Assembly (NCBI RefSeq): GCF_024609325.1 | Contig: NZ_JANHMQ010000005.1 | Location: 1-64,000, forward strand | Reading direction: 5' to 3' | DNA from: Geothrix fuzhouensis | GTDB taxonomy: Bacteria; Acidobacteriota; Holophagae; Holophagales; Holophagaceae | Length of the DNA: 64,000 nucleotides | Shown here: in pieces, positions 1 through 64,000 of the stretch | Numbering within the stretch: position 1 is the first letter of the stretch | How the letters are laid out: the number at the start of each line of letters is the position of its first letter | Translations under genes and position numbers: made by a program | Notes under the pieces: generated by a model | Told to the model about the DNA's origin: nothing | The model's input: the letters and a program-made list of their open reading frames with translations, nothing else | Database searches by the model: none

Positions 1-176
1 AGCGCAAAGCACCTCACGAGGTGGCGGAATTTCGCCTCGGAAATCTTTGAACGGGTGTAGTACTTGTTTTCCATAGGATCGGCGCGGCTTCCATGCTCTC
101 ACCTATCCTGTTTGCTTCCTAAGACCCCAAAAAGAAGAGACACATTCGGTCGGGAAGGAGCGGGGCGTTCACGACG
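1..176. other. Left-edge stretch without a supported gene
   Basis: Frame 1 on the plus strand is open from the window edge to a TAG at 58-60 and could be the last 19 codons of a gene that begins outside the window, but that is too short to identify. A small inverted repeat, CACCTC-ac-GAGGTG, lies near position 11-24. I see nothing gene-like from 61 to 176. Confidence 0.25.
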
Positions 177-854
177 CTACGGGACCTTCGCCAGCACCTG
201 CCAGTCCCGCTTCACGTGCCAGGCGGTGGCGAAGGAGCCGTAGCTCCGGCGGGCCAGTTCGGCGGCGGAGAGGCTGGGGTCCCGGTCCAGTTCGGCCCAC
301 ATGTCGGCCCGGTACGAGGGTCCTAGGAGGATGCGGCAACGGTAGGAACGGTGGCGCCGGGCCAACTCGGTGGGGCTGAGCACATCGCCTTTTCGGTCAC
401 GCAGAGTTCCTGCCGGTACTCGCAGGGGTCCACCCGCGAACCGCGGATCCTCGCCGGACCGCCGGATGTGGAAGCCTGTGCCCGTGGCCAGCAGATCCAG
501 TCGCGGGCCCTCGTAGGTCTTAGCCATGCGGGCAAAGCGCCGGTCCTTGCCCAGCCAGTGGGCCACCGCACTCCAAAAGGCCCGAACTCGCCCTTCCGGT
601 TGCTGCGCCACAAGAAGCGTGAGGCGGTCCGCATTGATCCAGGCCGCGTGGACCTCAAGCCAGCTCATGAGCACCGCCAGCACGCGGAAATCGTCGCGCT
701 CCATGCCCTCGAGGGAGGCGGCCAGAAGGCTGTCTTCCAGGTTGGATTCCCTCGCAGGTTTGGCCGCGAAAGCCATGCCGATGCCCACCAGGGCCGCTGT
801 CAGGGCTTCGCCTTCGAGAGCCACACGCGGTGAGATGTGACGCTTAAAGACCAT
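177..854 (-). CDS. Hypothetical partner protein of a nucleotidyltransferase (toxin-antitoxin-like pair)
   Basis: A protein of about 225 residues that I do not recognise as a named family. The ATG at 854 is chosen because it overlaps the end of the upstream nucleotidyltransferase gene by 11 bases, which implies translational coupling; an upstream in-frame start would add 26 residues buried in that gene. The middle is a helical region rich in Trp and Leu. The last 35 residues (around LSAAELARRSYGSFATAWHV) look like a helix-turn-helix. Pairs of a nucleotidyltransferase and a small partner are common in AbiE-like toxin-antitoxin modules, but here the order and fold differ from textbook AbiEi/AbiEii. 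A DNA-binding antitoxin role is inference. Confidence 0.6.
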   Translation of the reverse strand: MVFKRHISPRVALEGEALTAALVGIGMAFAAKPARESNLEDSLLAASLEGMERDDFRVLAVLMSWLEVHAAWINADRLTLLVAQQPEGRVRAFWSAVAHWLGKDRRFARMAKTYEGPRLDLLATGTGFHIRRSGEDPRFAGGPLRVPAGTLRDRKGDVLSPTELARRHRSYRCRILLGPSYRADMWAELDRDPSLSAAELARRSYGSFATAWHVKRDWQVLAKVP

Positions 855-1413
855 GGCCGAGCCTCCCGGCCAGATCCTGGAGCGTGGCTCGCACATGGGC
901 GGGCCAGTCGGGATGGAGGTCCTGATCCGCAATCCAAGTTTCGGCCTGGACCAGTTCCTCCGGACTCGGGCACAGAGCCAGGCAGTCGCCCAGGTCCAGC
1001 CCTCGATCGCATAAGGCGAAGAGTTTGCTCAGGAGCAGTTCAGGCCGGCCCAGCGTCCAGAGCCGGAGCGCCCGCCCCTGATAGATGGGCTGGAGGCGGC
1101 CCCTCCAGCCTTCCGGAAGGAGTTCCCCCAGGGACGCGGGACCGTTGTTCAGCCAGTCGTCACGCAGGATCTCCCCGCTTTCCCGGAGCGCCTCGGCGAA
1201 GGCTGCCGCGGCAGCCAGCACTTCGGCGGACAGCTCGGGCTCGATGAGATCGCAGTCCCGCGTCTCCCGGTTGATGATCCTCAGAAGCGCGAGTGCGGCC
1301 CCGCCAGTCGCGATGGCTTCCAGCTTCAGGCCCCGATTTGCAAGGAAAGCATCGAACAAGGGAATGGTTTCGGTGGGTTTCACAGGTGGCTCCAGATGGT
1401 CGCCGGGTATCAA
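844..1413 (-). CDS. DUF6036-like / AbiEii-type nucleotidyltransferase
   Basis: A 189-residue protein with a minimal nucleotidyltransferase signature: residues near 37-60 read TGGAALALLRIINRETRDCD, that is GG, a helix, then T-x-D-x-D, where the two Asp would bind metal. The length and single domain match the DUF6036 / AbiEii-like nucleotidyltransferases, which modify tRNA or proteins in type IV-like toxin-antitoxin modules. The partner gene starts 11 bases before this one ends. The start at 1413 is the first in-frame ATG; I see no strong ribosome site to confirm it. Toxin activity is inferred from family and gene pairing only. Confidence 0.6.
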   Translation of the reverse strand: MIPGDHLEPPVKPTETIPLFDAFLANRGLKLEAIATGGAALALLRIINRETRDCDLIEPELSAEVLAAAAAFAEALRESGEILRDDWLNNGPASLGELLPEGWRGRLQPIYQGRALRLWTLGRPELLLSKLFALCDRGLDLGDCLALCPSPEELVQAETWIADQDLHPDWPAHVRATLQDLAGRLGHGL

Positions 1414-1520
1414 TATAACAGATACCCATTTTTCTCGCTCTGACCTCCCGACAGCCTCCTGAGACGTCAGGGTGTGGGATCTCCCGCTGAGGGGTGGAAG
1501 TCCGTTATCGCAGACCTCCT

Positions 1521-2111
1521 TCAGCCCTGCTTCCCGCCCCGCGTGTTGCTTTCAATGGCGCAGAGCAGGCCCAGGAGTTCCGAGGCGAGGTAGCCGCCCA
1601 GCAGGCCCAGGGCCGCGGAGGCCAGGCCGGTCAGCAGCAGGGCCAGGCCTGCCGGGAAGGCATCGCCGCCGACGCCGGGCAGCAGGAGGCGCAGCTCCGC
1701 CAGCTCGGGGCGGGCTTCGCCGGCGCTGATCCAGATCATGAGGGCCCCGCCCACGCTCATCACCGCCATCACGCTGGCATAGAGCTCGCCGCCCAGGCGC
1801 AGGAGCAGGCGGGCGAGGGGGATGATGACCTCTCCGGCGATCTGGGGCATGGCGGCCACATCCTGAGCGCGCACCCAGGTGAGGTGGGCCACCAGGTAGA
1901 GGGCCACGATCAGGGCCACCTGGAAGACCAGCTGGCCGAAGATCGCCTGGCTGCTCGTCCCTCCGCCCCGCCACAGCTCGATGGAGAGCCAGATCCCGCC
2001 CACGATGGCGGCAGCGGTGCACAATCTCAGGAGCCAGGCGAAGACCTGCTTGAAGAAGCTGCCCTCGGAGATGAGGCGGAGCAGGGCCGGCACGATGAGG
2101 ATCTTCGGCAT
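1521..2111 (-). CDS. Small multi-pass inner-membrane protein, unknown function
   Basis: A 196-residue protein beginning MPKILIVPALL. This start is preceded by GGAGG at a good distance; the 21 residues upstream in the same frame are Pro-rich and unlikely to be translated. It has four hydrophobic segments, around residues 25-45, 58-77, 110-130 and 150-175, joined by short loops. No catalytic motif is visible. It follows nrfHA on the same strand, but a long hairpin at 2187-2225 lies between them, so co-transcription is doubtful. I do not recognise the family. Confidence 0.6.
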   Translation of the reverse strand: MPKILIVPALLRLISEGSFFKQVFAWLLRLCTAAAIVGGIWLSIELWRGGGTSSQAIFGQLVFQVALIVALYLVAHLTWVRAQDVAAMPQIAGEVIIPLARLLLRLGGELYASVMAVMSVGGALMIWISAGEARPELAELRLLLPGVGGDAFPAGLALLLTGLASAALGLLGGYLASELLGLLCAIESNTRGGKQG

Positions 2112-2186
2112 GGGGCCTCCGGGATGGCGCGGGATCGATGGCTCCAGCCTCGGGATGTCCCCACCTTCCGTCAAGCGATTCCCTGG

Positions 2187-2225
2187 GACAGAAGCAGGGC
2201 CGGCTGGGCCGGCCCTGCTTCTGTC
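2187..2225 (-). terminator. Strong hairpin after nrfA
   Basis: A perfect 18-bp stem (arm 2187-2204, arm 2208-2225) with a three-base TGG loop, starting 12 bases after the nrfA stop. There is no T tract, so it may act as an mRNA-end stabiliser rather than a pure intrinsic terminator. Confidence 0.65.
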
Positions 2226-2236
2226 GCTTCCTTCTG

Positions 2237-3727
2237 CTACTTCTTGGCGGCTTTGGGGGCGCCCAGGTCACGGAGCGCGAGCTGGCCCTGGCGGCCATAG
2301 TCGATGGCCTCGCCCAGGATGCGGGCCGCCTCCTGCGGGGCGTGGAAGCCCATGGAGTTCTCGGCGTTCACGAAGTCCACGCGCCACTGGGCCTTGCGCT
2401 GGAGATCGAGGATGGGCTTGAGCTGCGCCTCGTCGAGACCGCCCTTCTTGGCCTTCTCGATGTCGTTGATGAGGGCCACGACGGCGTCCTCGGCCCGGTC
2501 CAGCAGGGCCTTGGTGCGGTCCTGGATGGCCTCCACGCGGGCCTTCAGCTCCGCCTCCGGGAAGCGGTGGCAGGTCTGGCAGGAGCGGCTGATGTCGAGC
2601 AGCGGGCTGCGCACCTGATGGTTGCTGATCTTGATGGCCCCTTCACGCTCATAGGGCATGTGGCAATCCGCGCAGGCCACGCCGGAGCGGGCATGGATGC
2701 CCTGGCTCCACATCTCGAACTCGGGATGCTGGGCCTTCAGGACCTCGGCGCCGGTGCGGGCGTGCTTCCAGTCGAAGAAGCGGTGGCCGTCCGGGAACTT
2801 GTAGCTGTCGTAGTAGGCTTCCTCCTGCTCGACCTTCAGGCCGTTGTTCCAGGGGAAGAACAGGGTGGTCTTGGGGCCGCAGTAGTACTCCACGTGGCAC
2901 TGCCCGCAGACCATGGAGCGCATCTCCTGGCGCGAGGCCTGGGTGTTCGGGTCGTAGGGCGTCTGGCGGTCCCCCTTGCGCCAGGTCTCGATGGAGGGCA
3001 GGTGCGGCACAGGTTCGGCGCTCTGGGCCAGGGCCGCGATGCCGCGGATGAAGCCCGGCTTGGTGACCCGCAGCTGCATGGACTTGGGGTCGTGGCAGTC
3101 GATGCAGGCCATGGGGTGCTTGGCCAGCTTGGCGGCATCGGCGTAGGGCAACTTGCAGACGGCCTCGAAGCCCTTCATGAGCTGGTCCTGGGCCGTCGCG
3201 CTGCCGAAGGGGTCATCCAGCGAGCCGGAGGCGCCGAGCTTCAGCCCCTCCTGCCGGTAGAGCACGGTGTTGGACGTGTGGCAGTGGATGCAGGAGCCGG
3301 GCTGGGGCTTCTCCGTCACGCGCTTGGTCTGCTGCTGGTCGGTCAGCATGTAGGCGTGGCCGCGGCGCTTGTTGTAGTCGATGGCGAAGGCGTAGCCGTC
3401 GAAGATGATGGGCAGACGGGGGTCCTCTTTGATCTTGCTCTCGGGAAGAGCCTCGCTGCCGGCGCCGCCGTACTTGGTGCCGTACCGCTCGGTGGTCTTC
3501 AGGTAGCCGTCGTACTGGCGGGGGAAGTTCTTCCCCCAGACGGCCGGATCGACCGTCTTCTCGTCCAGATCCACCACGCGGAAGCTGGTCTGGCGTGCCT
3601 CGGCCTTGCGCGCGGAGATGTTGGCGTAGAGCGCCATCACGAGCACGCTCGCCACGGCCGCGCCCACTGCGACCAGGCCCAGCCGCACGGACGGACGTGA
3701 GAGGAAGGGGGTGGGGTTGTCGGTCAT
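2237..3727 (-). CDS. nrfA: Ammonia-forming cytochrome c nitrite reductase, CxxCH type
   Basis: NrfA reduces nitrite to ammonium with six electrons in the periplasm, using five covalently bound hemes. The 496-residue protein (start MTDNPTP at 3727) has an N-terminal hydrophobic signal or anchor (residues 14-36) and five heme motifs: CIHCH (about 146), CIDCH (208), CGQCH (274), CADCH (352) and CQTCH (383). The CGQCHVEYY stretch carries the conserved active-site Tyr region, and SQGIHARSGVACADCH carries the catalytic His region. The first motif, the active-site heme in this family, ends in His rather than the Lys (CxxCK) of the E. coli enzyme, so this belongs to the CxxCH group. It is directly downstream of nrfH, with a gap of 41 bases. 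Confidence 0.95.
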   Translation of the reverse strand: MTDNPTPFLSRPSVRLGLVAVGAAVASVLVMALYANISARKAEARQTSFRVVDLDEKTVDPAVWGKNFPRQYDGYLKTTERYGTKYGGAGSEALPESKIKEDPRLPIIFDGYAFAIDYNKRRGHAYMLTDQQQTKRVTEKPQPGSCIHCHTSNTVLYRQEGLKLGASGSLDDPFGSATAQDQLMKGFEAVCKLPYADAAKLAKHPMACIDCHDPKSMQLRVTKPGFIRGIAALAQSAEPVPHLPSIETWRKGDRQTPYDPNTQASRQEMRSMVCGQCHVEYYCGPKTTLFFPWNNGLKVEQEEAYYDSYKFPDGHRFFDWKHARTGAEVLKAQHPEFEMWSQGIHARSGVACADCHMPYEREGAIKISNHQVRSPLLDISRSCQTCHRFPEAELKARVEAIQDRTKALLDRAEDAVVALINDIEKAKKGGLDEAQLKPILDLQRKAQWRVDFVNAENSMGFHAPQEAARILGEAIDYGRQGQLALRDLGAPKAAKK

Positions 3728-3768
3728 CGGGGATCTCCTCTGGCGTGGGATGGGGAACAGGGATTCGG

Positions 3769-4266
3769 TCAGCGGGTGGGTCCGTGGCCAGCGTCCTGGT
3801 GGCACTGGACGCAGCCGTAGAGGTCAGCCTTGCGGCTGGGGTCCGTGGGCATGCCCAGGGTCCCGTGGGCGGTGATCTCGCCCACCAGCTCGCCGTGGCA
3901 GCGGACGCAGTTGGCCTCCAGGACCGCCGCATTGCCCGGCTTGATGCGGATGGGTTCCTTGAAGTCCTGGGCCGTGAAGGCCTTCGAGTGGTGGTAGCCG
4001 TTGCTGGCCTTCACGAACAGCTTGTGGACGATGTTGTCATGGGGCAGGTGGCAGTCGTTGCACACGGCTACGGCATGGTGGGGGCCCTTCAGCCAGCCGT
4101 CGTATTCCTCGCGCATCACGTGGCAGTTCACGCAGGTCTGCGGATCATTCGACAAGTACGAGGCACCGTGGGCCGCCACGAACGTGTAGGCCCCTGTCCC
4201 CAGGAAGACGCCCGCGAAGACGCTGGCGAGGACGCTCAACAGGAAGAGGCGACGCTTTCCGCTCAC
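3769..4266 (-). CDS. nrfH: NapC/NirT-family tetraheme quinol dehydrogenase, NrfA partner
   Basis: NrfH takes electrons from the menaquinol pool and feeds NrfA at the outer face of the inner membrane. The protein has one N-terminal membrane anchor (FLLSVLASVFAGVFLGTGAY) and four heme motifs, CVNCH, CNDCH, CVRCH and CVQCH. The first heme is followed by the conserved VMREEYDGW stretch of NrfH. A GTG at 4266 (MSGKRRLF) gives 165 residues, the usual family length. A TTG at 4338 would add 24 residues unlike a signal sequence, so I prefer the GTG. It forms an operon with nrfA. Only hemes and anchor are present, as expected for a NrfH-type rather than a full NapC protein. Confidence 0.92.
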   Translation of the reverse strand: MSGKRRLFLLSVLASVFAGVFLGTGAYTFVAAHGASYLSNDPQTCVNCHVMREEYDGWLKGPHHAVAVCNDCHLPHDNIVHKLFVKASNGYHHSKAFTAQDFKEPIRIKPGNAAVLEANCVRCHGELVGEITAHGTLGMPTDPSRKADLYGCVQCHQDAGHGPTR

Positions 4267-4385
4267 AGGGTATCCATCCAGTGTCCATGGCTGATTCCCG
4301 GACGGACACCAGGATGGAACAAAATTAGGACCTGTCAATCCGATATCAAAAGACCTCGGCTCCGCCTCTTATTTTCACCAAGCGA

Positions 4386-4408
4386 AAGGGCCGGCGAGGC
4401 CGGCCCTT
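4386..4408 (-). terminator. Hairpin terminator after the DUF4097 gene
   Basis: AAGGGCCGGC, loop GAG, GCCGGCCCTT: a 10-bp perfect stem 20 bases after the stop of the minus-strand DUF4097 gene, followed on that strand by a short T-rich stretch. Confidence 0.65.
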
Positions 4409-4427
4409 CGTAGCGCAGCGCGAAGGC

Positions 4428-5240
4428 TCAGTCCAGCGTGATCGCGCCGTTGACGGTCTTCAGCTCGATGCCCCGGTCGCCGCCGGGGAAGACGGCCCTG
4501 ACCGAGTGCTTCTTCACCTCCACCTGCTCCGCACCCTTGGCGTTGAACGTGATGTCGCCGTGCACGGTGTTGGCCTGCAGCCGACCCTTGAGGCCCGTGG
4601 TCTGCAGGTGGATGGAGCCGTTGACCGTGGAGGCCTTGAGCGCCTGCCCCTGGCTGTCCAGACCCGTGCCTTTGATGGTGCCGTTCACGGTCTCAAGGAT
4701 CAGCTCCCCATGCACCTGGGTCAGCGTGATGGCGCCATTGACGGTGCTGACCTTCAGGGCCTCTGCGAGATCCGTGGCACGCACGCCGCCGTTGACCGTG
4801 GTGAGGTCGGCGGCGCCCTGGGTGCCACTGAGGGTCACTTCGCCGTTGACGGTCTGCAGGGAGGGCGCCACTTTGCGAGGCACCTTGAGCGTCATCTGGC
4901 ACAGGGGCCCCTGGTAGAAACCCCAGCCTTCGTGCTTGGGATACTCACCCCGGATTTCCAGACTGTTCTTCCCGGATTCGATCACCACCTTCACCTGCTC
5001 GTCCCGGCTGCTGGGCTTGAACTCGCCCGTGAACTGGACTTCCTCCCGGTCCCAGGCTTCGACATGGATGAAACCATTGACGTTCTTCACCTTGAGCGTC
5101 GAGCCGGCCGCCAGGGGCACGGTGCGGGTCTCGGTGGTCTTTTCCGCCTTGGCAGGCTGGACCACCTGGGTCTGGGCCGGGAGCGGGGCCCAGAGGAGGA
5201 CGGCGACGACCGCCGCGGCGAGGGAACGGGTGAAGGACAT
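4428..5240 (-). CDS. Secreted DUF4097-family beta-repeat protein
   Basis: A 270-residue exported protein. It has a signal peptide (MSFTRSLAAAVVAVLLWAPLPAQ) and then a series of short repeats centred on T-V-N/H-G followed by x-I (for example NGFIHV, NGEVTL, NGAITL, NGTIKG, NGSIHL, NGAITLD), spaced 17-25 residues. This is the right-handed beta-helix style of DUF4097 (DUF4098-like) proteins, which have no settled function. A GGAGG site precedes the ATG. A diverged relative lies at 46368-47270, where the repeat core is T-T-N-G. No catalytic residues are visible. Confidence 0.8.
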   Translation of the reverse strand: MSFTRSLAAAVVAVLLWAPLPAQTQVVQPAKAEKTTETRTVPLAAGSTLKVKNVNGFIHVEAWDREEVQFTGEFKPSSRDEQVKVVIESGKNSLEIRGEYPKHEGWGFYQGPLCQMTLKVPRKVAPSLQTVNGEVTLSGTQGAADLTTVNGGVRATDLAEALKVSTVNGAITLTQVHGELILETVNGTIKGTGLDSQGQALKASTVNGSIHLQTTGLKGRLQANTVHGDITFNAKGAEQVEVKKHSVRAVFPGGDRGIELKTVNGAITLD

Positions 5241-5335
5241 GGAAACCTCCTGCGCTGTCAGAGAACGTGACCAGTGATACGAAGGCCTTCGGAGGAGGTT
5301 TAGGCTCCGTATACTTGGGGGCGCGCGGAGTCCCC

Positions 5336-5596
5336 ATGTCCCAGACCATCGACCGCCCTGAGCTCAGCCCCGCCGAGTGGAAGCTCATCCAGGATCTGCG
5401 TTCCCTGCCCGACGCGGCGCTCCGCGACCGCATGCAGGCCTCCATCGGCGAGTTGCTGTTCTTCTTCCGCACGCCCCGCTGTCAGGGCATCGGGGTCGAG
5501 GGTTTCCCCTGCGGTGATCCCCGCTCCTCCTGCGAGGACTGCCACCAGATTTGGGACATGCTCGACCGCGTGGCGGAGCGCTCGCGGAAGGCCTGA
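5336..5596 (+). CDS. Small Cys-rich protein, unknown function
   Basis: An 86-residue protein beginning MSQTIDRPEL, with GGAG a few bases upstream of the ATG. The first half is a helical Leu-rich region. The second half holds four Cys in a compact pattern (PRCQGIG, FPCGD, SSCEDCHQIW), suggestive of a metal or Fe-S knot. CEDCH resembles a c-type heme motif, but there is no signal peptide, so covalent heme attachment is unlikely. It is transcribed away from the DUF4097 gene and converges on the transporter gene, whose stop is two bases past its own. Confidence 0.65.
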   Translation: MSQTIDRPELSPAEWKLIQDLRSLPDAALRDRMQASIGELLFFFRTPRCQGIGVEGFPCGDPRSSCEDCHQIWDMLDRVAERSRKA

Positions 5597-5598
5597 GT

Positions 5599-6075
5599 TC
5601 AGCTTTTCTGCCAGCCCGCCAACCAGCGGTCGCCGAAGTTCACCAGGATCGCGCCCACCAGGATGAGCGCGGCCCCGGCGAGGCGGATCCAGGATAGGCC
5701 TCGCACCTGCAGGCCAAGCAGGCCAAAGCGGTCGAAGAGCAGCGAGGAACACACCTGCCCTGCCACGATGAGGGACACCATGGCGGCCATGCCGATGCGG
5801 GGCGCCAGCAGGGTCGACCCGAACACGAAGTAGGCCCCCAGGAAGCCGCCGAGCCACTGCCACCAGGGCACCCGCGGCAGCCCACTCAGCGCTGTGAAGG
5901 GCTGCCCTGCGAGGGCGGAGACCACCAGCAGCGCCAACGTTCCCACGGAGAAAGAAACCAGGGCCGCCAGCATCGACCCGCTATGCAGCGAGGCCCTCAG
6001 GGCGTTGTTGACGGCCGATTGGAGCGGGATGGCCAGCCCGATGGCGAAGGCCATGATGAGGAAGAGCAGGACCAT
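5599..6075 (-). CDS. YdcZ/DUF606-type DMT superfamily membrane protein
   Basis: A 158-residue integral membrane protein with five hydrophobic segments. It matches the DMT-superfamily YdcZ/DUF606 family: AFAIGLAIPLQSAVNNALR near the N-terminus, then a central GGFLGAYFVFGSTLLAPRIG stretch, and a C-terminal AGAALILVGAILVNF helix. The start at 6075 (MVLLFLIMAF) has GGAGG just upstream; the longer frame adds an implausible soluble leader. Family members are five-helix half-size transporters of unknown substrate. It is a single-gene unit here. Confidence 0.8.
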   Translation of the reverse strand: MVLLFLIMAFAIGLAIPLQSAVNNALRASLHSGSMLAALVSFSVGTLALLVVSALAGQPFTALSGLPRVPWWQWLGGFLGAYFVFGSTLLAPRIGMAAMVSLIVAGQVCSSLLFDRFGLLGLQVRGLSWIRLAGAALILVGAILVNFGDRWLAGWQKS

Positions 6076-6137
6076 CCATGCCTCCGCCGGGAAGCGCCTA
6101 TGGTAGTCCCCGAAAGCCCACGAAGACACTGCCGGCT

Positions 6138-7067
6138 TCACCCTGCGCAGACGCGGTTCCGCCCTTCCACCTTGGCCCGGTAGAGGCCGGCATCCGCCCG
6201 GGCAAGCATCTGCCCGGCGTCCAGGTCTCCGGGGATCCGTTCCGCGATGCCCAGGCTGCAGGTGACTTCCAGCCCGCCCGCGGGCAGAAGCACGGGGACA
6301 GAGGCCAGGGCCTTCCGGAACCGTTCGCCGAGGAGCTGGGCACCGCTCAGGTCCGTCTCCGGGAGGATCACCAGGAACTCTTCGCCCCCAATGCGACCGG
6401 CCAGGTCCGCATCGCGCAGGCTGGCCCGCAGCCGCTCACCGAACACCTGCAGCACGAAATCCCCGGCGCCGTGGCCGTGAGTGTCATTGATCAGCTTGAA
6501 GTGGTCGAGGTCGCACATCAGCACCGACAGGGGTCGGCCGTAGCGCACGCTCAGGCCGAAGCGGGTCTGGAACTCCGCCAAGGTGCGGGTCCGGTTGGCC
6601 AGTCCTGTGAGGGGATCCTTGGTGCTGAGATCGAGCAGCGTCTCGTGGAAGGCGCGTTCGAGGGGATCCATGGCCACCAGCTTGAGCACGTGCCCGCCGA
6701 TGGTCAGGCGGTCGCCTGGCAGGAGCGTCACCACCCCCTCGCACCGCTCACCGTTCACCAAGGTGCCGTTGGTGGAGCCGAGATCCTGCAGCCCCACCAG
6801 GCCTCCGACCACGGCAATCCGGGCATGATGGCGGCTCACCTCGCCGTCCAACAGCGCCACCTGCACATCCGGGGCCCGGCCGATGAGGGAATCGCCGGGG
6901 CGGAGCGGGAAGATCCGCCCGAGGGCGGCCCCGGCGTAGGCCACCAGCGCCCATTCCGAGGGGATGGTGTGCTCGTCACTTCCGCCCATGATCCCAGCCA
7001 TCGTGGGCATGTCCGCAGTGACAGGCGCCTGCGGAGGTCGAGCCGGGGCAGGACGTTTGCGCGCCAT
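6138..7067 (-). CDS. FHA-domain diguanylate cyclase
   Basis: A 309-residue soluble protein. An FHA phosphothreonine-binding domain covers about residues 45-130, with GRAPDVQVALLDGEVSRHHA and LGSTNGTLVNG in the usual places. A GGDEF domain follows (about 150-305), with GGEEF at 227-231 as active site and DLDHFKLINDTHGH upstream. An RxxD product-inhibition site (R218, D221) precedes GGEEF by five residues, so the enzyme should make c-di-GMP and be feedback-inhibited. The FHA domain suggests that Ser/Thr phosphorylation of a partner controls its position or activity. The ATG at 7067 has GGAGG upstream. It has its own transcription unit, divergent from the tRNA genes. Confidence 0.92.
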   Translation of the reverse strand: MARKRPAPARPPQAPVTADMPTMAGIMGGSDEHTIPSEWALVAYAGAALGRIFPLRPGDSLIGRAPDVQVALLDGEVSRHHARIAVVGGLVGLQDLGSTNGTLVNGERCEGVVTLLPGDRLTIGGHVLKLVAMDPLERAFHETLLDLSTKDPLTGLANRTRTLAEFQTRFGLSVRYGRPLSVLMCDLDHFKLINDTHGHGAGDFVLQVFGERLRASLRDADLAGRIGGEEFLVILPETDLSGAQLLGERFRKALASVPVLLPAGGLEVTCSLGIAERIPGDLDAGQMLARADAGLYRAKVEGRNRVCAG

Positions 7068-7127
7068 GGATCCTCCAGGAGGTCCTCTCTGACCGGAAGA
7101 CTACATCCCCCGCGCCGGAACGACCTC

Positions 7128-7155
7128 TTGTCTTTTACCCAACACCTGGTACAGT
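7128..7155 (+). promoter_or_regulatory. Candidate sigma-70-type promoter for tRNA-Gln/tRNA-Glu
   Basis: TTGTCT at 7128-7133, a 16-base spacer, then TACAGT at 7150-7155, ending 15 bases before the mature 5' end of tRNA-Gln. Each box matches the consensus at four of six positions. Confidence 0.4.
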
Positions 7156-7170
7156 GAATCTTCCACTCAT

Positions 7171-7245
7171 TGGGGAGTGGTCTAATGGTAGGACAACGGT
7201 TTCTGGTACCGTCAGGTGAGGGTTCGAGTCCTTCCTCCCCAACCA
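7171..7245 (+). tRNA. tRNA-Gln (anticodon CTG)
   Basis: The acceptor stem TGGGGAG pairs with CTCCCCA, followed by discriminator A and an encoded CCA. The anticodon loop TTCTGGT between ACGGT and ACCGT gives anticodon CTG (codon CAG). The T arm contains GGTTCGAGTCC. It forms a likely operon with tRNA-Glu 17 bases downstream. Confidence 0.93.
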
Positions 7246-7262
7246 CTTACAACTTGTTCGAT

Positions 7263-7337
7263 GGTCCCATCGTATAGCGGTTAGTACACCGCCCTCTCAC
7301 GGCGGGAACAGGGGTTCGATTCCCCTTGGGACTACCA
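7263..7337 (+). tRNA. tRNA-Glu (anticodon CTC)
   Basis: The acceptor GGTCCCA pairs with TGGGACT (one G-U pair), then discriminator A and encoded CCA. The anticodon arm CCGCC-CTCTCAC-GGCGG gives CTC (codon GAG). The 3' end of this tRNA is copied several times in the following 500 bases: direct copies end at 7552 and 7840, and inverted copies follow each terminator. Confidence 0.93.
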
Positions 7338-7392
7338 ACACGGCCCGGCGCAAGCCGGGCCTTTTTCATGTCCCAAGGGGAATCGAAATCAC
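7318..7392 (+). repeat. tRNA-tail block, copy 1 (T1)
   Basis: A 75-base block made of the last 20 bases of tRNA-Glu, the terminator, and an 18-base inverted copy of the tRNA 3' end (7370-7387, antisense to tRNA positions 7315-7332). The same block recurs at 7533-7607. Confidence 0.85.
7342..7366 (+). terminator. Intrinsic terminator after tRNA-Glu
   Basis: GGCCCGGC, loop GCAA, GCCGGGCC, then TTTTT. It is repeated identically at about 7557-7581 as part of a duplicated 75-base block. Confidence 0.85.
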
Positions 7393-7401
7393 GGATGGCG
7401 C

Positions 7402-7552
7402 GCAGGTAGGGCCAGGCGTGGACAGCCTGGGGGGCTGTTCGCGCCGATCCGCCGCAGGCGGAGGCCCGTGCGCAGCCAGCCGTGCGGCCGGAACGTCACC
7501 TCGGAGGCGTAGCCGCAGAGGTGACGTGGAGGGATTCCCCTTGGGACTACCA
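7402..7552 (+). repeat. tRNA-Glu tail element, copy R1
   Basis: A 151-base unit that ends with a direct copy of the tRNA-Glu 3' sequence including ACTACCA. It contains several hairpins: GGACAGCC with GGCTGTTC, CCGCC-GCA-GGCGG, and a 10-bp arm ACGTCACCTC (7493-7502) with GAGGTGACGT (7518-7527). No credible protein is encoded; open frames on both strands are composition artefacts. Confidence 0.85.
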
Positions 7553-7607
7553 ACACGGCCCGGCGCAAGCCGGGCCTTTTTCATGTCCCAAGGGGAATCG
7601 AAATCAC
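7533..7607 (+). repeat. tRNA-tail block, copy 2 (T2)
   Basis: A second copy of the block at 7318-7392, apparently identical over 75 bases, so terminator and inverted tRNA tail are both duplicated. It overlaps the last 20 bases of R1, in the same way that T1 overlaps the tRNA itself. Confidence 0.85.
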
Positions 7608-7689
7608 AGGTTGGCGAAGCCCAGACGGGTGGCGAAGGGCGCTGCCACGGCAGCGCACGAAGCCGGGTACCCGTCGGGTTGAGCATCAG

Positions 7690-7840
7690 GCAGGTAGGGC
7701 CAGGCGTGGACAGCCTGGGGGGCTGTTCGCGCCGATCCGCCGCAGGCGGAGGCCCGTGCGTAGCCAGCCGTGCGGCCAGAACGTCACCTCGGAGGCGCAG
7801 CCGCAGAGGTGACGTGGAGGGATTCCCCTTGGGACTACCA
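7690..7840 (+). repeat. tRNA-Glu tail element, copy R2
   Basis: A second copy of R1, 288 bases downstream, with about three substitutions over 151 bases. It again ends in the tRNA-Glu 3' sequence with ACTACCA. Between T2 and R2 lie about 80 unique bases. After R2 the sequence leaves the array; 7841-8128 holds no gene that I can support. Confidence 0.85.
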
Positions 7841-8128
7841 GCAAAGAGGCAAGAGAAATCTAGGCTCTTCTGGTTTTTAGGCGGCATGCCTCTAGCCTGT
7901 TTTGGCTTCAGGGGGAAACGAGGAGGAAAAGCCCGGCCCACGGGATCATGCCGCCAGTGGTCGAGGGCGCCCCCATGCCCTTGCTTGAGTGCCTCCTCGC
8001 GGGGCCTTCCCCGCGCGTCGATGGATGGGTGGCCTCGACGGTGATTTAGCCCGCTGTATGGGAGGCCCGCGGCTCATCCGGAGCGCCCCTGGGCCGCAGC
8101 CTGCCCACTTCCAGGTAAGGTAATCCCC

Positions 8129-11100
8129 ATGTCCCCCGCGCTCGATGCCTTCCTGAAGACCTGGCGAGGGTCCGCCGGCAACGAGCGGGCCAACTTCCAG
8201 TCCTTCCTGCGCGACTTCTGCGCGGCGCTGGAGCTGCCGGTGCCCGAGCCCAAGGGCGTGGAGTCCACCCACTGCTTCGAGAAGGATCTGAAGCTCACCC
8301 ACCTGGACGGCACCACCTCCACGGGCAGCATCGACCTCTACCGCGAGGACTGCTTCGTGCTGGAGGCCAAGCAGGGCAGCACCACCGACGTGCCCGGCTC
8401 CGCCCCCCGCCGGGGCACCCGTGCCTACGATCGCTACATGGAAGCGGCATTTGGGCAGGCCGTGAACTACGCCCGCAACCTGCCCCAGCGCCCGCCCTTC
8501 GTCATCACCTGCGACATTGGCCACGCATTCCACGTATGGGACGGCTTCGCCGGGGCCTACGGCGGCTATGGCGCCCGGCGCAGCTTCACCATGGACGACC
8601 TGCGGACGCCGAAAGTGCAGGAGTACTTCCGCGCCCTCTGGCTTGATCCCCAGAGTCTCGATCCCGCCCGCTCGCGCACCGCCGTCACCCGCGACGTGGC
8701 CGCGGCCCTGGGCGGGCTGGCCCACAGCCTGGAGGCCCGCTTCCCCGCTGAAGTCGTGGCCCGCTTCCTCATGCGCGTGGTGTTCACCTTCTTCGCGGAG
8801 GACGTGAGCCTGCTGCCCGAAAAGCTCTTCCAGAACGCCCTGGAGGGGGCCTGGAAGGAGCATCCCGAAGCCTTCCCCAAGGGCATGGAAAGCCTGTGGG
8901 ACGCCATGAACACCGGCGGTTTCTGGGGGCCGCTCAAGGTGCTGCGCTTCAACGGTGGCCTGTTCTCCGAAAGCCTGGCCCTGGATCTCAACGCCGACGA
9001 AATCGCCCGGCTGGCCAAGGCCGCCGCCTTCAACTGGGCCGAGGTGGATCCCAGCATCTTCGGCACCCTGCTGGAGAGCGCCCTGGACGCCCGCGAGCGG
9101 CACCGCCTGGGCGCCCACTACACGCCCCGCGCCTATGTGGAGCGCCTGCTCCGGCCCGCCCTGGAGGAACCCCTCCGCGCCGACTGGGAGCTGGCCCAGG
9201 CCGAGGCCATGGCGCTGCTCGGCGCTGAAGCCACGGACGCCGACAAGGCCAAGGCCCGCGAGGTGCTCCACGACTTCCAGCGCCACCTGGCCCACGTGAA
9301 GGTGCTGGATCCGGCCTGCGGCAGCGGCAACTTTTTGGCCACGGCCTACGATGTGCTGAAGCGGCTGGAGGGCGAGGTGCAGCGCCGCCTGGAGGATCTG
9401 GGCGAAACGGGTCGCTCCCTGGCTCTGGAGGGCGTGCTGGTGACGCCCGCGCAGTTCGTGGGCCTGGAGGTGAAGCCCTGGGCCGCCGCCATCACCGACC
9501 TGGTGCTATGGATCAGCCACCTGCAATGGTTCCACCGCCTGCACCCCGACCTGGCCCCACCGGAGCCCGTGCTCCAGGCCTACGGCAACATCCAGTGCCG
9601 CGACGCCGTGCTGACCTGGACCGGCACCCGCGCCACGGGCCGCAGCCGCTGGGACGGCCAGACCTTCAAGACCCACCCCGTCACCGGCAAGGACGTGCCC
9701 GACGAGGCCGCCCAGACAGCCATTGTCGAGTACCTGGAGCCGGAGCCTGCGTCCTGGCCCGAGGCCGACTTCATCGTCGGCAATCCGCCATTCCTGGGGA
9801 ACGCCCGGATGCGTGATGCCTTGGGCGATGGCTATGCCGAGGCTCTCCGCGCCGCCTATCCCGACGTGCCCGACACCGTGGATTTCGTGTTGTATTGGTG
9901 GCACAAGGCCGCCGAGGCCGTGCGCTCGGGTCGTACCCGCCGCTTCGGCCTCATCACCACCAACAGCCTGCGCCAGGTGCGCCAGCGCGGCGTCATCGCC
10001 CATCACACGACCGGGAAGAAGCCCCTGAAGCTGCTCTGGGTCATCCCCGACCACCCCTGGACCGACGAGGGCGCCGCCGTCCGCATCGCCATGACCGTGG
10101 GTGGCATGGAGGGGCATCCTTGGCTTGGGCGCGTGGTCGAAGAGGGTAGTGGTGACACCCCGGAAATCGAGGCCCAAACCGTGAAAGTTGAAGGGCAGGG
10201 AGTTGATCTAATCAACGAAGATCTCAGCCAGGGTGCCAACCTCACCCAAGCGCAACCCCTGAAGGCAAACTCATCCCTTTGTTCCCGAGGAATGGAATTG
10301 AGAGGTAAGGGGTTCATCGTGACCCCGGAGACGTGGAACTCCTGGGGGCAACCCGCCGTAGTGCATCACTATCGTAATGGTCGAGACCTCACCGACACTC
10401 CACGCGGAGTGATGGTTATTGACCTATTTGGGCTCAGAGAATCTCAGATTCGAGAGCGGTATCCCAGCATCTACCAACATGTCGTTGACAACGTAAAACC
10501 TGAGCGTGAACAGAACAATCGCGCCGCATCCAGAGATGGCTGGTGGTTGTATGGAGAGGCTAGAAGTACTTTCAGGCCGGCATTGGTGGGTCTTCGTCGG
10601 TTCATCGCAGTCCCCCACATTGCTAAATATCGGGCTTATCAATTTCTGGATGCGGGGGTGATTCCAGACAACATGCTGATTGCTTTCGCGTTTGACGATG
10701 CTTGGGTGCTAGGTGTTCTCCAGTCTTCCATTCACGAGAAATGGACACTAGTTTCAGGGGGAACACTTGAGGATCGCCCCATCTATTACAAATCCCGCTG
10801 CTTCGACCCCTTCCCCTTCCCGAACGCCACGGAGCCGCAGAAGGCTCGTATCCGCGACCTGGCGGAGCGTCTGGATGCCCACCGCAAGGCGGCCCAGGGG
10901 CGGGGCGTGACCATCACGGGCATGTACAACCTCCTGGCCAAGCTGCGGTCGGGCGAGGCCTTCACGGCCAAGGAGCGCGAGCAGCACGAGGCCGCGCAGA
11001 CCGAGATCCTGCGTCAGCTCCACGACGAGCTGGACGAGGCCGTGATCGAGGCCTACGGATGGAACCAAGACCAGGGGAACCACCGATGCACACCGATGAA

Positions 11101-11611
11101 CACCGATAACAGCTTGGAAAATCATTCTTTGATCGGTGTGCATCGGAGTTCATCGGTGGCTAATCCATCTTTGCCTTCGGCGGCTCTCAGCGATGCCGAA
11201 ATCCTGGAGCGCCTGGTGGCCCTGAACAAGGAACGCGCCGCCGAGGAGGCCCGAGGCCTCGTCCGCTGGCTGCGCCCCGAGTACCAGGCTCCCGAAGCCG
11301 CGCAGGCTGCCGCGAAGCCCATGCTCGAAGAAGAGCGAGCGTTGGCCTCCGAAGCCAACGTCCCCTTGGCTCTCGAACCTCAGCCCTGGCCCAAGGGCCT
11401 CAAGGACCAGCTCGCCGCCCTCCGTGCCGTGCTGCTGGCCTCTGCCCGCCTGTGGACCCTGGAGGATGTGGCCAAAACCTTCAAGAGCAAAGGCCGCTAC
11501 CGCGACAGCATCACCGCCCACCTGGACCTGCTCACCGACCTCGGCATGCTGAGCCGCGTCGAAACCCCCGAAGGCCCCCGCTGGCACCGGCCCCAGGCCC
11601 TGGGCGCGTGA
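8129..11611 (+). CDS. Type IIG/IIL (MmeI-like) fused restriction-modification enzyme
   Basis: A 1160-residue single-chain enzyme that should both methylate and cut DNA. The N-terminal nuclease shows D69 and E79-A-K81 of a PD-(D/E)xK site (LEAKQG). The N6-adenine methyltransferase core has motif I DPACGSGNF near residue 394 and motif IV NPPF near 552. A target-recognition region lies at about 680-890, and a C-terminal helical region ends in a winged-helix-like tail. The DNA for residues about 680-890 is visibly AT-richer, with different codon choice, as expected for an exchanged specificity domain. Residues about 985-1010 come from a palindromic repeat inserted in frame (11080-11159). There is no separate specificity or helicase gene. 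The cognate site cannot be predicted here. Confidence 0.85.
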   Translation: MSPALDAFLKTWRGSAGNERANFQSFLRDFCAALELPVPEPKGVESTHCFEKDLKLTHLDGTTSTGSIDLYREDCFVLEAKQGSTTDVPGSAPRRGTRAYDRYMEAAFGQAVNYARNLPQRPPFVITCDIGHAFHVWDGFAGAYGGYGARRSFTMDDLRTPKVQEYFRALWLDPQSLDPARSRTAVTRDVAAALGGLAHSLEARFPAEVVARFLMRVVFTFFAEDVSLLPEKLFQNALEGAWKEHPEAFPKGMESLWDAMNTGGFWGPLKVLRFNGGLFSESLALDLNADEIARLAKAAAFNWAEVDPSIFGTLLESALDARERHRLGAHYTPRAYVERLLRPALEEPLRADWELAQAEAMALLGAEATDADKAKAREVLHDFQRHLAHVKVLDPACGSGNFLATAYDVLKRLEGEVQRRLEDLGETGRSLALEGVLVTPAQFVGLEVKPWAAAITDLVLWISHLQWFHRLHPDLAPPEPVLQAYGNIQCRDAVLTWTGTRATGRSRWDGQTFKTHPVTGKDVPDEAAQTAIVEYLEPEPASWPEADFIVGNPPFLGNARMRDALGDGYAEALRAAYPDVPDTVDFVLYWWHKAAEAVRSGRTRRFGLITTNSLRQVRQRGVIAHHTTGKKPLKLLWVIPDHPWTDEGAAVRIAMTVGGMEGHPWLGRVVEEGSGDTPEIEAQTVKVEGQGVDLINEDLSQGANLTQAQPLKANSSLCSRGMELRGKGFIVTPETWNSWGQPAVVHHYRNGRDLTDTPRGVMVIDLFGLRESQIRERYPSIYQHVVDNVKPEREQNNRAASRDGWWLYGEARSTFRPALVGLRRFIAVPHIAKYRAYQFLDAGVIPDNMLIAFAFDDAWVLGVLQSSIHEKWTLVSGGTLEDRPIYYKSRCFDPFPFPNATEPQKARIRDLAERLDAHRKAAQGRGVTITGMYNLLAKLRSGEAFTAKEREQHEAAQTEILRQLHDELDEAVIEAYGWNQDQGNHRCTPMNTDNSLENHSLIGVHRSSSVANPSLPSAALSDAEILERLVALNKERAAEEARGLVRWLRPEYQAPEAAQAAAKPMLEEERALASEANVPLALEPQPWPKGLKDQLAALRAVLLASARLWTLEDVAKTFKSKGRYRDSITAHLDLLTDLGMLSRVETPEGPRWHRPQALGA
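11080..11159. repeat. Palindromic repeat with iterated arms, inside the RM gene
   Basis: The left arm 11080-11107 holds two and a half copies of a CACCGATGAA-like unit; the right arm 11132-11159 is its near-perfect inverse. The spacer of 24 bases is AT-rich. The element keeps the reading frame open and adds low-complexity residues to the enzyme. Confidence 0.8.
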
Positions 11612-11653
11612 ACCCGCCCCTATCCGGTGGGCACTCGAAACCAGGAAAAGCTA

Positions 11654-11796
11654 TTTTTGCCACCGATTTCAGTGATGACGGTGATTGGGCCTCGGATGCC
11701 TTCCGCATGGGCCGGCCGCCCCCCATGAGCCCCTGCTGCGACGGGGCAGGAAATCCTCTTTTCATCACTGTAATCACCGAAATCAGCGGCGAAAAA
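11654..11796. repeat. Long palindromic element, copy A
   Basis: The left arm starting at 11654 (core CACCGATTTCAGTGATGACG) and the inverted right arm at 11764-11796 flank about 78 bases containing CTCGGATGCC and GCATGGGCCGGCCGC. Arms and inner core recur at 27311-27530. It lies in the gap between the RM gene and the lipoprotein gene. Confidence 0.8.
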
Positions 11797-11944
11797 AGGC
11801 TTTTGCAGTTCAGCTTTCCCAGTTGTTGGGTGCATGGCTCCAGGGCGGGCCTCCTCTCTTGACATGAACTGTCCATCGCGGCGGCGTATGGTAGTCATGA
11901 CTGACCTTCAGGTCATCATTCCTTCCTCCCCGCTGGAGCCCCCC

Positions 11945-12706
11945 ATGCGCGTGCAGTCCTCCCTTCTTCTGGCTACCGGCCTCCTGGCCTTCCTCGCTTG
12001 TGGTGGCGGGGGCGGTTCCTCGACACCGCCTCCCCCGCCGCCTTCCGCGGGCGCCTTCGAGGGCCCCTGGAACGGCACCCTCGTGTCCAACACCGGTGGG
12101 AGCGTGTCCGCCACGGCCCTCCTGTTGGCGTCCGGCGAGATGCGCTACGTGGCCTCCAATGGCATCCAGGCCGTGGGCACCCTGTCCGCCAGCGGCAGCA
12201 ATGCCACGGGTTCCGGCACGATGTACGCCCCCACGGGCTATGTTTTCCCAGGGAACGTCACCTCCCTGAGCTACGCCCTGCGCGGCTCGGGCACGGGCGG
12301 GTCCGGGCTCTCCGGCACCTACTCGAGCGCCTACGACAGCGGCACCTTTGCCTTCACCTACAATGCTGGGGCCAAATACGCCTCGCCGGTCGTCCTGGCG
12401 AACGTGGCGGGGGCCTACGCCTCCACCGTGACCAGCTCGGGCTACCCCATCAGCGGGCGGCTCACCTCCACCGGGGCCCTGAGCGGGTCCGACGCCTTCG
12501 GCACCCTGACCGGCACGCTGACGGCCGTGGATCCCGCCAAGAACGCCTTTCGCGTGAACGTGACCTACACGCCCACCGGCCAGTCGGCCCGCACGTATGC
12601 CGGGCTGGCCTTCTTCGACTTCAGCTACTCACCCGTGCGCCTGCAGGTCCAAACCACCGGAGTCGCCGGCCAGTTCGCCGCCGAGCTGCAGCTGGTCGGG
12701 CCCTGA
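11945..12706 (+). CDS. Lipoprotein, unknown function
   Basis: A 253-residue predicted lipoprotein. The signal peptide MRVQSSLLLATGLLAFLAC ends in a lipobox (L-A-F-L-A-C) followed by a Gly/Ser/Pro linker. The mature part is rich in Gly, Ser and Thr with alternating beta-strand patterns and no recognised motif. The start at 11945 is chosen because it begins the signal peptide; 37 upstream codons in frame are not plausible. The pullulanase lipoprotein at 27674 has a similar C-GGGGG-Pro linker, probably a lineage habit for surface lipoproteins. Confidence 0.75.
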   Translation: MRVQSSLLLATGLLAFLACGGGGGSSTPPPPPPSAGAFEGPWNGTLVSNTGGSVSATALLLASGEMRYVASNGIQAVGTLSASGSNATGSGTMYAPTGYVFPGNVTSLSYALRGSGTGGSGLSGTYSSAYDSGTFAFTYNAGAKYASPVVLANVAGAYASTVTSSGYPISGRLTSTGALSGSDAFGTLTGTLTAVDPAKNAFRVNVTYTPTGQSARTYAGLAFFDFSYSPVRLQVQTTGVAGQFAAELQLVGP

Positions 12707-12851
12707 GCCAGCCCCTCCGGCGGGGCGTATCCTCAAGGCATGTCGACCCGTGTTCCCGCCCCGTCGCCCACGCCAAAGGCGAGCCGTCCCGTCTGCTCCT
12801 GGACGTGCGTGGGGCATTGCCCGACCTGCCAGGCCCGGACTCTGAGCCGGA

Positions 12852-13601
12852 TCAGCTCCGGGTCACCAGGGCCGCGTGCAACGGATCGTGCTTGAAAAAG
12901 GTCCTGTCCGGCCAGCCGGAGATGACGATGCGCGCGCAGGCCTGGGCGATGGTGTCGATGCTCTGACGTTCGTTGTTGAACACACCGTCGTACCAGCGGG
13001 AAGAGGTGATGTCCGTGTGGAGGCATTCGCTGATGAATTTCTCCCGCAGCTTCGACTGGGTGCGCACCAGCTTCTCCGCTTCCGCCAGAGGCAAGTCCAG
13101 CCGGCGGGCGAGGGTCGCGACTCGGAAGTCAAAGCTGCCCTCCAGCCGGAAATGGAAGCAGTTCTTCAGGTCCTGGCAAGCCACGGCGCCGCCGCGACCG
13201 ACGATGATCGCGCAACCAGCCATGGCGATCTGCACGAGGTGTTTCACCACCTTGGCATAGGCATCATCGTGGGTGAGGTGGCCGAAGTGGGTCCGAAGGA
13301 CATCCTGGGCATGGCTTTCATCCCCCAGATGGCCCAGGAGCTGGCGGGACAGGCTCTCGTCCGAAGCTACCTTGTCCACGAGGGCCTTGTCGAAGACGGT
13401 CCACGGTTGGCCCGAGGCCTCTTCCAGAAGCCCCTTGAGGCGCTGGCCCAGGGAGTAGCCTTCACAACCGTATTGCCTGGAGATGGTGACGGAGGGGTGG
13501 GCCGGCGTCTGGTGGGGGGTCGCGAGGCGCTCCCGTATGCGCATCCACCCGGATTCCCGCGTCTCGATGCTGGGGATCAGGGAGTCGAAGTTCTTGGTCA
13601 T
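12852..13601 (-). CDS. Cytidylate-kinase-like family protein
   Basis: A 249-residue protein of the cytidylate kinase-like (Cytidylate_kin2) family. VTISRQYGCEGYSLGQRL (about residues 38-55) is the modified P-loop region; IIVGRGG (about 137-143) and the later FRLEGSFDFRVATLARR stretch also fit. Family members are P-loop proteins of uncertain substrate, often fused to or near regulators. The ATG at 13601 has GGAGG upstream. It is divergent from the VanZ-LpxH gene, with 158 bases between the starts. True cytidylate kinase activity is not established for this family. Confidence 0.75.
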   Translation of the reverse strand: MTKNFDSLIPSIETRESGWMRIRERLATPHQTPAHPSVTISRQYGCEGYSLGQRLKGLLEEASGQPWTVFDKALVDKVASDESLSRQLLGHLGDESHAQDVLRTHFGHLTHDDAYAKVVKHLVQIAMAGCAIIVGRGGAVACQDLKNCFHFRLEGSFDFRVATLARRLDLPLAEAEKLVRTQSKLREKFISECLHTDITSSRWYDGVFNNERQSIDTIAQACARIVISGWPDRTFFKHDPLHAALVTRS

Positions 13602-13759
13602 GGAACCTCCGGCTTCTGCATGGCCAAGCCAGGGCCCTACGTACGGAAGATAGGGTTTTCATGGCGGATGGCAAGGCCCCGCACCTCCCTCTTTTCGCAG
13701 TCCCGGAGCCGGTGGCCAGCCCGGCTCGCATCTCCGCACCGCCTGTGTTTGGATGGATC

Positions 13760-14830
13760 ATGCGCTTTCGTGGATTCTGGCTCCTTCCCCTGGCCGTGGC
13801 CGGGACGATTTTCTGGCTCAGTGCGCAGTCGCACTATCCGGGCGGGATCGAGCTGCCCCCGCCCTTGGACAAGTTCGCCCACGCCACGGTGTACGGCATC
13901 CTGGCGCTGGCCATCGACCTGGCCCTGCGGCACACGAGGCCTGGCCTGCCGCTCTATCGCCGCCACCTGCTGATACTGGCCGCCGTGGCCCTCTATGGCG
14001 TATCGGACGAGCTGCACCAGCACTTCGTCCCGGGTCGCGACTGCGACCTGGGCGATTGGGCGGCCGATGCCCTGGGCGGCGCCTTGGCTTTGTCGGTCGG
14101 CTCTCTCCACCTGCTGGTGACGCGGCGTCTGGACGCCCTTTCCTGGTGGCGGGGCCAGCTGCGGCGCCCCGACCCCGCCCGCGCCCTGATCCTCGTGGCG
14201 GATCCCCACTGGGGCGCCACGCTCACGGGGCTGGAGGCCGCCACCACCGCCCATCCCGAGGCCGACTGGCTCTTCCTTGGGGATGTATTCGATGTCTGGG
14301 TGGGGTTCCCCGGCATGGAGACCGGCCCGCAGCGGGCCTTCCTCGCCTGGGTGGACGCCCGCCGCGCCGCTGGCCGCTGGGTGGGCCTGTGGCTCGGCAA
14401 CCGGGAGTACTTCCTGGACCCTCATGCCGCGCGCTTCGACCTCATGGGTGAAGGCATCGGCGGGACGCTCGAAGACGAAGCGCTCGTCTGGGAGCATGGC
14501 GACCTCATCAATACGGCGGACCGCCAGTACCGCCTGTGGAACCTGGTGTCGCGGTCCAGCGCCCTGTGGCTGCTGTTCCGCCTGATGCCCGCGGGAACGG
14601 CGCGGAAGGTGTCCGCCTGGATGGAGCGGAAGCTCCGCACCACCAACGCCGCCTACAAGCTGACCTTCCCCCGCGAGGCCTTCCGCGCCGCCGCCCAGGC
14701 CCATCCCGGCACCACCTTTCTCACGGGCCACTTCCACACCCACGAAGTCGAAGCCAACGGCATCGCCCTGCCCTGGGCCCACGAGGGGCGGTTCATGGTG
14801 TGGCGGGACAGGCGCGTGGAGGCGTTGTAG
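13760..14830 (+). CDS. VanZ-like membrane domain fused to LpxH-like metallophosphatase
   Basis: A 356-residue two-part protein. The N-terminal part (about 1-135) is a VanZ-like domain with four membrane helices and the typical ending SDELHQHFVPGRDCDLGDWA. The C-terminal part (about 145-356) is a calcineurin-type phosphatase resembling LpxH, which cleaves UDP-2,3-diacylglucosamine in lipid A synthesis. Visible ligands are D-P-H (VADPHWG), GDVFD, GNRE, EHGD and TGHFH. LpxH also has GNR rather than GNH, which supports that subfamily. The start at 13760 has GGATGG upstream and begins the first helix. A membrane-tethered lipid phosphatase is the best reading; the fusion itself is unusual. Confidence 0.75.
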   Translation: MRFRGFWLLPLAVAGTIFWLSAQSHYPGGIELPPPLDKFAHATVYGILALAIDLALRHTRPGLPLYRRHLLILAAVALYGVSDELHQHFVPGRDCDLGDWAADALGGALALSVGSLHLLVTRRLDALSWWRGQLRRPDPARALILVADPHWGATLTGLEAATTAHPEADWLFLGDVFDVWVGFPGMETGPQRAFLAWVDARRAAGRWVGLWLGNREYFLDPHAARFDLMGEGIGGTLEDEALVWEHGDLINTADRQYRLWNLVSRSSALWLLFRLMPAGTARKVSAWMERKLRTTNAAYKLTFPREAFRAAAQAHPGTTFLTGHFHTHEVEANGIALPWAHEGRFMVWRDRRVEAL

Positions 14831-14860
14831 GTTCGACGGGACTACGTTTAAAGACAAAGA

Positions 14861-14879
14861 TCACCACCAACTTGGTGGT
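14861..14879. terminator. Weak bidirectional hairpin between convergent genes
   Basis: ACCACC-AACTT-GGTGGT lies between the convergent VanZ-LpxH and engB genes, followed on the plus strand by TTTCTTCTT. A short stem; terminator function is tentative. Confidence 0.4.
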
Positions 14880-14909
14880 AAATCCTTTCTTCTTCGAGTC
14901 TTGTACGGG

Positions 14910-15497
14910 TCAGAGCTCCAGCAGGTCCGCCACTTCACGGCGCAGCTCTGGGATGCCCGTGCCCTTGGCGGCACTGGCCCAGGCGATGTCGCTGGCGTGC
15001 AGGCCCAGGTCCGCGGCCACGTCCTTGCGCTGCTTGAGGGCCTTGCTGGGCTTCACCTGGTCGGCCTTGGTGGCCACGATGCGGTGGGGCAGGCCTTCGG
15101 AGCGGAGCCAGTCGATCATCTGGTGATCCAGCTTCGTGGGGCCCACCTCGGCGTCCACCAGCACGAAGACCATGCGCAGGGTGCTGCGGCCCGTGAGGTA
15201 GCCCTCCACCATCTTCTGCCAGGTGGCGCGCTCGGCGGCGGGCCCCGTGGCGAAGCCGTAGCCCGGAAGGTCCACGATCCAGCGGTCCGGGCCCGTGAGG
15301 AACACATTGATGAGCCGCGTGCGGCCTGGCGTCTTCGACACCCGGGCCAGCTGCTTCTGGTTGGCCAGCGCGTTCAGCAGCGAGGACTTGCCCACGTTGC
15401 TGCGCCCGACGAAGGCCACCTCCGCATGGCAGATGCCAAGCTTCTTCGCGTCGGCCGCGGAAGTGACGAAACGGGCATCGGTAAGGGGCTGGGCCAT
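14910..15497 (-). CDS. engB: Ribosome biogenesis GTP-binding protein YihA/YsxC (EngB)
   Basis: A 195-residue GTPase of the TrmE-Era-EngA-EngB group that assists 50S subunit assembly. G1 is GRSNVGKS (31-38), then the TPGRTRLINVF switch I region, DLPGYGFA (G3), TKADQVK (G4) and a SAAKGTG-type G5. The length and motifs are standard. It is preceded by ftsE on the same strand, with a gap of 89 bases. Confidence 0.95.
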   Translation of the reverse strand: MAQPLTDARFVTSAADAKKLGICHAEVAFVGRSNVGKSSLLNALANQKQLARVSKTPGRTRLINVFLTGPDRWIVDLPGYGFATGPAAERATWQKMVEGYLTGRSTLRMVFVLVDAEVGPTKLDHQMIDWLRSEGLPHRIVATKADQVKPSKALKQRKDVAADLGLHASDIAWASAAKGTGIPELRREVADLLEL

Positions 15498-15586
15498 GGG
15501 ACCTCGGGAGGCTGCGACGAAGGTCGAGGCAGATTCAAGATTAGCGCCCTTCCTGACAACCCGGAGTTTGGAGTCCGGACGGCCTT

Positions 15587-16273
<687 letters not shown>

Positions 16274-16287
16274 GACAAGAAGTATTT

Positions 16288-16357
16288 AACCGCAAATGGC
16301 GCAGATGGCCGCAGATAGGGCCGATTTCATCTGCGAAATCTGCGTCATCTGCGGTTT
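16288..16357. repeat. Palindromic repeat with iterated arms (CGCAGATGG type)
   Basis: The left arm 16288-16316 carries three variants of a GCGCAGATGGC-like unit; the right arm 16329-16357 is the inverse. It fills the gap between the thiolase stop and the ftsE start, so it would fold in a shared transcript. Confidence 0.8.
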
Positions 16358-16361
16358 CAAA

Positions 16362-17534
16362 TCAAAGTCTTTCGACCAGCATGGCCACCCCTTGGCCGCC
16401 GCCGACGCAGAGGGCGGCGAGGCCGAGCCTCTTGTTCTGGTCCTGGAGCAGGTGCAGGAGGGTGACGAGGATGCGGGTGCCGCTGGCGCCGATGGGGTGG
16501 CCGATGGCGATGGCGCCGCCGCGCAGGTTCACCTTGGCGGGATCGATCTCGGGCAGCTCCGCAAGCACGCCCAGGCTCTGGGCGGCGAAGGCCTCGTTGA
16601 GCTCGAAGAGGTCGATGTCCTGCAGCTTCACGCCGGTCTTCGCCAGCAGCTTCTGGATGGCGGGCACTGGGCCCAGGCCCATGGTGGCGGGATCCACGCC
16701 GGCCTGCGCGAAGCCGAGGATGCGGGCGATGGGCTTGTGGGCCTTGGCGGCGGCTTCGGAGACCAGCACCAGGGCGCCGGCGCCGTCATTGATGCCGCTG
16801 GCGTTCCCGGCGGTCACGGTGCCGTCCTTCTTGAAGGCGGGCTTGAGCTTGGCCAGGCTCTCGGCGCTGGCATCGAGCTTGATGTACTCGTCACGGTTGA
16901 AGATCGTGTCGCCCTTCTTGCCGGCCAGGGTGACGGCGAACACTTCCCGGTCGAAGGCGCCCGCGGCCTGGGCGGCGGCGGCCTTCTGCTGGCTCTGGAG
17001 GGAGAAGGCGTCCTGGGCCTCGCGGGTGATGCCGTGCTTGGTGGCCACGTTCTCGGCGGTGATGCCCATGTGGGTGTCGCCGTGGCCGCACCAGAGGCCG
17101 TCCTGGATCATGCTGTCGATGAGCTGGGCGTTCCCCATGCGGGCTCCCCAGCGGGCGGCGGGCAGCAGGTAGGGCGCGTTGGACATGCTTTCCGTGCCGC
17201 CGGCGACCACGAGGTCGGCGTCGCCCATCAGGATGGACTGGGCGCCCAGGGCGACGGCCTTGAGGCCCGAGCCACAGACCTGGTTCGGCGTGTGGGCGGG
17301 CGTCGAGAAGGGCAGACCGGCCTTGAGGGCCGCCAGCCGGGCGACATTCTGGCCGCTGCCGGCCTGGAGCACGTTGCCCATGACCACGTCGCCCACAGCC
17401 TCCGGTGCCACGCCGGCACGCTTGAGGGCCTCGGTGATGGCCAAAGCGCCCATCTGCACAGCATTCAGAGGCTTGATCGCCCCTCCGAAAGAGCCGACGG
17501 CGGTGCGGGTGGCGGACAGGATATAGGCGGACAT
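16362..17534 (-). CDS. Acetyl-CoA C-acetyltransferase (thiolase)
   Basis: A 390-residue thiolase that condenses two acetyl-CoA or, in reverse, cleaves acetoacetyl-CoA. The nucleophilic Cys is C87 in NQVCGSG, the His is in GHPIGASG (about 346), and the acid/base Cys is in CVGGGQG (about 376). The length and these motifs fit the biosynthetic-type AtoB/PhaA subgroup. A GGAGG-like site precedes the ATG. No other fatty-acid or butyrate gene is adjacent, so the pathway cannot be fixed from context. Confidence 0.93.
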
Positions 17535-17608
17535 GGCAGGCTCCGGAGGATCCCCCCAGGGTATCGCGAAGCCGTGCCATACAGGACTGGGCGGTCTCCC
17601 CAGCCCGC

Positions 17609-18415
17609 TCAGAGGGTCTTGAGGATGGCCTCGCGCTTCTCCTGGTATTCGGCCTCGGAGATCAGGTTCTCATCCCGCAGGCGCTTCAGGGCCTTGAGGC
17701 GCTGGTACTGGAGGTCGTAGAAAGCCTGGTCCGGCTTCGGTGTGCTGGGCGGGGTGGCCCCGGGGCCGGGTGAGGTAGCCAGTGGGGTGGCCGGAACAAG
17801 AGCCGGGGCGGAAGCCTGGGGAGCGGCCGGGACCACGAGCGGGAGCGCCAGCCAGTCGGGTCGCCGTTGGGTGGCACCTTCAGCCTTGAGGGAGACCGCG
17901 GGACCACCGGCCGTTCTTGAGCCATAGGCAAAGGTCGGGAGGGTCCGGTCGGCGGAATAGCGGTCCATGAAATCCAGCCGCGCGTCATGGACGATCAGGT
18001 TCAGCTCGCCCCCCTTCAGGAAGAGCCTCGCGGTCACACCCTGGGCGGGATCCATGAAATGCCCTCCCCGCCGCTGGGTGCTCAAGAGGATCAGATCCTC
18101 CGACGGCCGGGCGGAGGCGAAGGCCTCCTGGAGGGCCTTGGCGATGGGGACCAGCTCTTTCTCCTCGAACAGTGGCGTATCGGTCTCCTCCATCCGCACC
18201 TGGACCGACCCCAGGACTTTCAGGAGCACCGCTTCGGGGACCTTGGCGGGGTGGTCGTTGGCAGCAGCACCGGCCTCCAAGGGGACCTGGTTCACCCAGG
18301 AGAAGTTGGCCAGCTTCCAGTGGGTCTTTCTCGCTTCAGCGCCCTTGGCGGGCCCGCCAGGCAGCAGGGTCAGCGCCAGGAGCAGTGCCGGGATCACCCC
18401 ATTCCTGTATCGCAT
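17609..18415 (-). CDS. Exported protein with C-terminal SHOCT domain
   Basis: A 268-residue protein with a signal peptide ([20 protein letters not shown]). The central domain is not recognised, a Pro/Ala-rich linker covers about 190-235, and the C-terminal SHOCT helix pair reads [25 protein letters not shown] is a short oligomerisation-type domain at protein ends. The start at 18415 is preceded by GGAGGAG; the upstream in-frame extension lacks a signal. It lies just downstream of hexR, facing the same way. A SHOCT lipoprotein ends the opposite arm of the same locus (25213-25719). Confidence 0.7.
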
Positions 18416-18502
18416 GTTCTCCTCCGTGATTACCGCGACTGATTCGTTCCCGAAGCATAGCTGCATGGGCGGCCAGGTAGCTTGGTGCCGATGTTCTAGT
18501 CC

Positions 18503-19345
18503 CTACGTGGCTTCCCGAGTGGACTGCAGCGAGGCCTTGGCGGCCTCCATGCGCCGGATGGCCGTGGGGCCTTTTCGCAAGGCCAGCGCGACTGTCAGCA
18601 CGTCGACGATGGCGAGATGGACGAGCCGGGCCACCATGGGTGCGTAGACCTCCGGGTTCTCCTGCACATCGGCGGGCAGCAGGATATCGGCAGCCTCGGC
18701 GAGGGGTGTGTTCGACCGGGTGAGGGCGATCACCGTGGCGCCCGAGCGCCGGACCAGGGCGGCCACTTCCAGCAGGCTCCGGGTGCGGCCCGAGTTGGAG
18801 ATGATCAGCACCACCGCATCGGCAGGCAGCAGAACCGCGGCCATGCGCTGCATCTGGGAATCAATGCAGGCCACGGTGGGCGTGCCCAGCCGGAAGAGTT
18901 TCATCTGGGCATCCTGGGCTGTGACGCCGGAGTTGCCCAGGCCATAGCATTCGATGCGGCTGGCGCGGTCGAGGGCTTCCACGGCCTGGGCCAGGCGCTC
19001 CGGGCGCAGGGCATCGCGGCCCCGGACCAGCCCCGACAGGGCGCTATCGAACACCTTGCCGATCAGGTGGCCAAGGTCGTCGCCGGGCGTCAGGCGCGCA
19101 TGGACGAAGGGGATGCCCGCGCCCAGGTCGCCCGCGAGCTTCAGCTTGAAGCCAGGCAGGCCCGGGAACTTGAGGCGACGGCAGAACCGGATGACCGTGG
19201 GTTGGCTGACCTTGGCCATGGCGGCGATCTGCGAAATGGGAGCAGAGACGACATCCACGGGACGGTGCAGCACCAGGTCGGCCACCCGCCGCTCGGAGGG
19301 CGGGAGGTCAGCGAGAAGGGCCTGGATGCGGCTGAACAGTGACAT
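18503..19345 (-). CDS. hexR: HexR/RpiR-family transcriptional regulator
   Basis: A 280-residue regulator with an N-terminal RpiR-type helix-turn-helix (residues 1-75, with ISQIAAMAKVSQPTVIRFCR) and a C-terminal SIS sugar-phosphate-binding domain (about 120-250, with YGLGNSG and IISNSGRTRSLLEVA). HexR proteins bind KDPG and repress zwf, edd and eda. The gene ends a zwf-pgl-hexR operon (23 bases after pgl) and its targets would include the divergent zwf/edd promoters, where paired TGTAA sites occur. The name rests on family plus context. Confidence 0.85.
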   Translation of the reverse strand: MSLFSRIQALLADLPPSERRVADLVLHRPVDVVSAPISQIAAMAKVSQPTVIRFCRRLKFPGLPGFKLKLAGDLGAGIPFVHARLTPGDDLGHLIGKVFDSALSGLVRGRDALRPERLAQAVEALDRASRIECYGLGNSGVTAQDAQMKLFRLGTPTVACIDSQMQRMAAVLLPADAVVLIISNSGRTRSLLEVAALVRRSGATVIALTRSNTPLAEAADILLPADVQENPEVYAPMVARLVHLAIVDVLTVALALRKGPTAIRRMEAAKASLQSTREAT

Positions 19346-19368
19346 GGGGGAAGGTCCGACAACGCCCG

Positions 19369-20058
19369 TCAGGGGGCCCAGAAGACCGAGACCGGCACGG
19401 CCGCCTGCCTCAGGATGGCACGCACCGGCAACGCTTCCACAGGGCCTGCCTCCATGGCCCGTTCCAGGACCTGGCGCTTGGCCTGGCCCGAGATCATCAG
19501 CGTGATGCCCCGGCTTTGCAGCAGTGCGTGCAGGGACAGACTCAGGCGCGGGTGGGGCGCGTGCGATGGTCGCACGGCCAAGGCCCAGGCCTCCGTGCTC
19601 AGGCCCTCGGCCAGCTCGGCGGCGCCGGGAAAGAGCGAGGCGATGTGGCCATCCTCGCCCATGCCCAGGAGCACATGGCTGAACGGGTGCGGCAATCCGG
19701 CAAGCGCCGCCGACGCGATGGGCGCAGCGGCTTCGGGGGACTCCGCATCGCTCCAGAGCGGCACCAGCTGCGCCGCGGCCGCGGGCCCCTTCAGGAGGTG
19801 GGTCCGCACCAGGGCCTCGTTGCTATCGGGATGGTCCGGCGGCACCCACCGTTCGTCGGCCAGCGTGACCGTCACCCGCTCCCAGGGGAGAACCTGCCGG
19901 GCCAGCGCCTGGAACAGGGGAATGGGGCTGCGGCCCCCGGACACCACCTGGACCGCCCGCGTCTGGCGGGAGAGATCCTCCTTCAGGCGCCGGACCACAT
20001 CCTGGGCCAGGGCCGCCGTCAGCGTGGCCTGATCTGGGAATTCCCGCAGGGAGCACAC
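19369..20058 (-). CDS. pgl: 6-phosphogluconolactonase
   Basis: A 229-residue enzyme that hydrolyses 6-phosphogluconolactone to 6-phosphogluconate. It shows SGGRSPIPLFQAL (phosphate loop), LADERWVP and GMGEDGHIASLFPG, typical of the DevB-type Pgl within the glucosamine-6-phosphate isomerase fold. The GTG start at 20058 directly abuts the zwf TAG stop, implying tight coupling. It works between Zwf and Edd. Confidence 0.93.
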   Translation of the reverse strand: MCSLREFPDQATLTAALAQDVVRRLKEDLSRQTRAVQVVSGGRSPIPLFQALARQVLPWERVTVTLADERWVPPDHPDSNEALVRTHLLKGPAAAAQLVPLWSDAESPEAAAPIASAALAGLPHPFSHVLLGMGEDGHIASLFPGAAELAEGLSTEAWALAVRPSHAPHPRLSLSLHALLQSRGITLMISGQAKRQVLERAMEAGPVEALPVRAILRQAAVPVSVFWAP

Positions 20059-21519
<1,461 letters not shown>

Positions 21520-21531
21520 GGGATCTCCGGG

Positions 21532-21588
21532 TGTAAGAATACTACTTTTTTTATGATGCAACCGGTTACAAGAAGTAATAATGTTACA
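21532..21588. promoter_or_regulatory. zwf/edd divergent control region with LacI-type and TGTAA operator candidates
   Basis: The 107-base divergent gap holds two kinds of site. TGCAACCGGTTACA at 21557-21570 differs by one base from the perfect palindrome found upstream of the alpha-glucosidase gene. Two 16-base sites in opposite orientation, TGTAAGAATACTACTT (21532-21547) and the inverse at 21573-21588 (read on the minus strand TGTAACATTATTACTT), match each other at 13 of 16 positions and are candidates for HexR. The region is AT-rich against its surroundings. Confidence 0.6.
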
Positions 21589-21626
21589 CACGCTCGCCCC
21601 CTCGAGCCCCTGGGAAGGAACGCCTC

Positions 21627-25133
<3,507 letters not shown>

Positions 25134-25212
25134 GGGCTGCGGCACAGTTTGGGCCCGGGAACCCGTCACGGCTCCGCCATACTGGTCCCCGGATTTCCTT
25201 CGAGGTCGCCCC

Positions 25213-25719
25213 ATGCGCTGGTCCCCCGCCGCTTTCCTCATCGCCCTCCCCATCGCCGTGATGGTCGGATGCACCAAGCCCGACCTGGACTTCGGCAAGC
25301 TCAGGATCGGGATGGACAAGAAGGAGGTCATCGCCCGGGCCGGGCAGCCCACCAGGGCCTCCGTTGTCCAGGGCTTCGAGCTGTTCGAGTACGAAGCCTA
25401 CGACCGCTACGGCGCCCTCAAGGTCAACGAGCGGTCCTCGTTCGTGCGCTTCGCGAACGGTCGGGTCGATGCGCTCGGAACTCGGGAGGAGGTCGATCCC
25501 GCGAAGGTGCCCGCCGCGAAGGTACCGGCAGAACCGAAGGCCGGCGATGGACCGGGAACGACGCCGGCGAGTAGCCGCTCTGCGGGCCCCGCGCCCGCCC
25601 CCTTCGATCTCCGGACCGAGCTGGAGAAGCTGGATAAGCTCAAAAAGGACGGGCTGATCTCGGAGGCCGAGTTCCAGGACCTGCGTCAGCGCGTCCTGGA
25701 GAAGGCGAAGGCCCAGTAA
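25213..25719 (+). CDS. SHOCT-domain lipoprotein
   Basis: A 168-residue predicted lipoprotein: signal MRWSPAAFLIALPIAVMVGC with lipobox at C20, then a BamE/SmpA-like stretch (LRIGMDKKEVIARAGQPT, about 30-50), a Pro/Ala linker (90-125) and a C-terminal SHOCT hairpin (LDKLKKDGLISEAEFQDLRQ). BamE-like folds often occur in outer-membrane lipoproteins. Same strand as gap, 79 bases downstream; possibly the last gene of that unit. Function unknown. Confidence 0.7.
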   Translation: MRWSPAAFLIALPIAVMVGCTKPDLDFGKLRIGMDKKEVIARAGQPTRASVVQGFELFEYEAYDRYGALKVNERSSFVRFANGRVDALGTREEVDPAKVPAAKVPAEPKAGDGPGTTPASSRSAGPAPAPFDLRTELEKLDKLKKDGLISEAEFQDLRQRVLEKAKAQ

Positions 25720-25797
25720 GGCGCCCCGCGCCCGCGTCTTCCGCAACCGGGCGGCCTGCCACGACGGGCTGTTCCCTCCTGGGGTGGAGTCCTGCCC

Positions 25798-27276
25798 ATG
25801 CTCAAACCGCTGCTGCTGCTGACCACCCTCGCCCTCGCCGGTGGAATCCATCCGACCCAGGCGCCGCAGGCTTCTTCCATCCTTCAGGCCCCGGCCGACC
25901 TGCCCACGGGTGAGCGCTGGCTGCGGCACTTCCGCGAGGACCTGCTGCCCTTCTGGAATGTGCCGGACGCCTGGGGCACGCCCCGGGGCGACTTCCCCAC
26001 CTTCCGCGGCAACGACGGCAAGGCCGTGGACTGGGCCAAGCCCCCCGCCGAGCTGGCCGACGCGCCGGGCTGGATCCAGGCCGAGTTCGGCCGCGACTAT
26101 GTCCGCATGAAGTCGCGCCAAACCTACGTCTACGGCGTGGCCTACCACCTGACCGGCGATCCCAAGATGCTCGAGCTGGCCCGGGACGGCGTGGCCTTCA
26201 TCCGCGCCAAGGCCCTGGACCCCGCCACCGGCAGCGCCATCTCCTACTTCGAGAAGGGCGAGCCGAAGCCCGAGGTGCTGGCCCGCACCAGCCAGGACCT
26301 GGCCTACGCGGAGCTGGGGATGGCGATGTACTACTACCTCACCCGCGACGAGGCTGTGCTGGCGGACATCCGGCGGCTCAAGGACCACATCTTCTCCCAG
26401 TACTGGAATCCGGACTGGCAAGCCCTGCGCTGGGTGGCGAAGGACGACGCGGACAAGGACCAGCTGCGCCAGGAGCTGGTGGCCCAGCTGGACCAGGTGA
26501 ACGCCTACCTGCTGCTGGTCACGCCCCTGCTGCCGGCCCGGGAGCGCCGAGCGTGGACCGCCGACCTGAAGCGCCTCGCGGCCGTCATGGTGAAGGACTA
26601 CCACGACGCCGACCGCCACCTGTTCTGGGGCACCATCGACGATCCCGCGCAGAAGCGGCTGGGCTCTCGCCACACGGACTTCGGCCACACGGCCAAGGCC
26701 TACTGGATGCTGGAGCGCATCGGCCGGCTCACGCACGACCAGGCCCTGGTGGACCTCGCCACCACCGGCGCCAAGGCGGTGCTGAAGCAGGCCTACCTGC
26801 CGGATTCCGGGACCTGGGGCTCCCGCCTGCGCCGCGACGGCAGCGTGGATCCGGGCAAGGAATGGTGGATCTACGCTGAGCTGGACCAGCTGGCCGAGAC
26901 CCTGGCCCTGCGCGATCCCGCCCAGGCCGCGCCCCTGCCCCGCACCACGGACTTCTGGTTCCGCCGCATGGTGGACCCCGTGAACCACGAGGTCTGGGGC
27001 GGGGCCGGCGGGCCTCCCGACTTCGAGCCCTGGCAGGGCCCCAAGATCCACCAGTGGAAGAGCGGCTACCACTCGTCCGAGCACGCCCTGGTGGGCTACC
27101 TCACGGCCCAGGCCCTCCACCACCAACCCGCGATCCTCTACTTCGCCCCCAGGGATCCGAAGGCGGTCCTGCGGCCCTACTTCTTCGAGGGGCGCCTGGC
27201 GAAGCGCACCAGCCACCCCCTGCCCGGCTTTCCCGGGCGCCGGAAGGTGGAGGCCGCCTTCATCGGGTTGAAGTAG
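25798..27276 (+). CDS. Secreted N-acylglucosamine 2-epimerase-like (alpha/alpha)6 barrel protein
   Basis: A 492-residue exported protein. After a signal peptide (MLKPLLLLTTLALAGGIHPTQA) comes a helical barrel of the AGE / cellobiose 2-epimerase superfamily. Conserved-looking positions include SRQTYVYGVAYHLTGD, FGHTAKAYWMLERI, EWWIYAELDQLAETL and HSSEHALVGYL, where His residues would serve in epimerisation. Most known AGE enzymes are cytoplasmic, so an exported one suggests action on extracellular sugars. The substrate is unknown. It has its own likely transcription unit next to the maltodextrin cluster. Confidence 0.7.
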   Translation: MLKPLLLLTTLALAGGIHPTQAPQASSILQAPADLPTGERWLRHFREDLLPFWNVPDAWGTPRGDFPTFRGNDGKAVDWAKPPAELADAPGWIQAEFGRDYVRMKSRQTYVYGVAYHLTGDPKMLELARDGVAFIRAKALDPATGSAISYFEKGEPKPEVLARTSQDLAYAELGMAMYYYLTRDEAVLADIRRLKDHIFSQYWNPDWQALRWVAKDDADKDQLRQELVAQLDQVNAYLLLVTPLLPARERRAWTADLKRLAAVMVKDYHDADRHLFWGTIDDPAQKRLGSRHTDFGHTAKAYWMLERIGRLTHDQALVDLATTGAKAVLKQAYLPDSGTWGSRLRRDGSVDPGKEWWIYAELDQLAETLALRDPAQAAPLPRTTDFWFRRMVDPVNHEVWGGAGGPPDFEPWQGPKIHQWKSGYHSSEHALVGYLTAQALHHQPAILYFAPRDPKAVLRPYFFEGRLAKRTSHPLPGFPGRRKVEAAFIGLK

Positions 27277-27310
27277 CGCTCGCCTCGCCCTTCCGTAAAA
27301 GAACGAGATC

Positions 27311-27530
27311 TTTTCGCCACCGATTTCAGTGATTGCGGTGATGACGCCTCGGATGCTTCCCGCATGGGCCGGCCGCAGGCCGCTTCCGGCTCCGCCGGAA
27401 GTCTTGGGGGACGCCAGGGCCGCGCATCCTAAAGAGGGCGCGGTCCTGACTCCCCCCATGGAACCCATGCTGCCTCGGGACAGGGTCAATCCTTTTTCAT
27501 CACTGAAATCACCGGAATCGGTGGCAAAGA
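27311..27530. repeat. Long palindromic element, copy B
   Basis: The left arm (27311-27342, core CCACCGATTTCAGTGAT) and inverted right arm (27499-27530) enclose about 155 bases, including CTCGGATGCTTCCCGCATGG and GGCCGGCCGC shared with the element at 11654-11796, plus further internal hairpins. It lies in the 397-base convergent gap after the epimerase gene. Confidence 0.8.
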
Positions 27531-27578
27531 AATCAGTTCATCACACCATGTCGCGAAGAACGGAAAAACAGCACACCT

Positions 27579-27643
27579 CACCACCAAGGCCATCAAGAAT
27601 CGCAACAGCAGGTGATCGTGGCTTTCTTGGTGTCTTGGTGGTG
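27579..27643. repeat. Palindromic repeat with iterated arms (CACCAAGA type)
   Basis: Left arm CACCACCAAGGCCATCAAGA (27579-27598) and inverted right arm TCTTGGTGTCTTGGTGGTG (27625-27643). It lies in the same gap as copy B of the long element; no gene is present between 27277 and 27673. Confidence 0.8.
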
Positions 27644-27673
27644 TTCATTATCTTTTGAAGGCGTCGTACAAAA

Positions 27674-29941
27674 CTATTTTCTGAAGATGGCGGAGGTCAG
27701 CGGATCCAACGTCACCGAGGAGCCGGTGACGGCCACGCCGGTGGGGACGGTGATCGCCGCGGTTCCGGCCGCGGCGCCATCGGCGACCAGGGTGGCCGTG
27801 GTGAGGTCGATGTCCGCCGAGAAGGTCTTCGCGGTGGTGTCGGCGTTGTGGAAGACGTACCAGGTGCCCGTGCCATCCGTGGACACGGCCTTGTAGCCGA
27901 AGGCCAGGGCGCTGCTGCCGGCGCCCGCGGCCGGCAGGCTGGTCAGGCTGGCGGCCCGCACCGCATCGGGCAGGCGGAAGGCGTTGCTGCTCTTGCGGAG
28001 GGCGATGAGCCCCTGGACGTAGCGGTAGAGCTGGTAGCCGTTCTGGGTGGTGTCGTAGTTGGTGAAGCCGCCCGCCAGGGGATTGCCGCTGGTGTACACC
28101 CGGGCCCAGGCCACCAGGTTGATGGCGTCGGAGGCGTTGTAGGAGTTGTCGACAAAGTACCGGCCACCGTTCGACTTGGTGTTGGCGTACATCCCGGTGG
28201 TCTCCTTCGTGCGGAACATCTCGTCCCCGGCGTGGAGGAAGGCCACCCCCTGGGAGGTCAGCAGCGCGGCGTAGCCCACCCGGGCCCGCTTGAGGAGGAC
28301 CGCATCGCCCGCTGTGGTCTTCGGCGCGGCGGTGGCCATGGCCAGCACGTCGTAGAGGCAGAGGTTGTCGTGGCAGGTGAGGTAGCTGGCCACGTTGCTC
28401 GTGGAGCCCGGCGCAAAGGCGGGGTTGGTGTTGGTGGGCACGCCGGCGATGTTGGAGAACAGGGTCGCCACGGACTGGGAGACGCCCGTGAGGAAAGCGG
28501 GCTGGCCGTCATTGGGGTAGCCGTTCTTGAACACCTGGCGGTAACTGTCGGAGAACATGGCGACGTTCTGGCCGAGGAACTGGGCCGAGTTGCCCTGGTC
28601 CGCGCCGGAGGTGGCATTGCCGTTGTAGTCCGTGCCGGGCCCGCTGTAGTAGCCATTCCAGCCCTCCCCGATGAAGAGGGTCTTCGGGTTGTAGGACGTG
28701 GCGGCACCGTAGGCGGCCTTCACGGTCTGGGTGTCCAGCACGCCCATGAGGTCGAAGCGGAAGCCGTCCACCTTGTACTCGCGCACCCAGTAGGCGATGG
28801 AGTCCACGATGAGCTTCCGCACCATCTTGGCCTCGGAGCGCACATCCTGGCTGCCTGCGCCGTTCCGGCTGGTGCTGCGGTAGTAGTAGCCCTGGATGCC
28901 CGAATCGCCCAGCACGGCGTTGTTGGCGGTGTGGTTGTAGACCACGTCCAGCACGACGCCCATGCCCTGCTTGTGGATCTCGTTGATGAGGGTCTTCAGC
29001 TCATTGACGCGGGCCGTGGGGCTGGCCGGCGCCGCCGAGTACATGCCGGTGGGCGTGAAGTAGTTCTGGGGGTCGTAGCCCCAGTTGTAGTTGGCGCCGG
29101 AGGTCTTGGTGATGTCCAGCTCCCGGGTGCCGACCTTGGTCTGGTCGTAGGTGTAGTTCTCCAGGGGGCAGAGCAGCTGCACATGGGTGACGCCCAGCTT
29201 CTGGATGTGGGGCAGCAGGTCCACCAGGCCCTTGAAGGTGCCCCAGGTGTGCCCCGCGGCGAAGCCGCTGAGGTTGGGATCCACCGTGAGGTCGCGCACG
29301 CCGGCCTCGTAGATGATCGCGTCCCGGTTCGAGGCGTAGGCGTAGGGGGCCGCCGTCGCGCCATCCGGGCCCTTCATGGCCGATCCGTCGAAGTAGTAGG
29401 AGGATCCGGCGTAGGGCGCCCAGCCGCCATCGGGGGCGATGGCCGTGGGATCCACGATGGCCCCCTTGCCGATGCTGTCACCCGGGATGGAGGCGCTGGG
29501 CGTGCGGACCCACTGGGCCATGGACTTGGCGTAGGGATCCAGCACGTACTCGCCGCCCACCTTGAAGACGTAGAAGCTCTGGGCGGGAAGCGCGATGGCG
29601 CCGGTGCTCCAGACGCCGCCGGATCCGCGGGTCATGGCCACCGTAGCGGCCGGCGCGTTCAGGGCGTCGTTCCAATGGGCGTAGAGACACAGCGCGACAG
29701 TGCTGGCGTTGGCGTTCCAGTAGTTGAACGTCACCGTGCCAGTGCCGAACACCGGCCCCAGGGCGGTGCTGGGAACCTTGAAGTACGAGGCGTCCGGCGG
29801 CGGCGTGGCGTTCGAGTCCGCATCGAGACTGCCCGGGGTGGGGCTGGGGGTGGTCGAGCCGCCGCCTCCCCCGCCGCCGCCCCCGCAGGCGAAGAGAAGG
29901 GTCAGGCTGGCGGCCAGGAAGAACGGCAAGATGCGGGGCAT
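27674..29941 (-). CDS. pulA: Pullulanase, surface lipoprotein (GH13)
   Basis: A 755-residue GH13 debranching enzyme for alpha-1,6 links in pullulan and limit dextrin. The signal ends in a lipobox (LLFAC) followed by a poly-Gly linker. A CBM48-like beta domain covers about 50-170. The catalytic barrel follows, with the type I pullulanase mark YNWGYDPQNYF (about 300), DVVYNHTA, the nucleophile in DGFRFDLMG, acid in GEGW and Asp in LTCHDN. A C-terminal beta domain ends the protein. It is the last gene of the maltodextrin cluster, 28 bases after glgP. It could sit on the outer membrane. Confidence 0.9.
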   Translation of the reverse strand: MPRILPFFLAASLTLLFACGGGGGGGGGSTTPSPTPGSLDADSNATPPPDASYFKVPSTALGPVFGTGTVTFNYWNANASTVALCLYAHWNDALNAPAATVAMTRGSGGVWSTGAIALPAQSFYVFKVGGEYVLDPYAKSMAQWVRTPSASIPGDSIGKGAIVDPTAIAPDGGWAPYAGSSYYFDGSAMKGPDGATAAPYAYASNRDAIIYEAGVRDLTVDPNLSGFAAGHTWGTFKGLVDLLPHIQKLGVTHVQLLCPLENYTYDQTKVGTRELDITKTSGANYNWGYDPQNYFTPTGMYSAAPASPTARVNELKTLINEIHKQGMGVVLDVVYNHTANNAVLGDSGIQGYYYRSTSRNGAGSQDVRSEAKMVRKLIVDSIAYWVREYKVDGFRFDLMGVLDTQTVKAAYGAATSYNPKTLFIGEGWNGYYSGPGTDYNGNATSGADQGNSAQFLGQNVAMFSDSYRQVFKNGYPNDGQPAFLTGVSQSVATLFSNIAGVPTNTNPAFAPGSTSNVASYLTCHDNLCLYDVLAMATAAPKTTAGDAVLLKRARVGYAALLTSQGVAFLHAGDEMFRTKETTGMYANTKSNGGRYFVDNSYNASDAINLVAWARVYTSGNPLAGGFTNYDTTQNGYQLYRYVQGLIALRKSSNAFRLPDAVRAASLTSLPAAGAGSSALAFGYKAVSTDGTGTWYVFHNADTTAKTFSADIDLTTATLVADGAAAGTAAITVPTGVAVTGSSVTLDPLTSAIFRK

Positions 29942-29969
29942 GGGATCTCCTGCGGGCGGGGCCGCCCCC

Positions 29970-31622
29970 CTAGCGGGTGGGACGCTTGTACATCCGGTCG
30001 TAGTACTCCTGGAGCATCCGTTCGACTCCGAAGGCGTGCCGAGTGCTCTGGATGGAGGCCACCATCATGTCCACCCAGGCGTCACGCCGGTCATAGTAGG
30101 CGGGCAGCACCTCGTCGGCGAGCACCTTCTTAAAGGCCTTGAAGTCGTGCTTGTCCAGCACGGCCTCGTCCTCGCTCTCGAAGCCGTCGCCGAACTGCCA
30201 GCCGTTCACGCCGTGCTGGCAGGCCTCGGGCCACCAGCCGTCGAGGATGGAGAGGTTCAGGACGCCGTTCATGGCCGCCTTCATGCCGGAGGTGCCGGAG
30301 GCCTCCTTGGGCCGGCGCGGGTTGTTGAGCCACACGTCGGAGCCGCGGGTGAGCATGCGGCCGATCTCCATGTCGTAGTTCTCCAGGAATACGACGCTCC
30401 CGGGGTATTTCCGGGCCATCTCCAGGATGTTTTCGACGATGTGCTTCCCGTTGTCGTCCAGGGGATGGGCCTTGCCGGAGAAGACGATCTGGAGCCGGCC
30501 GCTGTTGAGGAGGGGCTCGATGAACTTCCGGTCGGTGAAGATGAAGTTGGAGCGCTTGTAGGGCGCGGCGCGGCGGGAGAAACCGATGAGCAGCGTGTCC
30601 GCATCGAGCTTCACGCCCGTGCGGGCCTCCACGAAGGCGATCAGCTTCTTCTTGTTGTCCAGGTGGGCCTTCCAGAGCGCGTCCTTGGCCTTCTTCGTGC
30701 CGTCATAGGCGGCGCCGAGCTCCAGCATCCGGGCGTCCACCCAGGTGGGGCGGTGGATGGCATTGGTGATGCCGATGATCTCGCTGCGTCCCTCGATGTG
30801 CTTCCACATCTTGTTGGAGGTGACCCGGTGCAGGTCGGCCACGGCGTTGGAGATGCGGGACAGGCGCAGTGCCCCCACGGTCATGCTGAAGGGGCTGCCG
30901 CCGAGCTGCTTGAGCTGGGCCTTCGTCATCCCGAGGTTGGCGCCCATGTAGAGGAAGCGGTCGATGGGATGGGACTCGTTGCCCTGCAGGATGGGCGTGT
31001 GGGTGGTGAAGACGACCTCGTCCCGGGTCTTGGCCCAGGCGGCCTCGAAGGTGGCGCCCTTGACCATGCGCTGGTGCATCAGCTCGAAGCCCGCGAACAG
31101 GGCGTGGCCCTCGTTGAAGTGGTAGACGTCGGGCCTGATGCGCAGGGCCTGGAGGGCGCGCACGCCGCCGATGCCCAGCACCATCTCCTGGGCCACGCGC
31201 TCCTCGCCGAACCAGCCGTAGAGCTGGCCCGTGATCCACCGGGCCTCGCCGTCGTTCTCCTCGAGGTCGGTGTCCAGCAGGTAGAGGGAATCCACGCCAT
31301 AGCTGTTCACGCGCCAGACCTTGATCTTCACCGGCCGGGCCTTGATCTCCACCTCGACGGTGACGCCGGTGTCCTCCAGGAACTCGTGGCTGGCGTTCTT
31401 GTAGGCGTCGTAGACCTTGCCCGTGGCCGGATCCACCATCTGCTCGCCGTAGCCCTGCTTCCACCGGATGCCAATGCCCACCATGGGGTAGCCGTGGTCC
31501 TTCACGCCCTTCAGGTAGTCGCCGGCGAGGATGCCCAGGCCGCCGGAGTAGATCTTGAACGCGCTCTCGAGGGCGTATTCCATGCAGAAATACGCGACCC
31601 TTGGCAGCTTCTTGGTGGTCAT
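29970..31622 (-). CDS. glgP: Alpha-glucan (maltodextrin) phosphorylase, short form
   Basis: A 550-residue GT35 phosphorylase that releases glucose-1-phosphate from maltodextrins in the cytoplasm. It begins RVAYFCMEYALESAFKIYSGGLGILAGDYLKG; the pyridoxal-phosphate Lys is in ASGTSGMKAAMNG. The length is that of the short phosphorylases (Thermus/Thermotoga type) rather than the 800-residue E. coli MalP. The ATG at 31622 has AAGGAG seven bases upstream and is preferred over the GTG two codons earlier. Confidence 0.92.
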   Translation of the reverse strand: MTTKKLPRVAYFCMEYALESAFKIYSGGLGILAGDYLKGVKDHGYPMVGIGIRWKQGYGEQMVDPATGKVYDAYKNASHEFLEDTGVTVEVEIKARPVKIKVWRVNSYGVDSLYLLDTDLEENDGEARWITGQLYGWFGEERVAQEMVLGIGGVRALQALRIRPDVYHFNEGHALFAGFELMHQRMVKGATFEAAWAKTRDEVVFTTHTPILQGNESHPIDRFLYMGANLGMTKAQLKQLGGSPFSMTVGALRLSRISNAVADLHRVTSNKMWKHIEGRSEIIGITNAIHRPTWVDARMLELGAAYDGTKKAKDALWKAHLDNKKKLIAFVEARTGVKLDADTLLIGFSRRAAPYKRSNFIFTDRKFIEPLLNSGRLQIVFSGKAHPLDDNGKHIVENILEMARKYPGSVVFLENYDMEIGRMLTRGSDVWLNNPRRPKEASGTSGMKAAMNGVLNLSILDGWWPEACQHGVNGWQFGDGFESEDEAVLDKHDFKAFKKVLADEVLPAYYDRRDAWVDMMVASIQSTRHAFGVERMLQEYYDRMYKRPTR

Positions 31623-31693
31623 GCACACTCCTTCGATCTCGATTCATGCCGTATTCAGCGCGCCATCCGCACTGGGTGGCGCGGATGCCAATC

Positions 31694-33382
<1,689 letters not shown>

Positions 33383-33408
33383 GGGAGTCTCTTCAAGGTT
33401 CAAGGGGA

Positions 33409-33437
33409 GCCAGGGCCGGGCTCGGCCCGACCCTGGC
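33409..33437 (-). other. Intergenic mRNA hairpin, CBM41 gene to amylase gene
   Basis: GCCAGGGCCGGGC and GCCCGACCCTGGC form a 13-bp stem with one mismatch and a three-base loop, just after the CBM41 stop on the minus strand. Confidence 0.6.
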
Positions 33438-33454
33438 ACCGGGTCATGCTTTGC

Positions 33455-33886
33455 CTACTTCTTGCAGACGTGATCCTTCAGGGCCTCTTCCTTGGAGAAG
33501 TAGATGGTGCGGTCGCCGTTGACCACCCAGATCGCCTTGTGGGCATGGCCATCGAAGGCCATGTCCTTGGCGCCCTGCTCCTTGATGTCGCCCTTGTGGA
33601 TGATGTAGTTCACCTGGGCCTTGGAGCCCGTGTTGAACTCGGATAGATCCGCCCACCAATACACCCCGAAGTCGGTCTTGCCGGTGGGCATCATGGGGTT
33701 GGGCCACTCGATGTCGGGCAGCGGCATGTTGGGGCTCTTCCAGAGGTGCACGCCCCATTTCTCGTACTTGCCGTCGCAACGGTGGTAGTTGATCTCGATC
33801 TTGCCCTCGGGCGGGGTGGCCAGGGCGGGGCTGATGATCAGGGCGACCACAGCGATCGCCTTGAGGAAGGACGTGCGGAGGCTCAT
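33455..33886 (-). CDS. Free-standing secreted CBM41-type starch-binding protein
   Basis: A 143-residue exported protein: signal MSLRTSFLKAIAVVALIISPALA followed by one domain. KIEINYHRCDGKYEKWGVHLW, DFGVYWWADL and YIIHKGDIKEQG match the pullulanase-associated CBM41 pattern, in which Trp residues stack on alpha-glucan. CBM41 is normally the N-terminal module of pullulanases; here it has no enzyme attached, and the pullulanase of the cluster lacks it. Two Cys (in HRCDG and near the end, DHVCKK) may form a disulfide. Located between malG and the amylase. Confidence 0.8.
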   Translation of the reverse strand: MSLRTSFLKAIAVVALIISPALATPPEGKIEINYHRCDGKYEKWGVHLWKSPNMPLPDIEWPNPMMPTGKTDFGVYWWADLSEFNTGSKAQVNYIIHKGDIKEQGAKDMAFDGHAHKAIWVVNGDRTIYFSKEEALKDHVCKK

Positions 33887-33940
33887 GCGTGACTCCTTGG
33901 GGAAGGGAGGGCCATGGCCCTCGGGTTGGAAAAGAGGGGT

Positions 33941-34831
33941 TCAGCCCTTGTTGGCCCCGGCGGTGAGGCCGGAGATCATCCAGCGCTGGACGAGGATGAA
34001 GACAACGGCGATGGGCAGGCCGGAAAGGATGGCCGCGGCCGCGAAATCGCCCCAGAGGTATTTCTGCTGGTAGAGGAACTGCTTCATGCCCGCGGCCATG
34101 GTGAGCTTGTCCTGGCTGCGCAGCAGAACAGAGGCCACGGGGTACTCATTCACCGCGCCGATGAAGGCCAGCAGGAAGATGACCATGATGATGGGCAGGG
34201 CCATGGGGAGAAGCACCCGCCAGAAGGCCTGCCAGGGCGTGGCGCCGTCCACGGTGGCGGCTTCTTCGATCTCGGCGGGGATGGTTTCGTAGAAGCCCTT
34301 GATCGTCCAGATGTGCAGGGCGATGCCGCCCGAGTAGGCCAGGACCAGGGCCCAGGGGCTATCGATCCCGACCAAGGGGAAGCTGTGCCCGAGGCGCGAG
34401 AAGATCGAGTGGATGGCGATGAGCGCCAGGATCGTGGGGAACATCTGCATCAGCATCAGACCCACGAGCGAGGCCTTCTTCCCGGCGAACTTCATGCGGG
34501 CGAAGGCATAGGCGGCCGTCGTCGAGAGCAGGACGGCCGTGCTGGCCGACAGGAGGGCCACCTTCACCGAGTTCCACAGCCAGCGCAGCACGGGCAGGTC
34601 CGGGATGATCACGCGCCCATCGGCGTTGGTCACCGGCATACCCAGGGCAAAGCGCCAATGTTCGAGGCTGATGGTCGTGGGGATCAGGCTCCCCGAGGCG
34701 AAATTCCCTGGGCGGAGGGAGATGGAGACCACCATCAGCAGCGGGAAGAGGACGAGAGCACAGAGGCAGATCAGGAACACGTGGGCGGCGATGACGCGCC
34801 AGCGCTGGGACTTGTCGATGACAATGGCCAT
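33941..34831 (-). CDS. malG: Maltose/maltodextrin ABC permease MalG
   Basis: A 296-residue permease with six membrane helices and the EAA loop IEEAATVDGATPWQAFWRVLLP that docks on MalK. N-terminal RWRVIAAHVFLICLCALVLF and the C-terminal end RWMISGLTAGANKG closely resemble E. coli MalG. It forms the membrane channel with MalF, whose stop lies 11 bases upstream. Confidence 0.95.
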   Translation of the reverse strand: MAIVIDKSQRWRVIAAHVFLICLCALVLFPLLMVVSISLRPGNFASGSLIPTTISLEHWRFALGMPVTNADGRVIIPDLPVLRWLWNSVKVALLSASTAVLLSTTAAYAFARMKFAGKKASLVGLMLMQMFPTILALIAIHSIFSRLGHSFPLVGIDSPWALVLAYSGGIALHIWTIKGFYETIPAEIEEAATVDGATPWQAFWRVLLPMALPIIMVIFLLAFIGAVNEYPVASVLLRSQDKLTMAAGMKQFLYQQKYLWGDFAAAAILSGLPIAVVFILVQRWMISGLTAGANKG

Positions 34832-34842
34832 GGCGTCTCCTT

Positions 34843-36375
34843 TCAGCGCTTGCTGTCTTCGGCGATGCGGGTGGACCGGATCTGGATCATCGAGATCGCG
34901 GCGACCATCAGGAACACCACCGTCGAGATGGCCGCGCCCAAGCCGAACTTCTGTCCCGAGTCCTGGAAGGCCATGCGGTAGGTGTAGGACACGAGAATGT
35001 CCGTCGTGCCCGCCGGTGTGGAGGTATTGAGGAAGTCCGGCAATCCTCCCGTCAGGAGGTTGATGAGCACGAAGTTGTTGAAGTTGAAGGCGAAGGAGGA
35101 GATGAGCAGCGGCGTCAGGGGCTTGAGGATCAGCGGCATCGTGATCCTGAAGAAGTTGGTGATCGGCCCGGCCCCCGCCACCGCCGACGCCTCGTAGAGG
35201 TCCTGGGGGATCGCCTTGATGAGGCCCATGCAGACCACCATCATGTAGGGAAAGCCCAGCCAGGTGTTGACGATGAGGATCATCGACTTGGCCAGGAAGG
35301 GATCCGAGAACCAGGTGGGCTTGATGCCGAAAAGGGCACTGAGCACCAGGTTGATCTCACCGAAATTGTTGTTGAACAGCCCCTTGAACACGAGGATGGA
35401 GATGAAGCCCGGCACCGCGTAGGGCATGAAGAGCAGCAGCCGGTACGCGCCCCGGAACTTCAGGTTCTCCCAGCTCAGCAGCACGGCCAGGACCATGCCG
35501 AGCGCGGTGCAGAACACCACGGTGAGGGTGGAGAAGACAAGGGTCCAGACGAAGATCCGCACGAGGGGCTCGCGCAGGGTGGTGTCCGTGAAGATGTCGA
35601 CGTAGTTCTTCCAGCCGATGTCCGCCTGGAAGCCTGGCGTCACCTGCTCGCCGTCAGCGGTCTCGTAGAAGCCGGTCTTGAAGTTGGGCCGGATGACGCT
35701 GTGGTCCTGGTTGTTCGTGAGGCTTCCATCGGCGTTGCGCGTGAACTGGGGCAGACTGGGGGCAAACTCCCGCAGGCCCGTCATGCGCACGTGGCCGCCA
35801 TCGGGCATGATCACGGTGATGCCCTTGAGGAAGGGCTGCTGATCGATCAGGTCCCTGATGGGCATTTCGTCGCCCGGCAGCGGCCCGGTGGCGGGCTGGG
35901 CCTTCAGGGTGAGGTGCGTCCCCTCGGCACCGAGGGAGAGGGGTTCCGTCACGAAGGCGGCGCCGCTATCAGCATCCTCCAGGCGGAACCGCCAGCGGTT
36001 GCCGTCGGCATGAAGCTCGGAGGTGTAGGTGGCGCCGTCGGACCGGTAGGTCTCCTCCAGCAGATACTGGGTGGCCCGCTTGAAGGTGAGGAGGTTCGTG
36101 GAGCTGTAGTTCGTGAAGCCGATGCGGATGGTGTAGAGCATCGGAAAGACCACGAAGATCAGCGCCGCGCCGATGCCGGGGTAGAGGTAGCGGTACGCGT
36201 AGGTCTTCTTGGAGGTGTAGATCCACACGAAGCAGGCCAGGGTCACCAGCATCATGCCCGCCAGGAGGGTCTCGCCGGTGGCGTAGACCAGGGTGACGGC
36301 GTACAGCCCGGCCAGCCCCAGGAGGAGCATCAGGATGGGCGGCAGAAGGCGTTTGAGGACCGGCGGCATGGGCAT
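34843..36375 (-). CDS. malF: Maltose/maltodextrin ABC permease MalF
   Basis: A 510-residue permease of the long enteric type. Three N-terminal helices are followed by a periplasmic P2-like domain (about 95-275), which in E. coli contacts MalE, then five helices with the EAA loop DLYEASAVAGAGPITNFFRITMP. Most bacterial MalF homologues lack the P2 domain, so this transporter should work like the E. coli one. It is followed closely by malG. Confidence 0.95.
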   Translation of the reverse strand: MPMPPVLKRLLPPILMLLLGLAGLYAVTLVYATGETLLAGMMLVTLACFVWIYTSKKTYAYRYLYPGIGAALIFVVFPMLYTIRIGFTNYSSTNLLTFKRATQYLLEETYRSDGATYTSELHADGNRWRFRLEDADSGAAFVTEPLSLGAEGTHLTLKAQPATGPLPGDEMPIRDLIDQQPFLKGITVIMPDGGHVRMTGLREFAPSLPQFTRNADGSLTNNQDHSVIRPNFKTGFYETADGEQVTPGFQADIGWKNYVDIFTDTTLREPLVRIFVWTLVFSTLTVVFCTALGMVLAVLLSWENLKFRGAYRLLLFMPYAVPGFISILVFKGLFNNNFGEINLVLSALFGIKPTWFSDPFLAKSMILIVNTWLGFPYMMVVCMGLIKAIPQDLYEASAVAGAGPITNFFRITMPLILKPLTPLLISSFAFNFNNFVLINLLTGGLPDFLNTSTPAGTTDILVSYTYRMAFQDSGQKFGLGAAISTVVFLMVAAISMIQIRSTRIAEDSKR

Positions 36376-36408
36376 GGGTGGATCCAGATCGGAAGGAAGA
36401 CCCTGGCG

Positions 36409-36436
36409 GCGGGGTGGGCCCGGAGGCCCGCCCCGC
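36409..36436 (-). other. malE-malF intergenic hairpin
   Basis: GCGGGGTGGGCC, loop CGGA, GGCCCGCCCCGC: a 12-bp stem with one G-U pair, starting 14 bases after the malE stop. It has the same place as the REP palindromes that protect malE mRNA in E. coli. Confidence 0.65.
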
Positions 36437-36450
36437 GCCCGGAGGAATGG

Positions 36451-37656
36451 CTACTTGAGGATCCGCTTGGCCGCGGCGTCCAGGGCCTCCTTCGGAGCCT
36501 GACGGCCTTCGGTCATGTTGTTCAGTGCGGAGACCATGGCGGCCCAGAAGCGGCCCATGCGGGGGTTGTTTGGCATGACGACGCCATCGTTGGCGCTGGC
36601 CATGGAGACCTGGATGAAGGGATCGCTCTTCATCTTGGCGTAGGCGGCCTTGTTGGCGGGCGCGCCGATGGCCACGTCGGCGTTGATGGTCTCGAGCCCC
36701 TTCAGGGTCAGCATGTTGTTCTCGATGAACTCGCGGGCGATGTCCACGTTCCCAGCCGAGGAGGCGGCCTTGGTGATCATGGCGCCCATGTAGCCCACGA
36801 ACGGCTTGGCGGGCTTGCCGGCCACGCTGGGGAGCTTGGCCACGCCGAAGTTGATCTTGGCCTTCTTGAGGTTGTCCCAGGCCCAGGGGCCGCTGATCAT
36901 CATGGCGAGCTTGCCCTGGGCCATCTGGGCTTCCATCTCGGCATAGGTGGCGCCCTTGGGCATCACGCCCTCCTTCACCATCCTCGTGAGCAATTCGGCG
37001 CCGATGACGGCCCCGGCGTTGTTCACGCCCGTGTCCTTCTGGTCATAGGTGCCATCGGCGTTCATCTTGAAGGCGTAGCCGCCATTGGCCGCCAGCATGG
37101 GCATGGTGAAGTAGGTGTTCGTGTAGTCCCACAAGATGGCCTTCTTGCCCTGGGCCACGAGCTTCTTGTCGAGGGCGAAGATCTCTTCGAAGGTTTTCGG
37201 CGGCGTCTTGATCAGAGCCTTGTTGTAGATGAGGGAGACCGCCTCGATGGCCACGGGATAGGCCCACACTTTGCCCTTGATGGTGAAGGCCTGCCAAGCC
37301 TTCTCGTCGATCTGGTCCTTGATCTTCTTGCCGGGGGTCACGGCGTTGATGACGCCGCTCTCGGCCCACTCGCCCACGCGGTCATGAGCCCAGATCCAGA
37401 TGTCGGGCCCCTTGCCCTCTTCGGCGGCCGCCTGGAACTTGCCGGGGGCGTCCTCGGGATGCTCGACGACGACCTTCACGCCCGTCTTCTTGGTGAACTC
37501 GTCGCCCACTTTCTGGAGGCCGTTGTAGCCCTTGTCGCCGTTGATCCAGATGAGGAGCTTGCCCTTCTCGGCGGCCTGGGCCACGGTGAGGGCGCCAGCG
37601 ACGAGGATGGTGGCGGTGGTGGCCGCCAGTTTGCGGAGGGTGGATGGATGACTCAC
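36451..37656 (-). CDS. malE: Maltose/maltodextrin-binding protein MalE
   Basis: A 401-residue periplasmic binding protein. The signal peptide ends at VAQA, and the mature start [18 protein letters not shown] is nearly the classical MalE opening. Further conserved stretches are [46 protein letters not shown] and [11 protein letters not shown]. It delivers maltodextrin to MalFGK2. The first gene of malE-malF-malG, 46 bases after malK. Confidence 0.96.
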
Positions 37657-37702
37657 GACAGTCTCCTTGGGTTGGGCCGGAGGGTCCGGGTGGATGAAAG
37701 CG

Positions 37703-38800
37703 CTAGATGAGGCGGGTCAGGGCCCGGTCATCCGGGCCGAACAGGTGGCAGTGCTTGGCGGGGAAACGAAGATGGGTCTCGTCGTCCGTCCGGAGGGTGG
37801 TCTCGGGGAGGGCTTTCACGGTGAGCTGCCCCTGGCCGCCAGGGGCATGGACGTACAGGAAGACGGTGTCGCCCAGGTGCTCGGACACGATGACCGAGGT
37901 CTTGGCGGTGCCTTCGCCGGGGGCCGTCTCGGCCAGGAGGCGCTCGGGGCGGATGCCCAGGGTGAGCGGTGTGCCCTCGGCCAGGCCCTGGGCCTCGACC
38001 TGGGCGGTGACCACTGTGCCGTCCTCCAGGCGAACCGTAGCCAGCGCGTCTGTCGCGGAGACCAGCGAACAGGGGAGGAAGTTCATCTTGGGTGAGCCGA
38101 TGAAGCCGGCCACGAAGTGGTTGACGGGGCGGCGGTAGAGTTCCAGGGGCGTGCCCACCTGCTCGATGCGGCCCTCGTTGATGACCACGATGCGCCCGGC
38201 CAGGGTCATGGCCTCCACCTGATCGTGGGTGACATAGACCATGGTGGTGGCCAGGTCCTTGTGCAGGCGGGCCAACTCGACGCGCATCTGCACTCGCAGG
38301 CCGGCATCCAGGTTGGAGAGGGGCTCGTCAAAGAGGAACACCCCGGGCTTCCGCACAATGGCCCTGCCGATCGCCACCCGCTGGCGCTGTCCCCCCGACA
38401 GTTCCTTCGGTCGACGATCGAGCAGGGGTTCGATCTGGAGAATCTGGGCCGCCCGCTGGACGGCCTCGGTGGTCTCCGCTTTGGAATTCCCCGCGAGCTT
38501 CAGACCAAAGGCCATGTTCTCGGCCACGGTCATGTGGGGATAGAGGGCGTAGCTCTGGAACACCATGGCGATGCCGCGCTTGGACGGTGGCACCTCGTTC
38601 ACCTGGCGGCCCCCGATGCAGAGCTCGCCGCTGGTGATCTCCTCCAGGCCGGCGATGCAGCGCAAGAGCGTGGACTTGCCACACCCCGAGGGCCCCACGA
38701 ATACGACGAACTCCCCGTCCGTGATGTCGAGATCGATCCCATGGAGGATCTCCACGTCGCCGAAGGACTTGCGGAGGGATTTGAACTGGAGGTCGGCCAT
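37703..38800 (-). CDS. malK: Maltose/maltodextrin ABC ATPase MalK
   Basis: A 365-residue ABC ATPase with Walker [10 protein letters not shown], signature [17 protein letters not shown] and a C-terminal regulatory OB-type domain (about 235-365, [16 protein letters not shown]). The last 20 residues of an upstream in-frame extension are not MalK-like, so the ATG at 38800 ([11 protein letters not shown]) is chosen. In enteric bacteria this domain also binds MalT and EIIA; no malT was seen here, and regulation is more likely by the LacI-type protein. Confidence 0.94.
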
Positions 38801-38862
38801 TTGGATCCCGGTAGAGACAGGTGGAGCCTGATGGATAGGGCCGCAGGGCCCGGAAAGCAAGG

Positions 38863-40551
38863 TCAGTTCAGGTCGCCGTGGAGGGTGCCTTGGAAGGCCG
38901 TGCCCGCCATATAGAGCACGCGGACACTGAATGGAGGCAGGCTGGTGGCGGTGTAGGTGTCACCGCTGAGGGCGCCGATGCCTTTCAGGTCGCCCAGGAT
39001 GGCCCGCACGGGACCGGAGGCGGGCACGCCGAGGGTCGTCAGCCCGGAGACGGTGACGGTCTGGGCTGCCCCCGTGAGGTTCGCCACCACCAGCACCCGC
39101 TCGGTACCCGCGTCGCGCAGGTAGGCCAGCGCCTTGCCGGTGCCCACATCGGTGGAAAGGGTCGCGTAGCCGCCGCGCAGGGCCGGGTAGGTTTTCCGGG
39201 CCTGGATGAGGTACTTGCACCAGCTCAGGATGGAGTCGGGCTGGCCTGCCTGGGTCGCCACGGCCGCCCAATCCATGGGCTGGCGGAGGTTGATATCCGA
39301 ACCCGCCTGGCCGGTCATGCCGACTTCATTGCCGTAGTAGAGGATGGGCGTGCCGGGGGACAACAGGTTCAGGGCCTCGGCCAGGATGATCCGGCCCCGG
39401 TCGCCGCCGTATTGGGTGCCGGGGCGGGAAATCAGGTTGTCGTGGTTCGAGTCGAAGGTGGCCGAGCGGTAGCCCGCCGGATAGGTGCGCTGCTCGTACT
39501 CCCAGAGGGAGGTCAGCTGCGTGGCATCCCCTCGGCTGATGGTGTTGTAGACGGCCCAGGGCGCGCTGAAGTCCAGGCACATGTGGAACTCGTTCGTGCC
39601 GTTGCCGTAGTAGGGCGTGACGCCTGAGGCGTCGTTGGTCCAGGCCTCGGCGATCATGGCCTTGCTGCTGTGCTTCGTCGGGTCGCCGCCCGGATGGGGA
39701 TGGAAGTCGCCACTGTCGTACTCGTCCAGCAGCGCGCGGAAGGCCTGCAGCCGGGTGTGGGTGTCGGGCTGGTCGGCCTGCTGGCCGGGGCCGGTCTCGC
39801 AGAGGTAGCGGACCGCGTCCACCCGCATGCCGTCGAAGCCGCGGTCCAGCCAGAAGGCCTGGACCTTCTGCAGCTCCGCCTGGACGGCCGGGTTGTACCA
39901 GTTCAGGTCCGCCAGGGTGTCCGTGGCGAAGGACGTGTAGAAGTAGCCGGAGGCGCCGGATTTCCAGACATCCTGCGAGGTGCCGCCGCCCCAGGGAAGG
40001 CCCCAGCCCGCAGGCTGGCCGGCGCTCCAGATGTACCAGCTGTCCCGCGTGGCGGTGTTCGTGAACCAGGGGTGCTTCGTGGAGGTATGGTTCGGCACGA
40101 AGTCGAAGAGGATCCGCATCCCGCGGCCGTGGACGGCTTCGAGGAGGTTCTTGAGATCCGCGCGGGTGCCGAAGCGGTCGTTCACGGCGTAGTAGTCCGT
40201 CGTGTCGTACCCATGCATGTTGTCGCCCTTGTAGCTGCATTCGAAGATCGGCGACAGCCAGAGGGTGTTCACGCCCAAAGACTGGAGGTAGTCCAGCTTG
40301 CCCTGGAGTCCGGGCAGGTCGCCGATGCCGTCCTGATAGGCACCATCGGCGAAGGCCTTCACCCAGACGTGATAGACCACCGCGTCCCGGTACCAGCCGG
40401 GGGCATTCTCCAGCTGCTGCCCAGGCGCAATGGTGGTCGTGTCCACCGGGTAGCGGCTGGGACTGGTCGAGGATGGACCCACGCAGGCCACCCCGCCCAC
40501 CAGGAGGAAGGCGAACAAGGCCGTGGCCGTCATCAGGCGAAAGGTCTTCAC
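38863..40551 (-). CDS. Alpha-amylase family lipoprotein (GH13)
   Basis: A 562-residue GH13 hydrolase with signal ending in a lipobox (GGVAC). The barrel carries DGIGDLPGLQGKLDYLQSLG, DFVPNHTS, the nucleophile in DGMRVDAVRY, acid in MIAEAWT and Asp in SNHDN. A C-terminal beta domain closes it. The motif set suits a cyclomaltodextrinase- or oligoglucosidase-like amylase facing the periplasm or surface. Between lamB and malK, with a hairpin on the lamB side. Confidence 0.87.
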   Translation of the reverse strand: MKTFRLMTATALFAFLLVGGVACVGPSSTSPSRYPVDTTTIAPGQQLENAPGWYRDAVVYHVWVKAFADGAYQDGIGDLPGLQGKLDYLQSLGVNTLWLSPIFECSYKGDNMHGYDTTDYYAVNDRFGTRADLKNLLEAVHGRGMRILFDFVPNHTSTKHPWFTNTATRDSWYIWSAGQPAGWGLPWGGGTSQDVWKSGASGYFYTSFATDTLADLNWYNPAVQAELQKVQAFWLDRGFDGMRVDAVRYLCETGPGQQADQPDTHTRLQAFRALLDEYDSGDFHPHPGGDPTKHSSKAMIAEAWTNDASGVTPYYGNGTNEFHMCLDFSAPWAVYNTISRGDATQLTSLWEYEQRTYPAGYRSATFDSNHDNLISRPGTQYGGDRGRIILAEALNLLSPGTPILYYGNEVGMTGQAGSDINLRQPMDWAAVATQAGQPDSILSWCKYLIQARKTYPALRGGYATLSTDVGTGKALAYLRDAGTERVLVVANLTGAAQTVTVSGLTTLGVPASGPVRAILGDLKGIGALSGDTYTATSLPPFSVRVLYMAGTAFQGTLHGDLN

Positions 40552-40577
40552 ATCCGGTCCTTTGCGTCAGGAGCGAG

Positions 40578-40609
40578 GAAACGGCCCGCCCCGGAGGACG
40601 GGCCGTTTC
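40578..40609 (-). terminator. Hairpin between lamB and the amylase gene
   Basis: GAAACGGCCCG and CGGGCCGTTTC form an 11-bp stem with a 10-base loop, 12 bases after the lamB stop. It could end part of the lamB transcripts or protect their 3' end. No T tract follows. Confidence 0.6.
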
Positions 40610-40621
40610 GTCAGCCAGCCA

Positions 40622-41980
40622 TTACCACCAGGCCTCGACCTGGGCGCCGAACGTCATGCCCTGGAGGGCGGTGCCGAACTGGCCTTCGCCGATCAGGTTC
40701 CAGTTGTTGGCGTTCTTGTTCCAGTCCGCGCGGGTCGCGAACAGGCGGATCACCGGGCGGCTCCAGAAGGAGGCCTGGGGGCTCCACTGCAGCGCGATGG
40801 TGTTCTTGAGGAGCTTGCGGGCCTCGTCCTCGTTGTCGAACTTCAGTTTGTCGAAGCCGACTTCATAGGCCACGCTGAAGTGTTTGGTGAAGAAGTAGAC
40901 AGGGCGGACGCCCACAGAGGTCCAGGCGTTGGTCGTGCTCTCCATGGTGCCCTTGCCGTTCTGCTTCCGGTACTGCACCACACCTTGCATCTCGAGGTTG
41001 GACATAGGCTTGATGTAGAAGATGTCCATGACGTGCCACCAGTTGTTCTCGGTCTTCACGTCGGGGTTGTACCAGTTCCAGTAGGTGGAGCCGTTGCCCC
41101 AGGTGGCGTAGACGCGGTTATCGCCGCCGAGGACACCAGCCTGGTTGAGGATCAGGTTGTACTGGGTGCCCTTGTTCTTGTTGCCATCGTTCTCGAAGCC
41201 GGTTTTCGTGCGGGCTTCGTTGTACTGAACGCCGAAGGTCAGCGAGCCGCCTTCCCAAAGCTTGATGTCGGACGCGCGCAGGTCATGGGAGCCCACGACC
41301 GTGTGGCCGCCGCCGCCCACCCACTGACTGTAGGGGTTCACGGTACCCAGGATGGCGCCGTTGTTCCAGTCGCTGCCAAGGTTGCCGGTGTCATGCTGGA
41401 TGTAGGCGTAATGCAGCTTGAGGGCGCCGAAGTCGATGTTCTCGATGCCCACGCCATCGCCGCTGTTGTTCCAGTACCACTGGTCCCGCAGGTGGAGATC
41501 CTGGCGCATGTAGAAGCGGCGGCCAGCCCAGATGGAGGCGTCCTTGAAGGGGCCACTGTTCCCGAAGATGCCGGTGGCCTCGCCCCAGGTCTCACGGAGG
41601 TAGACCATCTGGTTAGGCGTTGCGACCTTGCTGTTATCCACGTTGCCACCCGCGTCGGCCGAGGCGTCGCGCACCTGGTAGAACTGGCGGAAGGTGGGGC
41701 GGAAGTGCAGCTTGAAGGTGGTGTTGCCCTTCTCGTAGGCCTTCACGTCGACGGCCAGCTCGAGGTAGTTGTCGGTCTCGTTGCCGAGGCGGTAGCCGGG
41801 GCCGTTGGTGGGGGCGCCACCCGTGTTGGCCATGAAGAACGACACCTGTTCGCCGCCGTTCGAGGAACGGCCGACGCCGGCGCGCATGTAACCGTGGATT
41901 TCGACCACGTCATCGGCGAGGAGCGGTCCGCAGACCAGCGCCAAGGGCAACGCGGCCTTGATGAGGGAGAGAGACTTCAT
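40622..41980 (-). CDS. lamB: Maltoporin (LamB family)
   Basis: A 452-residue outer-membrane porin with a signal peptide ending at PLLA. IWAGRRFYMRQDLHLRDQWY and WNNSGDGVGIENIDFG correspond to the LamB strand and loop that line the sugar path, and the protein ends in an aromatic C-terminal residue (EAWW) as outer-membrane barrels do. It admits maltodextrins to the periplasm. Downstream of the glucosidase gene and upstream of the amylase and malK. Confidence 0.93.
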   Translation of the reverse strand: MKSLSLIKAALPLALVCGPLLADDVVEIHGYMRAGVGRSSNGGEQVSFFMANTGGAPTNGPGYRLGNETDNYLELAVDVKAYEKGNTTFKLHFRPTFRQFYQVRDASADAGGNVDNSKVATPNQMVYLRETWGEATGIFGNSGPFKDASIWAGRRFYMRQDLHLRDQWYWNNSGDGVGIENIDFGALKLHYAYIQHDTGNLGSDWNNGAILGTVNPYSQWVGGGGHTVVGSHDLRASDIKLWEGGSLTFGVQYNEARTKTGFENDGNKNKGTQYNLILNQAGVLGGDNRVYATWGNGSTYWNWYNPDVKTENNWWHVMDIFYIKPMSNLEMQGVVQYRKQNGKGTMESTTNAWTSVGVRPVYFFTKHFSVAYEVGFDKLKFDNEDEARKLLKNTIALQWSPQASFWSRPVIRLFATRADWNKNANNWNLIGEGQFGTALQGMTFGAQVEAWW

Positions 41981-42058
41981 GGTCTTGCCTCCAGTGAGAG
42001 GAGCCGCGGGGGCGGCTGGGTGGGTGGGTGACTTGCGGAGGGAGGGCCGGCGCCTGGG

Positions 42059-43708
42059 TCAGGCCAGGCGACCGAAAAAACCTCCCCAAGGGGGAAGGTG
42101 GAGGTCCCGGCCCTCGAGATGACAGGCCGCGAGGCCGTGTCCCTGGAGGGGCTGCGCTGGAACCGGGAGCGTGTATGGAACGGGGGTGGGGCTCAGGTTG
42201 AAGACGGCCAGGATCCGCTCGGCCCCCTCCTCACGGCGAAGGGCCAGGATGGGCTCGGCGGTACGCTGGAAACGGAGGGTGCCGCGGCGAAGGGCCTCGG
42301 AGCCCTTGCGCCAGGCGAGGAAGCGCCGGTAGAAGCCCAGCACCGAATCAGGCGCAGGCGCCTGGACCGCCACGGAGCGGCGGAGGTGATCCGGGAACAT
42401 TGGCAGCCAGGGTTCGACAGTCGAGAAGCCGCCCCAGGGTGGCTCGCTGGTCCACGGCATGGGGGTTCGGCAGCCATCCCGTCCCTTGAAGTCAGGCCAG
42501 AAGGCGATGCCGTAGGGATCGATGAGGCGGTCGAATGGCACTTCAGCTTCCGGAAGGCCCAGTTCCTCACCCTGATACACACAGAAACTCCCCCGGAGGG
42601 AGCCCAGCACCGCCAGCAGCAGCTTTGGGAACGCGGGATCGTCCACCCCCTTGCCCCAGCGGGTGACCGCCCGGACGCTGTCGTGGTTGGAGAGCGACCA
42701 GCAGCCCCACCCCCCGCCCGGGCGGACCCGGCGCTCGAACTCCTCCACCACGGACCGGATCCGTGTGGCGCTGAACTCGTCCGTGAAGAGGCTGAAGCCA
42801 TAGGCCATGTGGAGCTTGTCGCCGTCCGCGGTGTATTCAGCCATGGTGGCGAGGGCGCCCTCATCCCCGATCTCGCCGACGCTCATGGCCCCGTACTGGT
42901 CCAGCAGCGTCCGCAGGCGTTTCAGGAAGCCTAGGTTCTCGGGCCGGGTCTTGTCGTAGCGATGGATCTGCCAGCCGTAGGGGTTGCCCTCCTTGACGGA
43001 GGTGAGCTCCACCGACCCGGGCCGGGCCGCCGGATTGTTCCTCAACTTCTGGTCATGGAAGTGGAAGTTGCAGGCGTCGAACCGGAAGCCGTCCACCCCG
43101 CGCTCCATCCAGAAGCGCACTTCCTCCAGCATCTGGGCCTGCACGGGCTCGTGGTGGAAATTCAGATCCGGCTGGGATTCCAGGAAGTTATGGAGGTAGT
43201 ACTGCCGCCGCCGCGGCTCCCAGGTCCAGGCCGAGCCTCCGAAGACGGACTGCCAGTTGTTGGGGGGTGTGCCGTCGGGCTTGGCCTCGGCCCAGACGTA
43301 CCAGTCCGCCTTGGCATTCGTGCGACTGGTGCGGCTCTCCTTGAACCAGGCGTGCTGGTCCGAGGAATGGGACAGCACCTGGTCGATGAGCACCTTCAGA
43401 CCCAGGCGGTGCGCCTCGCCCACCAGCCGGTCGAAATCCGCCAGCGTGCCGAAGGTCGGATCCACGTCGCGGTAGTTCGACACGTCGTAGCCGAAATCCC
43501 TCATGGGCGACGTGAAGAAGGGGGAGATCCAGATGGCGTCCACACCCAAGTCAGCCACATGAGGGAGGTGCGCCGTGATCCCGGGCAGATCGCCGATGCC
43601 ATCCCCATTCGTATCCTGGAAGCTCCGGGGATAGATCTGGTAGATCGCCGCCCCGCGCCACCATTCGGCACCGGAGGTTCGATGATCAACTGCGTCCCGG
43701 ACGGGCAT
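42059..43708 (-). CDS. Alpha-glucosidase / oligo-1,6-glucosidase (GH13)
   Basis: A 549-residue cytoplasmic GH13 enzyme that frees glucose from maltodextrins. It shows IYQIYPRSFQDTNGDGIGDL, DQVLSHSSDQHAWF, the nucleophile in DGFRFDACNF, acid in SVGEIGDE and Asp in LSNHDS. The family is GH13 subfamily 23-like, as in AglA of Proteobacteria. No signal peptide. The first gene of the minus-strand maltodextrin series; the palindrome at 43777-43790 is 69 bases upstream of its ATG. Confidence 0.92.
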   Translation of the reverse strand: MPVRDAVDHRTSGAEWWRGAAIYQIYPRSFQDTNGDGIGDLPGITAHLPHVADLGVDAIWISPFFTSPMRDFGYDVSNYRDVDPTFGTLADFDRLVGEAHRLGLKVLIDQVLSHSSDQHAWFKESRTSRTNAKADWYVWAEAKPDGTPPNNWQSVFGGSAWTWEPRRRQYYLHNFLESQPDLNFHHEPVQAQMLEEVRFWMERGVDGFRFDACNFHFHDQKLRNNPAARPGSVELTSVKEGNPYGWQIHRYDKTRPENLGFLKRLRTLLDQYGAMSVGEIGDEGALATMAEYTADGDKLHMAYGFSLFTDEFSATRIRSVVEEFERRVRPGGGWGCWSLSNHDSVRAVTRWGKGVDDPAFPKLLLAVLGSLRGSFCVYQGEELGLPEAEVPFDRLIDPYGIAFWPDFKGRDGCRTPMPWTSEPPWGGFSTVEPWLPMFPDHLRRSVAVQAPAPDSVLGFYRRFLAWRKGSEALRRGTLRFQRTAEPILALRREEGAERILAVFNLSPTPVPYTLPVPAQPLQGHGLAACHLEGRDLHLPPWGGFFGRLA

Positions 43709-43776
43709 CGTCTAAGTTCCTTTGGGGGGCACGACGGGGTGGTGCGAATGGGCCTGAAAGCGAGTCAAATGAGCTA

Positions 43777-43790
43777 TGTAACCGGTTACA
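43777..43790. promoter_or_regulatory. LacI-type operator O1 (perfect palindrome)
   Basis: TGTAACCGGTTACA is a perfect 14-base palindrome with the central CG typical of LacI-family sites. It lies 69 bases before the alpha-glucosidase start and about 1.5 kb from the LacI-family regulator gene. It can repress or activate according to its place relative to a promoter that I could not fix. Confidence 0.75.
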
Positions 43791-43867
43791 CAATCCTAAA
43801 AGCCAGCAGGTGAGTTCCCATGAGCCCGAAGGTGGAGATAGGAAGGCAGAGGAGGTGGATGCTTGAA

Positions 43868-43881
43868 TGTAAACGGTTACA
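43868..43881. promoter_or_regulatory. LacI-type operator O2
   Basis: TGTAAACGGTTACA, one base from the palindrome at O1, with a centre-to-centre distance of 91 bases. Two sites at this distance could support looping. The 442-base gap 43709-44150 holds no gene; a TTGACA on the minus strand (43924-43919) lacks a good -10 partner. Confidence 0.65.
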
Positions 43882-44150
43882 AAGAGGTCGCAGGTATGGT
43901 TGACCGACGTCACGGGTCTGTCAAGAAAGTTGTTTAGGAGGTGGGAACCTTTTCATGCGTCGCAATAAATCGGGTGTTTGAGCCCATTCCGGTGGCTTCG
44001 GGCTCGGGGATCGGCGCCCGCTCTCGGAGTGACGTCCCCCGATTCAGTGGACGACTGCCCTGGGAAGGGAGACCATCTGTATCCTGCTGGTTTCTCATGA
44101 AGGAATAACCGATCATGGGGCACCATTCGGTGGATTGAGGTGATGTTTCA

Positions 44151-45185
44151 GTGAATGCAACCGTTAACAATCTCATCCTGGTCGCGGATGTCGGTGGTAC
44201 CAACCTCAACCTGGCCCTGCTGGTGCCCCAGGGCGGGGGCTACCGCGTTCATCGCAAGGACCGCTTCAGCACCCAGGGCGAGCCGTCTTTTCTTGCGCCC
44301 ATCCAGCGATTCCTGGCGGCCGAGCCAGGCCACCGGCCGGTGCGGGCCTGTCTGGCCGGGGCTGGGCCGGTGGTCGATCACCGGATCCACCTCACCAACG
44401 CCCCCTGGGACATGGATGGACCCGAATTGGAACGGGAACTGGGCATCCCCGTGCGCCTGATCAACGACTTCACGGCCCTTTCCTGCGGCGTGCTCGGGTT
44501 GGACCTCACAGACGCCGGCCAGGTCACCCCCCTGCCTCACGGCGACGGCAGCCTGCCCGCGGTGGATCCTCGGGGCGTGATCTTGGTGGTGGGCGCCGGC
44601 ACGGGTCTCGGCGTGGGTTTCCTCGTGCGCACCCCCCAGGGCCCACGGGCGTACCCCAGCGAGGGTGGGCACATCGGCCTGCCGGTGTTTGACGACGATT
44701 CGCTGGCGTTCTGGAGACACTTGGCCACGGGGCTGCCCGGCCCGCCAGGTGCCGAGTTGGCTGTCTCCGGGCAGGGGCTGGCGCGCATCTTCCAATTCCT
44801 CCTGGACTCCGGCCGGGCTTCCGGTACGGCGGACACCACCGCCATCCTGGACCTTCCCGCCGTGGACCAGCCGGCCGCCATCTCCGCCCGGGCCACTGCG
44901 GATCCGGTCTGCCGGCGCGCCATGGCGATGTTCGTGGACCTCTACGCACGAGTGTGTGCCGAACTCTGCGCCGTCTTCCTGCCCACGGGCGGGTTGTTCC
45001 TCGCCGGTGGCATCCCCGCCAAGAATGGGGCGCATCTCCTCAGCGGTGGCCGCTTCATGGCCCGCTTCGAACAGAACTACCGCACCCACCTAGACCATCT
45101 CTGCCGCGAGACCCCGGTGTTTCTGGTCCGGGACTACGATCTGAGCCTCTTCGGCGCGGCCCAGGCGCTCTCCTGCTTGGACTGA
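44151..45185 (+). CDS. glk: Glucokinase
   Basis: A 344-residue kinase of the bacterial Glk family. LVADVGGTNLNLALL is the phosphate-1 site, LINDFTALSCG the catalytic Asp region, VVGAGTGLGVGFL the phosphate-2 site, and SEGGHIGLP the sugar site. It converts free glucose from the glucosidase into glucose-6-phosphate for Zwf. GTG start at 44151; the ATG six bases later is out of frame. Divergent from the glucosidase gene and followed by the LacI-family regulator. Confidence 0.93.
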   Translation: MNATVNNLILVADVGGTNLNLALLVPQGGGYRVHRKDRFSTQGEPSFLAPIQRFLAAEPGHRPVRACLAGAGPVVDHRIHLTNAPWDMDGPELERELGIPVRLINDFTALSCGVLGLDLTDAGQVTPLPHGDGSLPAVDPRGVILVVGAGTGLGVGFLVRTPQGPRAYPSEGGHIGLPVFDDDSLAFWRHLATGLPGPPGAELAVSGQGLARIFQFLLDSGRASGTADTTAILDLPAVDQPAAISARATADPVCRRAMAMFVDLYARVCAELCAVFLPTGGLFLAGGIPAKNGAHLLSGGRFMARFEQNYRTHLDHLCRETPVFLVRDYDLSLFGAAQALSCLD

Positions 45186-45277
45186 GCCGGCCGACCGCGC
45201 ATTGACGCCCTGGAAACCGAACGGTATTCATGGATGAACGCATTCCCCACCTTCGCGCCCCTTTCCCGGCGGCCCCC

Positions 45278-46246
45278 ATGAAGATCACCATCGGCGAGAT
45301 CGCCCAGCAGGCTGGTGTCTCCACAGGCACGGTGAGCCGCGTCATCAACGGCAAGCCCACGGTGGCCGCCGAAACGCGGGCCACGGTCCTCGCCGTGATG
45401 AAGAAGCTCGGCTATGAGCCCGATCCCGTGGCGCGGGAGCTGTCTCGGCGCACCAAGCACACCCTCGGCATCTGGGTGGGCGCGGGCGAGAACCGGCTAT
45501 CACCCTACTTCAACGTCATCTGGCGGGCCCTGCTGCGCGAGATGCAGCTCCACGCCACGCAGTTCGTGGAACTTCCGGTGGACATCACCTCCGTGCGACG
45601 GCGCCTGGACGCGGTGCTGATGTTTCATTGCGCCGACATCGATCAGCGCCTGGCCACCCTGTGGCGGCGCGGCGTGCCCGGCGCGCTCATCGGCCACCAT
45701 CCCGGCGTATCCTGTGTGGCCCCCGACGACATCGGCGGCGGCCGACTCGCCGCGGCCCGGCTCCTGGCCCTGGGGCACCGGGACATGCTGCACCTCACCG
45801 TGGCCGATGAACACCAGTGGGCGGTGGATCGTGCGGCCGGCTTCACCGCTGCCCTCGCCGAGAGCGGGGGAGCTTCCCTGGTTCCGGTCATCTTGCGGGG
45901 CAGTGGCTCGGTACTCGGCGGCTACCGGCTCATGCGCGATGCCTGGCAGCAGGGCCACCGGCCCACGGGAATCTTCTGCGCCACCGACGAAATGGCCGTG
46001 GGGGCCCTGGGCGCCCTGGCCGATCTGGGAGTTTCCGTGCCTGATCAGGTCTCCGTGCTGGGTTTCGACGGCCTCGTGGATCTCTACCCCGGCCTGGCCT
46101 CCGTGGCCCAGGACATCCCCGCCATCGCCCACGAGGCCGTCACCCTCGCCCTTGGCGCCATCGAACGCGATGCCATCCGGCATATCGTCGTCCCTGTGAA
46201 GATCGTCGAGGGGGCCACGCTGGGGCCGGCCCCGAAAAAAGCCTGA
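45278..46246 (+). CDS. LacI-family transcriptional regulator of the maltodextrin cluster
   Basis: A 322-residue regulator. Its N-terminal helix-turn-helix and hinge are KITIGEIAQQAGVSTGTVSR through KKLGYEPDPVARELSR; a periplasmic-binding-protein-like effector domain covers about 65-320 (IFCATDEMAVGALGALADLG, VLGFDGL). The start at 45278 begins the family N-terminus; 16 upstream codons look untranslated. The neighbouring palindromes O1 and O2 are the expected site type. Effector probably maltose, glucose or a phosphate ester, not determined here. Confidence 0.88.
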   Translation: MKITIGEIAQQAGVSTGTVSRVINGKPTVAAETRATVLAVMKKLGYEPDPVARELSRRTKHTLGIWVGAGENRLSPYFNVIWRALLREMQLHATQFVELPVDITSVRRRLDAVLMFHCADIDQRLATLWRRGVPGALIGHHPGVSCVAPDDIGGGRLAAARLLALGHRDMLHLTVADEHQWAVDRAAGFTAALAESGGASLVPVILRGSGSVLGGYRLMRDAWQQGHRPTGIFCATDEMAVGALGALADLGVSVPDQVSVLGFDGLVDLYPGLASVAQDIPAIAHEAVTLALGAIERDAIRHIVVPVKIVEGATLGPAPKKA

Positions 46247-46367
46247 CTCGGGGCGATCCCCGTCCCCCTCAGGCCCACTGGAAGCGATCGTGACTAAACG
46301 TAGCCGCTGCAGTACCGTGAACATGACATCCAGGCCCGCCCTGGTTCTTTCTCCCCCGGGAGCCGCC

Positions 46368-47270
46368 ATGAACGTTTCCAGCCGTTGGATCCCCTTGTTC
46401 CTGCTCGGGAGCGCCCTGCTGGCCCAGGCTCCCCCACCCCCGCCGCCGCCTGCCCCTCCGGCGCCGCCCGCGCCCATGATTGGGGTGGATGTCCCTTCCG
46501 GATCCCGGACGGAGCAGCGGACGGAGAAGTTGACCTACGGCTCGAAGCTCTGGGTGAAGAACCGCAATGGCGGCATCCGGGTGACCGGCTGGGACAAGGA
46601 GGAGGTCGCCCTCACCGCCCAGATCCGCGACAGCGAGAAGCGCCGGGTGGAGTTGGTGCTCCAGCGGAAGGGATCGGACCTGGACATCGAGGCGATGTTC
46701 CAGCAGCCCTCCTGGAGCTTCGGCCTCTACATTAGCCCCCGTTGCGAGATGACCCTCCAGGTGCCCCGCCGGGTCCTGGGCTATTTCCGCACCACCAACG
46801 GCACTGTGGCCGTGGACCATCTTGAGGGCTACGCCCGATGCGAGGCCACCAACGGCGCCATTCTGGTTTCCGACGTGCGCGGGGAAGTCCAGGTGGACAC
46901 CACCAATGGCCCCATCGAGGCCCGGAACCTGGCGGCGCGGATCAAAGGGGGCACCACCAACGGGCGCATCGTCCTTGAGGACGTGGCCGGCGGCATCCGC
47001 CTGGAGACCACCAACGGTAGCGTCCGCGCCCGGAACCTGGACGGCTGGGGGGAGGGCATCTACCTAGAATCCACCAATGGCAGCATCGAGGTGGACCTCG
47101 GCAAGGCCTCTGGCGTGCTGTTGGCCGAGAACAGCAACGGGTCCATGGACATCAAAGTCCCCGGCGCCCAGGTCATCGAGATCACCAAGCACAGCGCCCA
47201 CGTGAAGGTGCCCGGCCGGACCCAGTCCATCCGCCTCGAAACCACCAACGGCAGCATCCGGGTCAAGTAG
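46368..47270 (+). CDS. Secreted DUF4097-family beta-repeat protein, second copy
   Basis: A 300-residue exported protein with signal MNVSSRWIPLFLLGSALLAQ, a Pro-rich linker (PPPPPPPAPPAPPAP) and repeats centred on T-T-N-G or S-T-N-G followed by x-I/V (NGTVAV, NGAILV, NGPIEA, NGRIVL, NGSVRA, NGSIEV, NGSIRVK). It is a paralogue of the gene at 4428-5240, with the same CEMTL/CQMTL-x-VPR block in the middle. GGGAG precedes the ATG. Function unknown. It may share a transcript with the two M16-family genes, 29 bases downstream. Confidence 0.8.
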   Translation: MNVSSRWIPLFLLGSALLAQAPPPPPPPAPPAPPAPMIGVDVPSGSRTEQRTEKLTYGSKLWVKNRNGGIRVTGWDKEEVALTAQIRDSEKRRVELVLQRKGSDLDIEAMFQQPSWSFGLYISPRCEMTLQVPRRVLGYFRTTNGTVAVDHLEGYARCEATNGAILVSDVRGEVQVDTTNGPIEARNLAARIKGGTTNGRIVLEDVAGGIRLETTNGSVRARNLDGWGEGIYLESTNGSIEVDLGKASGVLLAENSNGSMDIKVPGAQVIEITKHSAHVKVPGRTQSIRLETTNGSIRVK

Positions 47271-47299
47271 TACCCGGGACCAGTAGTACCCTTGGGGCC

Positions 47300-48961
47300 A
47301 TGCGACGCCTGGCCCTGCTCCTCCTCGCCGCCCTGGGCCTGAACGCCCAGGCGCTCCACCTCGACGAGGTGCAGGAGCGGCGGCTGGCCAATGGCGTTCG
47401 ACTGCTGGTGGTGGAACGGCGGGGCCTCAACGCGTTTCACGCAGCCCTGGTCTTCCGCGGCGGGCGGGCGGAAGAACCCCCGGCCCTGGCCGGCGCCACC
47501 GACCTGCTGGCTCGTACCCTCTACGGTGCCACTTGGCCCGAGGACCTGGAGGCCTCGAAAGGGGCTGGCTCCCTGGACGCCCTGCTCAAGGAGGAGGAGG
47601 GCCTGCTCGAATCTCTGCGCCTGGAACGGCTCCGCCAACGAAAGGACCCGGCCGCCGCCAGCCAGGCCTCGGCCCTGGGGGCCAGTCTTTGGACTCTGCA
47701 CGAGGCCGTGCGCGCCCGGTTCTCTAGCTCACCACTCATGGATGTGTATGCCGCCCGGGGCGGACGGCAGACCGCCGTTGCCAGCGCGGACGCTCTGCTG
47801 GTCCAGACCGAGCTGCCCATGGCCGCCTTCGAATTCTGGTGCCACACCGAGGCCCAGCGGCTGGCCATCCTTCAGCTCAGCCGGTTCTCGGAAGCCCGAG
47901 CCGCCTTGGCGGCGGAACTGCGCGGCCAGGGTTCCCAGGGACTGGCGCTGCTCCAGGGTGCTGCCTTGCCCGGCCACCCCTACGGCCGGGATCTGGCCGA
48001 TCACCTCCCCGCCCTGGAGGCCATGCGGCGCTCAGAGCTGCAGACTTGGGCCCGCCGCGCCTGCGGGCCGGACCGGCTCACCGTGGTGCTGATCGGTGGC
48101 CTGGCGATGGAGGCGGTCCTGCCGCTGGTGGAGCGCAGCTTCGGCGCCCTGCCCACCGTGCAGGAGGCCGAGGATCCGCTCCTGCCCGAGATTCCGGCCG
48201 ACCTGGGGGATCGGCACATCCAAGCCTCTCTCGGCGGCGCGCCCGGATTGTTGGTGGGCTGGCGCATTCCTCCCCGTCCCGACCGTGAGCACCTGGCCTT
48301 GCGCCTGGCGGCCTGCCTGTTGGGTGGAGGTCCCTCCGGGCGGCTGACCCAGCGGCTCGTACACCAGAAGGCCTTGGCCCAATCCGTGGAGGTCCGGATG
48401 GACCTGCCTGGGGGACGCCTGCCGGGCCTGCTCGTGATCAGCCTGGTTCCCACCGAAGGGCACAGCCTCGCCGAACTCGAAGGCGCCCTCCATACCGAGA
48501 TCCTGCGGCTCCAGCAGGAACCCATTCCCGCGGAGGAGTGGCAGCGGGCTCTGACCCAGATCGACGTGGACCAGCTCCGCGTCCAGGACGAACCCGCAGC
48601 CCTGGCCCGGGCCCTGTGCCTCGCCTGGGTCGAAGCCGGCGATTGGCGGCAGGCAGAACAGGAGCTCCAGCGCCTGCGGAATGTCGGACCCGAGGCCGTC
48701 CAGGCCGCAGCGCGGACCTGGCTGAATCCCAGCCACCGGACCACGCTCTGGCTGCAGGCCGGAACGGACGCAGGCCAAGACCCCCTGGAGGCAGAGACGG
48801 CGCGGGTATTGAAGGCCCTGGCGGCCACCCGCATCGAGGACCTGGCCCAACGGGAGCACATGGTTGCGGAAGGGCTCCGCCAGCTCCGCATGCTCAGCAT
48901 GGAAGAGCGGCGCCGCACCCTCAAGCTGCTGGAAGCCCAACTCTCCCCGGAGAAGCGATGA
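47300..48961 (+). CDS. M16-family protein without zinc-binding motif (first of pair)
   Basis: A 553-residue exported protein of the insulinase/processing-peptidase (M16) fold with signal MRRLALLLLAALGLNAQA. The RLANGVRLLVVERRG and FRGGRAEEPP openings are typical, but the place of the HxxEH zinc site reads GATDLLARTLYGAT, so both His and the Glu are missing. A Glu/Leu/Arg-rich helical insert (about 80-125) follows. The second M16 half is present (LGGAPGLLVGWRIPPRP). Expected to be catalytically dead unless it pairs with an active partner. Overlaps the next gene by ATGA. Confidence 0.8.
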   Translation: MRRLALLLLAALGLNAQALHLDEVQERRLANGVRLLVVERRGLNAFHAALVFRGGRAEEPPALAGATDLLARTLYGATWPEDLEASKGAGSLDALLKEEEGLLESLRLERLRQRKDPAAASQASALGASLWTLHEAVRARFSSSPLMDVYAARGGRQTAVASADALLVQTELPMAAFEFWCHTEAQRLAILQLSRFSEARAALAAELRGQGSQGLALLQGAALPGHPYGRDLADHLPALEAMRRSELQTWARRACGPDRLTVVLIGGLAMEAVLPLVERSFGALPTVQEAEDPLLPEIPADLGDRHIQASLGGAPGLLVGWRIPPRPDREHLALRLAACLLGGGPSGRLTQRLVHQKALAQSVEVRMDLPGGRLPGLLVISLVPTEGHSLAELEGALHTEILRLQQEPIPAEEWQRALTQIDVDQLRVQDEPAALARALCLAWVEAGDWRQAEQELQRLRNVGPEAVQAAARTWLNPSHRTTLWLQAGTDAGQDPLEAETARVLKALAATRIEDLAQREHMVAEGLRQLRMLSMEERRRTLKLLEAQLSPEKR

Positions 48962-50205
48962 GATCCTTGGCGACCCTCGCGGCCTTCATCCTGACGGTCC
49001 AGGGCCAGGCCCTGCCCTCGATCCGACCCCAGATGTTCACCCTGCCCAATGGCTTGCGCGTGGTGCTGCTGGAGGATCATGAGCGCCCCCTGGTCCGGGC
49101 CCGCCTGCATCTGACCCTGGACAGCGAGGCCGCCACCCGCCCTGGGCTCGCCCCTCTGGCCCTGCGCGTACTCAGGCATTCGGATGCAGCCGCCTTCCGG
49201 ATGGAAGACTTCGAGCAACTTCTGGCGGGAGCGGGCATCGAGCTGACCTCGGCCCTCCGATCGGATGGGCTCTCCTGGAGCCTGCTGGCCCGCAGCCGCG
49301 ACCAGGATCTGGCCCTGGGCCTGCTCGCGGACCGGGCCTTCCGCTCGATCGTGGATCCCGCCACGCTGGAGGCCGAGCGCCTCGCCTGCTGGCGGGAGAC
49401 GGAGCGTCTGGACGCTTCGCCTCGAGCGAAGCTGCGCTCGCTCCTGGAACCTGACTGGACCCTCCAGGCACCCACCCTCGCGCGCCTGACCGCCATCACG
49501 TACGAGGATCTGCTCGCGTTCTACGCCCGCACCCTGCGGCCCGACCGCGCGGTGCTGGTCCTCCAGGGCGACCTCGGGCAGGAACAGGCCAAGCGCCTTG
49601 TGGTGCTGAGCTTCGGAACCTGGACCGTCCAGCCGCCACCTCCCGTTCCGGGGGCCCCGACGTCGGTACCAGCTCCTGCTCCCACACCAGCCTCCTCACC
49701 TGCCGCCCCCTCGCCAGAGGCCCAGCGAATCCAAGTGGCCCTAGCCGGGGCTGGCCTGCGAGCGATGGCGGTGGCGGCGGAGCCCGAAGATCTGGGGGTG
49801 GAGGCTGGAGCCTTGCTGGCGCTGCTCCTTCCCGGGAATCCGGTGTTGTTCCCCGCGCAGGTCACGCTGGAGGGCCAGGATCTGGTCGCTATCCTGGACG
49901 CGGAACCCCTGGGGTCCCCATCCGCCGTCGAGACTTCCCTGCGGGAGCGCCTCCAGACGCTCAGACAGCGCGGCTTCACAGAACAGGACCTGGACCGGGC
50001 CCGGGCCGCCTGGCTCGCAGGCCGGGCCCTCACGAGTCTCCATCCCGGATCCATGGTAGACGAGGCCCTGGCCGAGGCCCGGGGGCGGGCGGTCACCCCG
50101 GAAGGCATGGCGGCCGTCACCCTGGGCCACCTGAACGAGGCCCTTCGCCGTTGGCTGGATCCCGCCCGCTTGCATACCGGTGTGGTGGGCGGATCGAACC
50201 GCTGA
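48958..50205 (+). CDS. M16-family protein without zinc-binding motif (second of pair)
   Basis: A 415-residue exported M16-like protein: signal MRSLATLAAFILTVQGQA, then MFTLPNGLRVVLLEDHERPL, as in the non-catalytic partners of two-subunit M16B peptidases. Where HxxEH would be, the sequence is GLAPLALRVLRHSDA. The C-terminal half is joined by a Pro/Ala-rich linker (about 225-255). The start at 48958 overlaps the upstream stop, implying coupled translation of the pair. A protease, chaperone-like or assembly role cannot be told apart. Confidence 0.78.
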   Translation: MRSLATLAAFILTVQGQALPSIRPQMFTLPNGLRVVLLEDHERPLVRARLHLTLDSEAATRPGLAPLALRVLRHSDAAAFRMEDFEQLLAGAGIELTSALRSDGLSWSLLARSRDQDLALGLLADRAFRSIVDPATLEAERLACWRETERLDASPRAKLRSLLEPDWTLQAPTLARLTAITYEDLLAFYARTLRPDRAVLVLQGDLGQEQAKRLVVLSFGTWTVQPPPPVPGAPTSVPAPAPTPASSPAAPSPEAQRIQVALAGAGLRAMAVAAEPEDLGVEAGALLALLLPGNPVLFPAQVTLEGQDLVAILDAEPLGSPSAVETSLRERLQTLRQRGFTEQDLDRARAAWLAGRALTSLHPGSMVDEALAEARGRAVTPEGMAAVTLGHLNEALRRWLDPARLHTGVVGGSNR

Positions 50206-50233
50206 AATCCCCAGTCCCCCGGAGCCGACCAGG

Positions 50234-51112
50234 TCAGATGGTCACGCCGAAGCGCGAGGCGAGATCCAGGTACCGGGCCCGGATGCCTTCGATGATCGCA
50301 GGAGGCAGGTGCGGCGCGGGTGGTTGCTTGTCCCAGCCCGGCAGGGTCTCGAGGTAGTCGCGCAGGAACTGCTTGTCCAGGCTCGGCGGATTCTTCCCCG
50401 GCGCCCAGCTGTCCGCCAACCAATAGCGGCTGCTGTCCGGCGTGAGGGCCTCGTCGATGAGGATCAGTTCGCCCGCGTCGCTCAGCCCGAATTCGAACTT
50501 GGTGTCCGCCAGCAGGATCCCCCGCTGGGCCGCCAGTTCCGCGCCGCGACGATAGAGGGCGAGGCTCAGGTCCCGCAGCCGAACCGCCAAGTCCGCACCC
50601 ACGATCTCGGCCATCTGCTCGAAGCTGATGTTCTCGTCGTGGCCTTCCTCTGCCTTGGTGGCGGGCGTGAAGATGGGCTCCGGTAGCCGGTCCGCGAGGC
50701 GCAGGCCCGAAGGCAGCGCCACCCCGCACACGGCCCCGCTGGCCTGGTATTCCTTCCAGCCGCTGCCTGCCAGATAGCCACGCACCACGCATTCCACGGG
50801 CAGGGGTCGGGTCTTCTCCACCACGACCGCGCGGCCATCCAGGGCCTCGCGGTGGGCTTCCAGAACGGCGGGCCAGCCCAGGCTGCCGCGGAAATGGTTC
50901 GGCACCAGATCCTCGGTGGCCGCGAACCAATAGGCGGCTACGGCGGTGAGGATGCGACCCTTGTCGGGAATGCCTTCGGGCATCACGCAATCGAAGGCAC
51001 TGATGCGGTCGGTGGCCACGATGAGCAACTGCTTGCCCAGGTCGTACACATCGCGCACCTTGCCCCGGCGAAAGATGGGAAAGGGGAGATCGGTGCTCAG
51101 CAAGACGGACAT
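50234..51112 (-). CDS. purC: Phosphoribosylaminoimidazole-succinocarboxamide (SAICAR) synthase
   Basis: A 292-residue purine enzyme that joins CAIR and Asp with ATP. GKVRDVYDLG is the ATP site, RISAFDCVMPEGIPDKG and VVRGYLAGSGWKEY are signature stretches, and LADTKFEFG with LIDEALTPDSSRYW lie near the end. The length is that of the longer PurC form. The start at 51112 (MSVLLSTD) has GGGGG upstream; eight extra upstream residues in frame are possible. A single gene, not in a pur operon. Confidence 0.95.
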   Translation of the reverse strand: MSVLLSTDLPFPIFRRGKVRDVYDLGKQLLIVATDRISAFDCVMPEGIPDKGRILTAVAAYWFAATEDLVPNHFRGSLGWPAVLEAHREALDGRAVVVEKTRPLPVECVVRGYLAGSGWKEYQASGAVCGVALPSGLRLADRLPEPIFTPATKAEEGHDENISFEQMAEIVGADLAVRLRDLSLALYRRGAELAAQRGILLADTKFEFGLSDAGELILIDEALTPDSSRYWLADSWAPGKNPPSLDKQFLRDYLETLPGWDKQPPAPHLPPAIIEGIRARYLDLASRFGVTI

Positions 51113-51196
51113 GGGGCCCCCGAAATGAAAACCCATCTTAGCTGTCGGCCGTCACCGGTCGGTCACTGACCTCCGAAAGCCGATCGTTGACAGCTC

Positions 51197-52240
51197 CTAG
51201 ACCAGATCCGGCAACCGCCTGGGCGTCGGGGCGGACCAGTTCAGGCCCCCGGGCAGCAGGGCGTAGCGGTTCATGACGCCTGCCCAGCGCGCCAGCTCAG
51301 ATTCGCGCACCGTGCCGTCGGGCCCCGTGAGGGGCAGGCCCAGGAACTGGATGAAATCCTGGATTTCGGCGCCGGACACGCCCAACAGAGGCGGCAGGGC
51401 CTCCAAGCTGTGGGACCGATCCGCGGCCGGAGGCGCCAACAGGCGGTAGTCGAAGGTCTCTCGCAAGACCGAGGCCGTGGCCGCGGGATCCAGTTCCTGG
51501 GCTGCGTCCAGATGGGGAAAGGGGTTCCCCCCCAGCAGCCCCAGGGCCTGGGCCATGCCGAGGTGGGCCAGCAGGTGGACCGGCTGCGCCTTGAGCACGC
51601 CTTCAAAGGCATCCCTGGCTTCCTGGGCCCGGCCCAGGCGCAGCAGGGCTTCGCCCTGGCGCAGGCGCGCCTCCATCCGACCAGGCTCGGCCTTGGTCCA
51701 GCGCTCCGCGACCGCGGCCATCTCTTCGGCCATGCCCTGGGCGCGGAAGAACCCAGCCAGGTAGGCGAGGCTGGCGACGTCTTTGGGGGCCAGGAGCAGC
51801 AGCCGATCCAGGACTTCGGCCGCACGAAGGCTCTGGCCCTCCTGATCCAGCCGGTTCGCCCAGTCCCGCAGAATCTCCACCTGCCCTGCCACGGGATGGT
51901 TCGGGGTGGAGCGCGCCGCCTCGGCGGGGTGGAGCAGCTGGGTCCTCACCCACAGGTAACGGAGGGCGTTGCGCCCCTCCGGCCCGGCCAGTTCCTCCTC
52001 GATGGCATGGATGACCGTTTTGAGGCCGTGCTCCCATAGCGGTGGCACGGGCATCTGCACATGCGTCCGCAGCTGTCGGCTGAGGGGTTCCAGGGTATTG
52101 CCGCTCCTGCCCAGGTGGAGGTGCAGCCGAATCAGCTCCAGCCCTGGTTCCAAACCGGATTGGAAGGCCACCCGCAGGGCCAGCTCGCCCGTGTCGGGGT
52201 CGAAGCCGTCCAAGATCAGGAAGCGCAGATGGGCCCGCAT
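51197..52240 (-). CDS. TPR-repeat protein
   Basis: A 347-residue cytoplasmic protein with helical repeats of TPR style, clearest at about 140-245 (AAEVLDRLLLLAPKDVASLA, ARLRQGEALLRLGRAQEARD, AFEGVLKAQPVHLLAHLGMA). No signal peptide or enzyme motif. The N-terminal part is not recognised. Divergent from the outer-membrane protein gene at 52333. Confidence 0.65.
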   Translation of the reverse strand: MRAHLRFLILDGFDPDTGELALRVAFQSGLEPGLELIRLHLHLGRSGNTLEPLSRQLRTHVQMPVPPLWEHGLKTVIHAIEEELAGPEGRNALRYLWVRTQLLHPAEAARSTPNHPVAGQVEILRDWANRLDQEGQSLRAAEVLDRLLLLAPKDVASLAYLAGFFRAQGMAEEMAAVAERWTKAEPGRMEARLRQGEALLRLGRAQEARDAFEGVLKAQPVHLLAHLGMAQALGLLGGNPFPHLDAAQELDPAATASVLRETFDYRLLAPPAADRSHSLEALPPLLGVSGAEIQDFIQFLGLPLTGPDGTVRESELARWAGVMNRYALLPGGLNWSAPTPRRLPDLV

Positions 52241-52276
52241 GACCTGAGGTTAGCAAGACCTTGGCAAGGATGGAGA

Positions 52277-52305
52277 TTGACCGTACCCGGGCCAGAGCCG
52301 ATGAT
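52277..52305 (+). promoter_or_regulatory. Candidate promoter of the outer-membrane protein gene
   Basis: TTGACC (52277-52282), a 17-base spacer, then GATGAT (52300-52305), 27 bases before the ATG at 52333. Five and four of six consensus matches. Confidence 0.4.
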
Positions 52306-52332
52306 GCACTATCTGCTGAATTGGAGGACCCC

Positions 52333-52929
52333 ATGCGCAAGAAGCTGCTCGTTCTCTCTGCACTGACCGCGCTGGCCGCCATTCCGGCCTCCGCCGGCGA
52401 GCTGGGCGTGCTGGTGGACAAGCAAGTCGGCAAAGCCCAGGTTGCGTCCTTCGGCACCGGCCAGAAGTACGATGCCGTGAGCCCCACGGGCTTCGCCCTC
52501 CGGGCCGGCTTTGACGTGGTCGACCTCAAAGTGGCCGCCCTCCAGCTGAACGCCACCTGGCACAACAAGACCACCGGCGACCTGACCTACGGCGGCACCA
52601 AGTACGGCGAGCTGGAGAACCAGTACTGGGCAGTGGGCGCCATGGTGAACTGGAAGCTCCTGGTGAACGTGGGCGCTGGCGTGGAATACCGCTCTGAGAA
52701 CCTTACCTGGCGCCCCACCAGCGGTCCCAGTACCGACAGCACTCTGGGGCGTCCCTGGGCCCGCGTGAATGTGGGCTTCAGCATCCCCACCCCCATCGTG
52801 AGCCCCTTCTTCGCCGTGGAAGTGGCCGCGCCCCTTTCCAAGAAGGACACCACCGCCACCTACAAAGACCTCAGCGAGGCCCTGGCCCCCCAGGTGCAGA
52901 TCGGGATCTACGGCGGCATCCGCTTCTAA
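52333..52929 (+). CDS. Small outer-membrane beta-barrel protein A
   Basis: A 198-residue exported protein: signal MRKKLLVLSALTALAAIPASA, then about eight amphipathic strands and a C-terminal Phe (GGIRF), the usual barrel-assembly end. GAGVEYRSENLTW, GRPWARVNVGFSIPTP and FFAVEVAAPL are shared with the next gene, so the two are paralogues. TTGGAGG precedes the ATG. A perfect terminator follows. Size fits OmpW/OmpX-like small barrels; ligand unknown. Confidence 0.78.
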   Translation: MRKKLLVLSALTALAAIPASAGELGVLVDKQVGKAQVASFGTGQKYDAVSPTGFALRAGFDVVDLKVAALQLNATWHNKTTGDLTYGGTKYGELENQYWAVGAMVNWKLLVNVGAGVEYRSENLTWRPTSGPSTDSTLGRPWARVNVGFSIPTPIVSPFFAVEVAAPLSKKDTTATYKDLSEALAPQVQIGIYGGIRF

Positions 52930-52957
52930 GCGCCCGTTGAAAAATCTCCGCTTCACT

Positions 52958-52986
52958 GGGATCCCTTGAACTGGATCCCTTTTTTT
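52958..52986 (+). terminator. Intrinsic terminator
   Basis: GGGATCC, 8-base loop, GGATCCC, then seven T (52980-52986). It ends the first barrel gene, so the paralogue has its own promoter. Confidence 0.88.
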
Positions 52987-53028
52987 GCGGGTCGGAACTG
53001 GATTTCGACGCCCCATTCCAGGAGGATA

Positions 53029-53043
53029 GGGTAAAGTTTACCC
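53029..53043. promoter_or_regulatory. 15-base palindrome upstream of barrel gene B
   Basis: GGGTAAA-G-TTTACCC, a perfect inverted repeat 23 bases before the ATG at 53067. Its position suits an operator near the transcription start. It was not noticed upstream of barrel gene A. Confidence 0.4.
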
Positions 53044-53066
53044 GTCCCGCCCTTTGGAGCCTGCTC

Positions 53067-53642
53067 ATGAAAAAGCTTGTCCTGCCCCTGCTCCTCGTAG
53101 CGCCTCTCGCGGCCCAGAGCTTCGAGTTGGGGCTCAATGTCTCCCGGCAGCAGTACCCCAGCCACACCGAATTGGGCGCGTTCAAGGTCGAGCCCCAGGA
53201 CAAGACGGTGGTGGCTGGCCGCTTCGGCTACGCCATCGTGGACCTGGGCCCGGCCCTCTTCCAAATCACGGCCGCCTACCAGCCCAAGGTGGACACTAAC
53301 GTGAAGGTGAACGGCACGACCTCTCCGACTCAGCTCGGCCAGGAGTACTGGGGCGTGGGCGCCATGTTCAATTTCAAGGCCGTCGTCGCCGTGGGCGCCG
53401 GCGTGGAGTACCGCTCCGAGAAGCTGTCCACGCCCGGAGTCAGCACCACCTACGGCCGCCCTTGGGTGCGCATCAATGCCGGCTATGCCTTCCCGACCCC
53501 TCTGGTGAAGCCCTTCATCGGCATCGAGGTGGCAGCGCCCCTCGTCAAGAAGGATTACAGCGATTCCCTCGGCCAGGAGGACCTGCTCAAAGCCTTCGCA
53601 CCCAAGCTCCAGGTCGGTGTCTACGGCGGCATCCGATTCTAG
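53067..53642 (+). CDS. Small outer-membrane beta-barrel protein B
   Basis: A 191-residue exported paralogue of the preceding gene: signal MKKLVLPLLLVAPLAAQS, strands with GAGVEYRSEKLST, GRPWVRINAGYAFPTP and FIGIEVAAPLVKK, and a C-terminal GGIRF. The conserved half is the C-terminal one; the N-terminal strands and loops differ, as expected for surface loops under selection. It has its own terminator. Confidence 0.78.
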   Translation: MKKLVLPLLLVAPLAAQSFELGLNVSRQQYPSHTELGAFKVEPQDKTVVAGRFGYAIVDLGPALFQITAAYQPKVDTNVKVNGTTSPTQLGQEYWGVGAMFNFKAVVAVGAGVEYRSEKLSTPGVSTTYGRPWVRINAGYAFPTPLVKPFIGIEVAAPLVKKDYSDSLGQEDLLKAFAPKLQVGVYGGIRF

Positions 53643-53661
53643 ACTTCAACTGTCGTGCGTG

Positions 53662-53688
53662 AAAGGGGCGCCCACCGGCGCCCCTTTT
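53662..53688 (+). terminator. Intrinsic terminator
   Basis: AAAGGGGCGC, short loop, GCGCCCCTTTT, 20 bases after the barrel B stop. Confidence 0.85.
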
Positions 53689-53720
53689 CCGTATGATGAA
53701 GGCTCATTTACCGAGGGACA

Positions 53721-54482
53721 ATGGAACTCCGGGTCCTGGGCTGCAGCGGCGGAGAGGCCGAAGGTGAGCGCCTGACGGGGCTCCTCGTGAACGGCTGCGT
53801 GGCCATCGACGCCGGCTCCATCACCGCGGCCCTGACCGTCGAGGAGCAGGTGAGGATCCAGCACGTGTTCCTCAGCCACTCGCACCTGGACCACATCTGC
53901 ACCCTGCCGTTCTTCACCAAGAACATCTTCGGGCACACCCACGAAGCGGTGGAGATCCATGCCCTGCCCGAAACCCTCGACGCCCTGCGCCGCCACCTCT
54001 TCAACGATGAGCTTTGGCCCGACTTCAGCGTGATCCCCAGCCCCAACGATCCCACCATCCGGTACACCGAGATCGAACCCGAGCACACCTACCATGTGTG
54101 CGGCCTGCACATCACACCCATCCGGGTGAACCACCTGGTGCCCTGCGTGGGCTACAAGGTGGACGACGGGAAGGATGCCTTCATCTTCACCAGCGACACC
54201 GCAGAGACTGGCCGCATCTGGGAAGTGGCCAACACCACGCCCAACCTGCGCCTGGTCATCACGGAGGCCAGCTTCCCCAACGAGCAGGCTGGCCTGGCCG
54301 AGGCCTCCAAGCACCTCACCCCCGCCAAACTCGGCGCCGAATTGAAGAAGCTGCATCGCGACGTGCCCGTGCGGGTCTACCACCTCACCCCCGGCGACAA
54401 GGCCACCATGCTGCCGCAACTTCTGGCTCTGGGTGAGCCCCGCATCAGCCTGCTGGCCCAGGATGAGCGGCTCTCCTGGTGA
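53721..54482 (+). CDS. Metallo-beta-lactamase-fold phosphodiesterase (class II cyclic-nucleotide PDE-like)
   Basis: A 253-residue cytoplasmic enzyme. The metal site HSHLDH is at 53-58, with further ligands in TPIRVNHLVP and IFTSDTAETG. The pattern and length match class II cAMP phosphodiesterase-like proteins in the beta-lactamase fold rather than the classical HD or PDEase_I types. Whether the substrate is cAMP, c-di-AMP breakdown product or another phosphodiester is not decided by sequence. It converges on the HPt gene. Confidence 0.75.
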   Translation: MELRVLGCSGGEAEGERLTGLLVNGCVAIDAGSITAALTVEEQVRIQHVFLSHSHLDHICTLPFFTKNIFGHTHEAVEIHALPETLDALRRHLFNDELWPDFSVIPSPNDPTIRYTEIEPEHTYHVCGLHITPIRVNHLVPCVGYKVDDGKDAFIFTSDTAETGRIWEVANTTPNLRLVITEASFPNEQAGLAEASKHLTPAKLGAELKKLHRDVPVRVYHLTPGDKATMLPQLLALGEPRISLLAQDERLSW

Positions 54483-54489
54483 TCCCGCT

Positions 54490-54849
54490 TCAGGCTTCGG
54501 GAAAGGCTGCCTGGAGGGCCGCCAGGGCCTCCTCATAGGCGCCCGGGAAGATCTCCACCAGCTCCTGCGCCCCATTCCAATGGCCTTCCCGAAGTTGGTC
54601 CTCCACCTGGCGGACGCGTTCCGCGAACCGCTGGAGCCCCAAAGTGCCCAGGCCTCCCTTCAGCTGGTGGACCGCTCCGAGGGCCGCCTCCAGGTCCGTG
54701 GCCTCCAGGGCCTTTCGCAAAGCCGCCAGCCGGACAGGAGCATCAGCCTTGAGCAGCGCGATCAACTCCCCCACGAGACCCGATTCCGCCCCCATGTCCA
54801 GGAGAGCCTGGAGGGGTTGAGGATCAAGCACGGGAAGCAGGTTGGCCAA
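54490..54849 (-). CDS. Stand-alone HPt phosphotransfer protein
   Basis: A 119-residue single-domain protein with the HPt core AVHQLKGGLGTLGLQRF; H61 is the phospho-acceptor. The helices before and after fit a four-helix bundle. HPt proteins pass phosphate between hybrid kinases and response regulators; no kinase or receiver gene is present in the window. It is downstream of atpC on the same strand, with about 90 bases between. Confidence 0.82.
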   Translation of the reverse strand: MANLLPVLDPQPLQALLDMGAESGLVGELIALLKADAPVRLAALRKALEATDLEAALGAVHQLKGGLGTLGLQRFAERVRQVEDQLREGHWNGAQELVEIFPGAYEEALAALQAAFPEA

Positions 54850-54938
54850 GGCGACTCCATCGGGCTATGGTGACCCGACCTCATCGGCCCAGGAGAAGGG
54901 GTCCATGAGGTTGGGTAATGAAGGCGATGGTCAGGAGT

Positions 54939-55361
54939 TCAGAATCCGTGGCCTGCGGGATGGCCGGCGGCCTGGAGGCGGATGAGGCTGGCATCGAGGG
55001 CGGCCTGTGCGGAGGTCAGGTCATGCTCGGTGACGGCCTCCTTCAGGAGCTTGAGGGCCCGCTGGCGCTGGGCCTCGACCTGCTCCAGGTCGATCATGTC
55101 CACGGTCTCGCTTTCCCGGGCCAGGATGGTGACCCGGTCGGGACCCACTTCCGCGAAGCCGCCGAAGACCGTCAGCCAGTGCTTCTGGCCATCCTGGACG
55201 TAGTACAGCAGGCCATCGCCCACGGCAGTCATCAGGGGCGTGTGGCCCGGCAGGATGCCGTAGTAGCCGCGAGCGGCTGTGGGGAACTGCACCTCGGAGA
55301 CTTCGGCCGAAAAGACCGGCCGCTCCGGCGTCACCACTTCCAGTTTGATGGATTGAGACAT
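54939..55361 (-). CDS. atpC: ATP synthase epsilon subunit
   Basis: A 140-residue F1 epsilon subunit: N-terminal beta domain (LEVVTPERPVFSAEVSEVQFPT, GILPGHTPLMTAVGDG) and C-terminal helix pair (about 90-135, VEAQRQRALKLLKEAV). It couples gamma rotation to the c ring and can inhibit ATP hydrolysis. Last gene of the F1 series, 62 bases after atpD. Confidence 0.95.
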   Translation of the reverse strand: MSQSIKLEVVTPERPVFSAEVSEVQFPTAARGYYGILPGHTPLMTAVGDGLLYYVQDGQKHWLTVFGGFAEVGPDRVTILARESETVDMIDLEQVEAQRQRALKLLKEAVTEHDLTSAQAALDASLIRLQAAGHPAGHGF

Positions 55362-55423
55362 GGCAGGCTCTTTTCAAGGCTCGGAATCCGCTCGCGCGGA
55401 TTCCGAGTTGGAGAAAGACAGAA

Positions 55424-57786
<2,363 letters not shown>

Positions 57787-57788
57787 GG

Positions 57789-57965
57789 CTAGTTACTCCA
57801 ATCCGAAAGGGGTCGGTAAGGCAAGCTCATGGCCTTGGTGACCTGCTGAGTGATCTTCACCGACCGGATGCGGCGGCGAATATCCACTCCGAAAGCCCAG
57901 AAGGCTTTCGGAGAACGGCTGGGCATCACCCGACCGCTCGATGTGGCTTCCTGGAGACCGGCCAT
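57789..57965 (-). CDS. 58-codon leader frame duplicating the gamma-subunit N-terminus
   Basis: Between the atpA stop and the atpG start lies an open frame beginning MAGLQ, then 22 unrelated residues, then DIRRRIRSVKITQQVTKAM, then 12 unrelated residues and a TAG two bases before the atpG ATG. MAGLQ and the DIRRR...AM block equal residues 1-24 of the gamma subunit with one change (N to I). At DNA level the first half of the shared block differs at many third positions while the second half is identical. The insert contains a 9-bp hairpin (57889-57897 with 57903-57911). It is either a decaying partial duplication or a leader that couples atpA and atpG translation. Confidence 0.6.
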   Translation of the reverse strand: MAGLQEATSSGRVMPSRSPKAFWAFGVDIRRRIRSVKITQQVTKAMSLPYRPLSDWSN

Positions 57966-57969
57966 CGGA

Positions 57970-59574
<1,605 letters not shown>

Positions 59575-60117
59575 TTAAGCGGAGAGAAGCTGAGTCTTGA
59601 GCTGGCGGAGCTGGCCCTGGAGCGAGGCGTCCAGGACTGTGGAGCCCACCTGGACCTTCAGGCCGCCGAGGAGGGCAGAATCCTGGTGCCAGGAGAGGCG
59701 GATGGTCTTTCCCGTGCGGGCCGTGAGCGAAGCCACCAGGGCCGTGGTCTGAGCCTCACTCAGGGGCTGGGCGCTGGCCACCTTGGCTTCGACGATGCCG
59801 GCGCGCTCGTCCACCTGCTCCGCGAAGGTGCGGTGGATGTCGGGCAGCAGGTTCAGGCGGCCGGCCTCGGCCACCACCCGGAAGAAGTGGCGGAGCGTCT
59901 GGCTGACCTTGGCGGTGGCGAGGATGGCTTCGAAGACCTCGGCCTTCTTGGTGGGCAGCACCAGCGGTGAGGCCACCAGCCGGGAGAGGTCGGCGTTGGC
60001 GGCCACGGTGGCGGCCACGGTGTCCAGTTCCTGCTGCAGCTGGGGAACATTGCCCTGCTGATCGCCGATCTGGAGGAGGGCCTTGGCGTAGCGCCGGGCG
60101 GTCAGGCGGTTGCTCAC
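59575..60117 (-). CDS. atpH: ATP synthase delta subunit
   Basis: A 180-residue peripheral-stalk subunit with N-terminal helical domain (ARRYAKALLQIGDQQGNV) and a C-terminal part ending LLGGLKVQVGSTVLDASLQG, typical of delta/OSCP. GTG start overlapping the atpF stop (GTGA), implying coupled translation. Confidence 0.94.
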   Translation of the reverse strand: MSNRLTARRYAKALLQIGDQQGNVPQLQQELDTVAATVAANADLSRLVASPLVLPTKKAEVFEAILATAKVSQTLRHFFRVVAEAGRLNLLPDIHRTFAEQVDERAGIVEAKVASAQPLSEAQTTALVASLTARTGKTIRLSWHQDSALLGGLKVQVGSTVLDASLQGQLRQLKTQLLSA

Positions 60118-60881
60118 TGGACTCCTCCGGTCTGCTGGCCGATCTGCTGGATGGCGCGGTCAAGGGCCTTGGCGGCGTCTGGCCCCTGCATCCTGGATTC
60201 AAGACGCTTCGCAGCGCCTTCGATGGCCAGCTCGGCCACGAGGGCTCGCAGTTCCAGCTCGGCCTGGCGCTTCTGGAAGCCAATCTCAGCCTGAGCCTGG
60301 GCCAGGATCTGGGCAGCTTCGGCCTTGGCAGCCTCCAGCACGCGCTGCTTCTCGGCCTCGGCGTCGGTCTCGGCCTTGGCGAGGATCCCCGCCAGCTCAC
60401 CTTCGAGCCCGGCCATCTTCGTCTCCATCTCCTTCAGCTGGGCTTCGCCCTCGGCCTTGTCCTTCTCCGCCTGGGCGAGCAGGGTCTCCAGCTCCTCCTT
60501 GCGGGACTTGAACATGGCCGACAGCGCGCCCTTCAGGAGGAAGAACAGGGCAGCACCATAGATCGCGAAATTCAGTAGCTGGACCAGAAAGGCCCCGCCC
60601 TTGCCGTAGTCCTTGCCGAAGAGCTTCATGGCGGGGCCGTGATGGGCGCCGCCGTGAGCCTCCTGGCCAGCCGCCTCATGACCTGCGGCCTCGTGGCCGA
60701 CAGCTTCTGTTCCATGGCCTTCTGGGACGTGGCCTTCCGCAGGCTGGGCCTCGTGGCCGACCGTGGGCGGTTCGTGCGGCTCCACCGCTGGAGCGGCATG
60801 GGCGTCATGCGCCTGGGCCGCGAGCCCGAGGGGACTGAGGGCCAGGACGACAGCGAAGGAAATTCGGGTCAGCGTCTTCAT
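60114..60881 (-). CDS. atpF: ATP synthase b subunit with His-rich N-terminal extension
   Basis: A 255-residue stalk subunit, longer than the usual 150-170. The N-terminus is a cleavable-looking signal (MKTLTRISFAVVLALSPLGLAAQA) followed by about 60 residues rich in His, Glu, Ala and Gly (for example GHEAAGHEAAGQEAHGGAHH). One membrane helix follows (FLVQLLNFAIYGAALFFLL, about 98-117), then a long coiled coil (about 125-225). The extension would lie on the periplasmic side and could bind metal ions; that is inference. Confidence 0.9.
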   Translation of the reverse strand: MKTLTRISFAVVLALSPLGLAAQAHDAHAAPAVEPHEPPTVGHEAQPAEGHVPEGHGTEAVGHEAAGHEAAGQEAHGGAHHGPAMKLFGKDYGKGGAFLVQLLNFAIYGAALFFLLKGALSAMFKSRKEELETLLAQAEKDKAEGEAQLKEMETKMAGLEGELAGILAKAETDAEAEKQRVLEAAKAEAAQILAQAQAEIGFQKRQAELELRALVAELAIEGAAKRLESRMQGPDAAKALDRAIQQIGQQTGGVQ

Positions 60882-60884
60882 GGT

Positions 60885-61397
60885 TCAGGCCTGCTTCAGA
60901 AGGGTCTGGGCCATGGCTTCGGACAGGGCGTCCACCTGAGCCAGCAAGTTCTGCCGAGCCTCCGCCTGCTGAGCCTTCAGGGAGGCCACCGCAGCCAGGC
61001 GCTCGGCCTGGGCCTTGGTGCGAGCCTCGTCCAGAAGTTGCTGTTTCGCCTTGCCCGCGGCATCCGCCAACGCCTTGCGGCGGGCGAAGGCCTGGGCGCG
61101 GAGATCCTTCAGCCGGCCCTGGTAGTCCTTCTGGCGGGCGTCCACCTGGGCCACGGCCTGGGCCTTGGCATCCCCGCCGGCGTTCAGGTCGCGCTCCCGG
61201 TCATCCATGACCTGAGTGATGGGCTTGAAGAACACCACCCGGAGGTAGAGGTAGAGCACCACGAGCAAGACGATCACGAACAGGATGGCCGGCAGGTCGG
61301 GGCGCATGGGGTCCGGCATCTGAGCCAGGATGCGCGCGACGGGGCCGTCCCCTTCCGGTGATCGAAGCGTCAGATTCGCCAGTTCCAGCAGCGCCAC
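60885..61397 (-). CDS. ATP synthase b' (second b-type) subunit
   Basis: A 170-residue stalk subunit with one membrane helix (LPAILFVIVLLVVLYLYLRV) and an Ala/Gln/Lys-rich coiled coil. The start is taken as GTG at 61397, nine bases after GGAGG; the upstream frame is Arg/Pro-rich and not credible. Two different b subunits form a heterodimeric stalk, as in photosynthetic bacteria and several other phyla. First gene of the series; atpB (a) and atpE (c) are not in the window. Confidence 0.85.
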   Translation of the reverse strand: MALLELANLTLRSPEGDGPVARILAQMPDPMRPDLPAILFVIVLLVVLYLYLRVVFFKPITQVMDDRERDLNAGGDAKAQAVAQVDARQKDYQGRLKDLRAQAFARRKALADAAGKAKQQLLDEARTKAQAERLAAVASLKAQQAEARQNLLAQVDALSEAMAQTLLKQA

Positions 61398-61503
61398 AGG
61401 CCACCCTCCAGAAACGTCCCAAGGCCACGGCCGAAGGGATCGGCCAGGGTCACACCGACACCAGCGAAAGGTCCGCGGGAACCTCTGGCACGGAAGTCTG
61501 GAA

Positions 61504-61532
61504 ACCTTACCAGATCTGACGGAAACCCTCAA
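61504..61532 (-). promoter_or_regulatory. Candidate promoter of the ATP synthase cluster
   Basis: On the minus strand TTGAGG (61532-61527), a 17-base spacer, then TAAGGT (61509-61504), about 107 bases upstream of the b' start. Modest consensus match. Confidence 0.3.
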
Positions 61533-61592
61533 CGCAGACCTTTGGCCTTGACCCTTCCCTCCTCCCGTGTGAGGATCGTGATTCGGCGATTC

Positions 61593-61668
61593 GGGCGATT
61601 AGCTCAGTCGGTAGAGCGGCTGCCTTACACGCAGCATGTCGGCGGTTCGAGCCCGTCATCGCCCACCA
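61593..61668 (+). tRNA. tRNA-Val (anticodon TAC)
   Basis: The acceptor GGGCGAT pairs with ATCGCCC, then A and encoded CCA. The anticodon arm GCTGC-CTTACAC-GCAGC gives TAC (codon GTA). The T arm contains GGTTCGAGCCC. 29 bases before tRNA-Asp. Confidence 0.94.
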
Positions 61669-61697
61669 GCCAGCCTGGTGAAAAGCAGGAAAAGCAA

Positions 61698-61774
61698 GGG
61701 GTTGTAGCTCAGTCGGTTAGAGTGCCGGCCTGTCACGCCGGAGGTCGCGGGTTCGAGCCCCGTCAGCCCCGCCA
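61698..61774 (+). tRNA. tRNA-Asp (anticodon GTC)
   Basis: The acceptor GGGGTTG pairs with CAGCCCC (one wobble), then G and encoded CCA. The anticodon arm CCGGC-CTGTCAC-GCCGG gives GTC. Its 3' 26 bases (61747-61772) occur again in inverted orientation 45 bases downstream. Confidence 0.94.
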
Positions 61775-61813
61775 GAACGAAAAAGGGTCCCACGCGGGAC
61801 CCTTTTTCGTTCT
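61774..61813. terminator. Long bidirectional hairpin after tRNA-Asp
   Basis: A perfect 18-bp stem (61774-61791 with 61796-61813) with four-base loop ACGC; the stem includes AAAAA/TTTTT, so it can end transcription in both directions. The first base overlaps the tRNA CCA. Confidence 0.85.
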
Positions 61814-61818
61814 GAAGC

Positions 61819-61987
61819 GCGGGGCTGACGGGGCTCGAACCCGCCCCGGCCGCGCATGCGCGGCCAGGATCCAGCGTCGAGTGCGGAGACGGCAGCGTCA
61901 GCGGAGGCCCTCCAGTGGAGGGCCGAAGTAGCTGCGGGCTACGCGGGGGACGCAAGCCCGCAGGGCGCAGCGGATCCGTTCGAGCCC
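61819..61987. repeat. tRNA-Asp tail element
   Basis: It starts with a 26-base perfect inverted copy of the tRNA-Asp 3' end (61819-61844), continues with a chain of hairpins (GGCCGCGC with GCGCGGCC, GGCCCTCCAGTGGAGGGCC, GCGGGCT with AGCCCGC) and ends with GTTCGAGCCC (61978-61987), a direct match to the tRNA T arm. This order is the same as in the tRNA-Glu array although the inner sequence differs. No protein is encoded. Confidence 0.75.
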
Positions 61988-62038
61988 TCGATCCGGTGGG
62001 TCGTGATGGAAGGTGGAGAACGGCGTGGTCCGCCTCTC

Positions 62039-62383
62039 CTACTTCATCTCGCCCTTGAACGTCGCGATCTCCCGCCGCAGGACCGTGGCACGGTTCTTCG
62101 CTTCGGTCGACTTTAGTTGCGGCGTCAAGTCCGCCAGTTCCTGCTCGACGCGTTCGACAGTGGCGATCGGTGCCTCCACCTGGCTGGACGCATCCACGCC
62201 CAGCGCCTGGGTCCGGCCGGCCGCCTGCCATTGCTCGCGGGCTCGCGCGAATTCCTCGCCCAGATCAATCACCTGCTGCTCCTCCGCCGAGAGGGCCACC
62301 CAGGGGAGGCGGCCCGTCATGAAGTAGTAGCCTCCCGTAAACAAGCCAGCCACGACCACAAAGACAGCCAGAATCCTCTTCAT
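62039..62383 (-). CDS. Small membrane-anchored protein, unknown function
   Basis: A 114-residue protein (MKRILAVFVVVAGLFTGGYYF at the start) with one N-terminal anchor and a charged helical remainder (about 30-114, Glu/Arg/Ala-rich, coiled-coil-like). A GTG two codons upstream is the alternative start. Divergent from der. No family recognised. Confidence 0.6.
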   Translation of the reverse strand: MKRILAVFVVVAGLFTGGYYFMTGRLPWVALSAEEQQVIDLGEEFARAREQWQAAGRTQALGVDASSQVEAPIATVERVEQELADLTPQLKSTEAKNRATVLRREIATFKGEMK

Positions 62384-62498
62384 GAACACACCCCATCGGA
62401 TTTCTCCGCCTCAGCTTACGGCGAATGGAGGGCGATAGTCTCATTCCTTCCCTGTCTTTTCCCGCCCGAACCGATAGACTGAAGGGCTTGGAACAGAT

Positions 62499-64000
62499 AT
62501 GAAACTACCCCTTGTCGCCCTCTGCGGACGCCCGAACGTGGGCAAGTCCACCCTCTTCAACCGGCTCACCCGCACCCGGGCGGCCCTGGTCCACGACCTG
62601 CCGGGCATGACCCGCGACCGCAGCTACGGGCGCGTCACCTGCCTGAGCGAGGAGGGCGTGGCGGAGGAGGTCTTCGAGCTGGTGGATACCGGCGGCCTGG
62701 ATTTCGAAGGCGATGACGTCATCACCCAGGGCATCACCCGCATGGCCGAGGCCGCGCTGGGCGAGGCCCACGTGGCCATCCTCCTGGTGGACGGCCACGA
62801 CGGCCTGACCGCCGGGGACGAGGAGATCGCCGCGCGGCTCCGCCGCCAGGGCAAGCCCATCCTGCTCGTCATCAACAAGCTGGACGGCATGAAGGGCGGC
62901 GCGCCCGATGCCGGCTTCTACGGTCTGGGCTTTGATCAGGTGCTGGCCATCTCCGCCGCCCACGGGGCGGGTGTTCCCGAGCTAATCGAGGCCATCCGTG
63001 CGCGTCTGCCCTTCCACCGCACGCCCGAAGAGGCGGAAATCCACTCGCTTTCGGACGAGCTGCGCTTTGCCATTATCGGCCGGCCCAACGTGGGCAAGTC
63101 TTCCCTCACGAACCGCCTGCTGGGCTATGAGCGCAGCCTGGTGAGCGAGGTCGCCGGCACCACGAGGGATACCGTAGATACGGTCTTCCACGTGAAGGAC
63201 AAGGTCTACCGGATGATCGATACGGCCGGCATCCGCAAGAAGGGCAAGACCCACGAAGGCGCCGAGAAGCTCAGCATCCTCAAGGCCAAACAGGCCATGG
63301 CGCGCGCCGACGTGAGCCTGCTCCTGCTGGATGCCGTGGAGGGGGCCACCCACCAGGATGCCGTCATCGCCGGCTACGCCCAGGAGGCCGGTGCCGCTGT
63401 CATCCTCGTGGTGAACAAGTGGGATCTCGTCGAGAAGGACACCCACACCATCTACGGGGCCGAAGAAGACCTCCGCCGCAGCCTGGGCTTCCTGCACCAC
63501 GCACCCATGATCTTCCTGTCGGCGCTCACCGGACAGCGCGTGTCAAAACTTTTCGGCATGATCGACGAGCTGGCCGAGGCCCACGCCCGGCGGATCCCCA
63601 CGGGCGAGCTGAACCGGTTCCTGCGCGAAACCGTGAGCGCCATGAGCCCCCACGCCATCGATGGCAAGCTGCCCAAGCTCTACTTCATGACCCAGGTGGG
63701 TGTGCGACCGCCCAGCTTCGTGGTGAAGGCCAACACGGACCGCGGACTCCACTTCAGCTACGTCCGCTACATGGAGAACCGCCTGCGCGAGCAGTTCGGC
63801 CTAGCAGGCGTGCCGCTACGCCTCAGCATCCAGAAAAAAAAGAAAGACGAGGGCGAGGAAGCGGAAGTCGCAGCTGTGCGCCGCATCCTGGATCCGGGTG
63901 AAGGCCTGAAGCCTTCCCGTAGCAACGAATCCCTCCAGGCCCAGCGGGTGGACAAGGTCAAGGCGCGGCCCCGCCCCAAGAAGAAGGAAGGCCCCAAACC
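62499..64000 (+). CDS. der: GTPase Der (EngA), 3' end outside the window
   Basis: A double-GTPase ribosome biogenesis factor for the 50S subunit. The frame is open from ATG 62499 to the edge of the window (500 codons). First G domain: GRPNVGKST (10-18), DTGGLDF, NKLDG. Second G domain near 190-360: GRPNVGKSS, DTAGIRKKG, NKWDLVEKD. A KH-like domain follows (PKLYFMTQVGVRPPSFVVKA). The C-terminal Lys/Arg-rich tail runs past the window. The length already exceeds the usual 430-490, so the tail is long. Confidence 0.95.
   Translation, partial: MKLPLVALCGRPNVGKSTLFNRLTRTRAALVHDLPGMTRDRSYGRVTCLSEEGVAEEVFELVDTGGLDFEGDDVITQGITRMAEAALGEAHVAILLVDGHDGLTAGDEEIAARLRRQGKPILLVINKLDGMKGGAPDAGFYGLGFDQVLAISAAHGAGVPELIEAIRARLPFHRTPEEAEIHSLSDELRFAIIGRPNVGKSSLTNRLLGYERSLVSEVAGTTRDTVDTVFHVKDKVYRMIDTAGIRKKGKTHEGAEKLSILKAKQAMARADVSLLLLDAVEGATHQDAVIAGYAQEAGAAVILVVNKWDLVEKDTHTIYGAEEDLRRSLGFLHHAPMIFLSALTGQRVSKLFGMIDELAEAHARRIPTGELNRFLRETVSAMSPHAIDGKLPKLYFMTQVGVRPPSFVVKANTDRGLHFSYVRYMENRLREQFGLAGVPLRLSIQKKKKDEGEEAEVAAVRRILDPGEGLKPSRSNESLQAQRVDKVKARPRPKKKEGPK

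Follow-up and report, generated by a model that had tools for sequence, protein, structure and literature searches.

Units with tRNA-tailored ends, resembling E. coli RtT repeats, downstream of tRNA-Glu in Geothrix fuzhouensis and of other tRNA genes in Holophagaceae

The window analyzed here is a 64,000-nt stretch from Geothrix fuzhouensis (contig NZ_JANHMQ010000005.1, positions 1 to 64,000, forward strand). It contains two tRNA genes with structured units downstream (Table 1). The tRNA-Glu gene is followed by an array of two units, and the tRNA-Asp gene is followed by one. The array at tRNA-Glu (7338-7840) is 503 bp long. It is cargo-free and too small for an integrase gene.

Table 1. Positions of the features at the tRNA-Glu and tRNA-Asp loci of the window.
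Feature	Position	Strand	Call or model
tRNA-Glu(CTC), host gene of the array	7263..7337	+	ARAGORN, Rfam
Terminator hairpin 1, then TTTTT	7342..7361	+	intrinsic-terminator call
Antisense copy 1 of the tRNA-Glu 3' end (T-loop to acceptor), 18 nt, 100%	7370..7387	+	
Structured core 1, group B	7386..7487	+	model R2, 114.5 bits; itself in the building set of R2
Unit 1, third hairpin	7493..7527	+	
Sense copy 1 of the tRNA-Glu 3' end with CCA (direct repeat)	7533..7552	+	
Terminator hairpin 2, same sequence as hairpin 1	7557..7576	+	
Antisense copy 2 of the tRNA-Glu 3' end, 18 nt, 100%	7585..7602	+	
REP-like dispersed repeat within unit 2, separate element	about 7613..7689	+	
Structured core 2	7676..7775	+	model R2, 68.8 bits
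Unit 2, third hairpin	7781..7815	+	
Sense copy 2 of the tRNA-Glu 3' end with CCA	7821..7840	+	
Distal flank, of the type directly 3' of tRNA-Glu in array-less relatives (GCAAACACCCTAGAGAAATCTAGGG...)	7841..7890	+	
tRNA-Asp(GTC), second host gene of the window	61698..61774	+	
Palindromic terminator 3' of tRNA-Asp	61775..61812	+	
Antisense copy of the 3' end of tRNA-Asp itself, 26 nt, perfect	61819..61844	+	
Structured unit 3' of tRNA-Asp, sense T-loop copy at its end	61845..61989	+	

A 75-nt block at 7318-7392 is identical to the block at 7533-7607 (100%). Each block holds a terminator and an 18-base inverted copy of the tRNA 3' end, and on these three points the original prediction was correct. 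It had also described two 151-base hairpin units. Their repetition was recovered (7402-7555 versus 7690-7843, 97% identity), but the repeated length is 154 nt. The sense tail GATTCCCCTTGGGACTACCA is found at 7318, 7533, and 7821 and at no other site in the 64 kb with up to 3 mismatches. It did not occur in 100 shuffles.

Unit 2 is longer than unit 1 because the REP-like repeat lies inside it. Reading this module (7613-7689) as a part of the unit was rejected, as it is a separate dispersed repeat. It has the form GGCGAAGCCCAGACGGGTGGCG-hairpin-CGAAGCCGGGTACCCGTCGGGTTGAGCATC. In relatives its copies lie away from tRNAs (L237 to L251), and those that were read follow the stop codons of protein genes. 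They are sometimes tandem, with a 65-bp period in L239. Directly downstream of the array lies an MmeI-type restriction-modification gene (8129-11611; Pfam MmeI_N, Mtase, and TRD), which is possibly the cargo of an island at tRNA-Glu.

Units of the same kind follow other tRNA genes in Geothrix and its relatives, which include G. oryzisoli. They are about 100 to 290 bp long and gene-free. Each contains, in this order, an antisense copy of the 3' region of its host tRNA, a core with 2 to 4 hairpins, and a sense copy of the T-loop region. The antisense and sense copies pair with each other as the closing helix of the unit.

The cores fall into two groups, for which models R1 (group A) and R2 (group B) were built. 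Group B units follow the Glu, Cys, Gln, Ser, Asn, and other tRNAs. Their sense copy extends through the CCA, and at Glu, Cys, Ser, and others it is an exact 20-nt copy of the tRNA 3' end with CCA. A copy of the terminator often comes after it, between neighboring units. Group A units follow the Pro, Thr, Arg, His, and Met tRNAs. Their sense side is limited to about 10 nt of the T-loop, a sequence common to most tRNAs, and is not tailored. Their antisense copy is tRNA-specific and extends to the 5' strand of the T-stem. The unit at 61845-61989 diverges from R1 (14.5 bits, E 0.52). A single unbroken palindrome, through CCA/TGG, spans the tRNA end, the terminator, and the antisense copy at several tRNAs. 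The tRNA-Arg-TCT loci (L127, L225, L232, and L303) are without the usual terminator, and the antisense copy begins 0 to 1 nt past the CCA. There the tRNA 3' half and the trailer form a hairpin of about 19 to 24 bp, with the CCA in or beside the loop, and this arrangement is kept in four species.

The 46 tRNA genes of the Geothrix genome were examined, each with 1 kb downstream. An antisense copy of the gene's own 3' end was found within 150 nt downstream of 13 of them, versus 0.5 expected from the tails of other tRNAs. In a permutation of the labels, the observed sum was never reached. Regions upstream of the tRNA genes gave no antisense-tail signal. Three further genomes were tested in the same way. 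A second Geothrix (G033) gave 5 of 31 genes, a member of a related genus (G143) gave 3 of 31, and G053, an acidobacterium from a different family, gave 0 of 33 (P 0.96).

At E<=1, R1 has 17 sites in the window's genome, and all 17 are 3' of a tRNA on the tRNA strand. Nearly all core matches in the relatives have this position and strand as well. R2 matches lie 3' of the Glu, Gln, Cys, Asn, four Ser, Leu, and Pro tRNAs; only 3 of 30 R2 loci have no upstream tRNA, and two of these are at contig edges. With both core types together, about 20 tRNA species serve as hosts in Holophagaceae. Among 199 Acidobacteriota genomes, R1 was found in 16 and R2 in 15. All carriers are Holophagaceae (Geothrix and three other genera), and neither model had a match outside this family in that set. 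For R2, a search without a positive control covered 36 genomes that had been accessed via loci from other phyla and gave no match. Viral carriage was also considered and rejected: a 14-nt core pattern gave chance matches that R2 did not confirm, and the group A pattern gave none.

Two loci are peculiar. One (L211, G009:C40:18239-18486) holds a pair of identical group A units that are oppositely oriented and 150 bp from each other, and no tRNA was found there; it is either an assembly artifact or a true inverted duplication. At a tRNA-Pro-TGG locus (L143, about 1580-1760), long G/C runs with Ns fill the space from the tRNA to the first unit. These probably reflect a fault of assembly or sequencing where the palindrome is strong.

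The original prediction had named absence from close relatives as its refutation, and the structures are instead common in Holophagaceae. A local accident of tandem duplication, without wider meaning, would account for tandem units that are 97 to 100% identical. It is refuted by the same architecture, with tailored ends, after many tRNAs in several genera, and we give it practically no credence. The same anatomy occurs in Geothrix, in its closest relatives, and in the RtT repeats of E. coli described below, so the structure in the window is an instance of a wider class.

The ends of the units were compared with their host tRNAs. Antisense fit was scored against 17 isoacceptors (the own tRNA and 16 others). 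The own tRNA was the best fit in 39 of 54 arrays and was best or tied in 46, and the misfits were mostly sister isoacceptors for the same amino acid. For tRNA tails that vary among species, the antisense copy fits the tail of its own species better in 10 cases and worse in 0. In the tRNA-Cys array of G009, one substitution in the tRNA is mirrored in the sense copy as well as in the two antisense copies. The closest core sits at another tRNA in 34 of 57 cases. The remaining 23 nearest cores are at the same tRNA, which is still above the 9.6 expected by chance. The group B core is 80 to 88% identical between the Glu and Gln loci, and the Gln locus has Gln-matched ends. The repeat is real and family-wide, and what surprises is that both ends are tailored to many tRNAs.

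The cores are under structural constraint, and both types show strong compensatory changes in their base pairs. The R1 alignment (60 distinct units) has 94.5% paired cells, double changes in 21 of 32 pairs, and a covariation score of 0.312, versus 0.142 after shuffling and no more than 0.072 after sliding. Because the alignment had been fitted to the model, these statistics lean towards it. In the nine starting sequences of R1, RNAalifold already gives double changes in 14 of 32 pairs. R2 (ten sequences) has double changes in 18 of 36 pairs. No known RNA family matched the units. Across the helices, G-U mismatches outnumber A-C mismatches by 67 to 27, with one fixed U-G pair left out and with sequences that are related rather than phylogenetically independent. 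This excess is suggestive of an RNA of the tRNA strand. The ratio in the third helix is only 6 to 5 and favors neither RNA nor DNA, and the apical helix has few G-U intermediates.

The strand bears on another reading, in which the opposite strand encodes a tRNA-like RNA whose 3' end is the antisense end, and a bidirectional terminator is common to both genes. The palindromic terminators that are continuous with CCA/TGG at several loci fit this reading. So does a weak minus-strand match to tRNA-Sec (24.7 bits, E 0.28 to 0.93). However, that match is within chance, the G-U pairs favor the plus strand, and the 3' strand of the T-stem that such a tRNA would have is not kept in several units. We regard such a gene as very improbable.

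The gain or loss of one whole unit is seen at tRNA-Cys. The unit there is present in six Geothrix genomes and is missing exactly in G033. The alignment breaks at a 46-bp direct repeat that spans T-loop, CCA, and terminator. A truncated, older unit comes next, in G033 too. The difference may be an insertion, or a deletion in G033. A tRNA-end mobile repeat had been among the roles originally proposed. The tRNA-end repeat is supported; mobility is supported only as this precise gain or loss of a cassette, and no enzyme was found for it. At tRNA-Glu, the flank past the last sense copy resembles the flank right after the tRNA in array-less relatives. That flank could also belong to an island that has inserted itself in the final sense copy. 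Of 19 multi-unit arrays, 18 have a higher score for the first unit than for the last, and growth or selection is therefore concentrated beside the tRNA.

These features recall integrative elements that target tRNA genes (for example, Ms6, with its T-loop attB). In both, a direct repeat from T-loop to CCA bounds the insert, the distal flank is of the empty-site type, and the insert is present or absent. The Geothrix units differ in being small and gene-free, in having a built-in inverted tRNA copy, and in using many tRNAs. Tandem islands at ssrA in Dehalococcoides are serial insertions bounded by a 20-bp repeat of the 3' end of the RNA gene (PMC3146451). They have integrase genes and kilobases of cargo, whereas the Geothrix units have none.

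The repeated tRNA 3' ends may also be read as decoy attachment sites that divert integrating islands from the tRNA gene. A direct repeat from T-loop to CCA is a classical integrase target, and the distal flank at Glu is of the type found directly after tRNA-Glu in relatives. Decoys would leave the antisense copy and the conserved, covarying core unexplained, and no island in a distal copy was demonstrated here. We consider this role very improbable.

Short structured repeats such as REP/BIME elements, with their RAYT transposases, are a further comparison. A GTAG motif, in group B at the foot of a hairpin, is common to both. It prompted us to consider mobilization of the REP/RAYT type. This was rejected, since of 14 element-bearing genomes tested 13 lack the Y1 (HUH) transposase (PF01797), the window's genome among them. 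The Geothrix units also differ from REP/BIME elements in their confinement to tRNA 3' sides and in their tailored ends.

A further reading is a purely selfish cassette. It would be small and non-autonomous and insert at tRNA 3' ends, its ends would be made from the target as a direct plus an inverted copy, and its conserved fold would serve mobility, as single-stranded DNA or as RNA, with no host function. The gain and loss of units between direct repeats, the polymorphic presence at tRNA-Glu, the common cores at different tRNAs, the decayed distal units, and the scarcity of G-U intermediates in the apical helix all agree with it. Tyrosine integrases are also known to recombine within T-loops (PMC1762012), which we counted in its favor. 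Copies away from tRNAs are almost nil, however, and units are retained at the same Pro, Thr, Arg, and Cys tRNAs over many species. No mobilizing enzyme was found (the Y1 transposase result applies here too), and viral contigs are without units. We consider a purely selfish cassette a serious but rather unlikely alternative.

The closest known system is RtT, named rtT or rttR in the tyrT operon. Since 1991 it has been known as a little-understood side product of one tRNA operon in E. coli. From strain K-12 we examined this operon together with ten other regions that hold tRNA genes. Rfam RtT (RF00391) was placed 3' of tyrT/tyrV, proK, and the lys operon. All 10 units at these sites (Tyr, Pro, and Lys) end in an exact 18- to 19-nt copy of the 3' end of their own tRNA. 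The antisense copies were compared at Tyr, Pro, and lysQ only; lysT, lysW, lysY, and lysZ were left out because their matches are short (score 15). The Tyr antisense scores 29 with its own tRNA versus at most 18 with Pro and Lys tails. The proK antisense scores 24 with its own tRNA versus 17 but is tied (24) when all other K-12 tRNAs examined are included. The lysQ antisense scores 26 versus 23 and leads by 2 over all other K-12 tRNAs examined.

The original prediction had pointed to tyrT, and the parallel is closer than claimed, with antisense and sense ends from the own tRNA at tyrT/tyrV, proK, and lysQ. Both kinds of unit are 3' of tRNA genes on the tRNA strand. Both end in a 3' copy of the adjacent tRNA with CCA (group B in Geothrix), and the E. 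coli units have a 5'-side antisense copy at the three loci just named. Both have hairpins between the ends, several with GNA-type triloops, and both occur in tandem. The proK and lysQ units have a terminator before them, and a copy of it comes after the unit. The order at proK is that of the window: tRNA, terminator, antisense copy, hairpins, sense tail with CCA, and terminator. The literature that we searched on RtT/tyrT and tRNA-linked repeats gave brief mentions only, and no mention was found there of own-tRNA-matched RtT tails at Pro, Lys, and Tyr (L515, L518, and L509). Passages from two papers bear on RtT. One describes its release from tRNA primary transcripts in E. coli and its position near other tRNAs in Pasteurellaceae (PMC4986893), and the other places some rtT-like sequences within BIMEs (PMC2965389).

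RF00391 had no match at E<=1 in 15 Geothrix-type loci, versus 47 to 138 bits at the E. coli tyrT, proK, and lys loci. Unfiltered, rtT units score only 16 bits with R1 and 13.5 bits with R2. Such scores do not establish common descent. The hosts of the Geothrix type also number about 20 tRNA species, versus 3 in the E. coli regions examined. The Geothrix units are RtT-like but are not RtT.

Folding predictions suggest how the ends might act together. In the predicted fold of a read-through transcript, the antisense copy captures the tRNA 3' half (z -8.0). In the predicted fold of the whole array, each antisense copy is taken up by a sense copy, and the unit closes on itself. Pairing of the antisense copy with the tRNA 3' half would be harmful to the tRNA. 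An antisense copy that would be harmful if free is taken up by the sense copy in the array, and the sense copy would therefore be its closing partner and would also offer a CCA-type end to tRNA-trimming enzymes.

We favor, with somewhat better than even confidence, the reading that the array consists of tRNA-tailored, RtT-like cassettes whose units are gained and lost via the tRNA-end repeats and whose core acts as read-through RNA. Units may be gained and lost by recombination or integration across these repeats, and the new or intact ones would be those closest to the tRNA. The core would act as an RNA of the tRNA strand, made when polymerase passes the terminator. No promoter-like site was found at the units, and a strong terminator lies before each. 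Antisense-sense pairing would close the fold and keep the antisense copy off the real tRNA. The enzymes of tRNA maturation may then trim the transcript at the CCA copies to give a small RNA, as reported for E. coli rtT. By analogy with rtT, release of a small RNA from the Geothrix units is plausible. As to how ends might be rewritten for a new tRNA, our guess is gene conversion between inverted repeats across the palindrome or copying of the target at insertion.

A broader and doubtful proposal is that the Acidobacteriota units and gammaproteobacterial RtT form one class of minimal elements that copy their sense and antisense ends from any tRNA gene that they join. If this is true, one core could colonize many tRNA genes while sparing them from damage. 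It would also mean a target-templated mobility, with a mechanism new among transposons, integrases, and retroelements. To our knowledge, target-templated copying of ends has not been described for any of these. On the practical side, such sense and antisense tails at tRNA loci can be misread as tRNA fragments or att sites. Because the RtT anatomy recurs in a distant phylum, after about 20 tRNA species, RtT becomes a comparative problem with testable predictions.
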